A DNA stretch of 64,000 nucleotides from Armatimonadota bacterium (GTDB lineage: Bacteria > Armatimonadota > Fimbriimonadia > Fimbriimonadales > Fimbriimonadaceae). This document shows positions 1 through 64,000 of this stretch, in pieces. Where the stretch lies: NCBI GenBank assembly GCA_016223145.1, contig JACRPN010000009.1, positions 1 through 64,000 on the forward strand, read 5' to 3'. The translations under genes and the position numbers were made by a program. The notes under the pieces are model-generated. The model was not told where the DNA came from. It worked only from the letters and a program-made list of their open reading frames with translations, and ran no database searches. Every line of letters begins with the position of its first letter. The stretch's first letter is position 1.

Positions 1-49
1 TCCCCAAAGGGGCGAGGTGGGGGCTTTCTGCCGTGCGTGTGGAGAGGGA

Positions 50-83
50 GTCCCTCGGTCCCTTTGTCTCCTTGTCCTCTCCC
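50..83. repeat. Imperfect 8-nt tandem repeat
   Basis: Units of the form GTCCCTNN follow each other at 8-nt spacing. The same degenerate unit (complement GGGACNNN) recurs at 6995-7095, 17338-17395 and 48579-48620. Confidence 0.5.
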
Positions 84-90
84 CCAAACA

Positions 91-116
91 GCAAAAAGCC
101 GGGAGCTACCCGGCTT
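91..116 (-). terminator. Rho-independent terminator-like hairpin, minus strand
   Basis: An 8-bp perfect stem (AAGCCGGG at 96-103, CCCGGCTT at 109-116) has a 5-nt loop. Read on the minus strand the stem is followed by a run of T. No minus-strand gene lies immediately to its right, so its source transcript is unclear. Confidence 0.5.
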
Positions 117-292
117 ATGCCTCTCCTCTCGATTTTTGGGCCTGCCTCCACTACTGGAGCCGCAGAGCGATCCAAGCAATGCACTTGCGCTTTGGTTCGC
201 AAGGTGTTTCCAGTCAAGCTCAATTCATGATCCGTGCCGCAATTGGCCGCCGGCGGAAACCCGGCAGAAGGGCCAGGCGGTAACCTTCATGC

Positions 293-2311
293 ATGGCGAA
301 AAAGCGGCCCATCAGAGCGGATGACCTGCTCAAGATCCAGTACCTCGGCGACCCGCAGATCAGCCCGGACGGCCGAATGCTCCTCTTCTCGAAGAAGCAT
401 GTGGGGAAGAAGAACAACTACGTGACGAACCTGTTCTCGGTGGATCTGGGTGGCCACGTTCAACAGTGGACCCAGGGTGAATCAGGCGCGGGCCACGGCC
501 GTTTCAGCCCGGACGGCAGCCAGATCGCCTTCATTGGGGGAAGGGACAAGCCGGGCGCGCAGATCTATCTGCTGCCGGTGCACGGCGGCGAGGCGCGTAA
601 GCTGACGGATCTGCCCGAGGGCTCGCTCGGAGAGTTCCGCTGGAGCCCCGACGGCAAGCGCATTGCCTTCACGTTCCGCGAGACCCACCCCGACTGGACC
701 GACAAGGCCAAGAAAGAGCGCGAGGCGAAGGGGCTCTCGACCCCGCCCCGCACGTGTGACGACGCCTGGTACCGCCTCGATGGCGACGGCTATTTTTTGG
801 GCCAAAGGCACGCCCTTTACACGGTCGAGGTCTCGGGCGGAAAGGTCAAGAAGCTCTATTCAGGTGGCGACCTTGGCATGTATAGCTTCGACTGGTCGCC
901 GGACTCCAAGTCGCTCGCGGTGGCCCACGCCTTCGAGAACAAGCCGCTCTTCAAGCCCGATAACGATCAGATATTCGTCGTCACGCTCGACGGCAAGTCG
1001 TCGCAGCTCAAGGGTCTGCCCAAAGGTCCGAAATCCTCAGTTCGCTGGAGCCCAGATGGCAACTGGATTGCCTATGCCGGGGATGATCATGAAGACGACC
1101 CTTGGGGGGTGCGCAACACCAAAATCTTCGTCGTCTCACCGAAGGGCGGAGCGCCAAGGTGCCTGACCGACAACACCGACTACTGCTTGAGCGCGGCAAC
1201 CCTCAGCGACACGAAGGAAGCCGGGTTCGACGCCGTGCTTGAATGGGCGCCCGATGGCCAGGCGCTCTATGTCCAGGTGGGCTGGCATGGCGAGCAACAA
1301 CTGGGGATGGTGCCCCTGGCCAAGGGTGGCGTGGAGGTGCTGACCAAGGGCAAGCACTCAGTGACGGTGGGCAACGTATCCAAAGACGGCTCGAAGGTGG
1401 CCTGCCTCTGGGGCGACGCGCTGCACCTGAACGAGGCGGCCGTCTACGATCTCGACACCCACCCTGCTTCGCCGAAGGTTCTTACGAAGTTCAACCAGAA
1501 GTTTCACGACGAGGTGGCGCTGGCTGAGCCCAAGGACTTCTGGGTGGACTCGACCCACAAGGCCAAGGTCCACGGTTGGGTGATGAACCCGCCGGGAGCC
1601 TCCGCGAAGAAGAAGGCTGCTGCAGTGCTTGAGGTTCATGGCGGGCCGCACGCCCAGTACGGCTGGGCGTTCTTCCATGAATTTCAGCTTCTCGCGGCGA
1701 ACGGCTACGTCGTGGTGTATTCGAACCCGCGCGGTTCGAAGGGCTATGGCGAAGGGTTCTGCGACGCGATCCGAGGCGATTGGGGCAAAAAGGACTGGGA
1801 CGATATCCAGGCGGTCACCAAGCACATGGGTTCGCTGCCGCAGGTGGACCCGGGCCGCATCGGCATCATGGGCGGCAGCTATGGCGGCTATATGACCAAC
1901 TGGGCGGTCGGCCACAGCAAGGCCTACAAGGCGGCGATCACGGACCGGTGCGTCTCGAACCTGGTCAGCATGGCGGGAAACAGCGACTTCCCGATCAACA
2001 AAAACTCCTACTTCCGAGGGATCGCCTATGGCGATATCAAGGACATCGAGCCGCTGTGGGCGCAGTCGCCGCTGGCATTCTTCAAGAAGGTGAAGACGCC
2101 GATGCTCATCATCCACTCGGAGGGCGACCTTCGGTGCAATGTAGAGCAGGGTGAGCAGGTGTTCAACGCGTTGCAGGCAGAGGGGGTGCCGTCGAGGTTC
2201 GTGCGGTACCCGCAGAGCACGTTCCACGGCATGTCGCGCAACGGCCCGCCAGACCTGCGCCTGCACCGCCTCGGAGAGATTCTGAGCTGGTGGGAGAAGT
2301 GGCTTAAGTAG
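293..2311 (+). CDS. S9 family prolyl oligopeptidase-like serine peptidase
   Basis: A 672-residue protein with the architecture of the S9 (acylaminoacyl-peptidase/DPP-like) family. The N-terminal two thirds is a WD40/TolB-type beta-propeller with repeated SPDG motifs (ISPDGR, FSPDGS, WSPDGK, WSPDGN), and the C-terminal third is an alpha/beta-hydrolase. The catalytic triad is visible: Ser529 in GGSYGGY, Asp612 in HSEGD and His645 in STFHG. There is no signal peptide, so a cytosolic peptidase acting on short peptides is likely. The start ATG at 293 gives the expected MAKKRPIRADDLL beginning. The gene stands alone; downstream lies the RAYT unit. The family is certain, the substrate unknown. Confidence 0.93.
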   Translation: MAKKRPIRADDLLKIQYLGDPQISPDGRMLLFSKKHVGKKNNYVTNLFSVDLGGHVQQWTQGESGAGHGRFSPDGSQIAFIGGRDKPGAQIYLLPVHGGEARKLTDLPEGSLGEFRWSPDGKRIAFTFRETHPDWTDKAKKEREAKGLSTPPRTCDDAWYRLDGDGYFLGQRHALYTVEVSGGKVKKLYSGGDLGMYSFDWSPDSKSLAVAHAFENKPLFKPDNDQIFVVTLDGKSSQLKGLPKGPKSSVRWSPDGNWIAYAGDDHEDDPWGVRNTKIFVVSPKGGAPRCLTDNTDYCLSAATLSDTKEAGFDAVLEWAPDGQALYVQVGWHGEQQLGMVPLAKGGVEVLTKGKHSVTVGNVSKDGSKVACLWGDALHLNEAAVYDLDTHPASPKVLTKFNQKFHDEVALAEPKDFWVDSTHKAKVHGWVMNPPGASAKKKAAAVLEVHGGPHAQYGWAFFHEFQLLAANGYVVVYSNPRGSKGYGEGFCDAIRGDWGKKDWDDIQAVTKHMGSLPQVDPGRIGIMGGSYGGYMTNWAVGHSKAYKAAITDRCVSNLVSMAGNSDFPINKNSYFRGIAYGDIKDIEPLWAQSPLAFFKKVKTPMLIIHSEGDLRCNVEQGEQVFNALQAEGVPSRFVRYPQSTFHGMSRNGPPDLRLHRLGEILSWWEKWLK

Positions 2312-2349
2312 GGACTACGAGCCCAAGTGAAGCATAGGAAGGGGGTTCC

Positions 2350-2382
2350 AACCCATGTAGCCCAGGCGTCTCGCCTGGGTAA
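2350..2382. repeat. REP-like palindrome, left flank of RAYT
   Basis: The core is an 8-bp stem with a 3-nt loop (CCCAGGCG, TCT, CGCCTGGG at 2361-2379). The 33-nt block matches the reverse complement of 3139-3171 at 31 of 33 positions, so the transposase gene sits between two inverted copies. Confidence 0.8.
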
Positions 2383-2467
2383 CTTCGTCGAGGCATCGTA
2401 TAGCTTACTCCTTCCCTTTCGGTGCGACCGTGCAGGAGCCCCTTCGCGAGCGTCAGAATCCTAATTC

Positions 2468-3091
2468 GTGTCTGAGCCCAGATACTTGAACTTTTCAATA
2501 GAAGGCCCGGCGAAGCGCCGACGCAAGCTTCCTCATTGGGAGGCTGACGGCGTCGTGTATTTCATCACCTTTCGTCTGGCCGACTCCATGCCGAAAGAAG
2601 TACAAGAGCGCGCTAAAGAGTACAAACAGATCCTCGATCGGGTCCGAAAGATCGGTACAGCCGAAGACATCTCACGAGCGGAGCGCGAACTCCTCCGATA
2701 CGTCGAGAAACACCTGGACGCAGGCTACGGAAACTGTATCTTGAAGACGCCTGGAGCTTCACAAATCGTCTGGGAAGCACTTCACTTTGGAGAGGGGTCC
2801 GGGCATCATCTCTACGCTTGCGCTGTGATGCCGAATCACGTACATGCCGTGGTCTCCCTTGAGCCTGACCTAACCTTGGACAGACTCACCCATTCTTGGA
2901 AGTCCTACTCGGCGCACAAAATTAACGCGACGCTCGGAAGGTCGGGCAGGCTTTGGGAGCCAGAGAGCTTTGACCACATCGTCCGCACCCCGGCCGCCCT
3001 TCAGCGATTTGTCCGGTACGTTGCCGAGAACCCGCGCAAAGCGGGTCTCTCGAATTGGGAATGGGTCTTTCCTAGCTTGGACGCGACCTGA
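2468..3091 (+). CDS. REP-associated tyrosine transposase (RAYT, IS200-like Y1)
   Basis: This 207-residue protein matches the Y1 transposase/RAYT family. It has an N-terminal WEADGVVYFITFRL block, the HUH metal-binding motif (His124 and His126 in MPNHVHAVV), a candidate catalytic tyrosine (Tyr147 in SWKSYSAHKIN) and the family's C-terminal RYVAENPRKAGL. RAYTs cleave single-stranded REP hairpins and are thought to spread them. The GTG start at 2468 directly precedes the conserved N terminus. Inverted REP copies flank it on both sides within 120 nt, the typical RAYT arrangement. The frame is intact, so the protein may be active. It is a single-copy domesticated-type transposase rather than a full insertion sequence. 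Confidence 0.9.
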   Translation: MSEPRYLNFSIEGPAKRRRKLPHWEADGVVYFITFRLADSMPKEVQERAKEYKQILDRVRKIGTAEDISRAERELLRYVEKHLDAGYGNCILKTPGASQIVWEALHFGEGSGHHLYACAVMPNHVHAVVSLEPDLTLDRLTHSWKSYSAHKINATLGRSGRLWEPESFDHIVRTPAALQRFVRYVAENPRKAGLSNWEWVFPSLDAT

Positions 3092-3138
3092 CAAAGCTTA
3101 GATCATGTTGTGGTGAGGCTTACGGTCAGGTGGTGAAA

Positions 3139-3171
3139 TTGCCCAGGCGAGACGCCTGGGCTACATGGGCT
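3139..3171. repeat. REP-like palindrome, right flank of RAYT
   Basis: The stem CCCAGGCG / CGCCTGGG (3142-3160) has loop AGA and is followed by GGGCTACATGGG. It is an inverted copy of 2350-2382. Degenerate GGGCTAC repeats continue to about 3205. Confidence 0.8.
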
Positions 3172-3258
3172 GGGCTACGTGAGGTGGGCTACATCGGCTG
3201 GGTTTCGGTCGATGGTTGTTTCTCTGGGAACATCGTTGCTAAGCAAAGGGCCCGAGTC

Positions 3259-4425
3259 TCAATCCTTATATGGATCGAACTCGTTTTCCCCGGCCATCGC
3301 CACGCCGATGGGCGTGAGCGTGTGGAGCACGCGCACCGTGCCTTCGTGCTGCGCAAGCACCTCGGGGAGGCGCTTGTAGCAGTGGGGTGACTCATCGGTC
3401 CCCGCGCCGCGCAGCTCGACTCCGGCCTTGCGCACCCAGTCGTCCATCATCTCGCGAGAGATGAGTCCGCCGGAGCGAACGCCCTTGCGCTTCTTGCCTG
3501 CGGCTTGGGTGCGCGACATCACGCGCCCCGCGCCGTGCACGGTCGAGTAGAGCGCCTTCTGGGAATCCTCCGATTCGACCCCTTCCAGGATCACGGAGAT
3601 ATCGCCCATCGAGCCGCCCACGAACCCCTTCTGTCCTGGAAAGGCGGGCGTGGCGCCCTTGCGGACCACCCACACCTCATAGCCGCCATGCAGCTCCTTC
3701 CAAGCGAAGTTGTGGTGGTTGTGGACCTCCTCGAGCACGTTCGCGCCGAGGATCCTCGCCACCTGCGCGCACACCCAGTCGCGCCCCGCGTAGGCGTAGA
3801 GACCCGCCAGGCGCATCTGCTCCAGGTAGTCCTCGCCAAGCGCGGACTTGACTGAAAACACGACCGGATCGACGTGCATGCCGTCCGACCCGCCGCCGGC
3901 CTCCATGAAGTGCTTGGCGATGGTGTGCCCGATACCGCGCGAACCGAAGTGCACGCCGCACCAAACCCTGTCCTGCTCGTCCACAAGAAGGTCCACATAG
4001 TGGTTTCCGCTCCCGACGGTGCCCAGCTGGTTCTGGGCCATCTGCTTCTTCTCTTTGGCCGGGTAGAGCTTCCACGCCGGGTCGTCGAAGAGCTCGTGCT
4101 CAACTGGAGTCAGGTTGCGCCGTCCGATGCCGAACTCGAGGTTCGCCCAGACGTCGTTCATGATCGTTCCGATGTTCTTTCGGGCTTCGTCGGCAGGCAC
4201 GTCGAGGCGCACGGCCTTGTTGCCGCACGCGATGTCGTAGCCGACACCCGACGGGCTGACCGCCTCCACATAGGCGATGACGCCACCGATCGGCATCGAG
4301 TAGCCGACGTGGTGGTCTGCCATGAGGGCAGCGCCGAAAGCCCCTTGCGCGCAGCGCTGAATCTGCCTGAGCGCATCCTGGTCGATCGGCACGCCCCAAA
4401 CAGGAACGTTGTCGATGATCTTCAT
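3259..4425 (-). CDS. rtcB: RtcB family RNA-splicing ligase
   Basis: A 388-residue RtcB protein, the GTP- and Mn2+-dependent ligase joining 2',3'-cyclic phosphate and 5'-OH RNA ends in RNA repair. Family blocks appear in order: MADHHVGYSMPIGG, GVGYDIACGN (metal-binding Asp/Cys), GSGNHYVD, HFGSRGIGH, and VHGAGRVMSR, whose His is the guanylylated residue in characterised RtcBs. The start is placed at ATG 4425 (MKIIDNVPVWG) behind AGGAGAA; an in-frame extension to 4548 is possible but has no homology and would overlap the next gene. No archease gene is seen in the window. Confidence 0.93.
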   Translation of the reverse strand: MKIIDNVPVWGVPIDQDALRQIQRCAQGAFGAALMADHHVGYSMPIGGVIAYVEAVSPSGVGYDIACGNKAVRLDVPADEARKNIGTIMNDVWANLEFGIGRRNLTPVEHELFDDPAWKLYPAKEKKQMAQNQLGTVGSGNHYVDLLVDEQDRVWCGVHFGSRGIGHTIAKHFMEAGGGSDGMHVDPVVFSVKSALGEDYLEQMRLAGLYAYAGRDWVCAQVARILGANVLEEVHNHHNFAWKELHGGYEVWVVRKGATPAFPGQKGFVGGSMGDISVILEGVESEDSQKALYSTVHGAGRVMSRTQAAGKKRKGVRSGGLISREMMDDWVRKAGVELRGAGTDESPHCYKRLPEVLAQHEGTVRVLHTLTPIGVAMAGENEFDPYKD

Positions 4426-4516
4426 TGGTTCTTCTCCTGAACCCATCCCGAAACACCCATCCATTGGGCGCAAGGAATTTGGACGCGCTTTCGGCAGAGA
4501 AGTTTCGTGGGCGCTT

Positions 4517-6709
4517 TCACTTTGGGGGAATCGTGCCGCCGACCTCAACGCCCCTCGGGCGCTTCTTCTCTTCCTCGATCGCGGCGCGGATGGCCCTTAC
4601 ATACCGGGCCGGAAGTTGTTCCCATATGCCCACCCAGGGAGTGGCCTCGACGACGTCCTTCAGAGAGACTTCAACATAGAAATCGGAGCCAAACTCGACG
4701 AGGTAGGTGTATTCTCGCCAGCGTCGGGCACGTATCATCGAGTCGCCGGGCTCGTAGTTGATGTATTCGAACTGACGGCTCGGGTTCAGTACTTCCCAGG
4801 CGAGATCCTGCGAGGTTCGGTTTCCCAGACCATTTACCTTCCGCCTAGAGCAAAGGTCGAACTCGAAGACTTCCTTCGAGGTGCGGCTCAGGAGCGAGGT
4901 CGGTGGGATGCCAGCCCGGAAGACCTCGCTTGGTTCGTAGTACTGGATGCGCTCGAACGGTTCCGGCGCGTCTTTGTTCGGATTGGTCTTGGTCTGAGCC
5001 TTGGAATTCGGCGTTCCTCGCCTGAGGTTGGAGCCAGACTGGAGCGCATAGTGGCCTACCAATTCGCGAGCTGAAGACTGAATGGCCGAAAGCGGGAGCT
5101 GCGCCCCCGACCCCAAATCTCCGTGTTGCATCGGAGTCAGCGTTCCGTGCAGCTTTAAGAAGTCAAGCTCGAAACCATGGGGGATTTCAAAGTCGGCCCA
5201 GGCTTCGATGAACGACACTAGGGAGGTAAGGTGCGCGATCGAGCCCCAGCTCTGGTTCGTCACAGCATAGGCGGCCAGTTCGTCCAAGCTTGGCCTGCCG
5301 CCGTCAATCACTTTGCGCGCAATGGGGCCGAGTGTCCGGCGAAGACCACCCTCACGGTAATTGGTCTGCGGTGCGACTGGCTCGATGAGGAGCCAGTTCG
5401 GCTGGGGCCGGGTCTGGATCGCAAACCACCGAGTTCCGAGTTGACGGTCAAAGCCTTCGGCTGACATGGGCCCCCTTGCAAGGGTGTATGGCGACAGCAA
5501 TGGAGCCTGCCAGCTCGGCGCAGCAATCACATCGATTCTGTCTGCCTTGGCTCTACCGAGTATCAAGTCGGACATGAGCGCCTCCGCCAAATCCCGTGTT
5601 TCGGGTTGACTCAATAGCTGTCTGAGACCTGGTGACAGGCTTTTGTAGGCAAAGGCGGGTGCGCTGTTCCGTCTCGATTCTCCAACCTTCACACACTCCT
5701 GGCCAAGAAGCGAAACCTCAATAGGCTCAACGCTTGGCGATTCTGAAGGGTCCTTGGCCCGGTTTAGGGCGGGAGGATTGACGCCGGAGATGTTGACTAA
5801 GGCCCTCTCCAGCACTGCTCCCTCGTTGTTCACCAGCAGGGCTTCGGCATAGCCCGAATTGTAGTAGTCGGGCCGGTTGATCGTGAAGAGCAACTTGGCA
5901 TTAGGTGTTTGTACTAGCCTGGGCAGTCCCAGATTTTCGGGCTTCATACCTTGGCTAACATAGAACTCTGAGACCGGCCGGATGGCCTCGACCCATCGTT
6001 CCCACATAGAGTAAAACTCTATCAGGAAAGGGCGAAGCTCCTTCGGCATAGCAGTCTGTATGGGATTCTGTCGTTCGGCGAAAACAATGCGGCTGTACGG
6101 ACGCAACGAGGCGATCTGAATCGGATCAATGTTTGCAAGGAGTGACCGGCAGAGCCAAATCAGCGGACTTTGGAAGTGCAGCGCGTCTCGACGGTTTTGG
6201 AGGGCCAGCGCGGAGTCATCATTTGTCAATGCGGATTGAGTGAGAGCTTCCAATGAGCTCTTGAGTGAAGCCGCAGCGCTCTGGTCGAAAGTGGGCAGCT
6301 TATCCAGCGCCGCCCGCAAGTCCTCTTGGAACTTGGCGATCTTGCCTGCCTGGATGGCATCGCGCCTTCGATCGCACTCTCTTTCGAGTTCGAGGGTCCT
6401 GACCAACCGCCATCCTGCTGGCTCGGAGCGCCACTCCGCCTCGAGCACACGGGCCAGGAGCGAGAGCACTTCGGATGTGGGCTTCTGGTGAACCCTTAGA
6501 ATCACCGGCTCACCGGCGAGCTTCGGCGAGGGCAAGAGCTTGAGCCCGGTGGCCTCGGAGAGCTGCTCGAGAGCAGGTCCAAGGAGTTTGCCCCGAATCT
6601 CCAATGTAATGGGCTTTGCGGAAAAAGGCGTCGGTCCTTGTTGCGATGCGGCAACCGTGAGAACCAAGATTGAGAAAAGGCTTGCGATCATCTCGGAGTT
6701 CGAGCACAC
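4517..6709 (-). CDS. Secreted protein of unknown function
   Basis: I do not recognise a family over the full length (730 residues). A hydrophobic signal peptide starts at the internal Met at 6691 (MIASLFSILVLTVAASQQ). The GTG at 6709 has a weak GGGAG upstream; either start is possible. Residues about 35-95 (ITLEIRGKLLGPALEQLSEAT... then LSLLARVLEAEW) resemble the short secretin/TonB N-terminal (STN-type) fold that precedes polymerising outer-membrane proteins, but no secretin domain follows. The rest is mixed alpha/beta with no repeats. It lies between the saccharopine dehydrogenase-like gene (47 nt) and rtcB (91 nt) on the same strand. Confidence 0.75.
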   Translation of the reverse strand: MCSNSEMIASLFSILVLTVAASQQGPTPFSAKPITLEIRGKLLGPALEQLSEATGLKLLPSPKLAGEPVILRVHQKPTSEVLSLLARVLEAEWRSEPAGWRLVRTLELERECDRRRDAIQAGKIAKFQEDLRAALDKLPTFDQSAAASLKSSLEALTQSALTNDDSALALQNRRDALHFQSPLIWLCRSLLANIDPIQIASLRPYSRIVFAERQNPIQTAMPKELRPFLIEFYSMWERWVEAIRPVSEFYVSQGMKPENLGLPRLVQTPNAKLLFTINRPDYYNSGYAEALLVNNEGAVLERALVNISGVNPPALNRAKDPSESPSVEPIEVSLLGQECVKVGESRRNSAPAFAYKSLSPGLRQLLSQPETRDLAEALMSDLILGRAKADRIDVIAAPSWQAPLLSPYTLARGPMSAEGFDRQLGTRWFAIQTRPQPNWLLIEPVAPQTNYREGGLRRTLGPIARKVIDGGRPSLDELAAYAVTNQSWGSIAHLTSLVSFIEAWADFEIPHGFELDFLKLHGTLTPMQHGDLGSGAQLPLSAIQSSARELVGHYALQSGSNLRRGTPNSKAQTKTNPNKDAPEPFERIQYYEPSEVFRAGIPPTSLLSRTSKEVFEFDLCSRRKVNGLGNRTSQDLAWEVLNPSRQFEYINYEPGDSMIRARRWREYTYLVEFGSDFYVEVSLKDVVEATPWVGIWEQLPARYVRAIRAAIEEEKKRPRGVEVGGTIPPK

Positions 6710-6756
6710 TCCCGCTCTCCATCATACAACTCTATGAGGGCTATGAATCTTACAAA

Positions 6757-8109
6757 TCAGTCCGGTTTGATGGTCTGCGATTGGACGTTAATCTCACGGT
6801 GTTTCAACGCGTTGATCATCGCCTTACCCGGGATGCTGAGTTCAAACGGCGTGCAGCCTTTGCGCACCCGGCCGTGGGCCATCTCGATCGCGCAGATCGC
6901 GACCGGAAAGCCGGTCATGCGCTGCATTGCCGTCAGTCCTGTGGCCTCGTCGTAGCGCTCGTGAAGGTCCAGCCGCAACAAAGCCTTCCGTTCGGTCTCT
7001 CCATCCCTTTGTCCCTCCGTCTCCCTGTCCCCTTGTCCCTTCTCAGAGCGCAGGCTAAAGCCTGCGGCTACGGGTGTCATGTCCCCCTGTCCCTTGGCCC
7101 CTCTGCCGCTGACTTCGACCCGGAGCAGCAACTGATCCTTGTATCCCGGCTCAGAGAGGAAGGAGCCGATCAGATATTCAAAGAGTGCTCTCGGCTTGAC
7201 GGGCCGACCTTCGACCTCCACTTCATCGATCCCCCAGAACCCGAGGTCGCGAAACAGCTTCATCTTCTCCCAGTGGCCGGGAAACCTGAGAGTGCGGTAC
7301 TCGTAAGTCTTCAGCGGCCGCGTGCTGAAGCCCGCTTCCCTTAAAAGGCGGGCTAAAGCCCGCCCTCCGTCTGCTTCAGCGCCGTGGAGGGTCGGATGCT
7401 CACCGAAGAGGAACGGCGCGGTACCCGTGCCGCCGCTGGTGGTCGAGGCCTCCATCTTGCCGAGACCGGGCCAATCGAGCTCCTCCAGGTCCGTGAGCGA
7501 CTCCATTTCGACCGCCTGGCCATCCGTCACCCCGAACGCCTTGTCGGCGTACTCGCTGATTAGGCCCTCGACGTTGAACGCCAGCGCGTAGTGAAACGGC
7601 GGTTTGGGGTCGAGCGGGAGGCCTCCGCAGTAGAGCTTGGCCTCTTCGGGCTCTTGGAACTGCGAGATCAGGTGGACCGCCAGGAGATTGATCAGGCCCG
7701 GCGCGACCCCGCCATCGGTGACGATCGAGATACCTCGGCGCTTAGCCTCGTCGTCACGCGCTAGGGTCCTGAGCGCGTCCTCGGTATCGCCTCCCATATC
7801 GACCAGGCTGCAGCCCGCCTTCAAGGCGGCCTCGGCAGCCAGCGGATGAAGATGGTAGGGGATGCAGGAAAGGCAGACGTCCACGCCATCAAGCAACCTT
7901 GCCATAGACTCCGGCGCGTGCACGTCGACGTCGAAGCAGGCGAAGAGGTCCGTGCCGGCAAGTGCCCGAAGCCGCTCGGCCGCAGACTCCGCGGATTTCA
8001 GCGACGCGTCTGCCAAGCGAATCTCCCCGGCGTCACCGTGCAGGGCGAGGTCATAGGCGGCGGCGAGCCCTTGGACTCCAGAACCGAGGATGGCGTAGGT
8101 GAACGGCAC
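6757..8109 (-). CDS. Saccharopine dehydrogenase-like NAD(P) oxidoreductase, with repeat-derived insertions
   Basis: A 450-residue protein of the saccharopine dehydrogenase/lysine-ketoglutarate reductase-like family. It opens with the dinucleotide-binding motif AILGSGVQG, followed by family blocks CLSCIPYHLHPLAAEAA, VDMGGDTE and TDGGVAPGLINLLA. It probably acts on an amino-acid-derived substrate in lysine metabolism; exact reaction unknown. Start GTG 8109 lies 21 nt from the amidohydrolase stop. Two segments do not look like the family: residues about 245-265, encoded by a two-hairpin palindrome, and residues about 339-372, encoded by an 8-nt tandem repeat plus a second palindrome (KGQGDRETEGQRDGETERK). 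Homology resumes after each, so the insertions kept the frame. Confidence 0.85.
   Translation of the reverse strand: MPFTYAILGSGVQGLAAAYDLALHGDAGEIRLADASLKSAESAAERLRALAGTDLFACFDVDVHAPESMARLLDGVDVCLSCIPYHLHPLAAEAALKAGCSLVDMGGDTEDALRTLARDDEAKRRGISIVTDGGVAPGLINLLAVHLISQFQEPEEAKLYCGGLPLDPKPPFHYALAFNVEGLISEYADKAFGVTDGQAVEMESLTDLEELDWPGLGKMEASTTSGGTGTAPFLFGEHPTLHGAEADGGRALARLLREAGFSTRPLKTYEYRTLRFPGHWEKMKLFRDLGFWGIDEVEVEGRPVKPRALFEYLIGSFLSEPGYKDQLLLRVEVSGRGAKGQGDMTPVAAGFSLRSEKGQGDRETEGQRDGETERKALLRLDLHERYDEATGLTAMQRMTGFPVAICAIEMAHGRVRKGCTPFELSIPGKAMINALKHREINVQSQTIKPD
6995..7095. repeat. 8-nt-period tandem repeat with embedded palindrome, inside a gene
   Basis: Degenerate TCCCTNNG units run from 6995 to 7041 and again at 7080-7095. 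Between them, at 7050-7071, lies the palindrome GCAGGCT-AA-AGCCTGC followed by GGCTAC. A near-identical palindrome recurs at 63642-63662. The block is translated as low-complexity sequence within the saccharopine dehydrogenase-like gene. Confidence 0.75.
7321..7373. repeat. Two-hairpin repeat element, copy 1 (inside a gene)
   Basis: On the minus strand it reads ACGGAGGGCGGGC-TTTA-GCCCGCCTTTT, then AGGGAAGCGGGCTTCAGC. The first hairpin (7347-7364) has a 7-bp perfect stem. It aligns over about 50 nt with 63513-63566, including a swapped closing base pair. Confidence 0.75.
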
Positions 8110-8130
8110 GAGAGTATTGTGCTCGCCGAA

Positions 8131-9744
8131 CTAACGGACCCGCTTGCCCTCGACCCAGACCTCTACGGGCCGGATTTCGGACCAGTTGGGATTGGGAGCA
8201 AAAGGCGACTGGTTGAGCACGATGAAATCGGCGCGAAAGCCCGGAGCGATTTTGCCGATTTCATTCTCCATAAACATGGCATAGGCTGCCCGGCTGGTGT
8301 AGCTGCGAAGCGCCTCCGCGACCGTCAGGTTCTCCTGAGTCATCCAGAACCTGCCGTCGAGGGTCTTGCCCGTGACTGCCGCTTCTACCCCCAGAAACGG
8401 GTTGATCGAGACGACCGGCCAGTCAGACCCAAAAGCGAGCACGGCGCCCGAATCGAGAAGCGACTTGAAGGCATAGCTGGACTTGCTTCGCTCAAGGCCG
8501 ATGCGCTGCTCGGCATAGCGGGCGTCGTCGGCTTTATGAAAGGGCTGCATGCTCGCGATCACGCCGAGCTTTCCGAACCTGGGGATGTCGGTGGGGAGCA
8601 GGTGCTGGGTGTGCTCGTCGCGGCATCTTGCGTCGCGGAGCTTTGGACCATAAGCTCTTTCCAGAATATTCAAGAGTTGGTGATTGGCTTCGTCGCCGAT
8701 GGCGTGGCAGATCGTCTGAAAGCCGCTCTGCTGGGCTGCCCGGCAATTCGATTCGAAGGCGCCGTCGGTCATTCCGGCGCGCGGGAGGCCCCGGTTGGCC
8801 TCTTGTCCGGGAAGGTTGTCGGCGAAAGGCTCGTGCATGTAGGCGCTGCGCGAACCCAGCGAGCCGTCCATATACGCCTTGAACCCACCAACCTTCATCC
8901 AGCCCGACTTGCCCGCGAACGCCTTCATCCGATTTGCCCCTGAAGCGACCGAGCCGACCGTAGGGTAAAGAGAGAACCGGACAGACATTGGCCCTTTGGC
9001 GAGCCGCTCGTAGACGTCCAGGTCAGAGAGCGAAGGAATGTCGCTCACGGCGGTCACGCCGTAGCGGTTCGCCTCGCCCATCGCCCTCTTTAGGGCCGCC
9101 AAGTTGTCCTCTTTCGAGGGTGCGGGGATGAACTTCGCCACAAGGCTCGCAGCGGTGTCCACTAGGATGCCCGTGGGTTCGCCGGTGGCGGGGTCCCGTA
9201 CGATCCTGCCGCCCGGAGGGTCCTTCGGTCCTTCTTTGGTGATGCCGGCGAGCTTGAGGGCGGCGGAATTCGCCAGCCCCGAATGGCCATCCATTCGCTC
9301 AAGCCAGACCGGCCGCCCGCCACTTGCGGAGTCCACCCATTCCTTCCTTGGGTCCTCTCTGACGGGCCAGCTTTCCACCGACCAGCCACCGCCCTCGACC
9401 CACTGGCTCGGGCGAAGCGTCTTGGCATAGGCCTCGATCCGGGCGATGAAGTCCGCCTTGTCCTTTGCCGGGCGAAGGTCCAACTGAGCCAAACTGGTTC
9501 CCCCTCCCAGCATGTGCGTATGGGAGTCGATCAGCCCGGGAAGGACAGTTCGGCCCCTTGCGTCGATGCGCCGGGTTTTGCGCCCAATGTAGGCCGCGCT
9601 TTTGGGGCCGACATAGACGAAAGTACCGCCACGGATTGCCGCAAAAGGAGCCATCGCGGGAAGGCCATCGCTCCAAATCTGAGCGTTTTCAATGACGATA
9701 TCCGCCGGTGCTGCGAGGGCGACGGCGAGGAGGAAGGCGACCAT
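8131..9744 (-). CDS. Exported amidohydrolase, YtcJ-like (amidohydrolase 3 family)
   Basis: A 537-residue metal-dependent hydrolase. A short signal peptide (MVAFLLAVALAAPAD) is followed by DIVIENAQIWSDG, the beta-sandwich start of the family. The metal-binding GLIDSHTHMLGGG, then the HAIGDEANHQLL and FGSDWPV blocks, match YtcJ-type N-acyl/amide hydrolases. ATG 9744 was chosen because the signal peptide starts there. It precedes the saccharopine dehydrogenase-like gene by 21 nt, so the two are probably co-transcribed. Substrate unknown; an amide or N-acyl amino acid is plausible for the family. Confidence 0.9.
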   Translation of the reverse strand: MVAFLLAVALAAPADIVIENAQIWSDGLPAMAPFAAIRGGTFVYVGPKSAAYIGRKTRRIDARGRTVLPGLIDSHTHMLGGGTSLAQLDLRPAKDKADFIARIEAYAKTLRPSQWVEGGGWSVESWPVREDPRKEWVDSASGGRPVWLERMDGHSGLANSAALKLAGITKEGPKDPPGGRIVRDPATGEPTGILVDTAASLVAKFIPAPSKEDNLAALKRAMGEANRYGVTAVSDIPSLSDLDVYERLAKGPMSVRFSLYPTVGSVASGANRMKAFAGKSGWMKVGGFKAYMDGSLGSRSAYMHEPFADNLPGQEANRGLPRAGMTDGAFESNCRAAQQSGFQTICHAIGDEANHQLLNILERAYGPKLRDARCRDEHTQHLLPTDIPRFGKLGVIASMQPFHKADDARYAEQRIGLERSKSSYAFKSLLDSGAVLAFGSDWPVVSINPFLGVEAAVTGKTLDGRFWMTQENLTVAEALRSYTSRAAYAMFMENEIGKIAPGFRADFIVLNQSPFAPNPNWSEIRPVEVWVEGKRVR

Positions 9745-9806
9745 GTGCGTGTTCTACCCTTCCGGGACTATCGTTCCCTCCTCAAAGACCTTCAAAATGA
9801 CAGGAG

Positions 9807-10310
9807 ATGGATCGTCGGCATGCCAAGGCTGAGTTGCTCAAGGTTTTGCCGGGCATTGGCGATTTGCTTCGCGCTCTGCCGCTGGAGTCGGCGATGCCCG
9901 ACCTGTTCCCCCAAACGCCCCAAGAAGGACGGGCGAGCGTCGCTGCGCGCGAATTCTTGGCGACAGAGCCGGCCGCTTCGAGTCCAGCGATCCAAGCGGG
10001 AATCTGGCTCTATCTCGACGCCCTTCATGTCAGCCATTCGATCAGCCAAGGCATACCGGGCCCGACCGGCGCGGCGTGGCATGCGATCATGCACCGAAGG
10101 GAAGGCGACTTCTGGAACAGCAAGTACTGGTGGCGCCAGTGCCTGAACCACCCGTTCCGAACCCTGCTAGACCGTTATGATCCGTTCTCGTTTGTGGATC
10201 AGGTGGAAGCCGCGAATCCCGAGGGGCTTGAGGCGCTAGTCGAGAGGCAGCGTGACGAATGGCTCGCGCTCATGCTATGGTGTGCAAGGCAAGCCGTCGA
10301 CCGAAGGTAG
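9807..10310 (+). CDS. Conserved-looking hypothetical protein
   Basis: A 167-residue, Trp- and His-rich soluble protein with no signal peptide. Motifs visible include LYLDALHVSHSISQ, WHAIMHRREGDFWNSKYWWRQ and HPFRTLLDRYDPFSFVD. The paired histidines and the HRREGDFWNSKYWW block resemble small uncharacterised cytosolic proteins I have no function for. ATG 9807 follows ACAGGAG. It is divergent from the amidohydrolase (62 nt apart) and 72 nt before sufS on the same strand; a link to Fe-S assembly is not supported. Confidence 0.7.
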   Translation: MDRRHAKAELLKVLPGIGDLLRALPLESAMPDLFPQTPQEGRASVAAREFLATEPAASSPAIQAGIWLYLDALHVSHSISQGIPGPTGAAWHAIMHRREGDFWNSKYWWRQCLNHPFRTLLDRYDPFSFVDQVEAANPEGLEALVERQRDEWLALMLWCARQAVDRR

Positions 10311-10382
10311 TTTCGAGGGGACGGATTCTTGACTGGCGCGTATACATAAGTGAGCCCGTGAAGCCCCGCGGGCAGGAGAACC

Positions 10383-11630
10383 TTGCCTCATACTGCTCTC
10401 TCGACCCATTTGGAGTACGACGTTCGGCGCGTTCGATCGGATTTCCCGTGCCTCGATCAGGAGGTTCGCGACAGGCCGCTGGTGTATCTGGACAGTGCTG
10501 CCACGGCGCAGCGCCCAAGCTGCGTCATCGGGGCTGTCGAACGCTATTACAGCACTTATAACGCCAGCGTCCATCGTGGGGTGCATGCCCTGGCGGCAAG
10601 GGCCACCGATGCCTTCGAGGGGGCCAGGCGTTCCCTTCAGGGCTTTGTGAACGCTAGGAGCGCCGATGAGATCGTCGTTACCAAGGGCTGCACCGAAGCA
10701 CTGAACCTGGTTGCGTCGAGCTACGGATCCGCCCAAATTAAGCCGGGAGACCAGATCTTGGTGTCCACGCTGGAGCACCACAGCAACATCGTTCCCTGGC
10801 AGATGGCGGCTCAGCGTTCCGGCGCCGTAGTGCGTCCGATCCCCATCGACGATGCGGGAGTTCTGGATCTCGAAGCGCTCGACCGGCTGCTTCGGCGCCC
10901 GACGGCCGTCGTCGCGGTGAACCACGTCAGCAACGCTCTGGGAACGATCAATCCTGTCAAGGAGATCGCCACGCGGGCCCATCGGGCCGGAGCGATCATT
11001 GTGGTGGATGGCGCTCAGGCGGGCCCGCACATGCCGATCGACGTTCAAGCGCTCGATGCCGATTTCTATGCGATTTCTGGCCATAAGATGTATGGACCCA
11101 CCGGAGTTGGAGTGCTCTATGGCAAGCTGGATCTGCTCAGGGCCATCCCGCCCTATCAGGGCGGCGGCAGCATGATCCACACGGTCACATTCGAAAAGAC
11201 CACTTACGCCGAGCCGCCGGCCAAGTTTGAGGCCGGGACCCCTCCCATTGCAGAGTTCATCGGATTGGGGGCGGCCGCTGAGTATGTGCTTGGACTCGGC
11301 CGCGAAAACATCGTGGCCCATGAACACGAGGTGCTCGAATACGGCCGCGGCCTGGTAGGCGAAGTCGAGGGCGTTCGGATCGTCGGCAACGCGCCGGATC
11401 GCTGCGGGATTCTCTCATTCGTGATCGATGGGGTTCATCCGCACGACGTTGGAACGGTGCTGGATACGGAGGGTATCGCTGTGCGCGCGGGCCATCATTG
11501 TGCTCAGCCGCTGATGGATCGTTTGGGGCTGGCGGCTACAGTTCGAGCTTCGCTCGGGATGTATTCGACGAAGGAGGAAATGGAGGTCCTTGTGGCGGGG
11601 ATCAGAAAGGTGAAGGAGGTGTTTCTGTAA
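10383..11630 (+). CDS. sufS: Cysteine desulfurase SufS
   Basis: A 415-residue class-II cysteine desulfurase that takes sulfur from cysteine for Fe-S cluster assembly. PLP lysine is Lys235 (SGHKMYGPTG), and the persulfide cysteine is Cys373 (RAGHHCAQP) in the position and context of SufS rather than IscS. VYLDSAATAQRP and LEHHSNIVPWQ are family signatures. The start is TTG at 10383 behind a good CAGGAG site. It opens the fragmentary SUF cluster (sufS, sufU, sufT, Rrf2 regulator, A-type carrier); sufB, sufC and sufD are not in the window. Confidence 0.95.
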   Translation: MPHTALSTHLEYDVRRVRSDFPCLDQEVRDRPLVYLDSAATAQRPSCVIGAVERYYSTYNASVHRGVHALAARATDAFEGARRSLQGFVNARSADEIVVTKGCTEALNLVASSYGSAQIKPGDQILVSTLEHHSNIVPWQMAAQRSGAVVRPIPIDDAGVLDLEALDRLLRRPTAVVAVNHVSNALGTINPVKEIATRAHRAGAIIVVDGAQAGPHMPIDVQALDADFYAISGHKMYGPTGVGVLYGKLDLLRAIPPYQGGGSMIHTVTFEKTTYAEPPAKFEAGTPPIAEFIGLGAAAEYVLGLGRENIVAHEHEVLEYGRGLVGEVEGVRIVGNAPDRCGILSFVIDGVHPHDVGTVLDTEGIAVRAGHHCAQPLMDRLGLAATVRASLGMYSTKEEMEVLVAGIRKVKEVFL

Positions 11631-11635
11631 GGAAT

Positions 11636-11690
11636 CTGGGCCTTAGGGCATTGGGGCATTTGGGGATCGGGGATTGGAGATTGGGCCAAT
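11636..11690. repeat. Degenerate 7-8 nt G-rich tandem repeat
   Basis: Units such as GGGCATT, GGGGATC, GGGGATT and GGAGATT follow one another between sufS and sufU. A second short run, AATCCGC/AATCCGA/AATCCGA/AATCGAC, at 11851-11878 directly abuts the sufU start. The whole 249-nt gap has no gene. Confidence 0.5.
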
Positions 11691-11879
11691 CATTCCAAAG
11701 TTCCGGGTGTCTCACAGCCATTTCATCCGAGAAGCCCTTCGTTTCTCTTTCGCCCGACTCCGGTCGCCCCTCCTCTCCCCCGATCTCACTTTTGAGAACA
11801 AAAATCTGAATCAGAGATTCAGAAAACAGGGATCCGCACCACTAAACAAGGAATCCGCAATCCGAAATCCGAAATCGAC

Positions 11880-12332
11880 ATGTCCGACCTACGCGATCTG
11901 TACCAAGAAGTGATCCTTGACCATAACAAAAGGCCAAGGAACAAGGGCGCCATGGTGCAGCCCACGAGCCAGGCTGCCGGCGTGAACCCCCTCTGCGGGG
12001 ATCGGGTCACGGTGTATCTTGAAGTCAAGGACGGAATCATCGAAGACGTCATGTTTGATGGTATAGGCTGCGCGATATCCACGGCGTCGGCTTCGTTAAT
12101 GACCGACGCGGTGAAGGGCCTCAAGGTAGAAGAGGCCGAGAAGCTCTTCGAGAGCTTTCACAAAGGCATGACCGAGGACCCCGGCGCCCTGGAGTCCGTG
12201 AGTGAGGACCATCCCGAGCTCATGGCGCTGGGCGGAGTCTGGGAGTTTCCTGTCAGGGTCAAGTGTGCGACGCTGGCCTGGCACGCCATGCACGCCGCGC
12301 TCTCAGGCGAAAGAGAGGTGAGCACCGAATAA
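11880..12332 (+). CDS. sufU: Fe-S assembly scaffold/sulfurtransferase SufU
   Basis: A 150-residue NifU-N/SufU protein. Three conserved cysteines bind zinc or receive sulfur: NPLCGD, GIGCAIS and RVKCATLAW. The stretch between the second and third Cys has the longer insertion (residues about 80-120) typical of SufU rather than IscU. SufU accepts persulfide from SufS. ATG 11880 starts MSDLRDLYQEVILDHN, the family N terminus. Its stop overlaps the next start (TAATG), indicating translational coupling. Confidence 0.93.
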   Translation: MSDLRDLYQEVILDHNKRPRNKGAMVQPTSQAAGVNPLCGDRVTVYLEVKDGIIEDVMFDGIGCAISTASASLMTDAVKGLKVEEAEKLFESFHKGMTEDPGALESVSEDHPELMALGGVWEFPVRVKCATLAWHAMHAALSGEREVSTE

Positions 12333-12700
12333 TGCCCGAGCCCATTCCTCCTCCAACTTCCGACACAGGGGCCAAGACCCTCAACCCCATCGAGAAGACC
12401 TTGCTCGAAAACGAGGTCATCGACATGCTGCGCACCGTCTTCGACCCCGAGATCCCGGTGAATGTGTACGACCTTGGACTGATTTACGAGGTCAACGTGA
12501 GCGACAAAGCCGAGGTGCATGTCGTGATGACGCTCACCACCCCCAACTGCCCCGTGGCCGACATCCTGCCCCAGGAGGTCGAGGACCGCGTCCGGCTCAT
12601 ACCAAGGGTTCGGTCGGCCTGGGTCGAGCTCACCTGGGACCCGCCTTTCACGCTCGATCGCGTCTCGGACGAAGTCAAACTGATGCTCGGCCTGCTTTGA
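12332..12700 (+). CDS. sufT: SufT-type MIP18/DUF59 Fe-S maturation factor
   Basis: A 122-residue MIP18-family (DUF59) protein. The family core is clear: EVIDMLRTVFDPEIPVNVYDLGLIYEV, then MTLTTPNCPVADILP with its conserved Cys, and VELTWDPPFT. These proteins help Fe-S cluster maturation and are often found in SUF operons. Start ATG 12332 overlaps the sufU stop by one base; an upstream in-frame start would run inside sufU. The N-terminal about 20 residues are Pro-rich and variable. Confidence 0.9.
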   Translation: MPEPIPPPTSDTGAKTLNPIEKTLLENEVIDMLRTVFDPEIPVNVYDLGLIYEVNVSDKAEVHVVMTLTTPNCPVADILPQEVEDRVRLIPRVRSAWVELTWDPPFTLDRVSDEVKLMLGLL

Positions 12701-12762
12701 TCCGCTAGCGAAACGCAATTCGTTGCCGCTATGACGTCCATCATTACGTAGAATTAAGTATA

Positions 12763-12780
12763 GAGACCCAATGCGGTCTC
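12763..12780. promoter_or_regulatory. Inverted repeat upstream of Rrf2-family gene, possible operator
   Basis: GAGACC-CAATGC-GGTCTC, 6-bp arms, lies 17 nt before the TTG start of the regulator. A TAGAAT box at 12749 could be a -10 element but no well-spaced -35 was found. Autoregulation by the Rrf2 protein is a guess. Confidence 0.35.
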
Positions 12781-12796
12781 TCAGGAGTCGGCTCCG

Positions 12797-13303
12797 TTGA
12801 AGTTTAGTACCCAAGAGGAATACGGTCTGCGATGTCTGGTTGCGATCGCGCGAAACAACGCGGATCATGATCTGACCATCCCGAAGCTCGCGAAAATGGA
12901 GAGCCTGAGCGAACCCCACGTCGCCAAGCTGCTCATGATCCTCCGGAAGGGAGGCTTCGTCAAGAGCACTCGCGGCCACACGGGCGGCTACACGTTGGGC
13001 ATGCCGGCTGAGGAGATCGTGATCGGCAACGTCCTGGGGTGCCTCGGTGGGCGCATTTATGAAAAGGGCTTTTGCGAGCGCCACAGCGGCCTGAGCTCGA
13101 TGTGCATCCACGAGAATTGCTGCTACATCGGCGAGCTTTGGTACCGGCTTCAGGAAGCGGTGGACAACGTGCTGATGAACGTGACCCTGGCCCAACTGCT
13201 CTCGCGCGAGCCTCGCGTATCGCCTCTCAAGATCAAGCCCAACTGCAGGCCGAGAAAGCCCGTCTTCGAGGGCCGGCTGGCCGAGCGCAAGATCAATGTC
13301 TGA
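12797..13303 (+). CDS. Rrf2 family transcriptional regulator with Cys cluster
   Basis: A 168-residue Rrf2 protein. The N-terminal winged helix is typical (FSTQEEYGLRCLVAIA, LAKMESLSEPHVAKLL, GGYTLGMPAEEI). The dimer/sensor region carries several cysteines (KGFCERHSG, SMCIHENCCYIGELW), consistent with an Fe-S cluster sensor such as IscR/SufR. The TTG start at 12797 lies behind AGGAG. It sits inside the SUF cluster and overlaps the A-type carrier gene by 8 nt, so it probably controls this cluster in response to Fe-S or iron status. Confidence 0.9.
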   Translation: MKFSTQEEYGLRCLVAIARNNADHDLTIPKLAKMESLSEPHVAKLLMILRKGGFVKSTRGHTGGYTLGMPAEEIVIGNVLGCLGGRIYEKGFCERHSGLSSMCIHENCCYIGELWYRLQEAVDNVLMNVTLAQLLSREPRVSPLKIKPNCRPRKPVFEGRLAERKINV

Positions 13304-13649
13304 GGCCGCGTTGCCTTCGTTTCCCGTCGCCGTCTCGCCCGCAGCGATCCCTCATCTGCGCCGCGTCTTGACCCGTGACGGCCGGCCGGACGTGTTTCTG
13401 CGCATCGGGGTGAAGGGGGGCGGCTGCTCGGGGTTTGAGTATGTGCTCAAGCTTGAGAGCGCCAAGCGCGCGAGCGACCTTGAAGCGGATTGGGACGGAA
13501 TTCGTATCGTGTGCGACCCAAAATCCGCGAAGTTCCTCGAGGGTTCGACGCTCGTTTACACGGGCAACCTGATCGGGGGCGGATTCAAGTTTGAAAACCC
13601 CAACGCGGCGCGAAGCTGTGGCTGCGGGACCAGCTTCATGCCGAGGTAG
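13296..13649 (+). CDS. A-type Fe-S carrier (HesB/IscA/ErpA family)
   Basis: A 117-residue A-type carrier. The three ligand cysteines are present: GVKGGGCSGFEY, and SCGCGTSF at the C terminus. VSPAAIPHLRRVL is the usual N-terminal helix. It delivers Fe-S clusters from scaffold to apoproteins. The sequence alone does not separate SufA, IscA and ErpA, so no symbol is given. ATG 13296 overlaps the end of the Rrf2 gene. Confidence 0.92.
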   Translation: MSEAALPSFPVAVSPAAIPHLRRVLTRDGRPDVFLRIGVKGGGCSGFEYVLKLESAKRASDLEADWDGIRIVCDPKSAKFLEGSTLVYTGNLIGGGFKFENPNAARSCGCGTSFMPR

Positions 13650-13702
13650 GCCGCCGGGCCTGGCCGGCAGGACCAATCCCCACTTCCAGCGAACCTAAGT
13701 CT

Positions 13703-16249
13703 ATGCCCGAAGCGCGGACTTGGAACGCCAATTGGATCGGCTATCACAAAGACCCCAGAGAGGACCTCGGCGTGTTCGCCTTTCGTCGCCGACTCGACCT
13801 GGCGAAGGCGCCCCAAAGCTATCTGATCCGCGTCTCTGCCGATCAGCGCTACAAGCTCTACGTCAACGGCGAGCTCGTCGGCTTTGGGCCGCAGCGCGGC
13901 GACGAGCTGCATTGGTTCTATGAGACGTATGACCTGGCGCCGTTTCTGAGAAAGGGCGAGAACTGGATCGCGGCGCTCGTTTGGAATTTCGGGCGCTGGG
14001 CGCCGATGGCGCAGCACACGGTGCGCACGGCTTTCGTACTGGAGGCCGACGCCTCAACCCTTTCCGAGAAGGGCAAAGACCCGATCACGCCGGAAGCGCC
14101 GCTCCCCGAACCGGAAAGCGGTAAGCGCAGCACGCTCGATATCTCCACGCCGGACGGTTGGGAGGTCTATCGGATCGATGGTTGGAGCTTCGACATGATG
14201 CACGCTGGAGTCGGCGAGTATTACATCGACGTCGGACCCGGCGAGATCATCCAATCGGGCTACGAAACGCCCAAGCTCACGAATCTCGCGCCCAAGGAGC
14301 CCGGAAAAGGGCTGGATTGGAAAAAGCCCCATGTCATCCACCATGCCCAAGACCGCGGCGCGAACGGCGGCGGCACGCCCTGGATGCTGATCCCGCGGAG
14401 CCTTCCTCCGATGAAGTATGAGCAGCGCGTCGAGGCCCCCAGGGTCCGGCGCGGGTTTGCAGGAGACGTTGAGGGAGGTGAGTTCAAGGATGGGGAACCA
14501 CTTTGGGGCCCGGATAAGATGGGGCAAGACAGGAAGCTGGTTCTGACCCCCGATCGTCCCCTGCTGCTGGACTATGGCGAACTGCTCACCGCCTACCCCA
14601 GGCTCTTCCTTTCCTGCGAGGGCGATGCGGAGGTCACCCTGACCTACGACGAGGGGCTATGGGCGCCCGATGGGTCGAAGGGTAATCGCAACGAGGTTGA
14701 GGGCAAGGAAAGCCGAGGGTATCAAGATAAGTTCCTTGTGAAAGGCTGGTCGGAGGTTTTTGAACCGCTCTGGTGGCGGACCTATCGGTACCTGAAGATC
14801 GAGGTTTCTTTGGGAGTGCGCGAGCTTGCTCGCGCTTTGGACGATAAGGGATCTGACGGTGATGGAGAAAGCGCGAGCAAGCTCGCGCACTCCCAAAGAG
14901 CGCACTCCCAGAGCGGGGTGGTTCTCTATTCCATCGACGCGATCGAGACCGGCTACCCGCTCAAGGCGGAGTCGTCGTTTGAGGCGGACGACCCGTCGGT
15001 CAAGCCGATCTGGGACGTCGCGATCCGCACCGCCGAGCGGTGCGCCGGGGAGACCTACTTCGATTGCCCCTACTATGAGCAGCTCCAATACGCAGGCGAC
15101 ACGCGCATCCAGGCGCTCATCGGCTACTACTTGGGCCGCGACCGGGCGCTGACGAGAAATGCTGTGGAGACGCTCGGCTGGTCGCTGATGGACAACGGCC
15201 TGACGCAGTCGCGCTACCCCAGCCGCCAATGCCAGGTCATCCCGCCGTTCAGTCTGTGGTGGGTGATGATGGTGTGGGACCAGTTGCTATACGACGACCC
15301 TTCGGCTCTGCCGGACTTCGTTTCATTCCAGACTCTGAGTAGGATATTGGGCCGATTCAGGAAGATGGCGAAGGAGCCAGGGCAGTTCTGGCAATTCGGA
15401 GATTGGGTTCCCTCTTGGCGTTGGGGAGTGCCGCCTGGAGGAGCCCAAGCGCTGATGCACCAGATCACGCTGGAGATGGCGACGACGGCCGCGGAGAGGA
15501 TCAAGGGATTTCTGGAGGTTGGCGAAGCCAAGAGGCGAGGAATCAAGTTCTGGCAGAGCTGGCCGCGAACGAGCCAATGGTGGACCGGCGACGGCGGCTA
15601 TGAGAATGCGCTCGCCAACAACCCCAAGAAAGGTGTTGACAACGCGCCGTCAGAGCATGCTGAGGCACTCCTCCGCGTGCATCATGCGATGTACGATTAC
15701 GACCTTGTGGGGAGTGATCCCTGGCCCACCGAGGCCCTCGCCAAGGCCAACGCCGCCAAGTGCACCTACTACTTCAGCTACTACAAGCACCTGGCGATGT
15801 TCGGGCGGCCGGTGGAGGGGATCGCCGGGTCGGGCCAGTCGGACAAGTCAGACAAGTCGGACAGGTCAGACGGGAGAAAGGCCCCCTACCCCTTCGACTA
15901 CCTCCAGGAGCTTCAGCCTTGGAAGGAAATGATCGAAAACGGCCTCTCCACCTTCGCCGAGAACCCCGAACCCACGCGCTCGGACTGCCACGCCTGGAGC
16001 GCGCACCCCATCCTCGGGTTCTTCCAGATCGTCGCCGGAGTGACCAGCACCGCGCCCGGCTGGAAGAAGGCGCGAATCATGCCGCATCCCGGCTCGCTGA
16101 GGCGCTTCGACGCCAAGATCGCCCATCCGGATGGCGAGCTGCGCGTCAAGTGGGAGGACGGCCGCTTCACCATCGACTCGCCGATCCCGTTCGAATTCCG
16201 ATGGATGGGTAAGCGCGAGGAGCTGGAAGCGGGGAAACATAAGCTGTGA
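13703..16249 (+). CDS. Alpha-L-rhamnosidase-like glycoside hydrolase (GH78-type), with repeat insertions
   Basis: An 848-residue protein with GH78-like layout. N-terminal beta domains (RVSADQRYKLYVNGELVGFGP, YETYDLAPFLRKGEN) precede an (alpha/alpha)6 barrel region (ETYFDCPYYEQLQYAGDTRIQ) and a C-terminal beta domain (GWKKARIMPHPGSL). The acidic residues around FDCPYYEQLQYAGDTR are the likely catalytic region. No signal peptide: cytosolic. Two stretches look foreign: residues about 369-399, encoded by a 31-bp inverted repeat, and SDKSDKSDRSD (about 713-723), encoded by four 9-nt repeats. Both keep the frame. Its TGA overlaps the gnd GTG start. Confidence 0.85.
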   Translation: MPEARTWNANWIGYHKDPREDLGVFAFRRRLDLAKAPQSYLIRVSADQRYKLYVNGELVGFGPQRGDELHWFYETYDLAPFLRKGENWIAALVWNFGRWAPMAQHTVRTAFVLEADASTLSEKGKDPITPEAPLPEPESGKRSTLDISTPDGWEVYRIDGWSFDMMHAGVGEYYIDVGPGEIIQSGYETPKLTNLAPKEPGKGLDWKKPHVIHHAQDRGANGGGTPWMLIPRSLPPMKYEQRVEAPRVRRGFAGDVEGGEFKDGEPLWGPDKMGQDRKLVLTPDRPLLLDYGELLTAYPRLFLSCEGDAEVTLTYDEGLWAPDGSKGNRNEVEGKESRGYQDKFLVKGWSEVFEPLWWRTYRYLKIEVSLGVRELARALDDKGSDGDGESASKLAHSQRAHSQSGVVLYSIDAIETGYPLKAESSFEADDPSVKPIWDVAIRTAERCAGETYFDCPYYEQLQYAGDTRIQALIGYYLGRDRALTRNAVETLGWSLMDNGLTQSRYPSRQCQVIPPFSLWWVMMVWDQLLYDDPSALPDFVSFQTLSRILGRFRKMAKEPGQFWQFGDWVPSWRWGVPPGGAQALMHQITLEMATTAAERIKGFLEVGEAKRRGIKFWQSWPRTSQWWTGDGGYENALANNPKKGVDNAPSEHAEALLRVHHAMYDYDLVGSDPWPTEALAKANAAKCTYYFSYYKHLAMFGRPVEGIAGSGQSDKSDKSDRSDGRKAPYPFDYLQELQPWKEMIENGLSTFAENPEPTRSDCHAWSAHPILGFFQIVAGVTSTAPGWKKARIMPHPGSLRRFDAKIAHPDGELRVKWEDGRFTIDSPIPFEFRWMGKREELEAGKHKL
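14808..14898. repeat. Paired palindrome with 31-bp perfect inverted arms, inside a gene
   Basis: Arm 14808-14838 is the exact reverse complement of 14868-14898, with a 29-nt spacer. Each arm itself contains a hairpin, GCGCGAGC-TT-GCTCGCGC. A partial third copy (GCGCACTCCCAGAG) follows to about 14915. The block is translated in frame in the GH78-like gene. Confidence 0.9.
15838..15873. repeat. Four 9-nt repeats encoding Ser-Asp-Lys/Arg units
   Basis: GTCGGACAA, GTCAGACAA, GTCGGACAG and GTCAGACGG in tandem. The same unit, also four copies, occurs at 16387-16422 in the next gene. Confidence 0.8.
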
Positions 16250-17334
16250 GCACGTTCGCGATTATCGGCCTCGGCCGCATCGGCGGCGGCCTGGCGATGC
16301 AGGCTTTGGAGAAGGGGCATCGGGTCGTCGGGCTGGATGTGGCGGGGGCTTCTGAGGAACTGCTGAAGGCCGGGCTGGTTGAGGCTTCGGACCTGTCGGA
16401 CCTGTCGGACAAGTCGGACCCTTCACTCGGACCCCGCATCATCTTCCTCTACATCCACGCCGGACCTGCGGTGGACGAGGAGCTGGCCAAGCTCGCCGAG
16501 CACCTGAAGCTCGGCGACATCGTCCTCGACGGCGGCAACTCCTATTGGGGCGACTCCAAGGTCAGGGCGGCCCGCATGGCCAAGAAGGGCATCCGCTTCC
16601 TCGACCTCGGCACCAGCGGCGGACTCTCCGGCGCGCGAAACGGCGCTTGCTTCATGTGCGGAGGCGAGAAGTCGGCGTTCAACGCCGTCGAGCCGATCCT
16701 CAGGGACCTTGCGGTTCCCGGCGGGGTGGTCTATGCCGGACCCTCCGGCTGCGGCCACTACGTCAAGCTCGTGCACAACGGCATCGAGTTCGGCATGCTC
16801 CAGGCCATCGGCGAGGGGATCGACCTGCTCGAGCAGTTTCCCGAAGATCTTCCGATCGCCGACGTGGTGGGCTGTTGGCGCAACGGCTCGGTGGTCCGGT
16901 CCTGGCTGGTGGACCTGATGCACGAGGCGCTGTCCGGTCCCCCCTCCCTTGTTTTTGCCGAAGGCGAAAATGAGGGAGGGGTTGGGGGAGGGAGACCTAT
17001 CCCCGACCAGGCCGCCCGGAACCTCCACCCCCAACCCCCTCCCCCTATCGCATCCCGACAAGGGGAGGGGATTCTCAACTCCACTCCCGGCTTCATCGAG
17101 GACACGGGGGAAGTGAACTGGCTGGTCGAGGACGCCCTCAGGATGGAGGTGCCCATTCCGGTCATTTCGGCTTCAGTCATGCAGCTCTTCGCCTCGCGCG
17201 ACGACCGCCGCGCCTGGGCTCGCGCGATCGCCCTCATGCGGAGAGGGTTTGGCGGACACCCTTTGGGACGCATGCCCGCGCTGGGGGAGGAGCGGCGCAT
17301 ATCGAAGGTGGGTCTTCGTGAAGGGGAAGCATAG
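16246..17334 (+). CDS. gnd: 6-phosphogluconate dehydrogenase (decarboxylating, short type), with repeat insertions
   Basis: A 362-residue GND protein of the short (about 300-residue) NAD-type class: IGLGRIGGGLA dinucleotide motif, LDGGNSYWGDS, GTSGGLSGARNG, and the catalytic Lys in GHYVKLVHNGIE. It converts 6-phosphogluconate to ribulose-5-phosphate. GTG 16246 overlaps the stop of the GH78-like gene. It is about 60 residues longer than usual because of two repeat-derived segments: SDLSDLSDKSD (residues about 48-58) and about residues 232-280, rich in Pro/Gly. The family sequence resumes at GFIEDTGEVNWLVEDAL, so the enzyme may still be functional. Confidence 0.88.
   Translation: MSTFAIIGLGRIGGGLAMQALEKGHRVVGLDVAGASEELLKAGLVEASDLSDLSDKSDPSLGPRIIFLYIHAGPAVDEELAKLAEHLKLGDIVLDGGNSYWGDSKVRAARMAKKGIRFLDLGTSGGLSGARNGACFMCGGEKSAFNAVEPILRDLAVPGGVVYAGPSGCGHYVKLVHNGIEFGMLQAIGEGIDLLEQFPEDLPIADVVGCWRNGSVVRSWLVDLMHEALSGPPSLVFAEGENEGGVGGGRPIPDQAARNLHPQPPPPIASRQGEGILNSTPGFIEDTGEVNWLVEDALRMEVPIPVISASVMQLFASRDDRRAWARAIALMRRGFGGHPLGRMPALGEERRISKVGLREGEA
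16387..16422. repeat. Four 9-nt repeats encoding Ser-Asp units in gnd
   Basis: TCGGACCTG twice, TCGGACAAG, TCGGACCCT. It is the same repeat type and copy number as 15838-15873 in the neighbouring gene. Confidence 0.8.
16940..17085. repeat. Composite palindromic insertion in gnd
   Basis: A hairpin with arms CCCCTCCCT (16941-16949) and AGGGAGGGG (16973-16981) and an imperfect inner stem is followed by GGGGTTGGGGGAGGG and, 60 nt on, a matching CCCCCAACCCC tract. The block ends at about 17085 where gnd homology resumes. It is about 145 nt long and open in the gnd frame. Confidence 0.75.
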
Positions 17335-17337
17335 GTA

Positions 17338-17395
17338 CGGGGACAAAGGGACGGAGGGACAAAGGGACGGAGGGACAAGGGGACAGGGGGGACGG
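17338..17395. repeat. 8-nt tandem repeat GGGACAAA/GGGACGGA
   Basis: GGGACAAA and GGGACGGA alternate, with about seven units in the gap between gnd and the convergent GH44 gene. It is the cleanest copy of this repeat type in the window. Confidence 0.85.
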
Positions 17396-17458
17396 CAGGC
17401 GCGGGTTCCGTGCCCGCGTCCGGGCCATGGCCATGCGAGGAACAGCGCGTGTCTGATC

Positions 17459-18991
17459 CTAGCTTTTCAGCAGCACCGGGCAGAGACTCATCGGCGGAGC
17501 GGTGAAGGTGACTCGGCCCCTCGCGACCGTTGCCTGCACTGGCTTTGGTTCCACGAGACCTTGCGCGGTGTACGCCGACGCCATTGCTTTCCTTGCGACG
17601 AAGCCCTTAATCGCAAATTGGAATGCGAGGGGAGAGGAATTGCGGTTGATCACCACCAAGGTAGCCCAACCCGGGGTCTTGGGGTCCATAGCGGCATACA
17701 CCGCTGCCTTCTCAACGGGTACGCCGCTGACGGCAAGTCCGAGACTGCCAAAGCGTCGCCCTCTGCCATCCATGTCGAGGAAAGCCCGATAACCCGCCAA
17801 AGTGCCTGTGTCGCCGGGCCTGAACCCCCAATTCGCCGCTGCAAACACACCGTACTTGCCGAACAGGCCCAGTACGTCGGCTTGGGCGATCGCGCCGGAG
17901 ATGTCCGCTTTGCCGCCGAAATCGTATTCCGTGATTGCCAGCTTTGTACCCGGATACTGCTTCCTGATCTGCTCTTGAACACCTGGCAGGAGAGCAATCG
18001 GCCTGCCCTTCAAGAAGTCCTTTGTGATCCAACTGTCCTCGACGTAGGTGGGGTCCCAGAGGGACCGGGGAGCTTGGACCCGCGCCACGGGGGTGCCTGG
18101 CTTGTCGGGGCCGCCACCGGTGATGCGCACGCCGTCGCCCTTGGCCTCGGGGTACCAGTGGATGTCCAGAACGTCCAGCAGGCGCTTGCCCGCCTTGCGC
18201 TCAGCCTCTTTCATCGCGGCCAGATACACGTCCAGGAAGTCCCGCCCTTGAGCGTCCGGAGCGTCCTGAAACCTCCTAAAACCCATCCAGCCGTAGTTCG
18301 CCGGGCCGAAGATCAGGGCCTTCGGCGCGACCGCCTTGATCGCGCTCGCATAGGCGACGTTGTTGTCGATGATCTGCTGGTAGGTCAGCGGCTTGGGGCA
18401 AATCCTGGCATGGGTGCTGAACCAGAGGTCCGGCTCGTTGTCGAGCGAATACCAGACAGGGGTTTTGGGGGACTTGACGCTCTCGATGTGGCGGACCAGT
18501 TCGTCTTGATAGACGGCTTTGTCGCCTGTGTTCGGCGGAAACTCGAAATTGCCGTCCGGCTTTCGGGGATAGGACCTGAGAAACCTCGTTTCCAAATAGT
18601 TGGGGGTGTTCGCGACGTCGCCGTCACCGCGTTTGTCCGCGCTCACGTAGCCGAGGGTCGGCACCGTAAGGAGCACCGTGGCGCCGCGATTCTGAGCGGC
18701 TTTCATGAAAGTCTTCAGCGTCCAAGCGGGCTCGTAAGAGGAACCCATATAGTTGTCGTTTTGGTGCCGGAAGTCGTTGCCCGCGTTGCTGGCATTGGTC
18801 TCCCAGTTGTAGGCGGACATCCGGTTGCCGCCCTGGCGCGCGAACGGGATGGCGATCTTGAAACCCTCCCATTCAGGGTAGTTCACGCCATAGATATAGG
18901 GCGAGATGGCCGTTTTTTGGGTTGCGTCGATGGTGACGGCCAATGGAGTCTGAGAAAGGACCGCAGGGGCAAGGAGGAGAGTCAGGATCAT
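17459..18991 (-). CDS. Secreted glycoside hydrolase family 44 (endoglucanase/xyloglucanase-like)
   Basis: A 510-residue protein with a signal peptide (MILTLLLAPAVLSQT). The GH44 signatures are clear: ISPYIYGVNYPEW, GGNRMSAYNWETNASNAGND, YSLDNEPDLW (acid/base Glu) and ITEYDFGG (nucleophile Glu). GH44 enzymes cleave beta-1,4-glucans including xyloglucan. After the TIM barrel a short beta domain ends in SLCPVLLKS; there is no carbohydrate-binding module or sorting tail. Neighbours GH51 and the GH78-like gene point to hemicellulose use. ATG 18991 begins the signal peptide. Confidence 0.9.
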   Translation of the reverse strand: MILTLLLAPAVLSQTPLAVTIDATQKTAISPYIYGVNYPEWEGFKIAIPFARQGGNRMSAYNWETNASNAGNDFRHQNDNYMGSSYEPAWTLKTFMKAAQNRGATVLLTVPTLGYVSADKRGDGDVANTPNYLETRFLRSYPRKPDGNFEFPPNTGDKAVYQDELVRHIESVKSPKTPVWYSLDNEPDLWFSTHARICPKPLTYQQIIDNNVAYASAIKAVAPKALIFGPANYGWMGFRRFQDAPDAQGRDFLDVYLAAMKEAERKAGKRLLDVLDIHWYPEAKGDGVRITGGGPDKPGTPVARVQAPRSLWDPTYVEDSWITKDFLKGRPIALLPGVQEQIRKQYPGTKLAITEYDFGGKADISGAIAQADVLGLFGKYGVFAAANWGFRPGDTGTLAGYRAFLDMDGRGRRFGSLGLAVSGVPVEKAAVYAAMDPKTPGWATLVVINRNSSPLAFQFAIKGFVARKAMASAYTAQGLVEPKPVQATVARGRVTFTAPPMSLCPVLLKS

Positions 18992-19248
18992 TGAAGTGCC
19001 TCACCTCATTGAGCCATATCGGGCAGTGGATTCGCCTGTCGGGGCGTATCGGCATCCCGGCAATTGTGCGAGTCTTGACGCCAGAAAGCCAAGGAAATTG
19101 CCTGGACCGAGGCTTTTGGGCGCATACTAATTGCAGCTTGGCCACGCGGCTGGAGCGACGCTTGTCTTGTGAGATCGCTATTGGGTGATCGGAGCGCCGA
19201 TCCGCGCAAGTTGCGCTCGCGTCGCCGGTTCTGATTGGAGGAACGGAT

Positions 19249-19914
19249 ATGGTGTTTTGTATTAGGTCGCTTGCGGCATGCGCTTTGGCTGCAGCACTCG
19301 TTGGTTCAGCTTCGGCAGATGTCATTCTCAGCCAGCCGGATTTCAGCGACTTCGGTTTCTATTCGCTTTCGGCGCCGGGCGATGGCATCAGCGAGCGTCA
19401 GGCAGAGAGCTTTGTCCTCACGCAGACGATGGTGCTGACGTCCGCCGGTTGGTGGGGCTACTCCGACAACTTCACGGTTTCGGACCTCAGCAACCAGAGC
19501 GCGTGGCGCATCCAAATCTTCGATGGCACCGCCAGCGCGGTGGGAGGGTCGGTGTTCGACGGCTCCGTGGCCATCGGCAACACCGGGGCGACCGACACGG
19601 GCTCCACGAGCATCACCGGCACACCGATTTATCAGCAGTCGGCGGGCCTGCCTGCCGTGCAGCTTGGCCCGGGCACCTATTGGATTTCCATCAGCGCCGA
19701 CTTCATCGATGCCCAAGGCAGCTATTGGAACTGGTGCATCACGACCTCGACCTACGACAACACTTCGGCTTTTGAAGAGAACGTGAACTCAGGCGTTTGG
19801 CATGTGGCGTTCGACGATTTGGCGATTCAGCTCGAGGGACGCCCCGTTCCTGAGCCGGCCTCTTGGCTGGCGCTAGGGGGGTTGGCTCTGCTGGCCGTCA
19901 AGCGGCGCAAGTAA
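19249..19914 (+). CDS. PEP-CTERM sorting-tail exported protein
   Basis: A 221-residue protein with an N-terminal signal peptide (SLAACALAAALVGSASAD) and a C-terminal PEP-CTERM tail: VPEPASW, hydrophobic helix, VKRRK. Such tails are cleaved and anchored by an exosortase, which is not in the window. The middle is a predicted beta-sandwich (LSQPDFSDFGFYSLSAPGDG...) of unknown function. ATG 19249 is preceded by TTGGAGGAA. A hairpin terminator follows. Expected location: cell surface or exopolysaccharide layer. Confidence 0.88.
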   Translation: MVFCIRSLAACALAAALVGSASADVILSQPDFSDFGFYSLSAPGDGISERQAESFVLTQTMVLTSAGWWGYSDNFTVSDLSNQSAWRIQIFDGTASAVGGSVFDGSVAIGNTGATDTGSTSITGTPIYQQSAGLPAVQLGPGTYWISISADFIDAQGSYWNWCITTSTYDNTSAFEENVNSGVWHVAFDDLAIQLEGRPVPEPASWLALGGLALLAVKRRK

Positions 19915-19936
19915 CTGGCCGGCGGGCAACAAGATG

Positions 19937-19970
19937 TGGGCCGTAGCCTTCTGGCTGCGGCCCATTTAAC
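19937..19970 (+). terminator. Hairpin terminator after PEP-CTERM gene
   Basis: A 12-bp stem with one G-U type pair (TGGGCCGTAGCC / GGCTGCGGCCCA) has a TTCT loop and is followed by TTTAACC. It lies 23 nt after the stop codon. Confidence 0.6.
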
Positions 19971-20079
19971 CTTTGGGCGGCCGCCACCCCACAGGCGGTT
20001 CACTGCGTTCACCGACCTCTCCCCCACGGGGGCGAAGGGGTCTCCGGAGCTACGCCCTTCTTGTGTTGCGTCTTCGGAC

Positions 20080-22419
20080 CTACAGCTTGTAGCGGATCAG
20101 GGTGACGCTGTAGCCGTCCACGGTGATCTGCCCATCCAGAGGCTGTGCTACACGCTGGACGAAATCCACTTTACGCGGCTTGCCGGGATCGTTGTAGGCC
20201 ATCGGGTCGCTGTTCGTCATCACCCACTGTGTTCCTCCGGTGGTCTTGAGAACCCCTTTGATCTTCAGCGGGAACGTGACCTTGTCGGGCATCGGGTTGA
20301 CGATGGCGAGCGTAAAGGCCTTGCGGTCCGAAGTGAACGCCGCCGAGACGTCGAGCGGATCGGGCGCGCCGCCCACCTCGACCGGGATCGTCCCAAAGTG
20401 CTGGCGATAGAGCTGGAGGACAAGCCCGGTGGTCTCCATTTCGGCATCGGTCTGGGTGGTCTTTATCGCGCCGATGACGTTCACCGTCTGGGCATACATC
20501 GCCATGAAGATTGCGTCGGTGTTGCGGAAGAACTCATGTAGGCCCTTGGCGATGCCCATGCCGTCCTTCCAAAAATACCGCGTGCCCAATTCGCCGAAGA
20601 CGTGGGGGCCGTACCAGTAGTTCCACTCATCCATGGCGATCTGGACCTTTTTGCCTTTCATCGCGGGGATGGTCTTCATCAGCTCGCGGTGGTTGTTGGC
20701 CTTGCGCCGGATCTGCTCGGCGATCTGGCCGACGTGCCCAAAAACGCTGGGGCGCTCCTGGCAATAGAAGTGCTCGCTGATGAGGTCGATGTTATCGGCG
20801 CAGTTCGTGAACATCCCTCGCGTCCAGTCCCAGTTGTTCTCGCCCACGGCGATGACCTTAATCGAAGGGTCTACCTTTCGCATGGCCTGCACATATTGGT
20901 TGTGCCGCTTGGTGTATTCGTCGAGAGTCACGTGGCCAAGCTGCCAGTCGCCATACATCTCGTTGCCGATCCCCCACCACTTCACGTTGAATGGTTTCGG
21001 GTGGCCGTTCGCGGCGCGCTGTTTGCCCATGGGCGAGCTTGCCGGCGCGTTGCAGTAGGCGAGCTGCTCGGTGGCCCATTCCAACTTGCCGAGGCCCGTG
21101 TTCACCACCACCTCGGGCTCGGTGCCGATCTCCTTGCAAAAGTCGATGAACTCGTGCAGGCCAAAGTCGTTAGAATCGATGCCTTGCCAGGCCGGGTTCT
21201 TGCGGGTGGGGCGCTTGTCGCGATCGCCGAGGCCGTCGCGCCAGTTGTAGCCGCTGACGAAATTGCCTCCCGGCCAGCGATAGACGGGGGAGTTGAGGTC
21301 CTTCAGGAGCTTGAGGGTGTCCTTTCGCATCCCGCGGACGTTGTCGGCGGGCATGAGGGAGACAGGACCGATCGAGACCACGTCGCCGGTGGCTTTCAGC
21401 TCAAGAGTCGCGTCCTTCATGCTTGTTTTGGCCCGAAACTCGAAGGGCACTTTTCGCCACGCCTGGGTTCGCGGAGAGATCGCCTGTGGGTCTTTCGGCT
21501 TTTGAGGCTCGATCTTGAACTTGTGGGATTGGCCGCCAAGAGAAACGCTGACGGTCGATTGCCCGGCTCCCGGCCGAACCCACAGGTAGCCTACGTACTT
21601 CTGACCGGACGTGAGCGCCAGTCCGGATTGGCTTAGGGTTGTGGATGTTTCACCCCCAACGAGTCCAATGGAATGCTCGCCGGAAAGCGGGTCGATCGTG
21701 TCGAGGGTGAAGCCGTTGCCAGACGACTTCCAGGGCGAGTCCTTGGAACTCGGCGCATAGAAGAACTTCCGATCCTGAAGCATCTCCGCCCATATGCCGC
21801 CGTAGATGCACCGCCCCAGGTGCTCGATGAACTGGCCGTAGATGTATTTCGAAATGGGGTCCTTGGTCTTGCTGAGATCGATCGTGGCTTCGGGTTTCAT
21901 TTCTTTGGTTTTGAGGAGCTCCAAGCTCAGGTCGTCGAACCAGGCTTTGCCTTTGGCGGTGCCGTAGTAGCCGACGAGGCAATTGACGAGCAGGCTGTCG
22001 TCTGCGCCGGTGTCCAGATCCATCTGAACCTTGGTCCAGTCGTTGGTCCCGGTCAGGGCAGAGGTGTGTTCGGGGCGGCCGTGCAGGTTGATGAGGGCGC
22101 CTTGGCCCGTCAGTTTCGCGATCCCATCGGTCTTGATCCAGGCCGTGAGCCGATAGGTCGAGAAGGGGCGAACCGTGGCCGAGGTCTGCCAGCCGCCATC
22201 CACTCCGGCATCACTCTCCACCATCGCGCAGAGGCCCCCGCCCCTACCGCCGTCGACGATGGCGTACCTCGCCTGGCCTCCCCAGCCTTGGGTCCGCCAA
22301 GCCGCGGGTCCGCCGTTCTGGGCTATCCGTTCGAATCCCGGGTTACTGAAGGGATTGGGGGTCTGAGGGCTCGGGGCCAGGGCCGGCATCGCAAGAAGCA
22401 AGATCGCAGAAGCTAGCAT
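20080..22419 (-). CDS. Secreted alpha-L-arabinofuranosidase, GH51, with N-terminal carbohydrate-binding-like domain
   Basis: A 779-residue protein when started at ATG 22419 (MLASAILLLAMPALA, signal peptide). The open frame continues to 22587 but that extension is translated from two inverted repeats. Residues about 20-165 form a CBM4/9-like jelly roll (NPGFERI...). The GH51 catalytic region begins about residue 190 (GQFIEHLGRCIYGGIW). Acid/base is Glu487 (WWGIGNEMYG), nucleophile Glu598 (IAMDEWNYWYGP). It releases arabinose from arabinan or arabinoxylan. The true start is uncertain, because the AGGAG upstream is about 20 nt from the ATG. Confidence 0.9.
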   Translation of the reverse strand: MLASAILLLAMPALAPSPQTPNPFSNPGFERIAQNGGPAAWRTQGWGGQARYAIVDGGRGGGLCAMVESDAGVDGGWQTSATVRPFSTYRLTAWIKTDGIAKLTGQGALINLHGRPEHTSALTGTNDWTKVQMDLDTGADDSLLVNCLVGYYGTAKGKAWFDDLSLELLKTKEMKPEATIDLSKTKDPISKYIYGQFIEHLGRCIYGGIWAEMLQDRKFFYAPSSKDSPWKSSGNGFTLDTIDPLSGEHSIGLVGGETSTTLSQSGLALTSGQKYVGYLWVRPGAGQSTVSVSLGGQSHKFKIEPQKPKDPQAISPRTQAWRKVPFEFRAKTSMKDATLELKATGDVVSIGPVSLMPADNVRGMRKDTLKLLKDLNSPVYRWPGGNFVSGYNWRDGLGDRDKRPTRKNPAWQGIDSNDFGLHEFIDFCKEIGTEPEVVVNTGLGKLEWATEQLAYCNAPASSPMGKQRAANGHPKPFNVKWWGIGNEMYGDWQLGHVTLDEYTKRHNQYVQAMRKVDPSIKVIAVGENNWDWTRGMFTNCADNIDLISEHFYCQERPSVFGHVGQIAEQIRRKANNHRELMKTIPAMKGKKVQIAMDEWNYWYGPHVFGELGTRYFWKDGMGIAKGLHEFFRNTDAIFMAMYAQTVNVIGAIKTTQTDAEMETTGLVLQLYRQHFGTIPVEVGGAPDPLDVSAAFTSDRKAFTLAIVNPMPDKVTFPLKIKGVLKTTGGTQWVMTNSDPMAYNDPGKPRKVDFVQRVAQPLDGQITVDGYSVTLIRYKL

Positions 22420-22471
22420 CAGGGCCAGTTTACGTGATTGCTCCTGTGTTGGGGGTATGGGAGGACCGTGA

Positions 22472-22581
22472 TGCCTCCGCCCCTTCTGAGGTGGAGGCTT
22501 TGGCTCGGATGCCGGGGCTGATGATCGTGTGAGGACCCGATTCAGAGAATAGGCGCCTCCACTCCAGAAGGAGCGGAGGCA
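22472..22581. repeat. Inverted pair of 27-nt repeats upstream of GH51
   Basis: Copy 22472-22498 (TGCCTCCGCC...GGAGGC) and copy 22555-22581 are reverse complements at about 24 of 27 positions, and each is itself partly palindromic. They lie in the 258-nt gap between the divergent GH51 and flgF genes, which otherwise shows nothing. Confidence 0.7.
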
Positions 22582-22677
22582 TTTCACTTCGGGACCCTAA
22601 CTCTCGCAAACCTAAAGTCGAATGCGAAGTTCCGGCCCTAACCCCCGCAATCTTGCTTGCCGAAGACTGATGTGGGG

Positions 22678-23400
22678 ATGAATCGCGGAATTCAAGCTAC
22701 TGCCAACGGAATGCTCGCCATGCAGCGCATGATGGACTCGGTCGCCAACAACCTGGCGAACGCCTCCACCACGGGCTACAAGCGCGACGTCTTGGTGTTC
22801 AACGACTCGTTCTGGCAGGCCGTCTACGGCGGCAAGAACGACAGCTTGATCGGCGCGGTGAGCGCCGGGCCGGACGCCCCCTATCAGGCGACGAGCTTTG
22901 AAGTGGGATCCATGAGGAGCACAGGGAGTCCGCTGGATATCGCGCTCTCCCGGCCCAACCAAATGTTCGCCGTTAGGGCGCCTTCTGGGGTGCTCTATAG
23001 CCGAAACGGCAGCTTCCACGTGGACAACCAGGGCGTCCTGGTGAACGTCGACGGTCTTCCGGTACTCGACGAGAGCAAGAACCCGATCCAATTGCCGCCC
23101 GGGCAGGTGCAGATCGAGCCGAACGGCACGATCCTGTCGGGTGGACAGGAGGCCGCAAAGCTCGGGATCTACGAGGGGGCGTTCGAGAAGGCAGGTTCAA
23201 ACCTCTATTCCGGCGCCAGCGTGAAACCCGTGTCTGAGCCCGACCTGCACTGGAAGACGCTGGAAGACTCCAATGTCAACACCATCGAAGCGATGATCGA
23301 GATGATCACGCTGGGCCGCTCGTTCGAGATGGCCCAAAAGTCCATTCAGTCTCAGGATGAGCAGACCCAAAAACTGATCGAAAGCCTTCAAAACCGCTAA
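22678..23400 (+). CDS. flgF: Flagellar basal-body rod protein FlgF
   Basis: A 240-residue rod/hook-family protein. The N-terminal rod motif (MNRGIQATANGMLAMQRMMDSVANNLANASTTGYKRD, seen in two halves: ANNLANAS and TGYKRD) and C-terminal helix (NVNTIEAMIEMITLGRSFEMAQKSIQ) are typical. The central YSRNGSFHVDNQG core is conserved. As the first of two such genes and the more divergent, it is assigned FlgF (proximal rod). ATG 22678 gives the family N terminus; a TTG 21 nt upstream is less likely. It starts the flagellar operon. Confidence 0.9.
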   Translation: MNRGIQATANGMLAMQRMMDSVANNLANASTTGYKRDVLVFNDSFWQAVYGGKNDSLIGAVSAGPDAPYQATSFEVGSMRSTGSPLDIALSRPNQMFAVRAPSGVLYSRNGSFHVDNQGVLVNVDGLPVLDESKNPIQLPPGQVQIEPNGTILSGGQEAAKLGIYEGAFEKAGSNLYSGASVKPVSEPDLHWKTLEDSNVNTIEAMIEMITLGRSFEMAQKSIQSQDEQTQKLIESLQNR

Positions 23401-23579
23401 CGCAGCCGGACCCATGAGACGGAGTCTCAGGGGGGTTGATCGAGGGACAGGGAAGAGAGAACCTTCGAGCGGTCGGAAGAGGCGCCAGAGCCGAGGCATC
23501 GGCAGGCACTCGCGGCACCCGTTATGGAATGCCGAGAGCAAGCTGCAGGATGCCAGGCAGCAAGGAGAACCGACACAAA

Positions 23580-24368
23580 ATGATGCGAGCCCTGTCCACA
23601 GCCGGCACCGGCATGGTGTGCCAGCAGCTGAATCTCGACACCATCGCCAACAACCTGGCAAACGTCAACACCAACGCTTTCAAGGGTCAGCGCGCCGAGT
23701 TTCAGGACCTGATGTACGAGTCCTACCGGGCGAGCGGCGCCCAGGGCGCGGGCTCAACGAGACAGCCACTCGCCGTCCAGGTAGGCCTCGGGTCCAAGTT
23801 CGCGGCGACAGCCTCGTTGCTCGGCCAGGGGACCCTTCAGCCGACAGGCGGCACCTACGACTTGGCGATCCAGGGCGAAGGCTACTTTCAGATTGAGAAG
23901 CCTAACGGCCAGATCGCCTACACCCGCGATGGCTCGTTCTCGCTCGATGCGGATGGCAACGTCGTGACCTCCAACGGCTACAAGCTGTCCCCGGCGATCA
24001 ACGTTCCGCGGGGGGCCACGGCAGTTTCGGTCTCTCCGAGCGGCGTCGTTTCGGCCCTGCTCCCCGGCAACAACGAGACTCAGCCGGTGAGTGAAATCAA
24101 GCTTGCCGTCTTTCCCAATCCTGGCGGCCTGACGCGTGTGGGCGAGAACCTCTACGAAGCCGGCGGCGGAAGCGGCACGGCGACCGAGGTCACCCCCGGA
24201 GACGAGGGTTCCGGCACGCTCGCCCAAGGCTTTGTCGAAGGCTCGAACGTGCAGATCGTCGAGGAGATGGTGAAGATGATCCTCGCGCAACGTGCTTATG
24301 AGATCAACTCGAAAGCCGTGCAGACCAGCGATGAAATGCTCGGCATCCTCAACAACCTTAAGCGGTAG
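23580..24368 (+). CDS. flgG: Flagellar distal rod protein FlgG
   Basis: A 262-residue FlgG. MMRALSTAGTGMVCQQLNLDTIANN, then YDLAIQGEGYFQI, AYTRDGSFSLDADGNVV, and C-terminal LAQGFVEGSNVQIVEEMVKMI are all diagnostic. It forms the distal rod that passes through the P and L rings. ATG 23580 is preceded by CAAGGAGAA; the open frame extends upstream to 23436 without homology. The 179-nt gap after flgF contains a short hairpin (TGAGAC-GGA-GTCTCA) but no gene. Confidence 0.95.
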   Translation: MMRALSTAGTGMVCQQLNLDTIANNLANVNTNAFKGQRAEFQDLMYESYRASGAQGAGSTRQPLAVQVGLGSKFAATASLLGQGTLQPTGGTYDLAIQGEGYFQIEKPNGQIAYTRDGSFSLDADGNVVTSNGYKLSPAINVPRGATAVSVSPSGVVSALLPGNNETQPVSEIKLAVFPNPGGLTRVGENLYEAGGGSGTATEVTPGDEGSGTLAQGFVEGSNVQIVEEMVKMILAQRAYEINSKAVQTSDEMLGILNNLKR

Positions 24369-24374
24369 CTCCTC

Positions 24375-25547
24375 ATGATCACGATCACGGCCACCCTGCT
24401 CCTCTTGGCTCCGCCCTCGATCACGGTTCGCGTGGTGGGCGAGGGGTACCTGCGCTTCGGGCTCGAAGGGCGCATCGTCTACGCCAAGTCAGCGAGGCTC
24501 GACTTCGTCGAGGGCCGCGTGGTCGGCCCGCGAGGTGCGGCATTGCTGCCCTCCATGTCCGTCGCCAAGGATGCGATCCGGGTGGAGGTGGACCCGGCCG
24601 GAACCGTGACCTTCTACCAGGCTTCCGGTTCGCAGCGCGCAGGCCGAATCACGCTTGCCGGTTTTGCGGACTCCGCCTCGCTCACGCGCCAGGAGCCCTA
24701 CTACATCGCGCAGACCCGTCCGAAGATTGCGTTTCCAGGCGAGGGCGGCCTTGGCTCACTGGAGACCGAGGGCATGGTTCGGGTGGCCGCAGAGCCTTCT
24801 GCCGCCACTTCTATCCAGAGCCCGACGCCAACTCACAGACAGGGCGTGGAGGGGCTTAGGCTCACGATCCCCGCGAGCGTGGAGATCGATGCCAATCGCC
24901 TGAGCCTGGGCGGCCTCGCAAAGATCGAGGGTGGCGACTTGCAGGCCCTGTCCTCAATCGATTTTGGCCCAATGCCCCCCGTTGGCGGTGTGATGCGGCT
25001 TGCCCGCGATCGCGTGGCCGCCAAGCTCAAGGAAGCTGGAATCAAGGCAAGCGACTTCGGACTGGACATGCCCGACAGTGTGGAAGTGCGCCGCAAGGGC
25101 CAGCGCATTGAGCACGTCAAGTTCGTCGAAGAAGCAATCCGCTCAGCGGAAGCGTCCTTCGGCAATCCCGGCGCTTGGGCGAGCCCGGATGCGGGTCCCG
25201 ATTTCATAGGCCCGATCGGCGCTTTCGAGCTCAAAGCCGAATCCATCCGGCCCATTCCGGGCGGCGCGATTGCGACGGTTTCCGTATCCGTTGGCGGCAG
25301 GCGCCTCAACTCGCGAACTGTCAACCTGACGACCAGCCTCCCGCTGGTCGAGGGCGCCAAATCGGGCTCGCCGATCAAGGTTGTGTTTCGCCTCAACGGC
25401 ATCTTGGCCGAAGTCGATGGCAGGGCCAAAGCGTCCGGCTACGTCGGACAGACCATCGAAGTTCTCGTTTCTCTCAATCCCGGCAGCCCGCCGACCAGCC
25501 ATCTGGGAAAGATCGTGGCGCCTGGGAAGGTGGAGGTCAAGCTATGA
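24375..25547 (+). CDS. flgA: FlgA P-ring chaperone with FlgG-like N-terminal domain
   Basis: A 390-residue protein, much longer than ordinary FlgA (about 220). The C-terminal part (from about residue 150) has FlgA/SAF features ending in GSPIKVVF, SGYVGQTIEVLV and LGKIVAPGKVEVKL. Residues about 15-125 instead follow the FlgG/FlgF core in order: VVGEGYLRFGLEGRIVYAKS, EGRVVGPRGAALLPSM, DAIRVEVDPAGTVTFYQ, RAGRITLAGFADSASLTRQE. The rod-type terminal helices are missing. A signal peptide is at residues 1-12 (MITITATLLLLA). FlgA helps assemble the periplasmic FlgI ring. Its stop overlaps the flgH start (ATGA). Confidence 0.85.
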   Translation: MITITATLLLLAPPSITVRVVGEGYLRFGLEGRIVYAKSARLDFVEGRVVGPRGAALLPSMSVAKDAIRVEVDPAGTVTFYQASGSQRAGRITLAGFADSASLTRQEPYYIAQTRPKIAFPGEGGLGSLETEGMVRVAAEPSAATSIQSPTPTHRQGVEGLRLTIPASVEIDANRLSLGGLAKIEGGDLQALSSIDFGPMPPVGGVMRLARDRVAAKLKEAGIKASDFGLDMPDSVEVRRKGQRIEHVKFVEEAIRSAEASFGNPGAWASPDAGPDFIGPIGAFELKAESIRPIPGGAIATVSVSVGGRRLNSRTVNLTTSLPLVEGAKSGSPIKVVFRLNGILAEVDGRAKASGYVGQTIEVLVSLNPGSPPTSHLGKIVAPGKVEVKL

Positions 25548-26134
25548 AAAGACCCTCTTTGCTCTTGATTATCGCCGTGTCGGCGTGCGCACACGCGCAA
25601 TCGACCGACCTCAACCCAGGCTCGCTGTGGCCGACGAAATACGTGAACCCGCTTCTGGACCGTACCGCAAGGACGGAGGGAGACATCATCACGATCCTCA
25701 TCAGCGAGTCGTCGGTCGCCTCCTATGCGGCCTCGACCAAGGCCGAGAAGGGAGACTCCACGGAGGTGGACCAGCCGATCGGAAAGCTGCTCGGCAGCCT
25801 GTTCACTTCCTTCAAGACCGGCGCATCTTCGACCGTGGACGGCAAGGGCGCGACGTCTCAGACCGGGAGACTGGTGGCGCGCATGACGGCTATCGTCAAG
25901 AAGGTCCTTCCCAACGGCAATCTGGTGATCGAGGGCACCCGGTCGGTGCAGATCAACAAGGAAGTCCAGACTTTCCGCGTCAGCGGTGTGATCCGCCGTG
26001 ACGACATCCGCAGCGACAACACCGTGCTCAGCGAGAGCATTGCCGAGGCCGCGATCACGGCTGACGGCAAAGGCATGATCAGCGAGCGCACGCGCAGGGG
26101 CATTCTCACCCGTCTGCTCGACTGGCTGTTTTAG
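25544..26134 (+). CDS. flgH: Flagellar L-ring protein FlgH
   Basis: A 196-residue FlgH: SLWPTKYVNPLLDRTARTEGDIITILISE, RLVARMTAIVKKVLPNGNLVIEGTR, and VSGVIRRDDIRSDNTV are the family blocks. The N terminus (MKRPSLLLIIAVSACAHAQ) has a lipobox-like VSAC, as expected for the outer-membrane lipoprotein that forms the L ring; cleavage at AHA by signal peptidase I is the alternative. ATG 25544 overlaps the flgA stop. Presence of FlgH implies an outer membrane. Confidence 0.94.
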   Translation: MKRPSLLLIIAVSACAHAQSTDLNPGSLWPTKYVNPLLDRTARTEGDIITILISESSVASYAASTKAEKGDSTEVDQPIGKLLGSLFTSFKTGASSTVDGKGATSQTGRLVARMTAIVKKVLPNGNLVIEGTRSVQINKEVQTFRVSGVIRRDDIRSDNTVLSESIAEAAITADGKGMISERTRRGILTRLLDWLF

Positions 26135-26146
26135 GGGTGAACCATC

Positions 26147-27433
26147 ATGAAAGCTCTTTCTCTCATTATCGCTCTCTCCTTTGCTGGGTCCGTTTGCAGC
26201 CAGGGGCCGGCCAACCCGCCCAAATCTCCTGATCAGGCGAAAGCAACGGCCACGAACAAGCCCGGGGGCCCGGCTTCGGCCGATCCAAAAGCTCCTGCAG
26301 ACAAGAATCAAGAAGACCCGCAGGCGGCTTACGATCGCGCGGCGATCAAGGCTTACGAGGACCTGATCAAGAAGATCAAGGCCACCGAAGAGACCGGCAT
26401 CGAGGTGCGCATCAAGGACATCGCGCGCTTCCGGGGTGTGCGTGGCAACCAGCTTCTGGGCTATGGCCTTGTTGTTGGCCTGGACGGTTCGGGCGACACC
26501 AAGAACACGCCGTTTACCCAGACACTCCTCGCCAACGCGATGAAGTTTGCCGGCACGGTCGTGGACCCAACCCAGCTCAAAGTGAAGAACGTCGCCGTGG
26601 TGGCGATCACCGCCGAGCTTCCTGCATTTTCGATGCCCGGCAACACCATCGACGTGACGGTGCAGTCCATCGGCGACGCAAAGAGCCTGCAAGGTGGAAC
26701 GCTGCTTCAAAGCCCGCTCTATGGCGCGGCGAAGGACACGGTCTACGCCGTGGCGCAAGGCGCAGTGAGCATCGGCGGCTTCAACGTCGGCACAGGCGGC
26801 AACACGGTCCAGAAGAACCACACGCTCGTAGGCCGGATCCCTTCTGGCGCGATCGTGGAGAGCATGGTCCAGACGAAGACCGTGTTCGACGGCAAGATGT
26901 TTCTGGAGCTTGACGACGCCGACCTCACGACCGCTCAGCGCATCGTCGAGAAGCTGGCGAAGACGAGCCCCGCGCTTCACGCAACGGCAGTGACCCCTGG
27001 CACGATCCAGCTTGACGTCGCGCCCAACATGTCACCGATCCAACTGATGAGCGAGATCGAGCACGTGAAGGTGTTCGCCGACATCCCTGCCGTCGTGGTC
27101 ATCAACGAGCGCACGGGCACGATCATTGCCGGCGGCAACGTCAAGCTGGGGCCCGCGATGATCGCCAAGGGCAGCTTGAATGTGACGATTTCGACCCAGC
27201 TCGAGATCAGCCAGCCGCTTCCGTTCTCGCGCGGCGAGACCGTTGTGGTTCCGCAGACCCAGGTTCAAGGAGGCGAAGACCTGGCGCAGGTGGCACTGGC
27301 ACCCCCCACGACCACCGTGGCCGATCTTGCGGCGCTTTTCCGAACGCTCAAGCTCTCGGCGACCGACATCATCGCCATCCTTCAGGGCCTGCAGGAGCAG
27401 GGCGCCCTGAAAGCGAGGATCAAGATCCAATGA
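26147..27433 (+). CDS. flgI: Flagellar P-ring protein FlgI
   Basis: A 428-residue FlgI. Signal peptide (MKALSLIIALSFAGSVCSQ), then an unusual charged Pro/Ala/Lys-rich linker of about 60 residues not found in most FlgI proteins, then the family sequence from VRIKDIARFRGVRGNQLLGYGLVVGLDGSGD. DVTVQSIGDAKSLQGGTLLQSPL and the C-terminal LFRTLKLSATDIIAILQGLQEQGAL are diagnostic. It forms the periplasmic ring in the peptidoglycan layer. The stop overlaps flgJ (ATGA). Confidence 0.95.
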   Translation: MKALSLIIALSFAGSVCSQGPANPPKSPDQAKATATNKPGGPASADPKAPADKNQEDPQAAYDRAAIKAYEDLIKKIKATEETGIEVRIKDIARFRGVRGNQLLGYGLVVGLDGSGDTKNTPFTQTLLANAMKFAGTVVDPTQLKVKNVAVVAITAELPAFSMPGNTIDVTVQSIGDAKSLQGGTLLQSPLYGAAKDTVYAVAQGAVSIGGFNVGTGGNTVQKNHTLVGRIPSGAIVESMVQTKTVFDGKMFLELDDADLTTAQRIVEKLAKTSPALHATAVTPGTIQLDVAPNMSPIQLMSEIEHVKVFADIPAVVVINERTGTIIAGGNVKLGPAMIAKGSLNVTISTQLEISQPLPFSRGETVVVPQTQVQGGEDLAQVALAPPTTTVADLAALFRTLKLSATDIIAILQGLQEQGALKARIKIQ

Positions 27434-27771
27434 GCAAGACCGAACTCGCCTCACATGTGGCAGGCACCCTCGCGGCGGGCGCTCCGAAGCTTGAGAAGCT
27501 CAAGAAGGCGTGCCAGGACCTCGAAGCGGTGTTCGTCAAGGACCTGCTGACGATCATGTCCAAGTCCAACCCCAAGTCGCAATTCGGCGATGCCCCGGGG
27601 GCGGAAATCTACGAAGACATGTTCCATCAGGCGGTCGCCGAATCGGCCGCCAAGAAGGGGAGCTTCGGGCTCGGACAGTCTCTGTACCGAACCCTGGCGC
27701 CTTCCGTGCTGCGAGCCGCCTCACAGCCACAAGCAACTTCAGACAAAGCATCCATAGACCTGAAAAGGTAA
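27430..27771 (+). CDS. flgJ: Rod-binding protein, FlgJ N-terminal domain only
   Basis: A 113-residue protein equal to the N-terminal rod-binding domain of FlgJ: KLKKACQDLEAVFVKDLLTIMSKSNP, and YEDMFHQAVAESAAKKGSFGLGQSLY. The C-terminal peptidoglycan hydrolase of proteobacterial FlgJ is absent, as in many non-proteobacterial species; a separate lytic enzyme must open the wall. ATG 27430 overlaps the flgI stop. Confidence 0.9.
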   Translation: MSKTELASHVAGTLAAGAPKLEKLKKACQDLEAVFVKDLLTIMSKSNPKSQFGDAPGAEIYEDMFHQAVAESAAKKGSFGLGQSLYRTLAPSVLRAASQPQATSDKASIDLKR

Positions 27772-27779
27772 CGACCGAC

Positions 27780-28253
27780 ATGAAAACACGAGAACTGCAA
27801 ACCCTTTGGTGGGATTGGCTGGGAACTTCCGAGCGACTGCTTCGGACCCTGCATGAGCAGACAGCCGCTCTCACCCTTCGCGACGTGGCGCGCATTGAGC
27901 GCCTTCAGCCCGATCTGGACAGCTTGCTGGACCAGATGCGACAGACCGATGACCGAGCTGCGGCTTGCGCCCGCAAACTGGCCGAAGACTTGGGCACCGA
28001 GCCCCAGCTTCGAAGTTTGGTGCGAGCCCTGGAACAGGCCGAAGCGCAGCAGGTACAAGCCCTGGCGAACCGAGTAATGGTCACCGCCCGCAACGTTCAG
28101 ACGATCCTCGACCGCAATCGCCAGCTTATCGAAAGCGAACTGGCCTATGTGAACGGAACGCTGACCCTGGTGGCCAAAGTCGCCTCGGAGAACAAGTCTG
28201 CCTACACGCGTCAGCCGATCCGCGCCGCTGTCGTCGTCGACGCCGCCGCCTAA
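27780..28253 (+). CDS. flgN: FlgN-like flagellar export chaperone
   Basis: A 157-residue, mostly helical protein (TLWWDWLGTSERLLRTLHEQTAALTLRDVARIERLQPDL region shown in parts: LLRTLHEQTAAL and LDSLLDQMRQT), ending QTILDRNRQLIESELAYVNGTL. It has the length, coiled-coil nature and position (between flgJ and flgK) of FlgN, the chaperone of the hook-junction proteins FlgK and FlgL. ATG 27780 is 9 nt after the flgJ stop. Sequence identity to known FlgN is low, so the call rests largely on context. Confidence 0.82.
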   Translation: MKTRELQTLWWDWLGTSERLLRTLHEQTAALTLRDVARIERLQPDLDSLLDQMRQTDDRAAACARKLAEDLGTEPQLRSLVRALEQAEAQQVQALANRVMVTARNVQTILDRNRQLIESELAYVNGTLTLVAKVASENKSAYTRQPIRAAVVVDAAA

Positions 28254-28269
28254 TACCCAGGAGCCACCC

Positions 28270-29652
28270 ATGCCCAGTGCATTTCACGGAATAGATTCGA
28301 TCAGCCGGGCTTTGCAGGCCTTCCAAAGGGGCCTTGAGACTGCCGGACATAACCTCTCGAACGTCAACACGAAGGGCTACACGCGACAGGTTGTGGACTA
28401 TGTGCCAACCATGCCGACGACCTTCATGGGAATCCGCAAGATTGCGCTCGGAACGGGCGTCGGTGTCGCCTCGATCACCCGGGCCCGCGACGCGTTCCTT
28501 GCCGATCGCATGGCGCGCGTGCAAGGGGACGCCGGCCACTTCCAGGCCAAAGCCAACTCGCTTGGAATGGTCGAAGAGGTCTTTGGGACGGCCACAGGCA
28601 ACATCCTAGTGACCCGCCTAGGGACCTTCTTCAATGGCTGGTCTTCACTCGCGTCGAATCCCAGCGATGAAACCGCGCGGATGGAAGTGCAAACCTCCGG
28701 CGACGCGCTTGGGGCGGCCGTCCGGCAGAAGTACACGGACCTCAAGGCCGCAAAGGAGAACGTCCATGGACAGGTGGCCCAGACCCTGCAGCGCATTCAG
28801 GAGCTGGCCGACAGCATCGCCGGCCTGAATAAGTCCATTCGAGCGACCTCGGTCGACGGCACTTCGCCCAACGACCTCTTGGATCATCGAGACCTGGTGC
28901 TCTCCGAACTCAGCAGCCTCGTTTCGGTTCAGATCTTCCCGCAGCAGGACGGGTCCGTGTTCGTTCATGCGGGCTCGATGCCCTTGGTGGATTCCGTCGG
29001 TTCCTACAACGTGCCGCAGCAGTACGACGCCGCGAATGGCACTCTGACGGACGGCGTTACAACGTTTCGAGTCCACGGCGGCAAGCTCCAAGGGCTGTTC
29101 GAGAGCTGTACCCAGATCACTTCGTACCAGGGCCAACTCGACGCGTTCGCGATCACACTGCGGGATGAAGTCAACTACTTGCATCAATCCGGCATCGGAG
29201 CGGATGCATCGACCGGAGTCAACTTCTTCAAGCTTCCGTCGTCGCCGGGCCTATCCGCCGCGGAGTCGTTTGACCTAAGCGACGAAGTGCGGGCGAGCAC
29301 GGATGCCATCGCGGCAGGAACTTCCGGAGCTTCGGGTGATGGGAGCCTTGCGCTGGCTCTCTCGCAGCTCCGCGACCAGAGTTTCGTGGCCTTGGGCTCA
29401 AAGACCGCATCGCAGTATTTGACGGCGATGGTCGCCAACGTGGGGCAGCAGGTTTCCTCAGCCGAAGACACCCTGGCGACCTACCAAGCCGTAAAGACCC
29501 AGATCGAGGAACAGATTCAAAGCGTCTCGGGAGTCTCGATCGACGATGAGATGGCGAGCATGGTCCGGCTGCAAAGAAGCTACCAGGCTGCGGCTAAGGC
29601 CCTCTCGGTGTTCAACCAAGTAACCGAAGATTTGATTAACATGGTGCGCTAG
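28270..29652 (+). CDS. flgK: Hook-filament junction protein FlgK (HAP1)
   Basis: A 460-residue FlgK. N terminus: FHGIDSISRALQAFQRGL then GHNLSNVNTKGYTRQVV. A middle LLDHRDLVLSELSSLVSVQ block and C-terminal SVSGVSIDDEMASMVRLQRS and YQAAAKALSVFNQVTEDL are typical. It caps the hook and joins the filament through the type III export system, so no signal peptide is expected. ATG 28270 lies behind CAGGAG. Sixteen nt separate it from flgN. Confidence 0.95.
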   Translation: MPSAFHGIDSISRALQAFQRGLETAGHNLSNVNTKGYTRQVVDYVPTMPTTFMGIRKIALGTGVGVASITRARDAFLADRMARVQGDAGHFQAKANSLGMVEEVFGTATGNILVTRLGTFFNGWSSLASNPSDETARMEVQTSGDALGAAVRQKYTDLKAAKENVHGQVAQTLQRIQELADSIAGLNKSIRATSVDGTSPNDLLDHRDLVLSELSSLVSVQIFPQQDGSVFVHAGSMPLVDSVGSYNVPQQYDAANGTLTDGVTTFRVHGGKLQGLFESCTQITSYQGQLDAFAITLRDEVNYLHQSGIGADASTGVNFFKLPSSPGLSAAESFDLSDEVRASTDAIAAGTSGASGDGSLALALSQLRDQSFVALGSKTASQYLTAMVANVGQQVSSAEDTLATYQAVKTQIEEQIQSVSGVSIDDEMASMVRLQRSYQAAAKALSVFNQVTEDLINMVR

Positions 29653-29678
29653 CTCGCACTTTTGCCAGGGTTTGGATC

Positions 29679-30560
29679 ATGCGTATTAGCACGTCAGGGC
29701 AATATGATGCGGTCGTCCGCGACATGACGCTGGCCCAAGAGCAGATGGTGAAAGCTCAAAGGCAGGTGTCTTCGGGCAAGCGTTTCTCCAGGGTCAGTGA
29801 AGACTGGGTGGCAGCCGCCGAATCCCTCAGCCTTCGTACCGTCAAGGACGCCATCGGCCAGTACCAGACCAACATTGCCGAGGCCAAAACCGACGTCTCG
29901 TTTGCCGAGAGCGCCTTCAGCGACATGGGCGACATCCTCAAGCAAGCCTATACCTTGTCGGTTCAGGCAGCCAACGGGACACTGGATCAATCGGCAAGAG
30001 AGAGCATCGCAACCCAGATCGACCAACTGAAGACTCGGCTTGTGGACTTCGGCAACACACGCGGACCGCACAACGACTACCTCTTCGCAGGGCAGAAGAC
30101 GGACACCAAGCCCTTTGCCGACACCGGCAGCGCCCTCACCTACAGTGGCGACACGGCGACCGTAGACATTGAAATGGCTCCTGGCCAGACGATGGCGAAG
30201 ACCTTCGTGGCGAACCAGATGTTCACAGACGCCTACAATGCGCTGCAGAACTTCAAGACGAACCTTCAATCTGGAAATACCGGCGCGATCTCGGGGATCG
30301 ACATCCAGGCCCTCCAGGATTCTCACAAGGCCTTTCGCACGGCGCAGGCGCAGGCAGGCGTGCGGATCGGCGCCCTCGAGGACATCGATTCCCAGCATGG
30401 CCGGCGGCTCGATGACCTCTCCGCGCGAATCTCCGAAGTGGAAGACGTGGACATGAGCGAGGCCATCGTTCAGTTTCAGCTTTCTCAAACCGCCTACCAG
30501 GCGGCACTTGCGGCTGCCAGCAAGACGTTTGGCCTGAGCCTCGTCGACTTCATCTCCTAA
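29679..30560 (+). CDS. flgL: Hook-filament junction protein FlgL (HAP3)
   Basis: A 293-residue flagellin-related protein. MRISTSGQYDAVVRDMTLAQ and VKAQRQVSSGKRFSRVSEDW form the N-terminal D0/D1 helices, ISEVEDVDMSEAIVQFQLSQ plus YQAALAAASKTFGLSLVDFI the C-terminal one. GPHNDYLFAGQKTDTKPF is characteristic of FlgL. No flagellin (fliC) gene is in the window. The gene follows flgK by 26 nt and precedes fliW by 9 nt. Confidence 0.95.
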   Translation: MRISTSGQYDAVVRDMTLAQEQMVKAQRQVSSGKRFSRVSEDWVAAAESLSLRTVKDAIGQYQTNIAEAKTDVSFAESAFSDMGDILKQAYTLSVQAANGTLDQSARESIATQIDQLKTRLVDFGNTRGPHNDYLFAGQKTDTKPFADTGSALTYSGDTATVDIEMAPGQTMAKTFVANQMFTDAYNALQNFKTNLQSGNTGAISGIDIQALQDSHKAFRTAQAQAGVRIGALEDIDSQHGRRLDDLSARISEVEDVDMSEAIVQFQLSQTAYQAALAAASKTFGLSLVDFIS

Positions 30561-30569
30561 CAACGAACC

Positions 30570-31010
30570 ATGCCAGAAATCACCGAAACTCGCTTTGGAC
30601 GGATCGAATTTCTCGACGAGGATGTCGTGACCTTTGCGGAGGGCCTAGTCGGATTTCCCGACCTGAACACCTTTCTGCTCCTCTCCACCAAAGAGAACAG
30701 CCCGTTTCGTTGGCTGCAAAGCCTCGAAGCGCCTGCGATGGCCTTTCTGGTCGTCGATCCCGAGGGTTTCGTGCCAAACTACGCGCCGCCAATCCCGTTT
30801 GAGGCTGATCCGGAGTCCGTTTTGGTCTATACGACCGCGACGATCCCGCACGGCAAACCGGAGGAGCTGACCCTCAATTTGGCGGGCCCCATCTTTATTG
30901 AGGCGCATTCGCGCCTCGGAAAGCAGTCGGTACTGGATGACGAAGCGTATACTATCAAACACCGCGTCATGGTCCAACCGGAAAGCGCCGAGGAGCGAGC
31001 CGCAGCTTAG
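30570..31010 (+). CDS. fliW: Flagellar assembly factor FliW
   Basis: A 146-residue FliW (ETRFGRIEFLDEDVVTFAEG, LVGFPDLNTFLLL, SPFRWLQSLEAPAMAFLVVDP). FliW binds flagellin and the post-transcriptional regulator CsrA; free FliW sequesters CsrA, which otherwise represses flagellin translation. Its neighbour csrA, 100 nt downstream, completes the partner-switch pair. Confidence 0.95.
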   Translation: MPEITETRFGRIEFLDEDVVTFAEGLVGFPDLNTFLLLSTKENSPFRWLQSLEAPAMAFLVVDPEGFVPNYAPPIPFEADPESVLVYTTATIPHGKPEELTLNLAGPIFIEAHSRLGKQSVLDDEAYTIKHRVMVQPESAEERAAA

Positions 31011-31110
31011 GGCGATTCCATCGCGCTTTGCAGGTTCGAGGTGATCCCCGGCCGCCTGGAATCGGACCTACGACGCCGGGACAACCAGAGGCCACGGAGG
31101 GCGCTGAAGA

Positions 31111-31317
31111 ATGCTCGTATTGACTCGGAAGGTGCACCAGAGCATCGTCATAGGAGACGACATCGAAGTTGTCGTCCTCGAAGTCCGCGGCGAACAGGTG
31201 CGGCTCGGGATCAACGCCCCCAAAACGGTCGCCGTGCATCGCAAAGAGATCTTCGAGCAGATCCAGCACGAAAACGTTGCGGCCTCCGAGTCGCGGCCTG
31301 AGGACGTTCCCGGTTAG
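31111..31317 (+). CDS. csrA: Carbon storage/translation regulator CsrA
   Basis: A 68-residue Csr[21 protein letters not shown] and [22 protein letters not shown] contain the conserved RNA-binding arginines and the GINAPK segment. It binds GGA-containing loops near ribosome sites and is antagonised by FliW. ATG 31111 is preceded by GGAGG. It is the last gene of the flagellar cluster. Confidence 0.96.
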
Positions 31318-31343
31318 TCGCCTGCCGACTGGGACTGGAGCTC

Positions 31344-31787
31344 ATGTCTCGCACTTCCGGCGATCGTATCGAAATGGCAACGTTGGTCCAGGCCTTGGTT
31401 TGCCTTGCCCTTCTCTGGTTTTGGCTCCTCCCACGCCACCACCTGGACGGGAACGCATTCAAGATCCCGGCTCTGATCTGCATCGCCGGACTGGCCTTCA
31501 TCAACCTTCTTCATGCCATCTTCAAGGTGGTCCGTCTTGGGCCGAAGGCTTGGCTGCCTGGATCCATTGTCGCGCCTGTCTTGCACGTCGTTCTGATGGC
31601 TCTCGTCGCGATGCTGGGCACGACGTCGCCCGTGGCGATTCAGCGGCCGGCCGATCCACTCGTGCCGGCGAACCTCTGGCTCGATCCCGCGATTTTGGGT
31701 CAGCTCGCGGCTTTGGAGTCCTTGGCACTGGCGCTGGCCGGAACCTGGGCCAACCGCGGAACGAAGCCCAAGGGCGAGGACCGGTAA
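31344..31787 (+). CDS. Small integral membrane protein, unknown
   Basis: 147 residues with four likely membrane helices: ATLVQALVCLALLWFWLL, IPALICIAGLAFINLLHAIF, APVLHVVLMALVAML and a weaker LGQLAALESLALALAG. No family recognised. It starts 26 nt after csrA and ends 12 nt before ribF, so it is probably read with both. The ATG at 31344 lies near GGAGC. Confidence 0.7.
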   Translation: MSRTSGDRIEMATLVQALVCLALLWFWLLPRHHLDGNAFKIPALICIAGLAFINLLHAIFKVVRLGPKAWLPGSIVAPVLHVVLMALVAMLGTTSPVAIQRPADPLVPANLWLDPAILGQLAALESLALALAGTWANRGTKPKGEDR

Positions 31788-31799
31788 AATCCAGCCTCC

Positions 31800-32723
31800 A
31801 TGCAGATCGTGGTCGGCGCCGACGCCTTTGAGCCCACCTGGCCCTCGAGCGTGGTGTGCATGGGGGTCTTCGACGGGGTGCATCTGGGCCATCAAGAAGT
31901 GATCCGGGCCGCCGTGTCCAGCGCACTCGGCCGGGGGCTGCCGAGCGTTGTGGCCACCTTCGACCGACATCCTGCTTCGGTTCTGCGCCCCGAGAGATGT
32001 CCTCCCGCCATTGCGTCGCTCGACGCCAACCTTCGCTACATCGAGCGCCTCGGAGCAGACGTGGCCTTGGTGATTCCCTTCACGGCGGATTTCAGCAGGA
32101 TCGAGCCGGAGCGGTTCCTTGAGGAAGTGCTCGTCGGCAAGCTGCGTGCGAGCCAGATGGTGGTCGGACATGATTTCGCCTTCGGACACGAGAGGCGTGG
32201 CACCGCCGAGTGGCTCGCCGGCCAAGTGGAGACCCGCATCATCCAGCCCTTTTTGCACGAAGGCATGCGCGTGAGCAGCTCCCACATCCGCGAGCTGATT
32301 GCCGCTGGCGACGTCGAGGCCGCCGGAAGGCTGCTGGGACGGCCGTTTGAGTTGGAGGGAATCGTCGTGGAGGGCGCCAAGGTGGGCAGAACCCTGGGCT
32401 ATCCAACCGCCAACCTCGCCATCGAAAAAAGACAAGCCATCCCGGACGACGGGGCCTATGGGGGTTTTGCCGTGACCCCGTTCGGAGCTTTTCGTGCGGC
32501 GATCAGCATTGGCAACCGGCCGACCTTCAATGGCCAAGCGAGAACCATTGAAGCCTATCTTCTCGACTATCCTGGTGATAGCCTCTACGGGCGCCACGTT
32601 CGCTTCGGATTGCTCTCCAGGCTCCATCCGCAAGTCCGGTTCGAAAGCGTTCAGGGCTTGAAGGCTCAGATCGAAGAGGACGTGGCGCTCGTCCGGGGCT
32701 GGGAGTTGAGCCATGTCCTTTAG
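31800..32723 (+). CDS. ribF: Bifunctional riboflavin kinase/FAD synthetase
   Basis: A 307-residue RibF making FMN and then FAD. The N-terminal FAD synthetase has the nucleotidyl-transferase motif MGVFDGVHLGHQEVI, and VSSSHIRELIAAGD later in it. The C-terminal riboflavin kinase has GYPTANLAI, GNRPTFNG and the acidic EAYLLDY block. ATG 31800 follows the membrane protein by 12 nt. Its end overlaps the next gene by 11 nt. Confidence 0.95.
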   Translation: MQIVVGADAFEPTWPSSVVCMGVFDGVHLGHQEVIRAAVSSALGRGLPSVVATFDRHPASVLRPERCPPAIASLDANLRYIERLGADVALVIPFTADFSRIEPERFLEEVLVGKLRASQMVVGHDFAFGHERRGTAEWLAGQVETRIIQPFLHEGMRVSSSHIRELIAAGDVEAAGRLLGRPFELEGIVVEGAKVGRTLGYPTANLAIEKRQAIPDDGAYGGFAVTPFGAFRAAISIGNRPTFNGQARTIEAYLLDYPGDSLYGRHVRFGLLSRLHPQVRFESVQGLKAQIEEDVALVRGWELSHVL

Positions 32724-33195
32724 GCAGCGGGTGATCGTTTCCGTGGTCTCGGTGGCCGTTCTGGCCATCGCGGGGTTGCTGGTCTTTGGCCGCGAGCCAT
32801 CCGATGAGCAACAGATTCGGGAGGCCTTGCGGGACTCCATTCAGGCTGGGAAGGAGGGCCGCCCCGGTGGGATGTTGGAAATCCTGAGCCGGGACTTCAA
32901 CTACGACGCGATCCCCTATGAGCAGGCCCGCGCGGTGCAGCGATACATCCGGGACGGAAAGCCCGACGTCACCCTCGACAATTGGCGCCCGGAGATCGAC
33001 GGCGACCTGGCGGTCATCAAGACCGCCGCGACGATCAAGGTCGGCATTCCTTTCAACACCACATTTACCTTTCCCGACTGTACGCTGACCTTTCGGAGGG
33101 AGAGGGCCTCGCGGTTTCTGGTGTTTCCAGGCACGAAATGGCGCCTTTGGCGCGCCGACACGAGGAACGCCAACCCCACCGACCTGATCCCCTAA
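32713..33195 (+). CDS. Membrane-anchored hypothetical protein
   Basis: 160 residues. A single N-terminal membrane helix (VIVSVVSVAVLAIAGLLVFG) is followed by a soluble domain of about 135 residues beginning SDEQQIREALRDSIQAGKEG and containing TAATIKVGIPFNTTFTFPDC. The layout recalls NTF2/SnoaL-like lipid-side domains, but this is only a resemblance. The start overlaps the ribF end, which suggests translational coupling. Confidence 0.75.
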   Translation: MSFRQRVIVSVVSVAVLAIAGLLVFGREPSDEQQIREALRDSIQAGKEGRPGGMLEILSRDFNYDAIPYEQARAVQRYIRDGKPDVTLDNWRPEIDGDLAVIKTAATIKVGIPFNTTFTFPDCTLTFRRERASRFLVFPGTKWRLWRADTRNANPTDLIP

Positions 33196-33240
33196 GCACT
33201 AACAGGGCCTCCGGCAAGAATCTTCACCCCTGAGTATTCT

Positions 33241-33597
33241 TTGAGGGTGGATTGCTATGAGATTTGGGTCAACCTCCAGCCTGGGGTCAAGGACTTGGAG
33301 TTTGTGGAGGCCGTCAATGTCTATCTCGGCTACCTGAAGGGCATAGGGAAGGTCGAGGCCTATCGGGTCCGTCGGCGCAAGCTTGGGTTTGGGCCGGAAT
33401 CGCTTGGCGAATGGAACATCACTATCGAGTGCGCCAGTCTCGCGCAACTCGACGAGGCGTTTCTGAGGGTCGCCACCCGTGAGAGCCAGATAGAAACGAT
33501 GCATGCGGCTGTGTTCAGCAAGGTCTGCGGCTTTAAGTCGGGGCTCTACAGGGACTTTCCGGACGAGGTTCGTGCCCGTTCGCATGGTGGCGCTTAG
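33241..33597 (+). CDS. DUF6614-like protein
   Basis: 118 residues matching from memory the DUF6614 pattern: YEIWVNLQPGVKDLEFVEAV, YLKGIGKVEAYRVRRRKLGF, GEWNITIECASLAQLDEAF, ending SGLYRDFPDE. The family is a small dimeric alpha/beta fold of unknown function. Start is either TTG 33241 or GTG 33247 (VDCYEIW); the latter fits homologs that begin with Met-Asp-x-Tyr. Both alternatives have weak ribosome sites. Confidence 0.75.
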   Translation: MRVDCYEIWVNLQPGVKDLEFVEAVNVYLGYLKGIGKVEAYRVRRRKLGFGPESLGEWNITIECASLAQLDEAFLRVATRESQIETMHAAVFSKVCGFKSGLYRDFPDEVRARSHGGA

Positions 33598-33619
33598 GGC
33601 CGCTGGGTAAAGTCTGGCC

Positions 33620-34573
33620 ATGATCGCACTCCTCTTTCCCGGCCAGGGTTCGCAGGCCGAGGGCATGGGAAAGGAACTCTTCGATGTGAGCGCCGCCGCC
33701 CGCGATGTGTTCTCCGAAGCCTCCGAGGCCGTGGGCCGCGACCTTCAGACGCTTTGCTTCACTGCAGACCTTGCCACCCTGTCCCAGACTCAAAACACCC
33801 AGATCGCCCTTTACGTGACGAGCATGGCAGCCCATGCAGCGCTCCTTGAGGCGGCCCCCGGGCTTAAGCTCTCCTATTGCGCAGGCCACAGCATCGGCGA
33901 ATATGCGGCGCTGACGACGGCAGGGATCGTCCCGCTGAGCGAAGGGGCCAAAATGGTCCAGCGACGGGGCGACCTGATGGGCTCAGCCGGATCCGAACGG
34001 CCAGGGAAGATGGCGGCGGTCCTTGGGTTGGAGAGGGACGCCGTTCAGACGCTTTGCGAAGACGCATCGGAGGGTTCCAGCATCGCCGTCGTGGCCAACG
34101 ACAACTGCCCGGGCCAACTCATCATTAGCGGCGACGCGGCGGCCATCGGCCGCGCGGCTGTGCTTGCCGCCGAGCGGAACGTCAAGTTCATGCCCTTGCC
34201 GGTCAGCGGCGCTTTCCACAGCCCTCTGATGCAAGCCCCCGCCGAGGCTCTGGGGGCTTTCCTAAGGGCGTTCTCGTTCGCTCCGGCCACTTCAGGCGTT
34301 CGCGTGGTCAGCAATGTGTCCGCTGCGCCTGTGGGCGATGAGGCGAGCTGGCCAGAGCTGCTTCAAGCCCAGTTGCTCAATCCAGTTCGTTGGACCGAAT
34401 CCATGCGGACAATGGTCTCGCTTGGAGTTGACACCTTCATCGAATGCGGCTCGAAGACGGTGTTGTCGGGGTTCGTCAAACGGATCGCGCCGGAGGCCAC
34501 GCGCCTCAACGTCGGCGACGCCGCATCGCTTCAGGCCACCGTCGAAGCCCTTCTCCAGGGAGCCACAGCATGA
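33620..34573 (+). CDS. fabD: Malonyl-CoA:ACP transacylase
   Basis: A 317-residue Fab[18 protein letters not shown] at the N terminus, the nucleophile elbow [10 protein letters not shown] (Ser), the oxyanion/Arg region [10 protein letters not shown], and catalytic His in GAFHSPLM. It loads malonyl groups onto acyl carrier protein for fatty acid synthesis. Its TGA overlaps the fabG ATG, so the two are translationally coupled. acpP and fabF/fabH are not in view. Confidence 0.96.
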
Positions 34574-35310
34574 CACTACAGGACCAAGTCGCCATCGTGA
34601 CGGGCGCCTCGCGCGGCATCGGACGCGCCATCGCCCTCCGTTTGGCTCAGGAAGGCGCCAAGGTCGCCTGCGTCGCCACCACGCTCGATGGCGCGAGCGC
34701 CACGGCCGAGGCTATCCGCGATGCTGGCGGGGCCGCCGAGCCGTTCGCTTGCGATGTTTCCGATGGCCACCAGGTCGACACGCTCTTTGCCGACGTCGTC
34801 GAGAAGCTTGGCGGCTGCGCGATTCTCGTCAACAACGCGGGCGTCACGCGCGACACCCTGATCCTTCGCATGAGCGAGGACGATTGGGACCGCGTGCTGT
34901 CGGTCAACCTCAAGGGCGCCTTCCTGACGATCCGTGCAGCTTCGAAGCTTATGATGCGCGCTCGCTACGGGCGAATCGTCAACATTTCCAGCATCATCGG
35001 GATCGGCGGCGGCAGCGGACAAGCCAACTATGCCGCGGCCAAAGCGGGCCTTATCGGCCTCACCAAGACCGTCGCCAAGGAGTTCGGCAGCCGCAATATC
35101 ACCTGCAACGCCGTTGCACCCGGATTCATCGAGACCGACATGACCGCCGACCTCCCGACGGAGTTCCGCGACTACGTCGTCAAAAACGCGCCTGCCGGCC
35201 GGCTGGGCTCTCCTGATGACGTGGCTTCCGCCGTCGCCTACCTCGCTTCACCTGGCTCAGCGTATGTCACTGGGCAGGTGCTGGTGGTCGACGGAGGACT
35301 CACGATGTAG
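34570..35310 (+). CDS. fabG: 3-oxoacyl-ACP reductase
   Basis: A 246-residue short-chain dehydrogenase. [17 protein letters not shown] (cofactor), [14 protein letters not shown] (typical of FabG), Ser in [17 protein letters not shown] (Tyr, Lys) and the C-terminal [15 protein letters not shown] identify FabG. It reduces 3-oxoacyl-ACP using NADPH. ATG 34570 overlaps the fabD stop. Confidence 0.95.
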
Positions 35311-35324
35311 CGCGCGTTGCCAAT

Positions 35325-35355
35325 GGACGCCGGCGGGCCATGCCAGCCGGCGTCC
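35325..35355. terminator. Hairpin between convergent fabG and PEP-CTERM gene
   Basis: A 10-bp perfect stem (GGACGCCGGC / GCCGGCGTCC) with an 11-nt loop, extended by TGCC/GGCA after three unpaired bases. There is no T run; it probably acts as a bidirectional terminator between the two convergent genes. Confidence 0.5.
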
Positions 35356-35389
35356 GGCAATCCGCTTGCCGACTGTTCAGTCCCTTGAC

Positions 35390-36043
35390 CTACTTTTGGT
35401 TCTTGCGGCTGCGCCTTCGGATCAAGCCGATCGCGCCCGCGACCAACACGCCCACCGTCGCAGGCTCCGGCACAGGGGCGATCTGAGCCTGGCCCTTGCT
35501 GCCCGTCGGCCTGAGGTAGCGGCTGTTGCCCGTCGGGTTCGTCGCAGCAGAGTAGTAGATCGTGGCTTGCGCCAGCACGGAGCTGGTCGAGCACTTGAAC
35601 GCGCCGTGCGAGAAATCAGGAGTCGCGCCACCGTTGGCCACGCCGTCATACAGCGCTTCCCAAATGGCGACCTGAAGGGCCGCACACTTGGAGTTGCTGG
35701 TGCCCGCCGCTGCGAAGAACGCCCGGCAGATCTTGCCGGCCATTTCCAGCCCGCCGCCCGCGCCAAACGTGTCCGTGCAGCTTACGTTGAAAGCGCTGCT
35801 CCCAACGTTGCGGTCGAGGTCCACGCAAAGCGAATAGAACGTCGTTCCCAGGCCGCAGCCATTCGTAGGGTCCTGGAACTTCAGCTTCCCAGCCGTCACG
35901 TTGTCGTTGCTATAGTTGTGGTTCGAGCCGTGGAATGTGACCTTCACGGTCTGGTGCCCGCCCATGCCATCGTAGGTGATGCCCGCCAAGGACGCGGCAG
36001 AAAGTGCCGAGATGCCAGCAAGCAAGATGATTGCCTTCTTCAT
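35390..36043 (-). CDS. PEP-CTERM exported protein, paralog 1
   Basis: A 217-residue protein: signal peptide (MKKAIILLAGISALSAASLA), a central domain with DGMGGHQTVKVTFHGSNHNY, CGLGTTFYSLCVDLDRNVG and VAIWEALYDGVANGG, and a PEP-CTERM tail (PVPEPATVGVLVAGAIGLIRRRSRK). The ATG at 36043 lies behind AAAGGAGGAA. It is about half identical to the gene at 36285, in tandem on the same strand, so a duplication. Exosortase-dependent surface anchoring is expected; the role is unknown. Confidence 0.88.
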   Translation of the reverse strand: MKKAIILLAGISALSAASLAGITYDGMGGHQTVKVTFHGSNHNYSNDNVTAGKLKFQDPTNGCGLGTTFYSLCVDLDRNVGSSAFNVSCTDTFGAGGGLEMAGKICRAFFAAAGTSNSKCAALQVAIWEALYDGVANGGATPDFSHGAFKCSTSSVLAQATIYYSAATNPTGNSRYLRPTGSKGQAQIAPVPEPATVGVLVAGAIGLIRRRSRKNQK

Positions 36044-36201
36044 GTCTTCCTCCTTTAGGTTCAAAGGCGGACCTAGATCCGCCATCGGGACGCAACGCCC
36101 CCAAAAGAGAAAGAAGCGGAGGCATGGTCTGTGCCATCCGGATCGGCTTGGAATAGAACTGGCAGAGTTCCCGGGCTATTCCTGTCCCACACGGACAGAT
36201 A

Positions 36202-36245
36202 ACGCACGTAGGCGCCGAGCTGATCTGCTCGGCGCCTACGTGCGT
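36202..36245. repeat. Large perfect hairpin between tandem PEP-CTERM paralogs
   Basis: Perfect 19-bp arms (36202-36220 and 36227-36245, ACGCACGTAGG...) around a TGATCT loop. It lies just downstream of paralog 2. No T run follows on either strand, so a terminator, RNA-stability or mobile palindrome role are all possible. Confidence 0.8.
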
Positions 36246-36284
36246 CTGGAGGCTGCGGCTGTGCAGCCTAACGGCTGCTGTTGC

Positions 36285-36929
36285 CTACTTTCGCTTTCGC
36301 CTCGTCGCGGCAAGGAGCCCCAAGCCCAGCACGGCAAATGAAGCGGGCTCTGGAACAGGGGTGATCTGCGCTTGCCCCCGCGAGCCTTGCGGCACGGGCT
36401 TCAGTAGCAGGCTGTTGCCGGTCGGGTTGCTGGCCGCCGCGTAATAGGCGGTTGCCTGAGCAAGGATCGACGCGCTCGAGCACTTGAAGGCGCCACTGGA
36501 GAAATCCGCGACGCCGCCGTTCGCCACGCCGTCATAGACCGCTTCCCAAACCGCCACCTGCAGTGCGGCGCTGTTGGCGCTGTTGTTGCCGGCGGCTGAA
36601 AAGAACGCCCGAGCGATCTTCCCCGCCATCTCGATGCCGCCCCCCATGCCAAAGGTGCTCTGGCAATCCACCGAGAAGAAATTGCCATCGAGATAGTGGT
36701 CGAGGTCCACACAGACCGTCTGGAAGCTCGTGCCAAGCCCGCACGCGTTTGTTGGGTCTTCAAACTTCAGCTTGCCTGCCGTTACGTTGCTGTCGTTCCA
36801 GGAGTTGTTGGACCCGTTGAACGTGATCTTCACGGTCTGGGTGGCGTAAAGGCCCACGTACTTGATGTCGGCAAAGCCAACGGCGGTGAGGATGGCGGCA
36901 AGAGCCGCAACAAAAGTGCCCCTTTTCAT
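36285..36929 (-). CDS. PEP-CTERM exported protein, paralog 2
   Basis: A 214-residue paralog of the preceding gene: signal peptide (MKRGTFVAALAAILTAVGFA), matching middle blocks (GLYATQTVKITFNGSNNSW, CGLGTSFQTVCVDLDHYL, VAVWEAVYDGVANGG) and tail PVPEPASFAVLGLGLLAATRRKRK. Paired cysteines are conserved between the two. ATG 36929 is preceded by AAAGGAAGA; the upstream in-frame start at 36989 adds nothing recognisable. The parental copy cannot be told from sequence alone. Confidence 0.88.
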   Translation of the reverse strand: MKRGTFVAALAAILTAVGFADIKYVGLYATQTVKITFNGSNNSWNDSNVTAGKLKFEDPTNACGLGTSFQTVCVDLDHYLDGNFFSVDCQSTFGMGGGIEMAGKIARAFFSAAGNNSANSAALQVAVWEAVYDGVANGGVADFSSGAFKCSSASILAQATAYYAAASNPTGNSLLLKPVPQGSRGQAQITPVPEPASFAVLGLGLLAATRRKRK

Positions 36930-37162
36930 AATGGTCTTCCTTTCAATTAGTTCAGCGCCAAGCGGCACTTGATTAATGATTGTCCTCAAGCCTGCAAAGT
37001 GTGACAGGGAGCGTCAATTATTCTCTCTGGGAAGCCACGACTGTCAGAATTGCCTGCCCAAGACTGCTCTTCTTCGATGACGACGCCACGGTGAGTTCAG
37101 TCCGACGTGCGCTGCAGCCCGCCAGTTGATGGAGGCGCACTACGATCAAGCTGGGCGGCCGC

Positions 37163-39203
37163 CTAGGCCCGATCGACCTTCTGCCAGGAAAGCTGGAGCA
37201 CACAGCCGCCGAATTCTTGGCAGTAGTGGACGACGATCTCGTGAGGGCCAGAGGACAGGTCAACAAGCGCTTCGTCCCCGGTCGCGCCATGATGGTTCCA
37301 GCGCGAGATGACCTCCTTGCTATCGACGAAAAGGCGAAAGCCGTCGTCGGAGAGGCTGGAGAACTTGTATTTGCCCGCCTCAAAGCGAATCTTCGTTGCG
37401 GCAACCAGCGCAAAGTAGCTGGTTCCGGTCCCCGGTGCGGGCTCCTTTCCGTATTCGATGGCCGGCAGCTTGCGCTGAATGCTGGCGAACACGGGTTTGG
37501 CTTGGAAGACCCGATTCCAGGCCGCCTCGTCGGCGTAGGCTGAGGCTTCGTTGCGGGGCCATTTGAACCATGCGCAGTACCAAGAGGCGTTGAGGAGCCT
37601 GCCCTTCAGGACCTGCGTCTTTGCGCCGCCCTTGAGGGCAACCGAATAGTCGCGGTACTCGCCCGAGTCACTGGAAGACGGCTTCGCGGTGAGCTTGACT
37701 GTTCGGCCAGAAGCCTTCATCTCCATCCACACGGGTGCGGTGACGGTGGCTTTGGCGTCGAGCAGGAAAAGCTCGATGGACCCGGAGTCCACTTGTTTCC
37801 AGGCCGCCAATCCTCCGCGGAAGTCGCGTGGGGCGAAGTCGGCGAACTGGATCCAATCCCAGCCGGTGGGGCCTTGCGTGTCTCGATAGAAAAACCTTTC
37901 CGCATTTCTTACGCCGGCTTTGGATGGGGACCGCATCAACGCGTACACGCGCTCGATCGCCTCTGTCCGATTGAAATCTATCATGCTTTTGAGCTTGTGA
38001 GGACGCTCAACCAGAGGCAGGTTTGGGGGCAAAGGAGCTTCATTCTTTTCCTTTCCAAGGGCATCTATGGAATCCCAAAGGCAATCCGCCGAGTTATCCA
38101 GGTTGACCGCCCAGCGGCTCCCCTTGATGGTATTGCGAATGATCTCGTGCCCTTGCGAAGGGTTCCTCCGCATCAGATCAGAGTTTGGGCTGCTCCAGAG
38201 GTGTATTGCGGTCCCGGCGTTATCTTCGAAGTAGTTGCCCTCGACTCGCGTTCCCTGGCCCTGTTCCAGTGCGAAGCCGTCGAACCTGTTCCGCTGGACC
38301 CAGTTCATAAATATGCTCAAACGCATTCGCCGTCGACCAGGAGCCGTCGTTGTAGGCGATCACATTGTCGTTGCAACTGCCGTCGAAGCCGAGGGTTTTG
38401 GGGTCGAAGTCGCCACCATTGCGATGATCGGACAGGAAGAACCCGTCGCCGGAATGGGTCAGCGAGTTGCCGACGATGAAGTTCCGATGGGACCCGTTCA
38501 CCACCACCAGCGCGGCCGAATCGCCTCCCCAACCGCCACCCCAGGGCCGGTTCACGAAGTCGCACTTGTTCCAGGAGGCGACGTTGTCCGAGGACCCGTA
38601 GAACCCGATCCCCCAGCCAGAGAGGAACGAAAAGTCGTTGCCGGAGACGTTACACTTCGACGAGTTGACGACCAGCGCGCCGTTTTGCGCCCCCGAACCA
38701 GAGCACCTGGCAACCTGAACACCCGAACACCTTTCCACCCAGATCCCCGCGCCGTAGCTTCGCCAAGCTTCCACGTTTCGCAGGTCGAGGAAGATGTTGA
38801 TCGGCTGCTCGCCGTTCATGATCCTCTGCGAGCGGCTGTAGCCCACGTCGCAGTTTTCGAGCTTGATTCCCCGCGAGTCTTCGACCCGGATGTTCCACCT
38901 GTAGCCGCGCACGGTGGCGTTTTTCAGGGTGACGTTCCGCGCGTTCTTGATGAGGATTCCCGTTCCCTCCACCTGGTCGAGCTTGGCCTTGTAGCCGCTC
39001 TCCGAGATCAGCCACGCGCCCTTGAAGTCCACGGTGAAGTCGTGGCCTGAGATCTGCACCACGCCGTTCCGGTTGGGGTCTGAGACATTGTAGGTTCCCG
39101 ATTTGAGGTTGGTAGAGGACTGAATCGCCACGTCGTCCCGCAAGAGCTGGCGGGGACCCTGGGGTGTCAACAGGAAGCCAACGAAAAAGAAGGCGCCGAC
39201 CAT
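37163..39203 (-). pseudogene. Secreted beta-helix/PA14-domain protein, frameshifted
   Basis: Two overlapping open frames together make one protein of about 675 residues. The first (39203 to about 38310) starts with a signal peptide (MVGAFFFVGFLL) and contains right-handed beta-helix repeats (VQISGHDFTVDFKG, ILIKNARNVTLKNATVRG, KLENCDVGYSRS, NFIVGNSLTHSGDGFF). The second continues the helix (NWVQRNRFDGFALEQ) and ends in a PA14-like domain (KYKFSSLSDDGFRLFVDSKE). The frames join if one base is dropped in the short T run at about 38310 (NAFEHI, then MNWVQRN). A recent mutation, a sequence error or a +1 slip are possible. Confidence 0.8.
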
Positions 39204-39271
39204 GTTCGGATTATGTCGATTCCTTCGATGGCCGACGCGGGAATCCGCTTCGCAGCGCCAGCAGGAGGACG

Positions 39272-40060
39272 TTACTTGGTTCGCTCAAGGCAAGCATAGG
39301 CGTTGTGCGCGTGGATGGACTCGAAGTTCTCCACCTCGATCCGGTACCACTTGATCCGCTCCTCGGCATTGAAGCGGAGCGCGACCTCGCGCACCACGTC
39401 CTCGACGAACCTCGGGGTGTCGTAGGCCTTCTCGGTCACCCACTTCTCGTCGGGCCTCTTGAGGAGCGGGTAAAGCTCGCAGGAGGCGGCGTCTTCGATC
39501 TGCCGGATGATCTCTTCAAGCCATATGTGCTTGCGGAATCTGACCTGTGCCGTCACGAGGCCGCGCTGGTTGTGGGCGCCGTAGTCGGCGATCTCCTTGC
39601 TGCAAGGGCACAGGGTGGTAATCGGCACCTGCACCTGCATCACGAAGTCCATCTTGCCGTCCTTTTCGGCGATAAACGTGCAGAGGTACTCCATCATGCT
39701 GGCCATTCCAGTGACTGGCGCAAGCTTCTCGATGAAGTAGGGGAATGTGACCTCGATATGCGCCTTCTCTGCGTTGAGGCGCTCGCGCAGAGCGTCCAGA
39801 ATCTCTGGAAGCCTCTTGGCGCTGACCTCGTGGCGGTGCGCGCTGAGCACCTCTATAAAGCGGCTCATGTGAGTGCCCTTGAACTGGTGTGGCAGGTCCA
39901 CGGTCAGCGTGAAATCGCCGATGGTGTGCTGCGTTTCGTTTTCGCGGTCCATCACGACGATGGGATACTTGACACCCCGAACGCCGACGCGGTCGATGGA
40001 AATGTTGCGGGTGTCGTGCGTGCTCTGGATGTCTGCCAGCGGCTTGTGCGTGTCGCTCAT
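39272..40060 (-). CDS. folE2: GTP cyclohydrolase FolE2 (type IB)
   Basis: A 262-residue FolE2: VGVRGVKYPIVVMDR, LPHQFKGTHMSRFIEVL, the metal-binding TLCPCSKEIADYGAHNQRG with its conserved Cys, and C-terminal FESIHAHNAYA. It makes 7,8-dihydroneopterin triphosphate, the entry to folate and to queuosine biosynthesis. queC and queE lie 23 kb away in this window. It stands as a single gene; ATG 40060. Confidence 0.94.
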   Translation of the reverse strand: MSDTHKPLADIQSTHDTRNISIDRVGVRGVKYPIVVMDRENETQHTIGDFTLTVDLPHQFKGTHMSRFIEVLSAHRHEVSAKRLPEILDALRERLNAEKAHIEVTFPYFIEKLAPVTGMASMMEYLCTFIAEKDGKMDFVMQVQVPITTLCPCSKEIADYGAHNQRGLVTAQVRFRKHIWLEEIIRQIEDAASCELYPLLKRPDEKWVTEKAYDTPRFVEDVVREVALRFNAEERIKWYRIEVENFESIHAHNAYACLERTK

Positions 40061-40095
40061 GGGTTTACCTTTGGGACTCAGCTTACTACGCCGCC

Positions 40096-40123
40096 ATAAC
40101 CGACAAGATTCTCTGTCGGTTAT
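40096..40123. terminator. Perfect 10-bp hairpin in mobA-folE2 gap
   Basis: ATAACCGACA and TGTCGGTTAT arms (40096-40105, 40114-40123) with an 8-nt loop, 25 nt after the mobA stop on the minus strand. The arm sequence resembles that of the hairpin at 55760-55801. No T run follows. Confidence 0.5.
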
Positions 40124-40147
40124 TTCTGGTTCCTCGGGGCGGATCGT

Positions 40148-40723
40148 TCAGGGAACCTGGTGGGGCGTGTCGAGGAGTCTGGCCCACTCCTCAGCAGTAT
40201 TGGCTCCTGCAAGCGCCGGAGGTTGAATCCCGGCCGAATGAAGCGCGGCCTCCGGGGCCTCGACGACCGGAAATTCCTTCAAGGCGGCCATGAGCGAACG
40301 AGTTCCCGACAAAAAAGACTGTCGGAAGATGGCGAAGCAGGAAGCTGGGTATAGGGCGCAAAGCGGCTGAAGCCTGCCCTTCAGGACGGGTGCGAGGGCC
40401 TTGCCTTCCTGCCGCAAGCTCCAGAGTTTGCGAAAATCCCCGGCGCTTGCGAGCGGAAGATCGCAGGAGCACACGAAGATCCAGTCGGCTGTTGGCTTAA
40501 GCCGTGCCAGAGCGGAGAGTGGGCCCTCGTAGTCCGAGGCGTCTTGCTGAAATGCGTGTCCCTCAAGGGGTTCGCGGCCCAACACCGTCACCTGGCCAAA
40601 GGCCTCCGCAAGCTCTCGAGCGAGTCGGACCGCCGCTTGCTCGCCGCCAACGAGGAGCCTGGACTTGTCGGCGCCCATTCTGCGGCTCGCGCCACCGGTG
40701 AGGAGTACCGCCTCGACCTCCAT
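40148..40723 (-). CDS. mobA: Molybdenum cofactor guanylyltransferase
   Basis: A 191-residue MobA-type nucleotidyltransferase: AVLLTGGASRRMGADKSRLL carries the GxxGxxGxDK-like GTP-binding loop, and CSCDLPLAS the metal-binding Asp. It adds GMP to molybdopterin. ATG 40723 (MEVEAVLL) is favoured over GTG 40729. No other molybdenum cofactor gene is seen in the window, so the related MobA-like NTP transferase role is not excluded. It follows the small membrane protein by 18 nt. Confidence 0.85.
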   Translation of the reverse strand: MEVEAVLLTGGASRRMGADKSRLLVGGEQAAVRLARELAEAFGQVTVLGREPLEGHAFQQDASDYEGPLSALARLKPTADWIFVCSCDLPLASAGDFRKLWSLRQEGKALAPVLKGRLQPLCALYPASCFAIFRQSFLSGTRSLMAALKEFPVVEAPEAALHSAGIQPPALAGANTAEEWARLLDTPHQVP

Positions 40724-40741
40724 GCGCACAAGGTACCTGGG

Positions 40742-41113
40742 CTACTTGTTTGGGTTCTTCCAGGTGACTTCGAAGTGGCCTTGCAAGACTCTATGTACGC
40801 CCAATTGGACTTCTTTGATGTCGAGCTTTCTCACCTGTACGCCACAAACTTCTTGGCTTGGCTCCTCCTCATCGAGCTCGACCGTCGCCGTCTCTTTGGC
40901 GCAGGAGATCTCCAAAGTAGGCGCAGGGTCCACCTGTGCGAACCAGATCTTAGCCCTGCCCCCGGCCACCACTAGCGAGCCGCCCAGGTTCAGCCTCACT
41001 TCTTGCGGACTCTTGGCAAAGTCGCCCAGCTTGAGCTGATAGGCGAGCAGCATCGGAAGGCCGATCCCTGCGGCCATCATGCCGATCAGATACACCCAGA
41101 TCTTCGTGCCCAT
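40742..41113 (-). CDS. Small membrane-anchored hypothetical protein
   Basis: 123 residues. An N-terminal membrane helix (IWVYLIGMMAAGIGLPMLLAY) precedes a soluble domain with GGSLVVAGGRAKIWFAQVDP and QEVCGVQVRKLDIKEVQLGV. No family recognised. It is read towards mobA and 18 nt from it. Confidence 0.7.
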   Translation of the reverse strand: MGTKIWVYLIGMMAAGIGLPMLLAYQLKLGDFAKSPQEVRLNLGGSLVVAGGRAKIWFAQVDPAPTLEISCAKETATVELDEEEPSQEVCGVQVRKLDIKEVQLGVHRVLQGHFEVTWKNPNK

Positions 41114-41255
41114 GACGTGTCCTGCGGGAAGTGTCGGTTCCGCTCGGGGCCTTCGCCACGGCGAAGTTGCGGGTTTGCGCGAGAGTCCCCTGTGAGCAGA
41201 TTGGGGTCACCAGCATCGGGGGCATTAGCCGCCGGGGTACAATCGGCTTCCGCGT

Positions 41256-41332
41256 CGGGATGTGGCTCAGCTTGGTAGAGCGCTCCTTTCGGGTGGGAGA
41301 GGTCGGCAGTTCGAATCTGCCCATCCCGACCA
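41256..41332 (+). tRNA. tRNA-Pro (anticodon CGG)
   Basis: A 77-nt cloverleaf: acceptor CGGGATG/CATCCCG, D arm GCTCAGCTTGGTAGAGC, anticodon stem CTCCT/GGGAG with loop TTCGGGT (anticodon CGG at 41290-41292), T arm GGCAGTTCGAATCTGCC, and encoded CCA. A TACAAT box at 41238 is a possible -10 element. Confidence 0.95.
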
Positions 41333-41370
41333 GTACTCTCCTCCCACGTTCCTGCTAAACTCCCAAGCCA

Positions 41371-42699
41371 ATGGGCGACGGTTCGTTGGCGCGTCTATTG
41401 GCCTCCATCCTGATCATCGTGGCGAGCGCCTTTTTCGTCGCCGCCGAATACAGCTTGGTGGGTTGCCGCAAGTCCAAGATGGAAGCCTTGGCGAGGCGCG
41501 GCAACAAGATGGCCAGGCGCGTGGTTGCTGCGCTGAACGATATGAACCGCCACATCGCTGGCGTTCAGATCTGCATCACGCTCTGCGGCATCGGGGCTGG
41601 CTCGGTCGCCGAGCCCTATGTCGCGGGCTTGCTCAACACGGCTCTTGGGGTCGAGGTCGGGCACAGCATCTGGATGACCGCCCTTTCTCTGCTGGTCGTC
41701 ACCTTCCTCATGGTGGTCATCGGCGAGCTGGTGCCGAAATACGTCGTCTTGCAAAGGACCGATCATCTGGCCCTGGTGGTCGTTCCACCGCTCAGCGTGC
41801 TCGTCGCCGCCCTGACACCCCTTATTTGGGTGATCGACCGAAGCGGCGCCGGCATCCTGCGGCTCTTCGGAATTCGAATTGACGAGAAGCGCTCGGAGGC
41901 GATTCCCAAAGAGGAGATGCTGCTCTTGCTCAAGGCGCAATCGGCCGAGGGAGTCCTCGAGGACGTCCATGCGAAGATGTTGGCCCGTGCCCTGCAGCTG
42001 GACAAACTCGACGCGAAGGACGTCATGGTCCACCGAATGGACATTCGGTGGCTCGACATCTCGCTTGGCCTGGAAGAACTGATCGACGGGCTGTCTCTCG
42101 TGCCGAACACGCGGATACCGGTTTGCCGTGGGGACGTGGACGACGTGGCGGGCGTTCTTTACATCCACGACTTTGTCCGGCACCTGAAGGACAAGCCGTT
42201 CGTTCTTGAGTCCATCCTTCGCCCCGTGGTGGTGGTGCCCGAGAACCTGACCCTTGACCGGATCGTGGAGCGGATGCAGGCGTCCCACACCCAAATCGTC
42301 ATCGTGGTGGACGAATACGGCGGCACTGCCGGGTTGGTGACGCTCGAAGACGTGGTCGAGGAGATTTTTGGTGAGATCGAGGACCGCATGGAGTTCGACC
42401 GGCCCCCGATCGAGGGCCATGCAGGGGGTCGGCTTTCCGCGCGCTCGGAGGTCCGATACGACGAGTTGATCGAGTGGCTTGGGATCGAGCTTCCGGACGC
42501 CCCTCCGACCGATACGCTCGCGCAGATCATGTCCGAGCGGCTGGGGCGTGTGCCTCGCCTTGGCGACACCGCCGACCTGGCCATCGGCGTCATGCGGGTG
42601 GAAAACATGGCGAGGCGGCGCATCACGCGCGTGTCGATCCAGCTTAGCGCTGAGACCCGGGGCGCCGTGCACCGCCTGGAGCTCTTTGACGGAAGCTAG
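41371..42699 (+). CDS. CNNM/HlyC family membrane protein (DUF21-CBS-CorC_HlyC)
   Basis: A 442-residue protein. An N-terminal DUF21 membrane domain with about four helices (LLASILIIVASAFFVAAEYSL; LVVTFLMVVIGELVPKYV) precedes two CBS repeats (DVMVHRMDIRWLDISLGLEE and the LRPVVVVPENLTLDRIVERM block) and a CorC_HlyC domain (HTQIVIVVDEYGGTAGLVTLEDVV, EIFGEIEDRME). Members are linked to Mg2+/Co2+ transport or resistance; older annotations say hemolysin. ATG 41371 lies 38 nt after the tRNA. Its end overlaps the convergent gmk by 4 nt. Confidence 0.92.
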   Translation: MGDGSLARLLASILIIVASAFFVAAEYSLVGCRKSKMEALARRGNKMARRVVAALNDMNRHIAGVQICITLCGIGAGSVAEPYVAGLLNTALGVEVGHSIWMTALSLLVVTFLMVVIGELVPKYVVLQRTDHLALVVVPPLSVLVAALTPLIWVIDRSGAGILRLFGIRIDEKRSEAIPKEEMLLLLKAQSAEGVLEDVHAKMLARALQLDKLDAKDVMVHRMDIRWLDISLGLEELIDGLSLVPNTRIPVCRGDVDDVAGVLYIHDFVRHLKDKPFVLESILRPVVVVPENLTLDRIVERMQASHTQIVIVVDEYGGTAGLVTLEDVVEEIFGEIEDRMEFDRPPIEGHAGGRLSARSEVRYDELIEWLGIELPDAPPTDTLAQIMSERLGRVPRLGDTADLAIGVMRVENMARRRITRVSIQLSAETRGAVHRLELFDGS

Positions 42700-43247
42700 G
42701 ATGCAATGAGCCCATACACGGTCTCGGTGGCGCTTTGCAAGTCGTCGTTGACCACCTGATGGGTGTAGCGGTCGGCGAACCCGAGTTCCCAATTGGCTTT
42801 GGCGAGCCTGCGCTGGATCGAAGCCTCGTCATCCCCGCCGCGCGCCCGAATGCGCCGCTCCAACTCCTCCATCGAAGGCGGCAGAATGATGATCGACAGC
42901 GCGTCCGGTCGCTGTCGGCGCACCTCGTTCGCCCCTTCCACATCTATCTTGAGCACGGCGATCTTGCCCTCCGATTCCATCCGCTCGGCATCCGTGCGCG
43001 GACTGGCGTACCAATCGTCTGCGAACACGTTCATGTACTCGAAGAAATGTCCTGCCTGCGCAAGTTCGAAGAACCGGTTCAGCGAGACGAAGTGATAATC
43101 GACGCCGTTTTGCTCGCCCGCTCTTGGTTGGCGGGTGGTGTAGGTCACCACACGGTGAATCCTGGGGTCTCTGGCGATCAGGGCATCGAGGATCGCGTCC
43201 TTGCCCACCCCGCTCGGGCCGCTGAGCAGGACCAGGCTGCCCCTCAT
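42696..43247 (-). CDS. gmk: Guanylate kinase
   Basis: A 183-residue guanylate kinase: P-loop SGPSGVGKDAILD, GMP-binding YTTRQPRAGEQNGVDYHFVS, and the lid region. It phosphorylates GMP to GDP. The usual final P-loop residue (Thr/Ser) is Asp here, as in many gmk. Its ATG overlaps the yvcK stop by 4 nt, so the two are translated together. Confidence 0.94.
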   Translation of the reverse strand: MRGSLVLLSGPSGVGKDAILDALIARDPRIHRVVTYTTRQPRAGEQNGVDYHFVSLNRFFELAQAGHFFEYMNVFADDWYASPRTDAERMESEGKIAVLKIDVEGANEVRRQRPDALSIIILPPSMEELERRIRARGGDDEASIQRRLAKANWELGFADRYTHQVVNDDLQSATETVYGLIAS

Positions 43248-44551
43248 CGCTCCACCAGCGACACGAGTCTGGCCGCCACCTTCATCGGGTCGTGGCGGAC
43301 GAAATCAGATTCGCTCATCAGGTCGGAGCTGAGGGTCTTGTAGCCCATCGCACGGATGCGGTCGACGTCCGGGTCCACCAGAAACTGGCCGAACTCGCGG
43401 TACTTTTCGATGGCAATGGCGCTGGGCACGCCGGTATTCACGAGCACCGTGTCAAAAGTGCGGAATTCCACATTTGCCTGGATGGCGGTGACGTGCTCGG
43501 AGGCCGTAAAGGCGTCGCTCTCGCCGGGCTGGGTCATAACGTTGCAGACGTAGGCCTTCGTCGCTTTCGAATCGCGCAGCGCCTCGGCGATGCCTGGCAC
43601 CAGGAGATTGGGAATGACCGAGGTGTATACGCTTCCCGGGCCGATGCAGATGAGGTCCGCGTTGTGGATCGCCTCAATCGCGCCGGCATAGGGGTCCACG
43701 CGCTCTGGGTCGAGGTAGATGCGCCGAATTCGTTTTCCGAAGCCGACGATCTTGGTCTCACCGCAGACCTCCGTGCCATCCTCCATCACCGCCCGGAGCC
43801 TAACGTGCTCCATGGTCGAAGGCACGACGCGGCCACGGATGAGAAGGACGTCGGAGGCGATCTCAATGGCCTTTTCGAAGTCGCCGTGAGCCTGGTCCAC
43901 CAAGGCGGCTATTAGTAGGTTCCCGATGGAGTGTCCAGAAAGGCTCCCGCTGTCCTTTCCGAAGCGGTGCTGGAAGAGGTCGGTCATGGACTTTTCAGCG
44001 TCGGCCAATGCCACCAGACAGTTGCGCATGTCGCCGGGCGGGATGATGCCCTTATCCTTGACCAGCCGTCCGCTGGAGCCGCCATCATCGGTGACGGTGA
44101 CGATGGCGGTGATGTTGGAGGAGTGGGTCTTCAGGCCGCGAAGCAGCGTGCTGAGTCCTGTGCCGCCTCCCAGAGCGACGATTCGAGGCCCCTGTGCCAG
44201 CCTCTGGCGCTGCACATACACGTCCACCATGCCGGTGCCGAAGCCCGTGAGCGTTCGTATCACTTGGAAGATCACCGCGCGCAGCCCGACGTAGCTGCAG
44301 TACATGCCCAGAAAGAGCAGCGCACCCCCCATCATGTGGGTCGCAAGTTCGAGCGAATTGGCGGGGACTAGCACCTGGAGGATGCCGCTCGCGCCCCGCT
44401 CGAGCCACTCCAAAACGGGGAGGATGACGAGCTTAAAGCTGAGCGCGGCGCCGACAAGGAAGAAGAAGAGCCCCGCCACAAAGAGCGCAACGGCCTTGCG
44501 CAGGCCGGCGGTTGGGGCGAAGAGTTTCTTCAGTCGGTGCCGGTTGATCAT
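43244..44551 (-). CDS. yvcK: Gluconeogenesis factor YvcK family protein with membrane helices
   Basis: A 435-residue protein. Two N-terminal membrane helices (AVALFVAGLFFFLVGAALSF; MMGGALLFLGMYCSYVGL) precede the YvcK/CofD-like domain (IVALGGGTGLSTLLRGLK, VTVTDDGGSSGRL, PPGDMRNCLVALAD, CIGPGSVYTSVIPNLLV). YvcK binds UDP-sugars and affects cell-wall synthesis and growth on gluconeogenic carbon. whiA and rapZ, frequent neighbours in other bacteria, are absent here; gmk takes that place. Confidence 0.92.
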   Translation of the reverse strand: MINRHRLKKLFAPTAGLRKAVALFVAGLFFFLVGAALSFKLVILPVLEWLERGASGILQVLVPANSLELATHMMGGALLFLGMYCSYVGLRAVIFQVIRTLTGFGTGMVDVYVQRQRLAQGPRIVALGGGTGLSTLLRGLKTHSSNITAIVTVTDDGGSSGRLVKDKGIIPPGDMRNCLVALADAEKSMTDLFQHRFGKDSGSLSGHSIGNLLIAALVDQAHGDFEKAIEIASDVLLIRGRVVPSTMEHVRLRAVMEDGTEVCGETKIVGFGKRIRRIYLDPERVDPYAGAIEAIHNADLICIGPGSVYTSVIPNLLVPGIAEALRDSKATKAYVCNVMTQPGESDAFTASEHVTAIQANVEFRTFDTVLVNTGVPSAIAIEKYREFGQFLVDPDVDRIRAMGYKTLSSDLMSESDFVRHDPMKVAARLVSLVER

Positions 44552-44560
44552 CGCTGGGTG

Positions 44561-44965
44561 TCAGTCCTTGTCGCCGTTTTTGCCGTCGCCGAGGAACGAC
44601 CCGAGCAGACCATTGATGAAGCTGATGAGCAGGCTGCCCACAAACGCCGCCAGGAACTTCTGCATCTCGTCGCCCGCCAGGTGGTAGCCGAGCCCCAGGC
44701 TCGCGGCAAACATGAGAACCAGGGCGTTGACGACCAATGAGAACAGCCCGAGGGTCAGGCAGTTGAGGGGGATGGTGAGGAACTTGAGCAGATTGCCGAG
44801 AGTGGCGTTGAGGAGCGCAAGCACCGCTACGCCGAGCAGGAACCTGAGGGTGTCATCCGAACTCTTGAGGTCGGTGACGAAGCCGAGTCCCAGGATCCGG
44901 CAGAGTTGGGCTGCGCCCCAGACGGAGAGGGCCAGCAAGATCCAGCGCAGCAGCAATCTTCCCAT
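44561..44965 (-). CDS. Phage-holin-like (YvlD family) membrane protein
   Basis: A 134-residue membrane protein with four helices in the YvlD/holin 4 superfamily pattern: LLLRWILLALSVWGAAQLC, LLGVAVLALLNATLGNLLKF, ITLPLNCLTLGLFSLVVNA-like block (read here as IPLNCLTLGLFSLVVNALVL) and FVGSLLISFINGLLGSFLG. Despite the family name it is a chromosomal housekeeping membrane protein, not phage. ATG 44965 follows GGGAGG; an in-frame extension to 45094 has no homology. It is 9 nt upstream of yvcK. Confidence 0.88.
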   Translation of the reverse strand: MGRLLLRWILLALSVWGAAQLCRILGLGFVTDLKSSDDTLRFLLGVAVLALLNATLGNLLKFLTIPLNCLTLGLFSLVVNALVLMFAASLGLGYHLAGDEMQKFLAAFVGSLLISFINGLLGSFLGDGKNGDKD

Positions 44966-45108
44966 GGAGCCTCCCGGCGCGAAAATCCCGCGCCGCCGAT
45001 AGGAGATTGTATCCCCAACGGACATGTGCGCTCCGGCGGGTTCGGCCCCGGACGAATGCACTGCTGAGGGGGGGCCGCTCGAAAGAACGTACAATAGCCG
45101 CAGAGCCC

Positions 45109-47484
45109 ATGACCATTGCCGAGATCTTTAACAACCTGAATTACGGGCCCGCTCCCGAGGCGGCCGAACTGGCGCAGGCCTGGCTGGAGGCGCACCAAGG
45201 ATCGTTCGGGATCTATATCGGCGGGGAATTTCGGGCGTCGCACTCCGGAGGGCAGTTCGAGACCGACTGCCCGGCAACGGGAGAACCCTTGGCGAAGATC
45301 GCGCTAGGCGGGCCGGAAGACGTCGATGCAGCGGTAAAGGCGGCGCGAGCGGCGCAGCCCAATTGGGAGTCCCTCGGCGGACATGGCAGAGCGAAAGTGC
45401 TCTATGCACTGGCACGGCAGGTGCAGAAGCACTCCCGGCTTCTGGCGGTCTTGGAGACCCTCGACAACGGCAAACCCATCCGTGAGACCCGGGATATCGA
45501 CGTGCCGCTGGTAGCGCGCCACTTCTATCACCATGCGGGCTGGGCGCAGATCTTCGAGACGGAGTTCTCAGGGTACAGGCCTGTGGGCGTTTGCGGCCAG
45601 ATCATCCCGTGGAACTTCCCGCTCTTAATGCTGGCCTGGAAGATTGCGCCAGCGCTTGCAGCCGGGAACACGGTGGTGCTCAAGCCCGCCGAATTCACGT
45701 CGCTCACCGCGCTTTGCTTCGCTGAGCTCTGTGACGCCGCTGGCGTGCCTCCGGGGGTCGTCAACATCGTTACCGGCGAGGGCGAGACGGGACGGCTGAT
45801 CGTCGAGCACCCTGGAATCGACAAGATCGCGTTCACCGGGAGCACCGAAGTGGGCCGCCTGATCCGCAAGGCGACGGCGGGCACGGGCAAGAAGCTGAGC
45901 CTTGAACTCGGCGGCAAGTCGCCGTTCATCGTGTTCGAGGACGCCGATCTCGACAGCGCCGTCGAGGGGCTCGTGGACGCGATCTGGTTCAACCAGGGCC
46001 AGGTTTGCTGCGCGGGGTCGCGGCTGCTCGTGCAGGAATCCTGCGCAGAGAGGTTCCTCTCCAAGCTCAAGGACCGGATGGCGACGCTTCGCATGGGCGA
46101 CCCTTTGGACAAGGCCGTCGACATCGGTGCAATTATCGCTCCGGTGCAGCTTGAGCGGATCGCGGGACTGGTCGAGCAGAGCCGCAACGAGGGAGCGGAG
46201 GTCTACCAGGCGCCCTGCGAGATCCCGGCGCGGGGGTGGTTCTACCCGCCGACGCTTCTCTCCAACGTTTCGCCGGCCTCGACCGCCGCGCAGGTAGAGA
46301 TTTTCGGCCCGGTGCTGGCCGCCATGACCTTCCGCACTCCCGCCGAGGCGGTGGCGCTCGCGAACAACACGGTCTACGGGCTCGCGGCGAGCGTATGGAG
46401 TGAAAACCTGAGCCTGGCGCTGGACGTCGCGGGACAGGTGAAGTCTGGGACGGTGTGGGTGAACTCGACGAACCTCTTCGACGCCGCATCTGGTTTTGGC
46501 GGCTATCGGGAGAGCGGCTTTGGCCGCGAAGGCGGCAGCGAGGGACTTCTGGAGTATCTGGTTTTCGACCGTTTGGGCTCCTCGCCCCGCAAGCCGGCGC
46601 CCAAGCCGTCCAAGCGCGAACCAACCTCGCCTCCCGGCATCGACCGAACCTACAAGCTCTACATCGGTGGCAAGCAGGTGCGGCCTGACCAGGGGTTTTC
46701 GCTCGAAGTGGTTGGTTCTTCGGGCAGACGGCTGGGCGAGGTGTCTCGCGCCAACCGCAAGGACGTGCGGAATGCCGTCGAAGCGGCGAGGAACGCGCAG
46801 CCAGGCTGGGCGGCCCAGACCGGCCATGCGCGGGCGCAAGTTCTTTATTACTTGGCAGAAAACCTCTCGGCGCGCGGCGCCCAGTTTGCCGAGCTGTTGG
46901 CGGCGATGTCGGGTTCAGGGTTCGCCGATGGGGAACGAGAGGTCGGGCTTTGTGTGGAGCGGCTGTTCGAGTGCGCGGCCTGGGCGGACAAGTACGACGG
47001 GCGCGTGCACGGGACGGCCTTCCGGGGGATCACCTACACCCTGAACGAACCGGTCGGCGTGATCGCGGCAACCTGCCCCGATGGTCCGGGGCTCCTGCCC
47101 TTGGTCGCCACCCTGGGAGTCTGCATGGCGATGGGCAACGCCTGCGTGGTGGCCCCGAGTGAGACGACGCCGCTGGCGGCGGCGGAGTTCATCCAGGTGC
47201 TCGAGACCTCGGACGTACCTGCCGGGGTCGTCAACTTGCTGACGGGACTTCAGTCGGAGCTTCGAAAGACGCTGGCCGAGCATGACGGCGTGGATGCGAT
47301 GTGGCATTTCGGCGACGCTGAAGGGGGCCGGCAAGTCGAACTGCTATCGGTAGGCAACCTTAAGCAGACTTGGCTCGGGCCCTCAAAGTCCCACGACTGG
47401 AGCGAGCGGCCCTGGTCGGCCAGCAAGGAATTCCTCCGCCACGCCACTCAGGTGAAAAACGTTTGGGCACCTTTGGGCGAATAG
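45109..47484 (+). CDS. Tandem aldehyde dehydrogenase, ALDH16-type
   Basis: A 791-residue fusion of two aldehyde dehydrogenase domains. Domain 1 (residues about 30-490) is complete: PWNFPLLMLAWKIAPALAAG, LELGGKSP with the general-base Glu, and catalytic Cys300 in NQGQVCCAGSR. A Pro/Lys linker (KPAPKPSKREPTSPPG) leads to domain 2 (from about 515), which keeps the NAD-fold blocks (LNEPVGVIAATCPDG) but lacks the GQxC region and stops short. This matches the ALDH16 family, in which the second domain is non-catalytic and aids dimerisation. ATG 45109 has no clear ribosome site; a TACAAT box ends 13 nt upstream, so the transcript may be almost leaderless. Confidence 0.9.
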   Translation: MTIAEIFNNLNYGPAPEAAELAQAWLEAHQGSFGIYIGGEFRASHSGGQFETDCPATGEPLAKIALGGPEDVDAAVKAARAAQPNWESLGGHGRAKVLYALARQVQKHSRLLAVLETLDNGKPIRETRDIDVPLVARHFYHHAGWAQIFETEFSGYRPVGVCGQIIPWNFPLLMLAWKIAPALAAGNTVVLKPAEFTSLTALCFAELCDAAGVPPGVVNIVTGEGETGRLIVEHPGIDKIAFTGSTEVGRLIRKATAGTGKKLSLELGGKSPFIVFEDADLDSAVEGLVDAIWFNQGQVCCAGSRLLVQESCAERFLSKLKDRMATLRMGDPLDKAVDIGAIIAPVQLERIAGLVEQSRNEGAEVYQAPCEIPARGWFYPPTLLSNVSPASTAAQVEIFGPVLAAMTFRTPAEAVALANNTVYGLAASVWSENLSLALDVAGQVKSGTVWVNSTNLFDAASGFGGYRESGFGREGGSEGLLEYLVFDRLGSSPRKPAPKPSKREPTSPPGIDRTYKLYIGGKQVRPDQGFSLEVVGSSGRRLGEVSRANRKDVRNAVEAARNAQPGWAAQTGHARAQVLYYLAENLSARGAQFAELLAAMSGSGFADGEREVGLCVERLFECAAWADKYDGRVHGTAFRGITYTLNEPVGVIAATCPDGPGLLPLVATLGVCMAMGNACVVAPSETTPLAAAEFIQVLETSDVPAGVVNLLTGLQSELRKTLAEHDGVDAMWHFGDAEGGRQVELLSVGNLKQTWLGPSKSHDWSERPWSASKEFLRHATQVKNVWAPLGE

Positions 47485-47552
47485 GGCTCCTTGAGCCGTG
47501 CAATGGTGAAGTCACGGTGGGTACCCAGGCCGTTCAGGTACAAGAAAGCTTG

Positions 47553-48290
47553 ATGACGATCTCCTCGAAAAACATCGCCGCCCGTGACCGACTCATTGTT
47601 GCCCTCGACCTGCCGACACCGGAAGAAAACTGGAGGCTCGTCGAGTCTCTCGGCGATGAGGCAGCCTTCTATAAGGTTGGGTGGCGGCTCTTCCTCTGCT
47701 CGGGCTTCGACCTGGTCGATCGGCTCAGAGGTTTGGGCAAGAAGGTGTTTCTCGACCTAAAGATGGACGATATCGGGGAGACGATCCAGACGGCGGTGGC
47801 GGTCATCGCTGGCCGGGCAGACCTGCTGACCCTTCAAGGCGGGGCCGCGACACTCCGTGCCGCGAGGGCCGGCGTGGGGGCTGCGCCCGGGCCAAAACTC
47901 CTCTCGGTCACGTTCCTTTCCAGCATGAACGCGCAAGACCTCTCGGACGTGTACGGCGTCGTCACTCGGGGGGAGCAGGCGTTCGATTTCGATGCCTTTC
48001 TGCTTCACCGGGCCTCGATGGCGATGGAAGCGGGCGCGGACGGCTTGATCGCATCGGGCGGCAGCATCGGCCTTTTGCGTGAGAAGCTAGGCGAGCGACC
48101 GCTGATTGTGACGCCGGGAATCCGGCCTACGGGATCCTCCACCGATGAACACAAACGAAGCCTTACCCCGGCCGAGGCCATCAAGATGGGCGCGGACCAC
48201 CTAGTCGTGGGAAGGCCGATACGATCGGCGGCCGATCCGCTGGGTGCCGCGCGGCAGATTCTTGAAGAGATCGAAGGCGCCATAGGATAG
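47553..48290 (+). CDS. pyrF: Orotidine 5'-phosphate decarboxylase
   Basis: A 245-residue OMP decarboxylase: LIVALDLPTPEENW, the catalytic tetrad loop FLDLKMDDIGET (Asp-Lys...Asp), VTFLSSMN and VTPGIRPTGSSTDEHKR with its phosphate-binding Arg, then DHLVVGRPI. It is the final step of UMP synthesis. ATG 47553 lies 68 nt after the dehydrogenase gene; the frame is open upstream into that gene. Confidence 0.95.
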   Translation: MTISSKNIAARDRLIVALDLPTPEENWRLVESLGDEAAFYKVGWRLFLCSGFDLVDRLRGLGKKVFLDLKMDDIGETIQTAVAVIAGRADLLTLQGGAATLRAARAGVGAAPGPKLLSVTFLSSMNAQDLSDVYGVVTRGEQAFDFDAFLLHRASMAMEAGADGLIASGGSIGLLREKLGERPLIVTPGIRPTGSSTDEHKRSLTPAEAIKMGADHLVVGRPIRSAADPLGAARQILEEIEGAIG

Positions 48291-48616
48291 GGCGGTTCGT
48301 GGCGCGTGGTGCGTAGGTTCGTGGCTCGTGAGCTCTGATCCGTGGCTCCGAGTGGGTCCATAGCCGCCGGTTCCGTGCCGGAGCAGTAGGGGACTTCTCG
48401 CAAAGCCGCCAAAGCGTAAAGGACCGCCAAGGTGATGAGTTCGTGGACCGTGGTGCGCGGTGCGTGAATCGTGGCTCCGAGAACCACCTCTCCCGACTTG
48501 GAGAGGTCGGTGGACGCATTGAACCGGATGAGGGCACGGAGTGTGGTCCGAGGTTCGAGGTTCGAAGTTTCTGGGCCAGTTCCCTTAGGCCCTTTGTCCC
48601 TTGGTCCCTCAGTCCC
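48291..48616. repeat. Repeat-rich intergenic region between convergent pyrF and histidine kinase
   Basis: No gene. Three repeat styles: 7-8 nt CGTGG units (48299-48345 and 48440-48482, e.g. TTCGTGG, CGCGTGG, TGCGTGA), TTCGAGG units near 48553, and the 8-nt TCCCTNNG repeat at 48579-48620 which runs into the end of the kinase gene. The CGTGG type recurs at 51237-51275. Confidence 0.65.
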
Positions 48617-50326
48617 TCAATCGTTCGCGGCTTTGGCTTTGTCGATGTCCAGGTCCATCGGAATGCGAACGTAGAACGTCGAGCCGACGCCGACCTCGCT
48701 CTCGGCCCAAATCTTGCCGAGGTGAACGCTCTCCACGAGGTGCTTGACCAGAAACAGCCCCAAGCCGGTGCCATAGATCTTGCGGTTGTCCTCGTTGTGG
48801 ACCCTGTGGAATTGGTCGAAGACCTTGTTCAGGTGGTCCTTGGGAATGCCCATTCCGTGATCTTGCACACTGATCAGCAGATCGTTGCCTTGCTTCTCAG
48901 ATTTCACCCGAATCGTGCCCCCATTCGGCGAGTACTTGATGGCGTTGCTTAGCAGGTTGGTGATGACCTGGTCGAACTTGTCTTCGTCGGCGGTGACAAA
49001 GCGAATGCTCTGGTCCGCCTCGAGCGTTAGCCGGTGCTTCGGCGCTGCCTGCCGCTGAATGCGAACGGCCTTGTCGAGGAGCTTGTTGATCTCGACTTGC
49101 GTGTAGTTCGGCTTCAGGCTCTGATTCGATTCGATTCGCGCGGTGTTCAGGAGGTCGTTGATGAGCCGGGTCAGGCGGTCGCACTCCTGATCGATGATCA
49201 TATAGAACTCTCGCCGCTCGTCCAGCGTGAAGGTCTCGTCCATCAGCAGTGTACTGACGAAGCCCTTGATCGCCGTGAGCGGCGTCCTCAGCTCGTGTGA
49301 GGCCATGGCCACGAACGAGCTCTTCATGCGCTCAACGTTCTTGACCTCGGTGATGTCGCTAAGGATCGCCACAACGCCGAGGTCCTTGCCCTCGTCGCTG
49401 CGAACACGTGCGGCTTGGATCTGATAGACCCGCTCGACCCCGGCGATGCTGACCGAGATCTCCTGCCTAGGAGGCTCTTCACTCTTGAGTGTGGCGTCAA
49501 TGACGCCGCCGAACCCTTCGAAGTTGATGATGTCTCCGTAGGGCTTCCCGACGACAATCTCTGGCGCCTGGAAGATGGTCCGCGCCGTGGCGTTCATCTG
49601 GCTCACCAAGCCTTCCGGTGAGATAAGAACCAGCCCGGCGGTCAGCGATTCGAACGTCTGAAGCAGTTCTTCGCGCTCTTCTACGACTTCGCGGTACAGC
49701 TGGAGGTTGGCGATGATGGAACCGACGTTGCGCGCCATGCGCTCTAGGAGCCGGACGTCTTCCTCGATGAACGACTCGCCGTGACGCTTGTTGAAGGCGT
49801 GGAGCACGCCGATGGGGGTGCGCTCGACGACCCGGTTCTCTTCATCACGCCGCTCGATGACCAAAGGAACGGTGATGCCATTGTTGACATGCAAGAGGGA
49901 AAAGGGATCGTCTTTCGTGCGCGGGTCGGTTGTCGCGTCGTGGAAGATCACAGGCTTGCTGTCGCGAAACACGAGCCCTGCCACGCCGTGTGTGGCGCGT
50001 GAACGGAATATCTTGAGCTGGTCCTCTTCGACGCCATAAGCGGGAGGAATGCCGTGCAGTTCACCGGTTTCCCGGTTGTAGAACATGATCACGATTTTCT
50101 CCGCTTGAAGAATCATCGCGATGCGCTGGACCAAGCGCTTGAGCGTTGCGTCCGCTTCGCTTAGGGGCGTGGACCCCAGGCCGCCCTCTTCACTCGACGC
50201 CGGGGCGGGCTCACCGGTCTTTTTCGGGGCTCGGTCTTCGACTTCGTGTAGCCGAGCTTCCAACTCGTGAATGCGGGCTTGTGCCGCATCGAGTTGCTCG
50301 CGGTATTCGTTCGTTTCGGAGGGCAT
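48617..50326 (-). CDS. Sensor histidine kinase with GAF and PAS domains
   Basis: A 569-residue soluble kinase. Order: N-terminal coiled coil (EYREQLDAAQARIHELEARL), GAF domain (about 65-230; ATHGVAGLVFRDSKPVIFHD), PAS domain (about 240-345; GLVLISPEGLVSQMNATART), HisKA with H-box FVAMASHELRTPLTAIKGF, and HATPase (NLLSNAIKYSPNGG, DHGMGIPKDH, GTGLGLFLVKHLV). No membrane helix, so it senses an internal signal through GAF or PAS. No response regulator adjoins it: an orphan kinase. ATG 50326 is chosen; the frame is open to 50401. Confidence 0.92.
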   Translation of the reverse strand: MPSETNEYREQLDAAQARIHELEARLHEVEDRAPKKTGEPAPASSEEGGLGSTPLSEADATLKRLVQRIAMILQAEKIVIMFYNRETGELHGIPPAYGVEEDQLKIFRSRATHGVAGLVFRDSKPVIFHDATTDPRTKDDPFSLLHVNNGITVPLVIERRDEENRVVERTPIGVLHAFNKRHGESFIEEDVRLLERMARNVGSIIANLQLYREVVEEREELLQTFESLTAGLVLISPEGLVSQMNATARTIFQAPEIVVGKPYGDIINFEGFGGVIDATLKSEEPPRQEISVSIAGVERVYQIQAARVRSDEGKDLGVVAILSDITEVKNVERMKSSFVAMASHELRTPLTAIKGFVSTLLMDETFTLDERREFYMIIDQECDRLTRLINDLLNTARIESNQSLKPNYTQVEINKLLDKAVRIQRQAAPKHRLTLEADQSIRFVTADEDKFDQVITNLLSNAIKYSPNGGTIRVKSEKQGNDLLISVQDHGMGIPKDHLNKVFDQFHRVHNEDNRKIYGTGLGLFLVKHLVESVHLGKIWAESEVGVGSTFYVRIPMDLDIDKAKAAND

Positions 50327-50472
50327 GGAGTTCTCGCTCAAAAGAAATACAATTGTGGCGGGCGCTTCCGCACCCGCAATGCCGATAGACTTTACCAGCA
50401 AAGGGGGTCCGACTTCCGGGAGACCGACCCTATTTGGGCCATGCCCGCGAAATCCAAGTCATAATCCGGTCT

Positions 50473-51210
50473 ATGGCTGGGCCCTTGGATCGCTCGCATC
50501 AATCGTCTGAGGAGCTGCCCCTGTTCCTGCTGGAGACCGTTCTCTTTCCTTACGCCACTCTGCAGCTTCATATCTTTGAGGCTCGTTACCTTGAAATGGT
50601 TCAAGAGTGCCGGGAAACCGGCCGCCCGTTTGGGGTCGTTCTGATTCGAGATGGGCGAGAAGTGGGAGGCTCCGCGGACCCCTACATGGTGGGTACTTCA
50701 GCCCGGATCTTGAAGGTCCACGAATACGACGACGGCCGGCTGGACCTTCAGGTACAAGGGGAGGGCCGATTCCGCATCCGCAGCCTGGACGAGTCGCGGC
50801 CGTTCTTGGTCGGGCGGGTGGAGCCGGTCGTCGAGGACGATGCCGACGAATCGCCGCGAGGCTATGCGCTGCTCTCCCGCGCCCAGGAGACCTTCCAACT
50901 GCTGATCCAGCACCTCTTGTCAAAGCCCAACTACAGCATCGAGGTGGTGTTTCCACAAGATCCCGAGGCGTTCTCGTTTACGATCGCCAATCTGCTCCGG
51001 ATGGATAACCGAAAGAAGCAGCTCCTGCTGGAGATCACCGACACCACTGAGCGCATCGCCAGCATCCTTCCGCTCCTCGAAAGCCAGCTGGCGGAGGTTC
51101 AGGAGGGGGGTAGCCAGCAGGCGCCCGTCACGATCCCAGGGCTCTCGCACGAAACGGATATTCGGCGGCTCTCCTCACATGAAATCCGGGACATGCTTTG
51201 CAACAACTGA
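50473..51210 (+). CDS. LON N-terminal (substrate-binding) domain protein
   Basis: A 245-residue stand-alone LON substrate-binding domain: LPLFLLETVLFPYATLQLHI and FEARYLEMVQECRETGRPFG, then QVQGEGRFRIRSLDES. The AAA+ and protease parts of Lon are absent. Such proteins are common and of uncertain role, possibly protein quality control. A helical extension follows (IQHLLSKPNYSIEVVFPQDP). ATG 50473; the kinase gene is divergent, 146 nt away. Confidence 0.9.
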   Translation: MAGPLDRSHQSSEELPLFLLETVLFPYATLQLHIFEARYLEMVQECRETGRPFGVVLIRDGREVGGSADPYMVGTSARILKVHEYDDGRLDLQVQGEGRFRIRSLDESRPFLVGRVEPVVEDDADESPRGYALLSRAQETFQLLIQHLLSKPNYSIEVVFPQDPEAFSFTIANLLRMDNRKKQLLLEITDTTERIASILPLLESQLAEVQEGGSQQAPVTIPGLSHETDIRRLSSHEIRDMLCNN

Positions 51211-51236
51211 GGCGAAGGGCGAAGGGTCTGGACCTC

Positions 51237-51275
51237 TCACCACGAACCACGAACCTACGATCCACGCACCCTAGC
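51237..51275. repeat. CCACGAACC-type degenerate tandem repeat
   Basis: CCACGAA/CCACGAA/CCTACGA/TCCACGC units, the complement of the CGTGG repeats at 48299-48482. It fills the gap between the convergent LON-domain and DnaJ-WD40 genes. Confidence 0.5.
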
Positions 51276-51281
51276 TCCTGG

Positions 51282-52478
51282 CTACTTCACCCGCAATTCC
51301 CAGATCCGGACCGTTCGGTCCAGGCCCGCCGAAGCCAAGTTGCGGCCGTCGGCGCTGAAGGCCACCGCCAAAATCGGCCTGATGCTCGCCTCCAGGTGCA
51401 CTTGCCCAAGGCCCTCGGCGGCATTCCAGAGGCCCACGTTGCCGTCCCGGCTGCCGGTGGCGAACAGCCATCCGTTCGGGTGGAACGCCATGCACTCGAT
51501 CGGCTTGGTGTGGCCGGTGTAGGTTCGTCTGAGCGCACCGTCAGAAAGGCTGAACACGCGGATCGAAAGGTCGGCGCAGGCCGCAGCGATAAAGGCGTTA
51601 TCCGGCGAGATCGAAAGCGCGGTAACCGTCGAGAGAATCTGCCCGAAGGTGTGGATGACCGCGCCGGTCTCGGCATCACGGAGCTTGACCGTGGCGTCTG
51701 CCGAGCCCGACACGATGTACTTGCCGTCGTCAGACCATTGGACCGCGGTTACCGAGGCGCCGTGATCCTGCTTGCTGAAGATGACCTCGCCCTTACGCGC
51801 GTCAGCGACGGTCAGTGCATGGTGGACCGTCCCGGTGGCTAGGCGCTCACCGTTCGGCGAAACCGCCACGCAGGTCGCCCATTCGGCGGCGCTGTTGCGC
51901 CAAGACTCGGCGATTCGGTTGCGCAACCGGCAAACCGTAATCATGCTCTCGGCGGTACCGGCGGCGACCAGGCGCTCGTCGGGCAAGGCGCGGATCGTGG
52001 AAATCGTGCCCGATTCGAGCTTCACGCGGCGCTCTTGCTCGCCGGTCGCCGGGTTCCACCAAAGGATCTCGTTATCGAACGAGCTGGAGATGAGGGTGGA
52101 GGAATCCGGAGAGAAGCAGAGGGCATAGATGGGCGTTCGGTGAACGCCAAGACGGTGGCTCAGGCTCACGGCGACAGGCGCGCGCATACGGCGGCGGCCT
52201 GCCACTTCGGTCTGCCCCAGGCCGGCTTTGAGCATGGAATCGTACTCCGTGCGTCGATCAGGATCGATGAGCGTCCGGTAGGCCTCGTTGATTCGGGCCA
52301 TGATATCCGTGCTGCCTGGTTCAGCGTTGAGATCCGGGTGGTACTTCCGGGCCAGTTTTCTGTATGCGCGGCGCAATGCCAGTACGTCGGCGGAAGCTTC
52401 CACCCCTAGCGTATCGTAATAACTTGCCAATGTCGGGGTGCTGCCTTTTGTCGTCGTTGACAACGTCGATTTTGGCAT
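51282..52478 (-). CDS. DnaJ-domain / WD40-repeat fusion protein
   Basis: 398 residues. A J domain occupies about 17-82 (ASYYDTLGVEASADVLALRR, then KLARKYHPDLN with the HPD that stimulates DnaK). A basic linker (AGRRRMRAP) leads to seven WD40 repeats (about 110-398: YALCFSPDSSTLISSSFDN, AVQWSDDGKYIVSGSADATV, CMAFHPNGWLFATGSRDGNV, AVAFSADGRNLASAGLDRTV). No Zn-finger or C-terminal DnaJ domain, so this is a type III J-protein in which the propeller probably selects the client. ATG 52478. Confidence 0.9.
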   Translation of the reverse strand: MPKSTLSTTTKGSTPTLASYYDTLGVEASADVLALRRAYRKLARKYHPDLNAEPGSTDIMARINEAYRTLIDPDRRTEYDSMLKAGLGQTEVAGRRRMRAPVAVSLSHRLGVHRTPIYALCFSPDSSTLISSSFDNEILWWNPATGEQERRVKLESGTISTIRALPDERLVAAGTAESMITVCRLRNRIAESWRNSAAEWATCVAVSPNGERLATGTVHHALTVADARKGEVIFSKQDHGASVTAVQWSDDGKYIVSGSADATVKLRDAETGAVIHTFGQILSTVTALSISPDNAFIAAACADLSIRVFSLSDGALRRTYTGHTKPIECMAFHPNGWLFATGSRDGNVGLWNAAEGLGQVHLEASIRPILAVAFSADGRNLASAGLDRTVRIWELRVK

Positions 52479-52554
52479 ATGGGACCCCGTGATTCATAGC
52501 CTTTGGGACGGGGTTTTGCACGAGTTTTTTGTAAATTTGGACGAGGACCCGCGT

Positions 52555-53307
52555 CTAGTTTGCCGGCGTTGCCGGTTGGCGCTCAAAGAGCGCGTCCTTC
52601 AGCTCTCCGGGCTCAAGGGTCTTGACGTTTCCGCCCGCGAAGGCGACGATCGCGCGGCCCTTGGGCGTGACCTTCTTGGCCTTCTCGTCGACCAGAGCCG
52701 GGTCCCCGTGCCGGAAGTCCACATTCGGGTTGCCACGCCAGTATTTGGGAGGATCTACAAAGCCGAAATCGTAGCGGCGGCCGTTCCCCCCATCCAACCA
52801 TGAGGCGAAATAGTAGATGCTGGTGGCGAAGGCGACGGTTCGGGAGGGATCGGCGAGCTCGGTGCCTCGCGCGGGGTTCTTGAGGTTCGGAAATCCGGTG
52901 TAATCGAGGGTGATGTTGGTGTCGCTTCCTAGGTAGCCCCAGTTGTAGCCGAAGCCCGAGTGGTCGCCGAAATAGGTTGAAGCGTCGTGGGCCATGTCGC
53001 GCGCCGCGCGCCCGGAGGTGTAGGGCGCCAGGATGCCCTCTTTGGGATCAAATTCGGAATTCGCCACACCCTTGCCGAACCAGGCCTTGACCTCCTCGCC
53101 CTCTTGATACATCGCGATAGGGAAGGTGTCGTCGGCGTCGGCCATGTAAAGGCTGGTGGCGTCGGTGAGCTGCTTCATCGAAAGCGTCGCATTGAAGGTC
53201 ACGGCGGCGTTCTTGGCCGCGCGCACCGCCGGCATGAAAATGGCCGTCAGGATGGCGATGATCACCATCACGTTAAGCAATTCTATGAGTGTAAATCCCT
53301 TTCGCAC
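52555..53307 (-). CDS. Type IV prepilin-like protein (GspG/PulG-type N terminus)
   Basis: A 250-residue protein with a prepilin leader and helix: RKGFTLIELLNVMVIIAILTAIF, cleaved after Gly by PilD-type peptidase (shown in two parts: RKGFTLIELL, MVIIAILTAIFMPAV). The globular domain includes a C-terminal block VDFRHGDPALVDEKAKKVTP typical of the large Armatimonadota/Planctomycetes prepilin-like family. GTG 53307 follows GGAGG at proper spacing; GTG 53322 is the alternative. It could be a pseudopilin or an uncharacterised surface protein. Confidence 0.88.
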   Translation of the reverse strand: MRKGFTLIELLNVMVIIAILTAIFMPAVRAAKNAAVTFNATLSMKQLTDATSLYMADADDTFPIAMYQEGEEVKAWFGKGVANSEFDPKEGILAPYTSGRAARDMAHDASTYFGDHSGFGYNWGYLGSDTNITLDYTGFPNLKNPARGTELADPSRTVAFATSIYYFASWLDGGNGRRYDFGFVDPPKYWRGNPNVDFRHGDPALVDEKAKKVTPKGRAIVAFAGGNVKTLEPGELKDALFERQPATPAN

Positions 53308-53448
53308 CAGTGCGCCTCCCACAACGCCGGAATGGTCCGATCAAGATTTTCGGCGCTTAGCCAACGCTCAACTCTGTGAGAATGCGGGTTTTGGGGGGAA
53401 GAGGTGCTCGGTGCCAGGTTCTCAGGTGATGGGGTGTCGGGGCCCTAG

Positions 53449-53486
53449 CGAAGGGCGAGGGATCGCGTATCGCTCGTCGCCCTTCG
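53449..53486 (-). terminator. Hairpin downstream of phosphomannomutase
   Basis: 10-bp perfect arms CGAAGGGCGA (53449-53458) and TCGCCCTTCG (53477-53486), 16 nt after the gene's stop on the minus strand. No T run follows. Confidence 0.45.
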
Positions 53487-53501
53487 CGCTTCGCCTCCTT
53501 C

Positions 53502-54884
53502 TTATCTGCGGATCTCTGCCAACAACTCTTGAGTCTTCGCTTCCATAAGCGCCCGATTGCCTCGCGTCTCCACGTTCAGCCTAATCACCGGCTCAGTGTT
53601 CGAGCCGCGGAGGTTGAACCGCCAATCTTCGAACGCGACGCTCAAGCCGTCGATCCGGTCAATCTGGCCTCCCGCTGCGAACTTCTCCTCCACTCGCGCC
53701 AAGACCGCCGGTACGCTCTCGACCGTCGAATTCACCTCGCCGCTGCAGGGGTAGCGCTCGATCATCTCGCCGACGAGTTCGCTCAGCGACTTGCCAGAGC
53801 GCGAAACGAGGTCGGCGATCAGGAGCAGCGGGATCATGCCGCTGTCGCAATACCAGTGATCCCGGAAGTAATGGTGGGCGCTCATTTCGCCGCCATAGAT
53901 GGCGTTCTCCGCCCTCATCCTTTCCTTGATGAAGGCGTGGCCGCTCTTGCAGACCACCGCCCGCCCGCCCCGCCGCCCCACGATGTCCAGGGTGTTCCAA
54001 TAGAGCCGCGGGTCGTAGATGATCGTGTTGTTCGGGTCCTTGCTGAGGATCGCGTCCGCCAGAAGCCCGACGATGTAATAGCCTTCGATGAAGTTGCCCT
54101 GGCCATCCAGGAAGAAGCAGCGATCGTAGTCGCCATCCCAGGCAACCCCAAAATCGAATGCCGGCGACGCCTCTCTCAAGCGCTTCTCCGTCCTCTCGCG
54201 GGCCTCTTCCAAGATCGGGTTTGGTACGCCGTTCGGGAAGTGCCCGTCCGGCTCGAAGAGCATGCGATCTACCTTGAAAGGAAGGTAGGGAAGGAGCGCC
54301 TCGAGCGCGATTCCTGCGGCTCCGTTTCCTACGTCCATGAGGATGTTCATGGGCTTGAGAGCCGCCGGGTCCACTAGGCTCATCAAGTGCTTGACAAAGT
54401 CCCCGTAGACTCCTTTTTCGATGATTTTCCCGTCTCCCGAGCGCTCCCATCGTCCCTCGTGGGCTCGACGTTCGATCTCAAAAAGGCCCGTGTCGCCGCT
54501 GATTGGGCGGCTTTCTTGGCGGACCATCTTCATGCCGTTGTACTGGGGCGGGTTGTGGCTCGCGGTGATCATCACGCCGCCATCGAACCCATAGAAGGCC
54601 GTCGCGAAATAGACCATCTCGGTGCCCACCATGCCGAGGTGCGTCACGTCGACTCCAGATTCGTTCAGTCCCCGCGCCATCGCCTGATAGAGATCCGGCC
54701 CCGAAAGCCGGATATCGTAGCCGATGCACACACTCTTGGCGCCCGTCTCGTCGGCAAACGCTCTCCCGATTCGGTAGGCGAGATCGGGGTTCAGTTCGTC
54801 GGGCACGATGCCGCGGACGTCGTATGCCTTGAAGGCAGGCAGGTATTGGCCCATCTGCGAGGGTGATACCCGATGGCGAGCCAT
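53502..54884 (-). CDS. Phosphomannomutase/phosphoglucomutase family
   Basis: A 460-residue alpha-D-phosphohexomutase. FKAYDVRGIVPDELN, phosphoserine loop MITASHNPPQYNGMK, Mg-binding VAWDGDYDRCFFLD, sugar-binding GGEMSAHHYFRD, and C-terminal phosphate-binding RGSNTEPVIRLNVE. It interconverts mannose-6-P/mannose-1-P or glucose phosphates for polysaccharide synthesis; manB/pgm cannot be separated by eye. Start ATG 54884 or 54854 (MGQYLPAF). The much longer open frame to 55715 is a shadow of nfo. Divergent from nfo with only 24 nt between the outer starts. Confidence 0.92.
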   Translation of the reverse strand: MARHRVSPSQMGQYLPAFKAYDVRGIVPDELNPDLAYRIGRAFADETGAKSVCIGYDIRLSGPDLYQAMARGLNESGVDVTHLGMVGTEMVYFATAFYGFDGGVMITASHNPPQYNGMKMVRQESRPISGDTGLFEIERRAHEGRWERSGDGKIIEKGVYGDFVKHLMSLVDPAALKPMNILMDVGNGAAGIALEALLPYLPFKVDRMLFEPDGHFPNGVPNPILEEARERTEKRLREASPAFDFGVAWDGDYDRCFFLDGQGNFIEGYYIVGLLADAILSKDPNNTIIYDPRLYWNTLDIVGRRGGRAVVCKSGHAFIKERMRAENAIYGGEMSAHHYFRDHWYCDSGMIPLLLIADLVSRSGKSLSELVGEMIERYPCSGEVNSTVESVPAVLARVEEKFAAGGQIDRIDGLSVAFEDWRFNLRGSNTEPVIRLNVETRGNRALMEAKTQELLAEIRR

Positions 54885-54908
54885 TCGCCGCTGGTACCCT
54901 TCTCCCCT

Positions 54909-55757
54909 ATGCCCGCGAAGCTCCTTGGCGCTCACATGCCCACGGCCGGAGGTCTGGACAAGGCCATCCGCAACGGCAAGGCCATCGGCTGCACCGCCGT
55001 CCAAGTGTTCACCTCTAGCCCGCAGCAATGGAGGGCCAAAGAGGTCACCGATGAGATGGCCTCCAAGTTCAAGGATGCGCTCAAGGAGACGGGTATCACG
55101 TCGGTCGTCAGCCACGACAGCTATCTGGTCAATCTGAGCGCCCTGGACACCGAGATGCAGGCCAAGAGCATCGCAGGGCTCAAGGGCGAGCTTAACCGGT
55201 GCGCTGCCTACGGCATTCCCTTCGCGGTGTCCCACATTGGAGCCCACATGGGCCGCGGCATCGAGGAGGGCCTTCGCATCGCGGCAGAAGGGATCGCCGA
55301 GGTGCTTGCCGATACGCCGGACTCCGTGACTCTGCTCATGGAGACAACCGCAGGGCAAGGGAGTGTCCTCAACTCGAAGTTTGAGGAGCTTGCCTGGCTG
55401 CTCGATGCGCTCAAGGGCCACAAGCGGCTCGGGGTCTGCCTCGACACTTGCCACGTTTTTGTCGCCGGATACGATCTGCGCAATCAGGAAATGTTTGAAG
55501 CTACATTTGATCGTTTTGGCAAGGCGGTTGGACTGGACCGGCTCAAAGCGATCCACTGCAACGACAGCAAGAAGGGTCTTGGCTCGCATGCCGACCGCCA
55601 CGAGCACATCGGCAAAGGGGAAATCGGCGAAGAGGCGTTCCGGCTGCTGGTCAACGACCCGAAGTTTGAGTACGTGCCGATCCTCCTGGAGACTCCGGAA
55701 GCGGAAACCATGCACCAGGTGAATCTGGAAGTGCTGATGGGGCTAAGAGAAGCCTGA
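54909..55757 (+). CDS. nfo: Deoxyribonuclease IV (AP endonuclease)
   Basis: A 282-residue EndoIV: LGAHMPTAGGLDKAIRNGKA, FTSSPQQWRAKE, VSHIGAHMG, LLMETTAGQGS, LGVCLDTCHVFVAGYD, LKAIHCNDSKKGLGSHADRHEHIGKGEIG, and LLETPEAE supply the trinuclear zinc ligands. It cuts 5' of abasic sites in base-excision repair. ATG 54909. A hairpin terminator begins 3 nt after the stop codon. Confidence 0.95.
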   Translation: MPAKLLGAHMPTAGGLDKAIRNGKAIGCTAVQVFTSSPQQWRAKEVTDEMASKFKDALKETGITSVVSHDSYLVNLSALDTEMQAKSIAGLKGELNRCAAYGIPFAVSHIGAHMGRGIEEGLRIAAEGIAEVLADTPDSVTLLMETTAGQGSVLNSKFEELAWLLDALKGHKRLGVCLDTCHVFVAGYDLRNQEMFEATFDRFGKAVGLDRLKAIHCNDSKKGLGSHADRHEHIGKGEIGEEAFRLLVNDPKFEYVPILLETPEAETMHQVNLEVLMGLREA

Positions 55758-55759
55758 CT

Positions 55760-55801
55760 ACAACCGTCAAAAATAAACTCGAGTTCGATTTTGTCGGTTG
55801 T
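55760..55801 (+). terminator. Hairpin terminator after nfo
   Basis: Arms ACAACCGTCAAAAAT (55760-55774) and ATTTTGTCGGTTGT (55788-55801) pair with one mismatch around a 13-nt loop containing CTCGAG, followed by TTGGTCC. The stem shares AACCGACA with the hairpin at 40096-40123. Confidence 0.6.
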
Positions 55802-55843
55802 TTGGTCCTTGGATGAACCGCTTCATCCGCTATCCTCTCATCT

Positions 55844-57079
55844 ATGACCGCCGAAATCGTCAGCGTCGGAACCGAGATCCTGATGGGCCAAATCGTGGAT
55901 ACGAACGCCCAGGCCATCGGGAAGCTCTTGCCGGAGCTCGGCATCACGCACCGCTACCGACAGACGGTTGGCGACAACCTGGAGCGCGTGACTTCGGCGC
56001 TCAACCTGGCCCTGAGCCGTTCCGATATCGTGTTCACCATCGGCGGTCTCGGCCCGACCCAAGATGACCTCACCCGCGAAGCCATCGCCGAAGCGCTCGG
56101 CGATCCCCTGGTCGAAGATTCCAAGATCACCGAACGCCTCAGCAAGCTCTTTGCTTCGCGGGGGCTCACCTGGACGGAATCGCAGCGCCGGCAGGCGATG
56201 CGTCCCGGGTGCGCCGAGCCGATCGACAACCCCAATGGGACCGCGCCTGGGCTGGTTTGCCGCATGGGCGGCAAAACGATCTTTGCGTTACCTGGACCCC
56301 GAACTGAGTTCATCCCAATGCTCGAAGGGCCGGTGCGTGAGATGCTGAACGGGCTGACGCCGGGGGTCACGATTGTGTCGCGACTTCTGCGCGTCATAGG
56401 GCTTGGAGAAAGCCTTGTCGAGCAACGGGTGGCCGAACTGCTGGCGAACGAAAACCCCTCCATCGCGCCCTATGCCCATCCCGGCGAGGTGCACTTGAGG
56501 CTGACGGCTTCGGCGCCCAGCGAGGCCGACGCGAATGCGCTCCTCGATCCGTTCGAGGCCAAGGTGAGGGCCATTCTGGGATCGGCAATCTATGCGTCGG
56601 GCGATTTGACGATCGAGGGCCACATCCTGAAGCTCCTCTATGCGCGCGGGCAGACGCTGGCGGTCGCAGAAAGCTGTACGGGCGGAGGCCTCGGGGCGCG
56701 GCTGACCGGCGTGCCGGGCTCTTCGGCGGTGTTCCTCGGCGGGGTGATCAGTTATGCGAACGAGGTCAAGGAGAGGCTTCTCAGTGTGCATCCCGGCGTA
56801 CTGCTGGAGAAAGGCGCGGTTTCGGCGGAATGTGCGCGTGAGATGGCGGAAGGCGCCAAAGGACTGATCGGCGCGGACTGGGCGTTGAGCATCACCGGTG
56901 TGGCGGGTCCCGGCGGCGGCTCGGAAGCAAAGCCGGTGGGGCTGATCTACATCGGTTGGTCTGGGCCGGACTCGTCTGGGGCGCAGGAGTTCAAGTTTCG
57001 GGGGTCGAGAGAGAGCATTCGGATACGAAGCATTCAGTCGGCGCTCGTGCTGCTCAGAGAGAAGCTGGAGGGGCTGTAG
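55844..57079 (+). CDS. cinA: CinA-like protein / nicotinamide-nucleotide amidase
   Basis: A 411-residue CinA. The N-terminal MoCF-binding-like domain (SVGTEILMGQIVDTNAQAIG, FTIGGLGPTQDDLTREAIAE) acts as an ADP-ribose pyrophosphatase in related proteins; the C-terminal amidase has AESCTGGGLGARLTGVPGSS, GGVISYANEVKERLL and SITGVAGPGGGSEAKPVGL. It recycles nicotinamide mononucleotide to NaMN. ATG 55844. Followed by a 9-nt tandem repeat. Confidence 0.94.
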   Translation: MTAEIVSVGTEILMGQIVDTNAQAIGKLLPELGITHRYRQTVGDNLERVTSALNLALSRSDIVFTIGGLGPTQDDLTREAIAEALGDPLVEDSKITERLSKLFASRGLTWTESQRRQAMRPGCAEPIDNPNGTAPGLVCRMGGKTIFALPGPRTEFIPMLEGPVREMLNGLTPGVTIVSRLLRVIGLGESLVEQRVAELLANENPSIAPYAHPGEVHLRLTASAPSEADANALLDPFEAKVRAILGSAIYASGDLTIEGHILKLLYARGQTLAVAESCTGGGLGARLTGVPGSSAVFLGGVISYANEVKERLLSVHPGVLLEKGAVSAECAREMAEGAKGLIGADWALSITGVAGPGGGSEAKPVGLIYIGWSGPDSSGAQEFKFRGSRESIRIRSIQSALVLLREKLEGL

Positions 57080-57090
57080 TTCTCATGTAA

Positions 57091-57135
57091 GCGTATAGGT
57101 CGTATAGGACCTATTAGTCGTATAGGACCAATACC
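57091..57135. repeat. 9-nt tandem repeat GTATAGG
   Basis: GCGTATAGG, TCGTATAGG, ACCTATTAG, TCGTATAGG and ACCAATACC: five 9-nt units in the short gap between convergent cinA and polA. Confidence 0.8.
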
Positions 57136-57149
57136 GATCAGCTCAAAGA

Positions 57150-59694
57150 TCAGCCCCTGTCCAGCGGCGTCATCTCACCCCAGTTGGGGCCCGCCTTCGC
57201 GTCCACCTCCACGCGGACGTCCATGGGAAGGGCGTTCTCCATCAAACCGCGGATCGGCTCGATCAGCGCTCGGTCGTCGTGCGGCATTTCAAACAGCAGT
57301 TCGTCGTGAACCTGCAGCAGCATCCGGGTCGCTGAGGCGTCGAGGCGTCCGCGCACGTCGACCATGGCCAGCTTGATCATGTCGGCGGCGGTTCCTTGCA
57401 TGGGGGCGTTCATCGCCTGACGCTCGGCGCCAAGCCGTTCGTTGCGGTTCGCCGCATGAATCTCCGGGAAGTAGCGCCTGCGCCCACAGAGCGTGGTCGT
57501 GAACCCTTTCGAGCGCGCCTCGGCGACGATCCCATCCATAAACGCCTTCACACTCGGGAACCTGGAGTAGTAGTTCTCGATCAGCGTTCGCGCCTCGGTG
57601 ACGGAGAAGTCGCCGCCCAATTGGTTCGCCAGGCCAAAGTCGGTGACGCCATAGAGCACCGCATAGTTGAGCAGCTTCGCGTAGCCCCTTTGGGTCTTGG
57701 AGACTTCTTCTCGTCCGGCATCGAACATCACCGAAGCGGTGACGGTGTGCACGTCCTCGCCGGTTTCAAACGCCCGCAGGAGATTCGGATCCTTGCAGTA
57801 ATGGGCCAGAATTCTTAGCTCGATCTGGGAGTAGTCGAGGGAAACCAACGAAGTGCCTGCTGCCGCCACGAACGCCTTCCTGATCTCGCGCCCGAGGTCC
57901 GTCCGGATGGGGATGTTCTGGAGGTTGGGGTCGTTGGAGCTCAGTCGACCAGTGGCGGCAACGGCCTGCGCGTAGGTGGTGTGGATTCTCCCGTCCTGAG
58001 CGATCATTCTCGGTAGCGAATCGGCATACGTCGACCTCAGCTTGGAGAGCTCCCTCCAGTTCAGAATCTCCTTGGCGATCGGGTGGTCGATGAACTGGAG
58101 GATTTCCGCCCCCGTTGCATATCCCGTTTTCGTCTTCTTTTGTCCAGGAATCTTGAGCTTTTCAAAGAGAACTTCGCCCAACTGTTTTGGGGAGCCGATG
58201 TTAAACTCCTCCCCCGCCAGTTCATAGACCCGTGCCGCCGATGCCGCGATCTGGACCTGAAGGCTTCCGGAGAAGTTCTCCAGGAACGGCCTGCTCACCT
58301 GGATGCCGAAACTCTCCATTTCAGCAAGAATAGGGGTCAAAGGTTGCTCAATATCGAACAGGACCTTCTCCTGGCTTTCCTTTCGGAGCTGCGACTCCAT
58401 CGTCGCCCGAAGCCGGTAGAGTGCCACGGCCATCTCCTCAGGTTTGGTTGGTGGGGTCAGGTCGAGGTAGCCCTGCACCAGGTCGCGCAACGCATACGAC
58501 GACCGCCCGGACTGAAGCACGTACCCCGCAAGCATCGTGTCAAATCCGACCGGTTGGAGGCCAGTCCGAGCCTTCTTGATGAGCGGTTTGGCGTCGTGAA
58601 CAACCGCTTGGCCGGGCACAGCGCCGAGGAACTCCAGCGCCAAGGGCTCAGGGACACGCGCGACCTCCGCGTCCAACCCGATGAACGCTTCTGCAGCGCC
58701 TTCCTCGAACATGCTGGCCTGGGCTGAGGTTGACCCCAAGAACAACGAGTACGGCCGGCCCCCGATCCAGGTCTCCAGGTCTTCCAGGCTCTTTGCGGAT
58801 CGGTGCGTCGCTTCGATCGCCTCGGAGACGACTTCCACGGGGATGGGTTCGATAGACCCGCCTTCGATGTACGGCGCCAGGACCTGCGGCAAGCGCTTCA
58901 CGTGGCTGCGCAGCTCGTAATACTCGAGGAACGCCCGCGCCTTCTGAACCTGTTCTTCGGTCACGGCGAACGGCTCGAATCCATAGGCGACCTCCGCCGT
59001 GCGGCAGATGGTGGCAAGCCACTTCGACTTCTTGAGCTGCTCGATCACGCCCGGCGCTTCAAGCTTCTTGAGATATTTCGGCTCGGCCTCTTGCAGGCGC
59101 TCGATCAGGCTCTCGACCGACCCAAACTGCTGAATCAGGGCCGTCGCACCCTTCTCGCCAATCCCGGGTACGCCGGGGATGTTGTCGCTGGTGTCGCCGA
59201 CAATGGCCTTCCAATCGGGAAGCTGCTCGGGGGTCACGCCATAGCGGTCCCGCACGGCCGTTGGGTCGTAAGTCACCGTGTCGGTCACCCCAACCCGCGT
59301 GGTGAGCACGTGAACACGTTCGTCGACGAGCTGGAGCTGGTCCAGGCCCGATGATGTCGTCGGCCTCATAGCCGGTCACCTCCAGGCAAGGCAGTCCAAG
59401 TGCCGCGATGAGATCCCGCGACTCATGAAGCTGCACGACGAGTTCTTCTGGAGTCTCGCGGCGCGTGCCCTTGTACTCCGAATACTCCGCGTGGCGAAAG
59501 GTCTTGCCGTGGGCGTCTAGAGCGACGACCAAGGCGTCAGGCTTCAGGTTCTCGAGCACGTAGAAGAGCATGCTGGTGAACCCAAAGAGGGCGTTGGTGG
59601 GGCGTCCGTCGCTGGTGGAAAGGAACCGCGTGCCATAGAACGCCCGAAACAACAGGCTATAGCCATCCAGCAGGATCAATCGCCTTTCCGCCAT
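57150..59694 (-). CDS. polA: DNA polymerase I, disrupted in the 5'-nuclease domain
   Basis: The gene is read in two frames. From ATG 59694 (MAERRLILLDGYSLLFRAFY) to about 59347 the 5'-nuclease domain is normal to GYEADDIIG, then the frame shifts and family sequence resumes at LDQLQLVDERVHVL in the frame that runs from 59369 to 57150. About 20 codons (3n-1 nt) that hold a helix and one metal-binding Asp are missing. The 3'-5' exonuclease-like domain lacks the usual DxE. The polymerase has motif A DYSQIELRI, motif B (RGYAKLLNYAVLYG) and motif C VHDELL. The Phe of motif B is Tyr. It lies 10 nt after the oxidoreductase gene. Confidence 0.85.
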
Positions 59695-59704
59695 GGGCGA
59701 TACG

Positions 59705-61474
59705 TTACCTCCCAGCGGGACCGGGCGCGGGCAAAGAGGCCACGACGGCGGCACCCACGTTCATCTGGTTGGCTTGAATCCGCTGCCCGCCTGAGAAAGC
59801 CGGGGTCACGGCGCACTGGTTGACGAGATACAGGTTCTCGACTTTTGTCTGGGCGGCATCGGCCCGGCAATTCCACTTGTGGAGCCCACGCGATTCCTGG
59901 ATGTACCGCTTCACGATCCGCCAGTTCTCAGGATCCCGCGCTGTAAGGTCGCGCAGATCCATCGGATAGTAGGTGTGGAATGGGCCCACTTCGTCGGTGT
60001 TGAACTCCGCGGCCGTGTAGGGCCGCAGGGTTTCGAAGAACGCCGAGGAGCGCCGCAGATAGAACTGCTCGGGCATCCGAACCACAAGGCTCCCGTTGCC
60101 GGTCATCTGCCGGAAATACTCCTCGATGGCGGGGATTTCGATCTTTCGAATCGGCCAAAGCTCGGGATCGTCTGCCAGGCTGTGCGAGTGCTGAAGCCGG
60201 GTTCGCTTCAACCTGTAGCCAAAATCGTTGAAGCAGGCGATGCCGGGCTGGATGCCGATGTTGAAACCGCTGGCCATGCGCCTGCTGTTCAGCCACTCCA
60301 GACCCTTGTCCTCCGGATGAACCAGTCCCCGGCAGAGCATCTTAAAATGGTACGCCTGCGAGAGGGCCACGTAGCCGATCTTGCAGTAGGCAGCCGACCG
60401 AAAGCTGTCGGTGGCGATCTGCTTTTCAAGGAGCGCCATCACGTGCGCCGCACGCTCATCTGCCAGCACCTGATCAACTCTCACTCCTTCCGAGGCCATG
60501 ATCTCATCTGGGGTCAGGCCCACGTGGCTCTGGAGCATTTTCCAGTCCTCCGAGGTCAATCCCTTCACGTCGAACACCATGCCGCAAGCCAAAAACGGGG
60601 TTTCGACGGTGTAGCGCAGGCCGCACTTTTCAGCGATCCGGGACTCCACGTCGGTATCGATAAACGTGGAAGCCTCGATCTGGTCGCCCTCGCTGGTCAG
60701 AATGCTCTCGATCCGCTTCCCGCTCAATCGAACGTGAAGGCTGTCGAAGGAACCGGTCCGGATGAGGTCGATGCGCCCCGCGTATCGGCTCTCCAGGAAC
60801 TGCCTCAGGCGCTCATCCGCGTTCACGGGGACCGACGTCCAGCCGATCATCGCAAGCGCCTCACGGAACAGGGCCTGCTGCTGCGGCGTGTGGGTCGTGG
60901 TGCCCATGTTGTCGAAGAACCGGAGGTTCGCGCCGGAAGCCGCCGAGACGCCGCCAAGGGGTCCCGCGAAAACCAGGGCCACATGGAAACCGCGATCAGC
61001 CGCGGCCATTGCCGTCGTGATGGAGGCCAGTTCGCCGCCGACCACGGCCACGTCATAGGACCGGAACACCCGAGCCATCACGTTCTCCGACCAGTGAAGC
61101 GGCACCAGAATGGCCTTGCCCCAGGATTCGACATAGCGGAAGAGCGTCGCTTGCGGGAACCGGGCCTTCACCCGATGGATGAATTCCACGGTCGAAATGA
61201 GCCTTTCTTGGCCCCTGTAGCCCCGTTCGCCAAGGTAGCGCCCGATGCGCTGGGCCTCATAGGTGAGGTCGCGTGCGCACACCTCGCTGCCGTTCTGGAA
61301 AATCTCGGGGTCGAGCGCCACATCGCTGATGCGGACCGCAACGTTGGGCTCGTATTCCTTCGCGCTGACCTGCGTCTCGATGGTCAGCAGGGCGCCGCCG
61401 CAGACAAGCGCAAGCACGAACGCCCCTACAGTAAGGCGCCAATAGGCTCTAGTTCTCGGATACGATGGTCTCAC
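59705..61474 (-). CDS. Membrane-anchored FAD-dependent oxidoreductase
   Basis: About 589 residues when started at GTG 61474; the frame is open to 61570. An N-terminal membrane helix (LTVGAFVLALVCGGALLTI) is followed by an extracytoplasmic or cytosolic segment and an FAD-binding region (YDVAVVGGELASITTAMAAADRGF), with the later FAD-dependent oxidoreductase blocks (GFNIGIQPGIACFND; VENLYLVNQCAVTPAFSGGQRIQ). The dinucleotide motif reads GGELAS in place of GxGxxG. Substrate unknown. Co-directional with and 10 nt from polA. Confidence 0.8.
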   Translation of the reverse strand: MRPSYPRTRAYWRLTVGAFVLALVCGGALLTIETQVSAKEYEPNVAVRISDVALDPEIFQNGSEVCARDLTYEAQRIGRYLGERGYRGQERLISTVEFIHRVKARFPQATLFRYVESWGKAILVPLHWSENVMARVFRSYDVAVVGGELASITTAMAAADRGFHVALVFAGPLGGVSAASGANLRFFDNMGTTTHTPQQQALFREALAMIGWTSVPVNADERLRQFLESRYAGRIDLIRTGSFDSLHVRLSGKRIESILTSEGDQIEASTFIDTDVESRIAEKCGLRYTVETPFLACGMVFDVKGLTSEDWKMLQSHVGLTPDEIMASEGVRVDQVLADERAAHVMALLEKQIATDSFRSAAYCKIGYVALSQAYHFKMLCRGLVHPEDKGLEWLNSRRMASGFNIGIQPGIACFNDFGYRLKRTRLQHSHSLADDPELWPIRKIEIPAIEEYFRQMTGNGSLVVRMPEQFYLRRSSAFFETLRPYTAAEFNTDEVGPFHTYYPMDLRDLTARDPENWRIVKRYIQESRGLHKWNCRADAAQTKVENLYLVNQCAVTPAFSGGQRIQANQMNVGAAVVASLPAPGPAGR

Positions 61475-61670
61475 ACTCGCTGGTCCAAACAAACCGCAAG
61501 GAACTAGTGTTCTTGCACCCGCTATTTGTACCTGTCTTGAAGCCGACCTTGGGGGGCCGTGGCCACACAAACCGGGAGGAAATGCTGGTAAAATTCCATT
61601 TCGTCCCGCAGCAACGGAGCGAGAGACTCCGAGGCGGCGAAGGCTGCATGCGGGGCTCGAGGGAGGGGTG

Positions 61671-62006
61671 ATGGTTTACAGGCCCGTTCGCTACGAGCAG
61701 ATCATGAAGGTCGCCGAGGCCTTTGATGTAAGGGCTCGCCGGATGTTTAACGGTATGGGAATCTATACCGGCGAGAAGATGTTTGCCTTCCTCTATGAGT
61801 CGGAAATCGGCCTCAAGCTCTCTCCAGAAGACCAGCAAACGGCGCTTGCCCTGGCCGGCGCAGGCCCCCTCCAGCCTGACCCTGCGATGGAACCGATGCG
61901 CGAGTACGTGAAGATGCCGATCGAAGTCCTCGACAACTTCGAGCAGTTCACCTATTGGGTCGAGCGGAGCACCACTTACGTTCGCAAGAAGAACGGCATG
62001 GCGTAA
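61671..62006 (+). CDS. TfoX N-terminal domain protein
   Basis: A 111-residue TfoX_N domain protein: RARRMFNGMGIYTGEKMFAF, LYESEIGLKLSPEDQ, and MREYVKMPIEVL with the C-terminal TYWVERSTTYVRKK. The family includes the competence regulator TfoX, but lone N-terminal domains have no established role. ATG 61671 follows GGGAGG; GTG 61668 is an alternative. The 196-nt gap to the divergent oxidoreductase shows no other gene. Confidence 0.88.
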   Translation: MVYRPVRYEQIMKVAEAFDVRARRMFNGMGIYTGEKMFAFLYESEIGLKLSPEDQQTALALAGAGPLQPDPAMEPMREYVKMPIEVLDNFEQFTYWVERSTTYVRKKNGMA

Positions 62007-62012
62007 GCGGAC

Positions 62013-62717
62013 TCAGGTCCCCCGGCGGTTCCCGTAGAGCTCCACGTGGAGCCTGGGCCCAAACCGAAATCCCTTCTCGACGCACACGGCAGCCACTGCC
62101 GCGCCCGCAGTTCGCAATTGGCCGGCCGTCGTCGCCTCCGGCATGAGCAGAATCCTTTCCTTGGCTACTGGGGGAAGCCCAGATAGGACTTGGCCGATCT
62201 CAGCCAAGTCTGCCTGAAGGCGTTCGGCTGACACAACGAACTTCAGTTGGCATTCGAATGCGTCCAGAAGTTGTCGCAATGGCTCCCTGTCGGACCGGGT
62301 CCGTTCGTGCCGTTCCGTCCATCCCATTCCGGCCTCAGGGCCCGGGGTCGAGTTGGAGAGTTTCGGGCTGATCGACATCAGGTCGCAGTGCAGGTTGCGA
62401 TAAACGGTGCCGGCGGTCTCGATCGTAACCGTGAAACCACTGGTCCATAACTGCCGGCAGAGTTCCTCGATCGGCTCAAAGAGCATCGGCTCGCCACCGG
62501 TCAGCACCACATGCCCGAGCTCGGCCTCTTCCACGCGTCTGGTGATCTCTTCGACCGCCAAAACCTCTCCCTCAGGATTCCAACTGGCGTATTTGGTGTC
62601 GCACCAGGAGCACCTTAGGTTGCATCCAGAAACGCGCACGAAAGTTGAGGGCGTTCCCGCCCAGATGCCCTCTCCCTGGATGCTGCGAAAGATCTCGGCG
62701 ATGCGCAGGCTACCCAT
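62013..62717 (-). CDS. queE: 7-carboxy-7-deazaguanine synthase QueE
   Basis: A 234-residue radical SAM enzyme: IAEIFRSIQGEGIWAGTPST, cluster motif CNLRCSWCDTKYA (Cx3Cx2C), VVLTGGEPMLFEP and VTIETAGTVY. It converts CPH4 to 7-carboxy-7-deazaguanine in queuosine synthesis. ATG 62717 overlaps the end of queC by 8 nt; an open extension to 62828 would run inside queC. Confidence 0.95.
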   Translation of the reverse strand: MGSLRIAEIFRSIQGEGIWAGTPSTFVRVSGCNLRCSWCDTKYASWNPEGEVLAVEEITRRVEEAELGHVVLTGGEPMLFEPIEELCRQLWTSGFTVTIETAGTVYRNLHCDLMSISPKLSNSTPGPEAGMGWTERHERTRSDREPLRQLLDAFECQLKFVVSAERLQADLAEIGQVLSGLPPVAKERILLMPEATTAGQLRTAGAAVAAVCVEKGFRFGPRLHVELYGNRRGT

Positions 62718-63405
62718 GCGCAACCCTTGCCAGAGCCGGGTCGGACAGGCCAACCTCGGCAAAGGCCCTGGAGCGGATGAGACACGCGTCGCAGCGCCCA
62801 CAAGCCCGCCCGTCGGGGGTGGGGTCATAGCAGGTGAAGGTCAGCGAGTAGTCCACTCCAAGCTCCAGCCCCAAACGGATAATGTCGGGCTTGGCGAGGG
62901 AGATCAGCGGCGCGCGGATGTGAAACTCTGCGCCTTCGACGCCAACCTTGGTCGCCACGTTGGCAAGCTGCTCAAAGGCCTGGATGAACTCGGGCCGGCA
63001 GTCTGGATAGCCGGAGTAGTCCACAGCGTTGACCCCCAGAAAGATGTCGCTTGCCCCGAGGCTTTCAGCGTAGGCCAAGGCCAGCGCCAGAAGCACGGTG
63101 TTGCGCGCCGGCACGTAGGTCGAAGGAATGCCTTGCTCGATCTCCTGGGACGCGCGCCCTTTCGGCACCGGGATGCGCTTGTCCGTCAGGGAAGAGCCCC
63201 CGAAAGCGTCGAGCGGCACGGAGATGACCTTGTGGTCCCTGGCGCCGAGCATGCGCACGACGTTCTTCGCGGCCCGGAGCTCCGTGTCGTGCCTCTGCCC
63301 ATAGGAAACCGTGAGCGCGTGGCATTCGAATCCTTCGCGGAGGGCCACCGCTAGCGTGGTCGAGGAGTCCAGCCCGCCAGACAGCAGAACGACGGCGTGC
63401 TTCAT
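62710..63405 (-). CDS. queC: 7-cyano-7-deazaguanine synthase QueC
   Basis: A 231-residue QueC: ATP loop VVLLSGGLDSSTTLAVAL, then VSYGQRHDTELRAAKNVVRM, FGGSSLTDKRIPVPKG and a C-terminal zinc site (LTFTCYDPTPDGRACGRCDACLIR; Cys x4). It makes preQ0 from the QueE product. With queE it forms a two-gene operon; queD and queF are not in the window, while folE2 (39.3 kb) could supply the precursor. Confidence 0.95.
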   Translation of the reverse strand: MKHAVVLLSGGLDSSTTLAVALREGFECHALTVSYGQRHDTELRAAKNVVRMLGARDHKVISVPLDAFGGSSLTDKRIPVPKGRASQEIEQGIPSTYVPARNTVLLALALAYAESLGASDIFLGVNAVDYSGYPDCRPEFIQAFEQLANVATKVGVEGAEFHIRAPLISLAKPDIIRLGLELGVDYSLTFTCYDPTPDGRACGRCDACLIRSRAFAEVGLSDPALARVAHG

Positions 63406-63761
63406 AGCATGAAGGTACCCCGCTAGGGAAAGGAGCTTGGGATGAGGGGGATGAGACGGAGAAGGGGAGGAATGGTGAGTCTGTGAGTGGGTGAGCGGGT
63501 GAGAAAGTGCGCACGGAGGGCGGGGTTTACCCCGCCTTTTCAGGGTGAGCGGGCCTCAGCCCGCGCCCTGCACGCGCACACCACGCGGCTCAAGCCTGCG
63601 CAAGATGGTCCAGTGGGTTATGCCTTCGATGTTTGCCATGCGCAGGCTAAAGCCGCGGCTACTGGGCCAACTTGTCTTGCCAATGGCCATCTGCCTGCGG
63701 CCACGGATGCTAGCCTGTCCTGTCGGCGACCATTGCCCTTCCAGCCATCCCCATCACCGAC
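63406..63761. repeat. Repeat-rich intergenic region upstream of queC
   Basis: No gene seen. It contains 8-nt GTGAGNNN units (about 63474-63508), the two-hairpin element copy 2 (63513-63566), and a palindrome relative of 7050-7071 at 63642-63662 (GCAGGCTAAAGCC then GCGGCTAC). Confidence 0.65.
63513..63566. repeat. Two-hairpin repeat element, copy 2
   Basis: ACGGAGGGCGGGG-TTTA-CCCCGCCTTTT followed by AGGGTGAGCGGGCCTCAGC and a GCGGGC/GCCCGC hairpin. Compared with copy 1 (7321-7373), the last stem pair is G-C here and C-G there. The T run makes it terminator-like on the plus strand. Confidence 0.75.
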
Positions 63762-64000
63762 TCATCTCAGAACCGTCCACCGGACCCCAATCGTGAAATC
63801 AGGACCGATGCTCGCACCCTCGGGCCAGCGGCTGTTGAAGAGGTCCTTGTCCTCGGTGAAAAACGCCTCGAACGTCTCCGTCTTTGACACGGCCCTCCGC
63901 AGGCCGAACGTCACAAGCCTGTGCGTGGCATCCGAACCGCCGACCCCCAGCTTGAGCGCGGAGGCTTCACCCTGCCACTGCACGATCCAGGTGTCCCTCG
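63762..64000 (-). CDS. C-terminal end of a protein, possibly an outer-membrane barrel (partial)
   Basis: The frame is open across the right window edge. The visible 79 residues (ending DFTIGVRWTVLR) have alternating polar/hydrophobic strands (LKLGVGGSDATHRLVTFGLR, AFFTEDKDLFNSRWP) and an aromatic-containing final strand, as in beta-barrel proteins, but too little is visible for a family. A GTG at 63983 is not the true start. Confidence 0.5.
   Translation of the reverse strand, partial: RDTWIVQWQGEASALKLGVGGSDATHRLVTFGLRRAVSKTETFEAFFTEDKDLFNSRWPEGASIGPDFTIGVRWTVLR

Follow-up and report, generated by a model that had tools for sequence, protein, structure and literature searches.

An inverted pair of GGAG-tagged REP elements read in frame within a GH78-like gene of an Armatimonadota bacterium

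The GH78-like gene and its inverted repeat

The window, i.e. the whole stretch of 64,000 nucleotides that was analysed, derives from an Armatimonadota genome (the host genome, G000: 3.87 Mb, 23 contigs, assembly completeness 97%). It contains a gene for a GH78-like enzyme, whose product displays Pfam rhamnosidase domains and also matches Rhamnosidase B (PDB 2okx); the frame is open and conserved family motifs are found on either side of a perfect inverted repeat. The features of the locus are:

13703 to 16249, plus strand: host gene, GH78-like (alpha-L-rhamnosidase-type) enzyme, 848 aa, intact frame
14807 to 14838, plus strand: REP arm 1, TCTTTGGGAGTGCGCGAGCTTGCTCGCGCTTT; tag GGAG at 14813-14816, hairpin at 14818-14835
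14839 to 14867, no strand: spacer between the REPs, 29 nt; length and sequence vary among copies
14868 to 14899, minus strand: REP arm 2, identical to arm 1 in inverse orientation, with its hairpin at 14871-14888
14900 to 14913, minus strand: truncated tail of a third REP, which reads CTCTGGGAGTGCGC as its reverse complement and lies 15 nt outside arm 2
14810 to 14914, plus strand: extra coding segment of about 35 codons, residues L370-S404, with edges uncertain by 1-2 codons

The arms are 32 nt each and 100% complementary, with 29 nt between them; the original prediction had described a perfect repeat with this spacing, and only its arm length (31 nt) and limits (14808-14898) required correction. 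Among the short-spaced perfect inverted repeats of the window this is the longest, the maximum in 20 window shuffles being 13 nt. Each arm is a 30-nt REP, composed of a GGAG tag, an 8-bp stem and a 2-nt TT loop; it self-pairs as GCGCGAGC-TT-GCTCGCGC, with a computed energy of -8.9 kcal/mol as single-stranded DNA, in agreement with the earlier description of each arm as a hairpin in itself. At the RNA level the segment with the inverted pair has a predicted fold of -71.8 kcal/mol (z = -9), which makes the very stable mRNA hairpin that had been anticipated a computed one. The REP consensus contains a stop codon in none of the six frames, and no tRNA is found near the inverted repeat. No target-site duplication of the kind expected for a classical MITE is apparent in the flanks as read from the occupied sites.

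At the protein level, the boundaries L370-S404 were set from codon positions. Matches of the GH78-like protein in related genomes repeatedly end near residue 366-373 and restart near 400-414, and the REP-derived segment is present in 0/14 aligned orthologs, the nearest of which share only about 57-75% protein identity, a comparison made at the protein level. In 13 of them no comparable segment exists at all; the remaining one, from genome G013, has a different segment (ELTPPPSPLPASGEGE...) at the same turn, and the DNA that codes for it is an unrelated repeat rich in C and G. The encoded residues had been said to have no match to the family, and a homologous protein segment shared with orthologs on unrelated DNA, the finding that would have spoken against an inserted element, was not encountered: most orthologs lack a segment and that of G013 is unrelated. 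In the AlphaFold2 model (mean pLDDT 81) the insert lies between strands 359-370 and 406-417, as a block with pLDDT of about 49. The insert is most likely a tolerated flexible loop and not a functional domain.

The same region of the window contains other small repeats: short in-frame tandem repeats coding for SDKSDKSDRSD-type stretches occur at about 15825-15865 and at 16373-16419, and this stretch of the GH78-like gene, around residues 700-729, is absent from the orthologs. Similar repeats are present in a C14 gene, together with NPKSAIRNPQS-type repeats in C14 and C20 genes.

Copies of the repeat in the host genome and in relatives

A genome-wide REP search had been proposed as a check. With a generic REP pattern, 29 half-sites were found in the host genome and none with the reversed control pattern; the census consists of pattern searches, which may miss divergent copies. 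Most copies occur as plus-then-minus pairs, 47-98 nt apart: two inverted tagged palindromes with a spacer, repeated in the genome, are a REP pair of the REPIN or BIME type, and the earlier reading of the arms as a BIME-like pair holds, since identical REPs recur as inverted pairs and flank a gene for a REP-associated tyrosine transposase (RAYT). Away from the RAYT gene there are seven pairs, five of which lie in frame within protein genes:

window 14807-14899: GH78-like gene, in frame
C5: uvrA, in frame
C20 (46430): mtaB/miaB-type radical-SAM methylthiotransferase gene, in frame
C14: esterase/hydrolase-like gene, in frame
C20 (71604): 861-aa frame without Pfam match, in frame

The copy at C9:241589 was considered as a further intragenic case; its 305-aa frame has no Pfam match and it was treated as intergenic, as was the copy at C5:83313. 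All five REP-bearing frames are otherwise open, and all five pairs are read in one phase, giving LGVR(E/G)(L/Q)ARA ... SA(S/G)K(L/P)AHSQ; the chance of five pairs sharing one phase is 0.012, a post hoc value for a single genome. This common phase, the other intragenic pairs, the cognate RAYT and the partial third tail go beyond the original prediction. Palindromic elements in frame within protein genes are also a feature of the Rickettsia palindromic elements (RPE). The REP segment is missing from the UvrA and MtaB-type proteins encoded by relatives in the same genus, and UvrA of genome G006 has an unrelated palindrome where the host UvrA has the REP segment. The unrelated palindromic DNA lies at about 2515-2620 of locus L041 for the GH78-like ortholog of G013, and at about 2220-2330 on the minus strand of locus L195 for UvrA of G006.

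Two further arrangements were observed. In 9 of 16 REP pairs, among them each of the five intragenic pairs, one end has a half-REP tail (TTTGGGAG or close to it) 12 or 15 nt further out (window 14900-14913; loci L001, L008, L010, L016, L071, L072, L117 and L123). It was considered as a target-site signature and set aside: it accompanies 9/16 pairs, but its one-sidedness is statistically not strong. Moreover, at C14:218275-218507 (L152, L153) there is a cluster of REPs in direct repeat, with the same tag and the stem GCGCTGGC-TT-GCCAGCGC.

The exact REP occurs in 3/291 genomes of the phylum, belonging to three genera of one family, and identical copies also lie at non-genic sites and, in another genus, in intergenic DNA. 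Genome G015, which has the same REP, contains 54 half-sites at no more than one mismatch, and several of its frames span REPs; these were considered as intragenic copies, but the examined frames that match known families carry no REP within the matched domain, and none of the G015 copies is counted as intragenic.

The RAYT clade and its tag

PF01797 matches occur at 12 places in the host genome. One of them, at C8:238208-238498, has members of the window REP family on both sides, and its product is 58% identical to an intact 192-aa protein of genome G033, from another genus, whose gene is flanked by the exact REP. Members of this clade conserve the HuH motif and a single Tyr motif, as in RAYT-type transposases; NCBIfam REP_Tyr_transpos matches 16/16 aligned members, with the G033 protein at 75.5 bits against a curated cut-off of 80, and the best match among solved structures is 4er8 (TnpA-REP). 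A REP-associated tyrosine transposase gene is thus flanked by the palindrome. The clade is present in 8/9 genomes with the REP vs 14/76 others (Fisher p = 5e-5, indicative since the genomes are related). The host gene contains an in-frame TGA upstream of the conserved tyrosine, at a position where relatives mostly have W or R; as read from its sequence, the host RAYT (C8:238043-238564, L077) is probably inactive or mis-sequenced, and the REP family may now be immobile in the host lineage, unless the assembly lacks a further, intact RAYT copy or the TGA arose in sequencing.

Most RAYT loci of the clade are flanked by palindromes of the form GGAGT - stem - loop - stem - T. Across 18 RAYT-flanking REPs, GAGTGC and GCT are invariant, as are G6, A7, G8 and T9, with G5 nearly so; the CT step at the 3' foot is also invariant. 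Six of the eight stem pairs change on both sides, in rows that were picked as hairpins, their 100% pairing being partly by construction. The tag is GGAG and not the canonical 5' tetranucleotide GT[AG]G (PMC3686654), and the family is filed as a REP/REPIN variant for this reason.

Origin of the insert and relation to known REP systems

In the reading that we prefer, with a probability of about 0.92, the GH78-like gene has received a REPIN as an insertion. The recurrence of the REP at unlinked loci, its position beside RAYT genes, the constant tag with covarying stems, the co-occurrence of REP and RAYT clade, the orthologs without the segment and the low-confidence loop of the model speak for it; the non-canonical tag, the TGA in the host RAYT, the distance of the nearest orthologs and the half-REP tail at one end, for which this reading does not account, speak against it. 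TnpA-REP of E. coli acts on single-stranded REP, which it cleaves at CT steps next to the hairpin, guided by the tag (PMC8266576). By analogy, the RAYT, with its HuH motif and single tyrosine, would recognise the GGAG-tagged hairpins as single-stranded DNA, cut at the CT dinucleotides at the REP feet and join a REPIN copy into the GH78-like site; most insertions within genes would then be lost, while in-frame ones in surface turns or linkers would survive selection.

The strongest of the competing explanations, itself very improbable, is that the encoded peptide (LGVRELARA...SASKLAHSQ) is itself under selection, as a functional loop or tag that has spread to several proteins. It would account for the single reading phase of the five intragenic pairs and for their otherwise open frames; however, the arms are identical in DNA, third codon positions included, unchanged copies are found away from genes as well, and between the genes of another genus, the spacer peptides differ between copies and the segment is of low confidence in the structure model. 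The phase used avoids Cys and Trp, so that simple tolerance explains it, and the unrelated palindromes that fill the same turns in G013 and G006 point to tolerance at permissive sites rather than to a function of the peptide. Even less probable is a regulatory RNA element, kept for an effect on the transcript by pausing, attenuation or mRNA processing: the predicted hairpin is very stable, but this stability is a consequence of the inverted pair itself, the position is mid-gene in a translated frame, no Rfam family is reached at gathering score (the matches are to generic models of long microRNA hairpins and fall far short of the gathering scores) and the sole terminator-like match, at 14903-14920, lies close to the chance level (one match, with 0.4 expected).

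The two remaining accounts appear the least probable of all, to the same degree. Construction of the repeat in place by local duplication or gene conversion, without a transposase, could yield identical arms and agrees with the partial third tail; it is already disfavoured, however, by the same REP at unlinked loci, in other genera and adjoining RAYT genes. As between the recent insertion and the gene conversion that the original prediction had offered as alternatives, recent insertion is favoured, since arms of one and the same sequence recur at several unlinked loci around spacers that differ; conversion is the less supported. Finally, the insertion might have inactivated the gene, or the repeat might be an assembly artefact, since the assembly is in 23 contigs and inverted repeats can be misassembled; yet the frame is open over 848 aa, conserved family motifs flank the insert, and the element recurs at several loci whose spacers differ, as well as in genomes that were assembled independently.

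As a REPIN that was probably mobilised by a RAYT, the element can be set beside the systems already known, namely the REPINs and RAYTs of Pseudomonas (PMC3116915) and the BIMEs and TnpA-REP of E. coli (PMC8266576). Common to these and to the window family are two inverted REPs with a short spacer, further dispersed copies and a cognate HuH/Tyr1 transposase gene that has these REPs on either side; the window family differs in its GGAG tag, instead of GT[AG]G, and in its few copies. The location also differs: 5/7 pairs away from the RAYT are intragenic in the host genome, whereas Pseudomonas REPs are almost all extragenic, with only 14 of the 1,067 most abundant 16-mers of strain SBW25 overlapping genes (PMC3116915). 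Intragenic REPs of the GTAG and CGTC types were reported in 2013, as pairs within protein genes that typically add 20-30 residues; uvrA is among their targets, two recB genes are hit at about the same site, and GTAG ends often give a TAG stop to neighbouring frames (PMC3733652). The window family resembles them in its presence in protein genes, uvrA included; conversely, it has a different tag, belongs to a different phylum, is read in one phase in five out of five cases and, for two gene families, occupies a turn that holds an unrelated palindrome in an ortholog. The Rickettsia palindromic elements, as described in PMC3733652, are palindromic repeats in frame in unrelated protein genes; the window family resembles them by this description and is not assigned to them, and, set against them as described there, it has an associated RAYT.

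Intragenic REPs are thus of a known kind, and for repeats of this sort insertion into coding sequence is documented, though uncommon; what is new is a GGAG-tagged REP family that can be read in six frames, is mostly intragenic in this genome and has unrelated palindromes at the same turns in relatives. A limited literature search found no report of REPs for the phylum Armatimonadota. GGAG is unable to supply a TAG stop, and the family may be easier to tolerate inside genes. A wider proposal, which we regard as improbable, is that a RAYT/REPIN lineage whose tag lacks the TAG stop of GTAG, with REPs open in six frames, spread in this host mainly through protein genes and repeatedly gave rise to loops at permissive turns, which in relatives are hit by unrelated palindromes too. 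These short mobile palindromes add peptide segments to conserved enzymes, a DNA-repair protein included; the RAYT clade with its altered tag offers a testable recognition pair, and the natural set of proteins with the same peptide at different turns is useful for asking how proteins gain loops.

A second, different REPtron is also present in the window at 2348-3173: a RAYT-like frame (PF01797 match at 2795-2971, HVH motif) sits between inverted GTAG-tagged palindromes, GTAGCCCAGGCG-TCT-CGCCTGGG.
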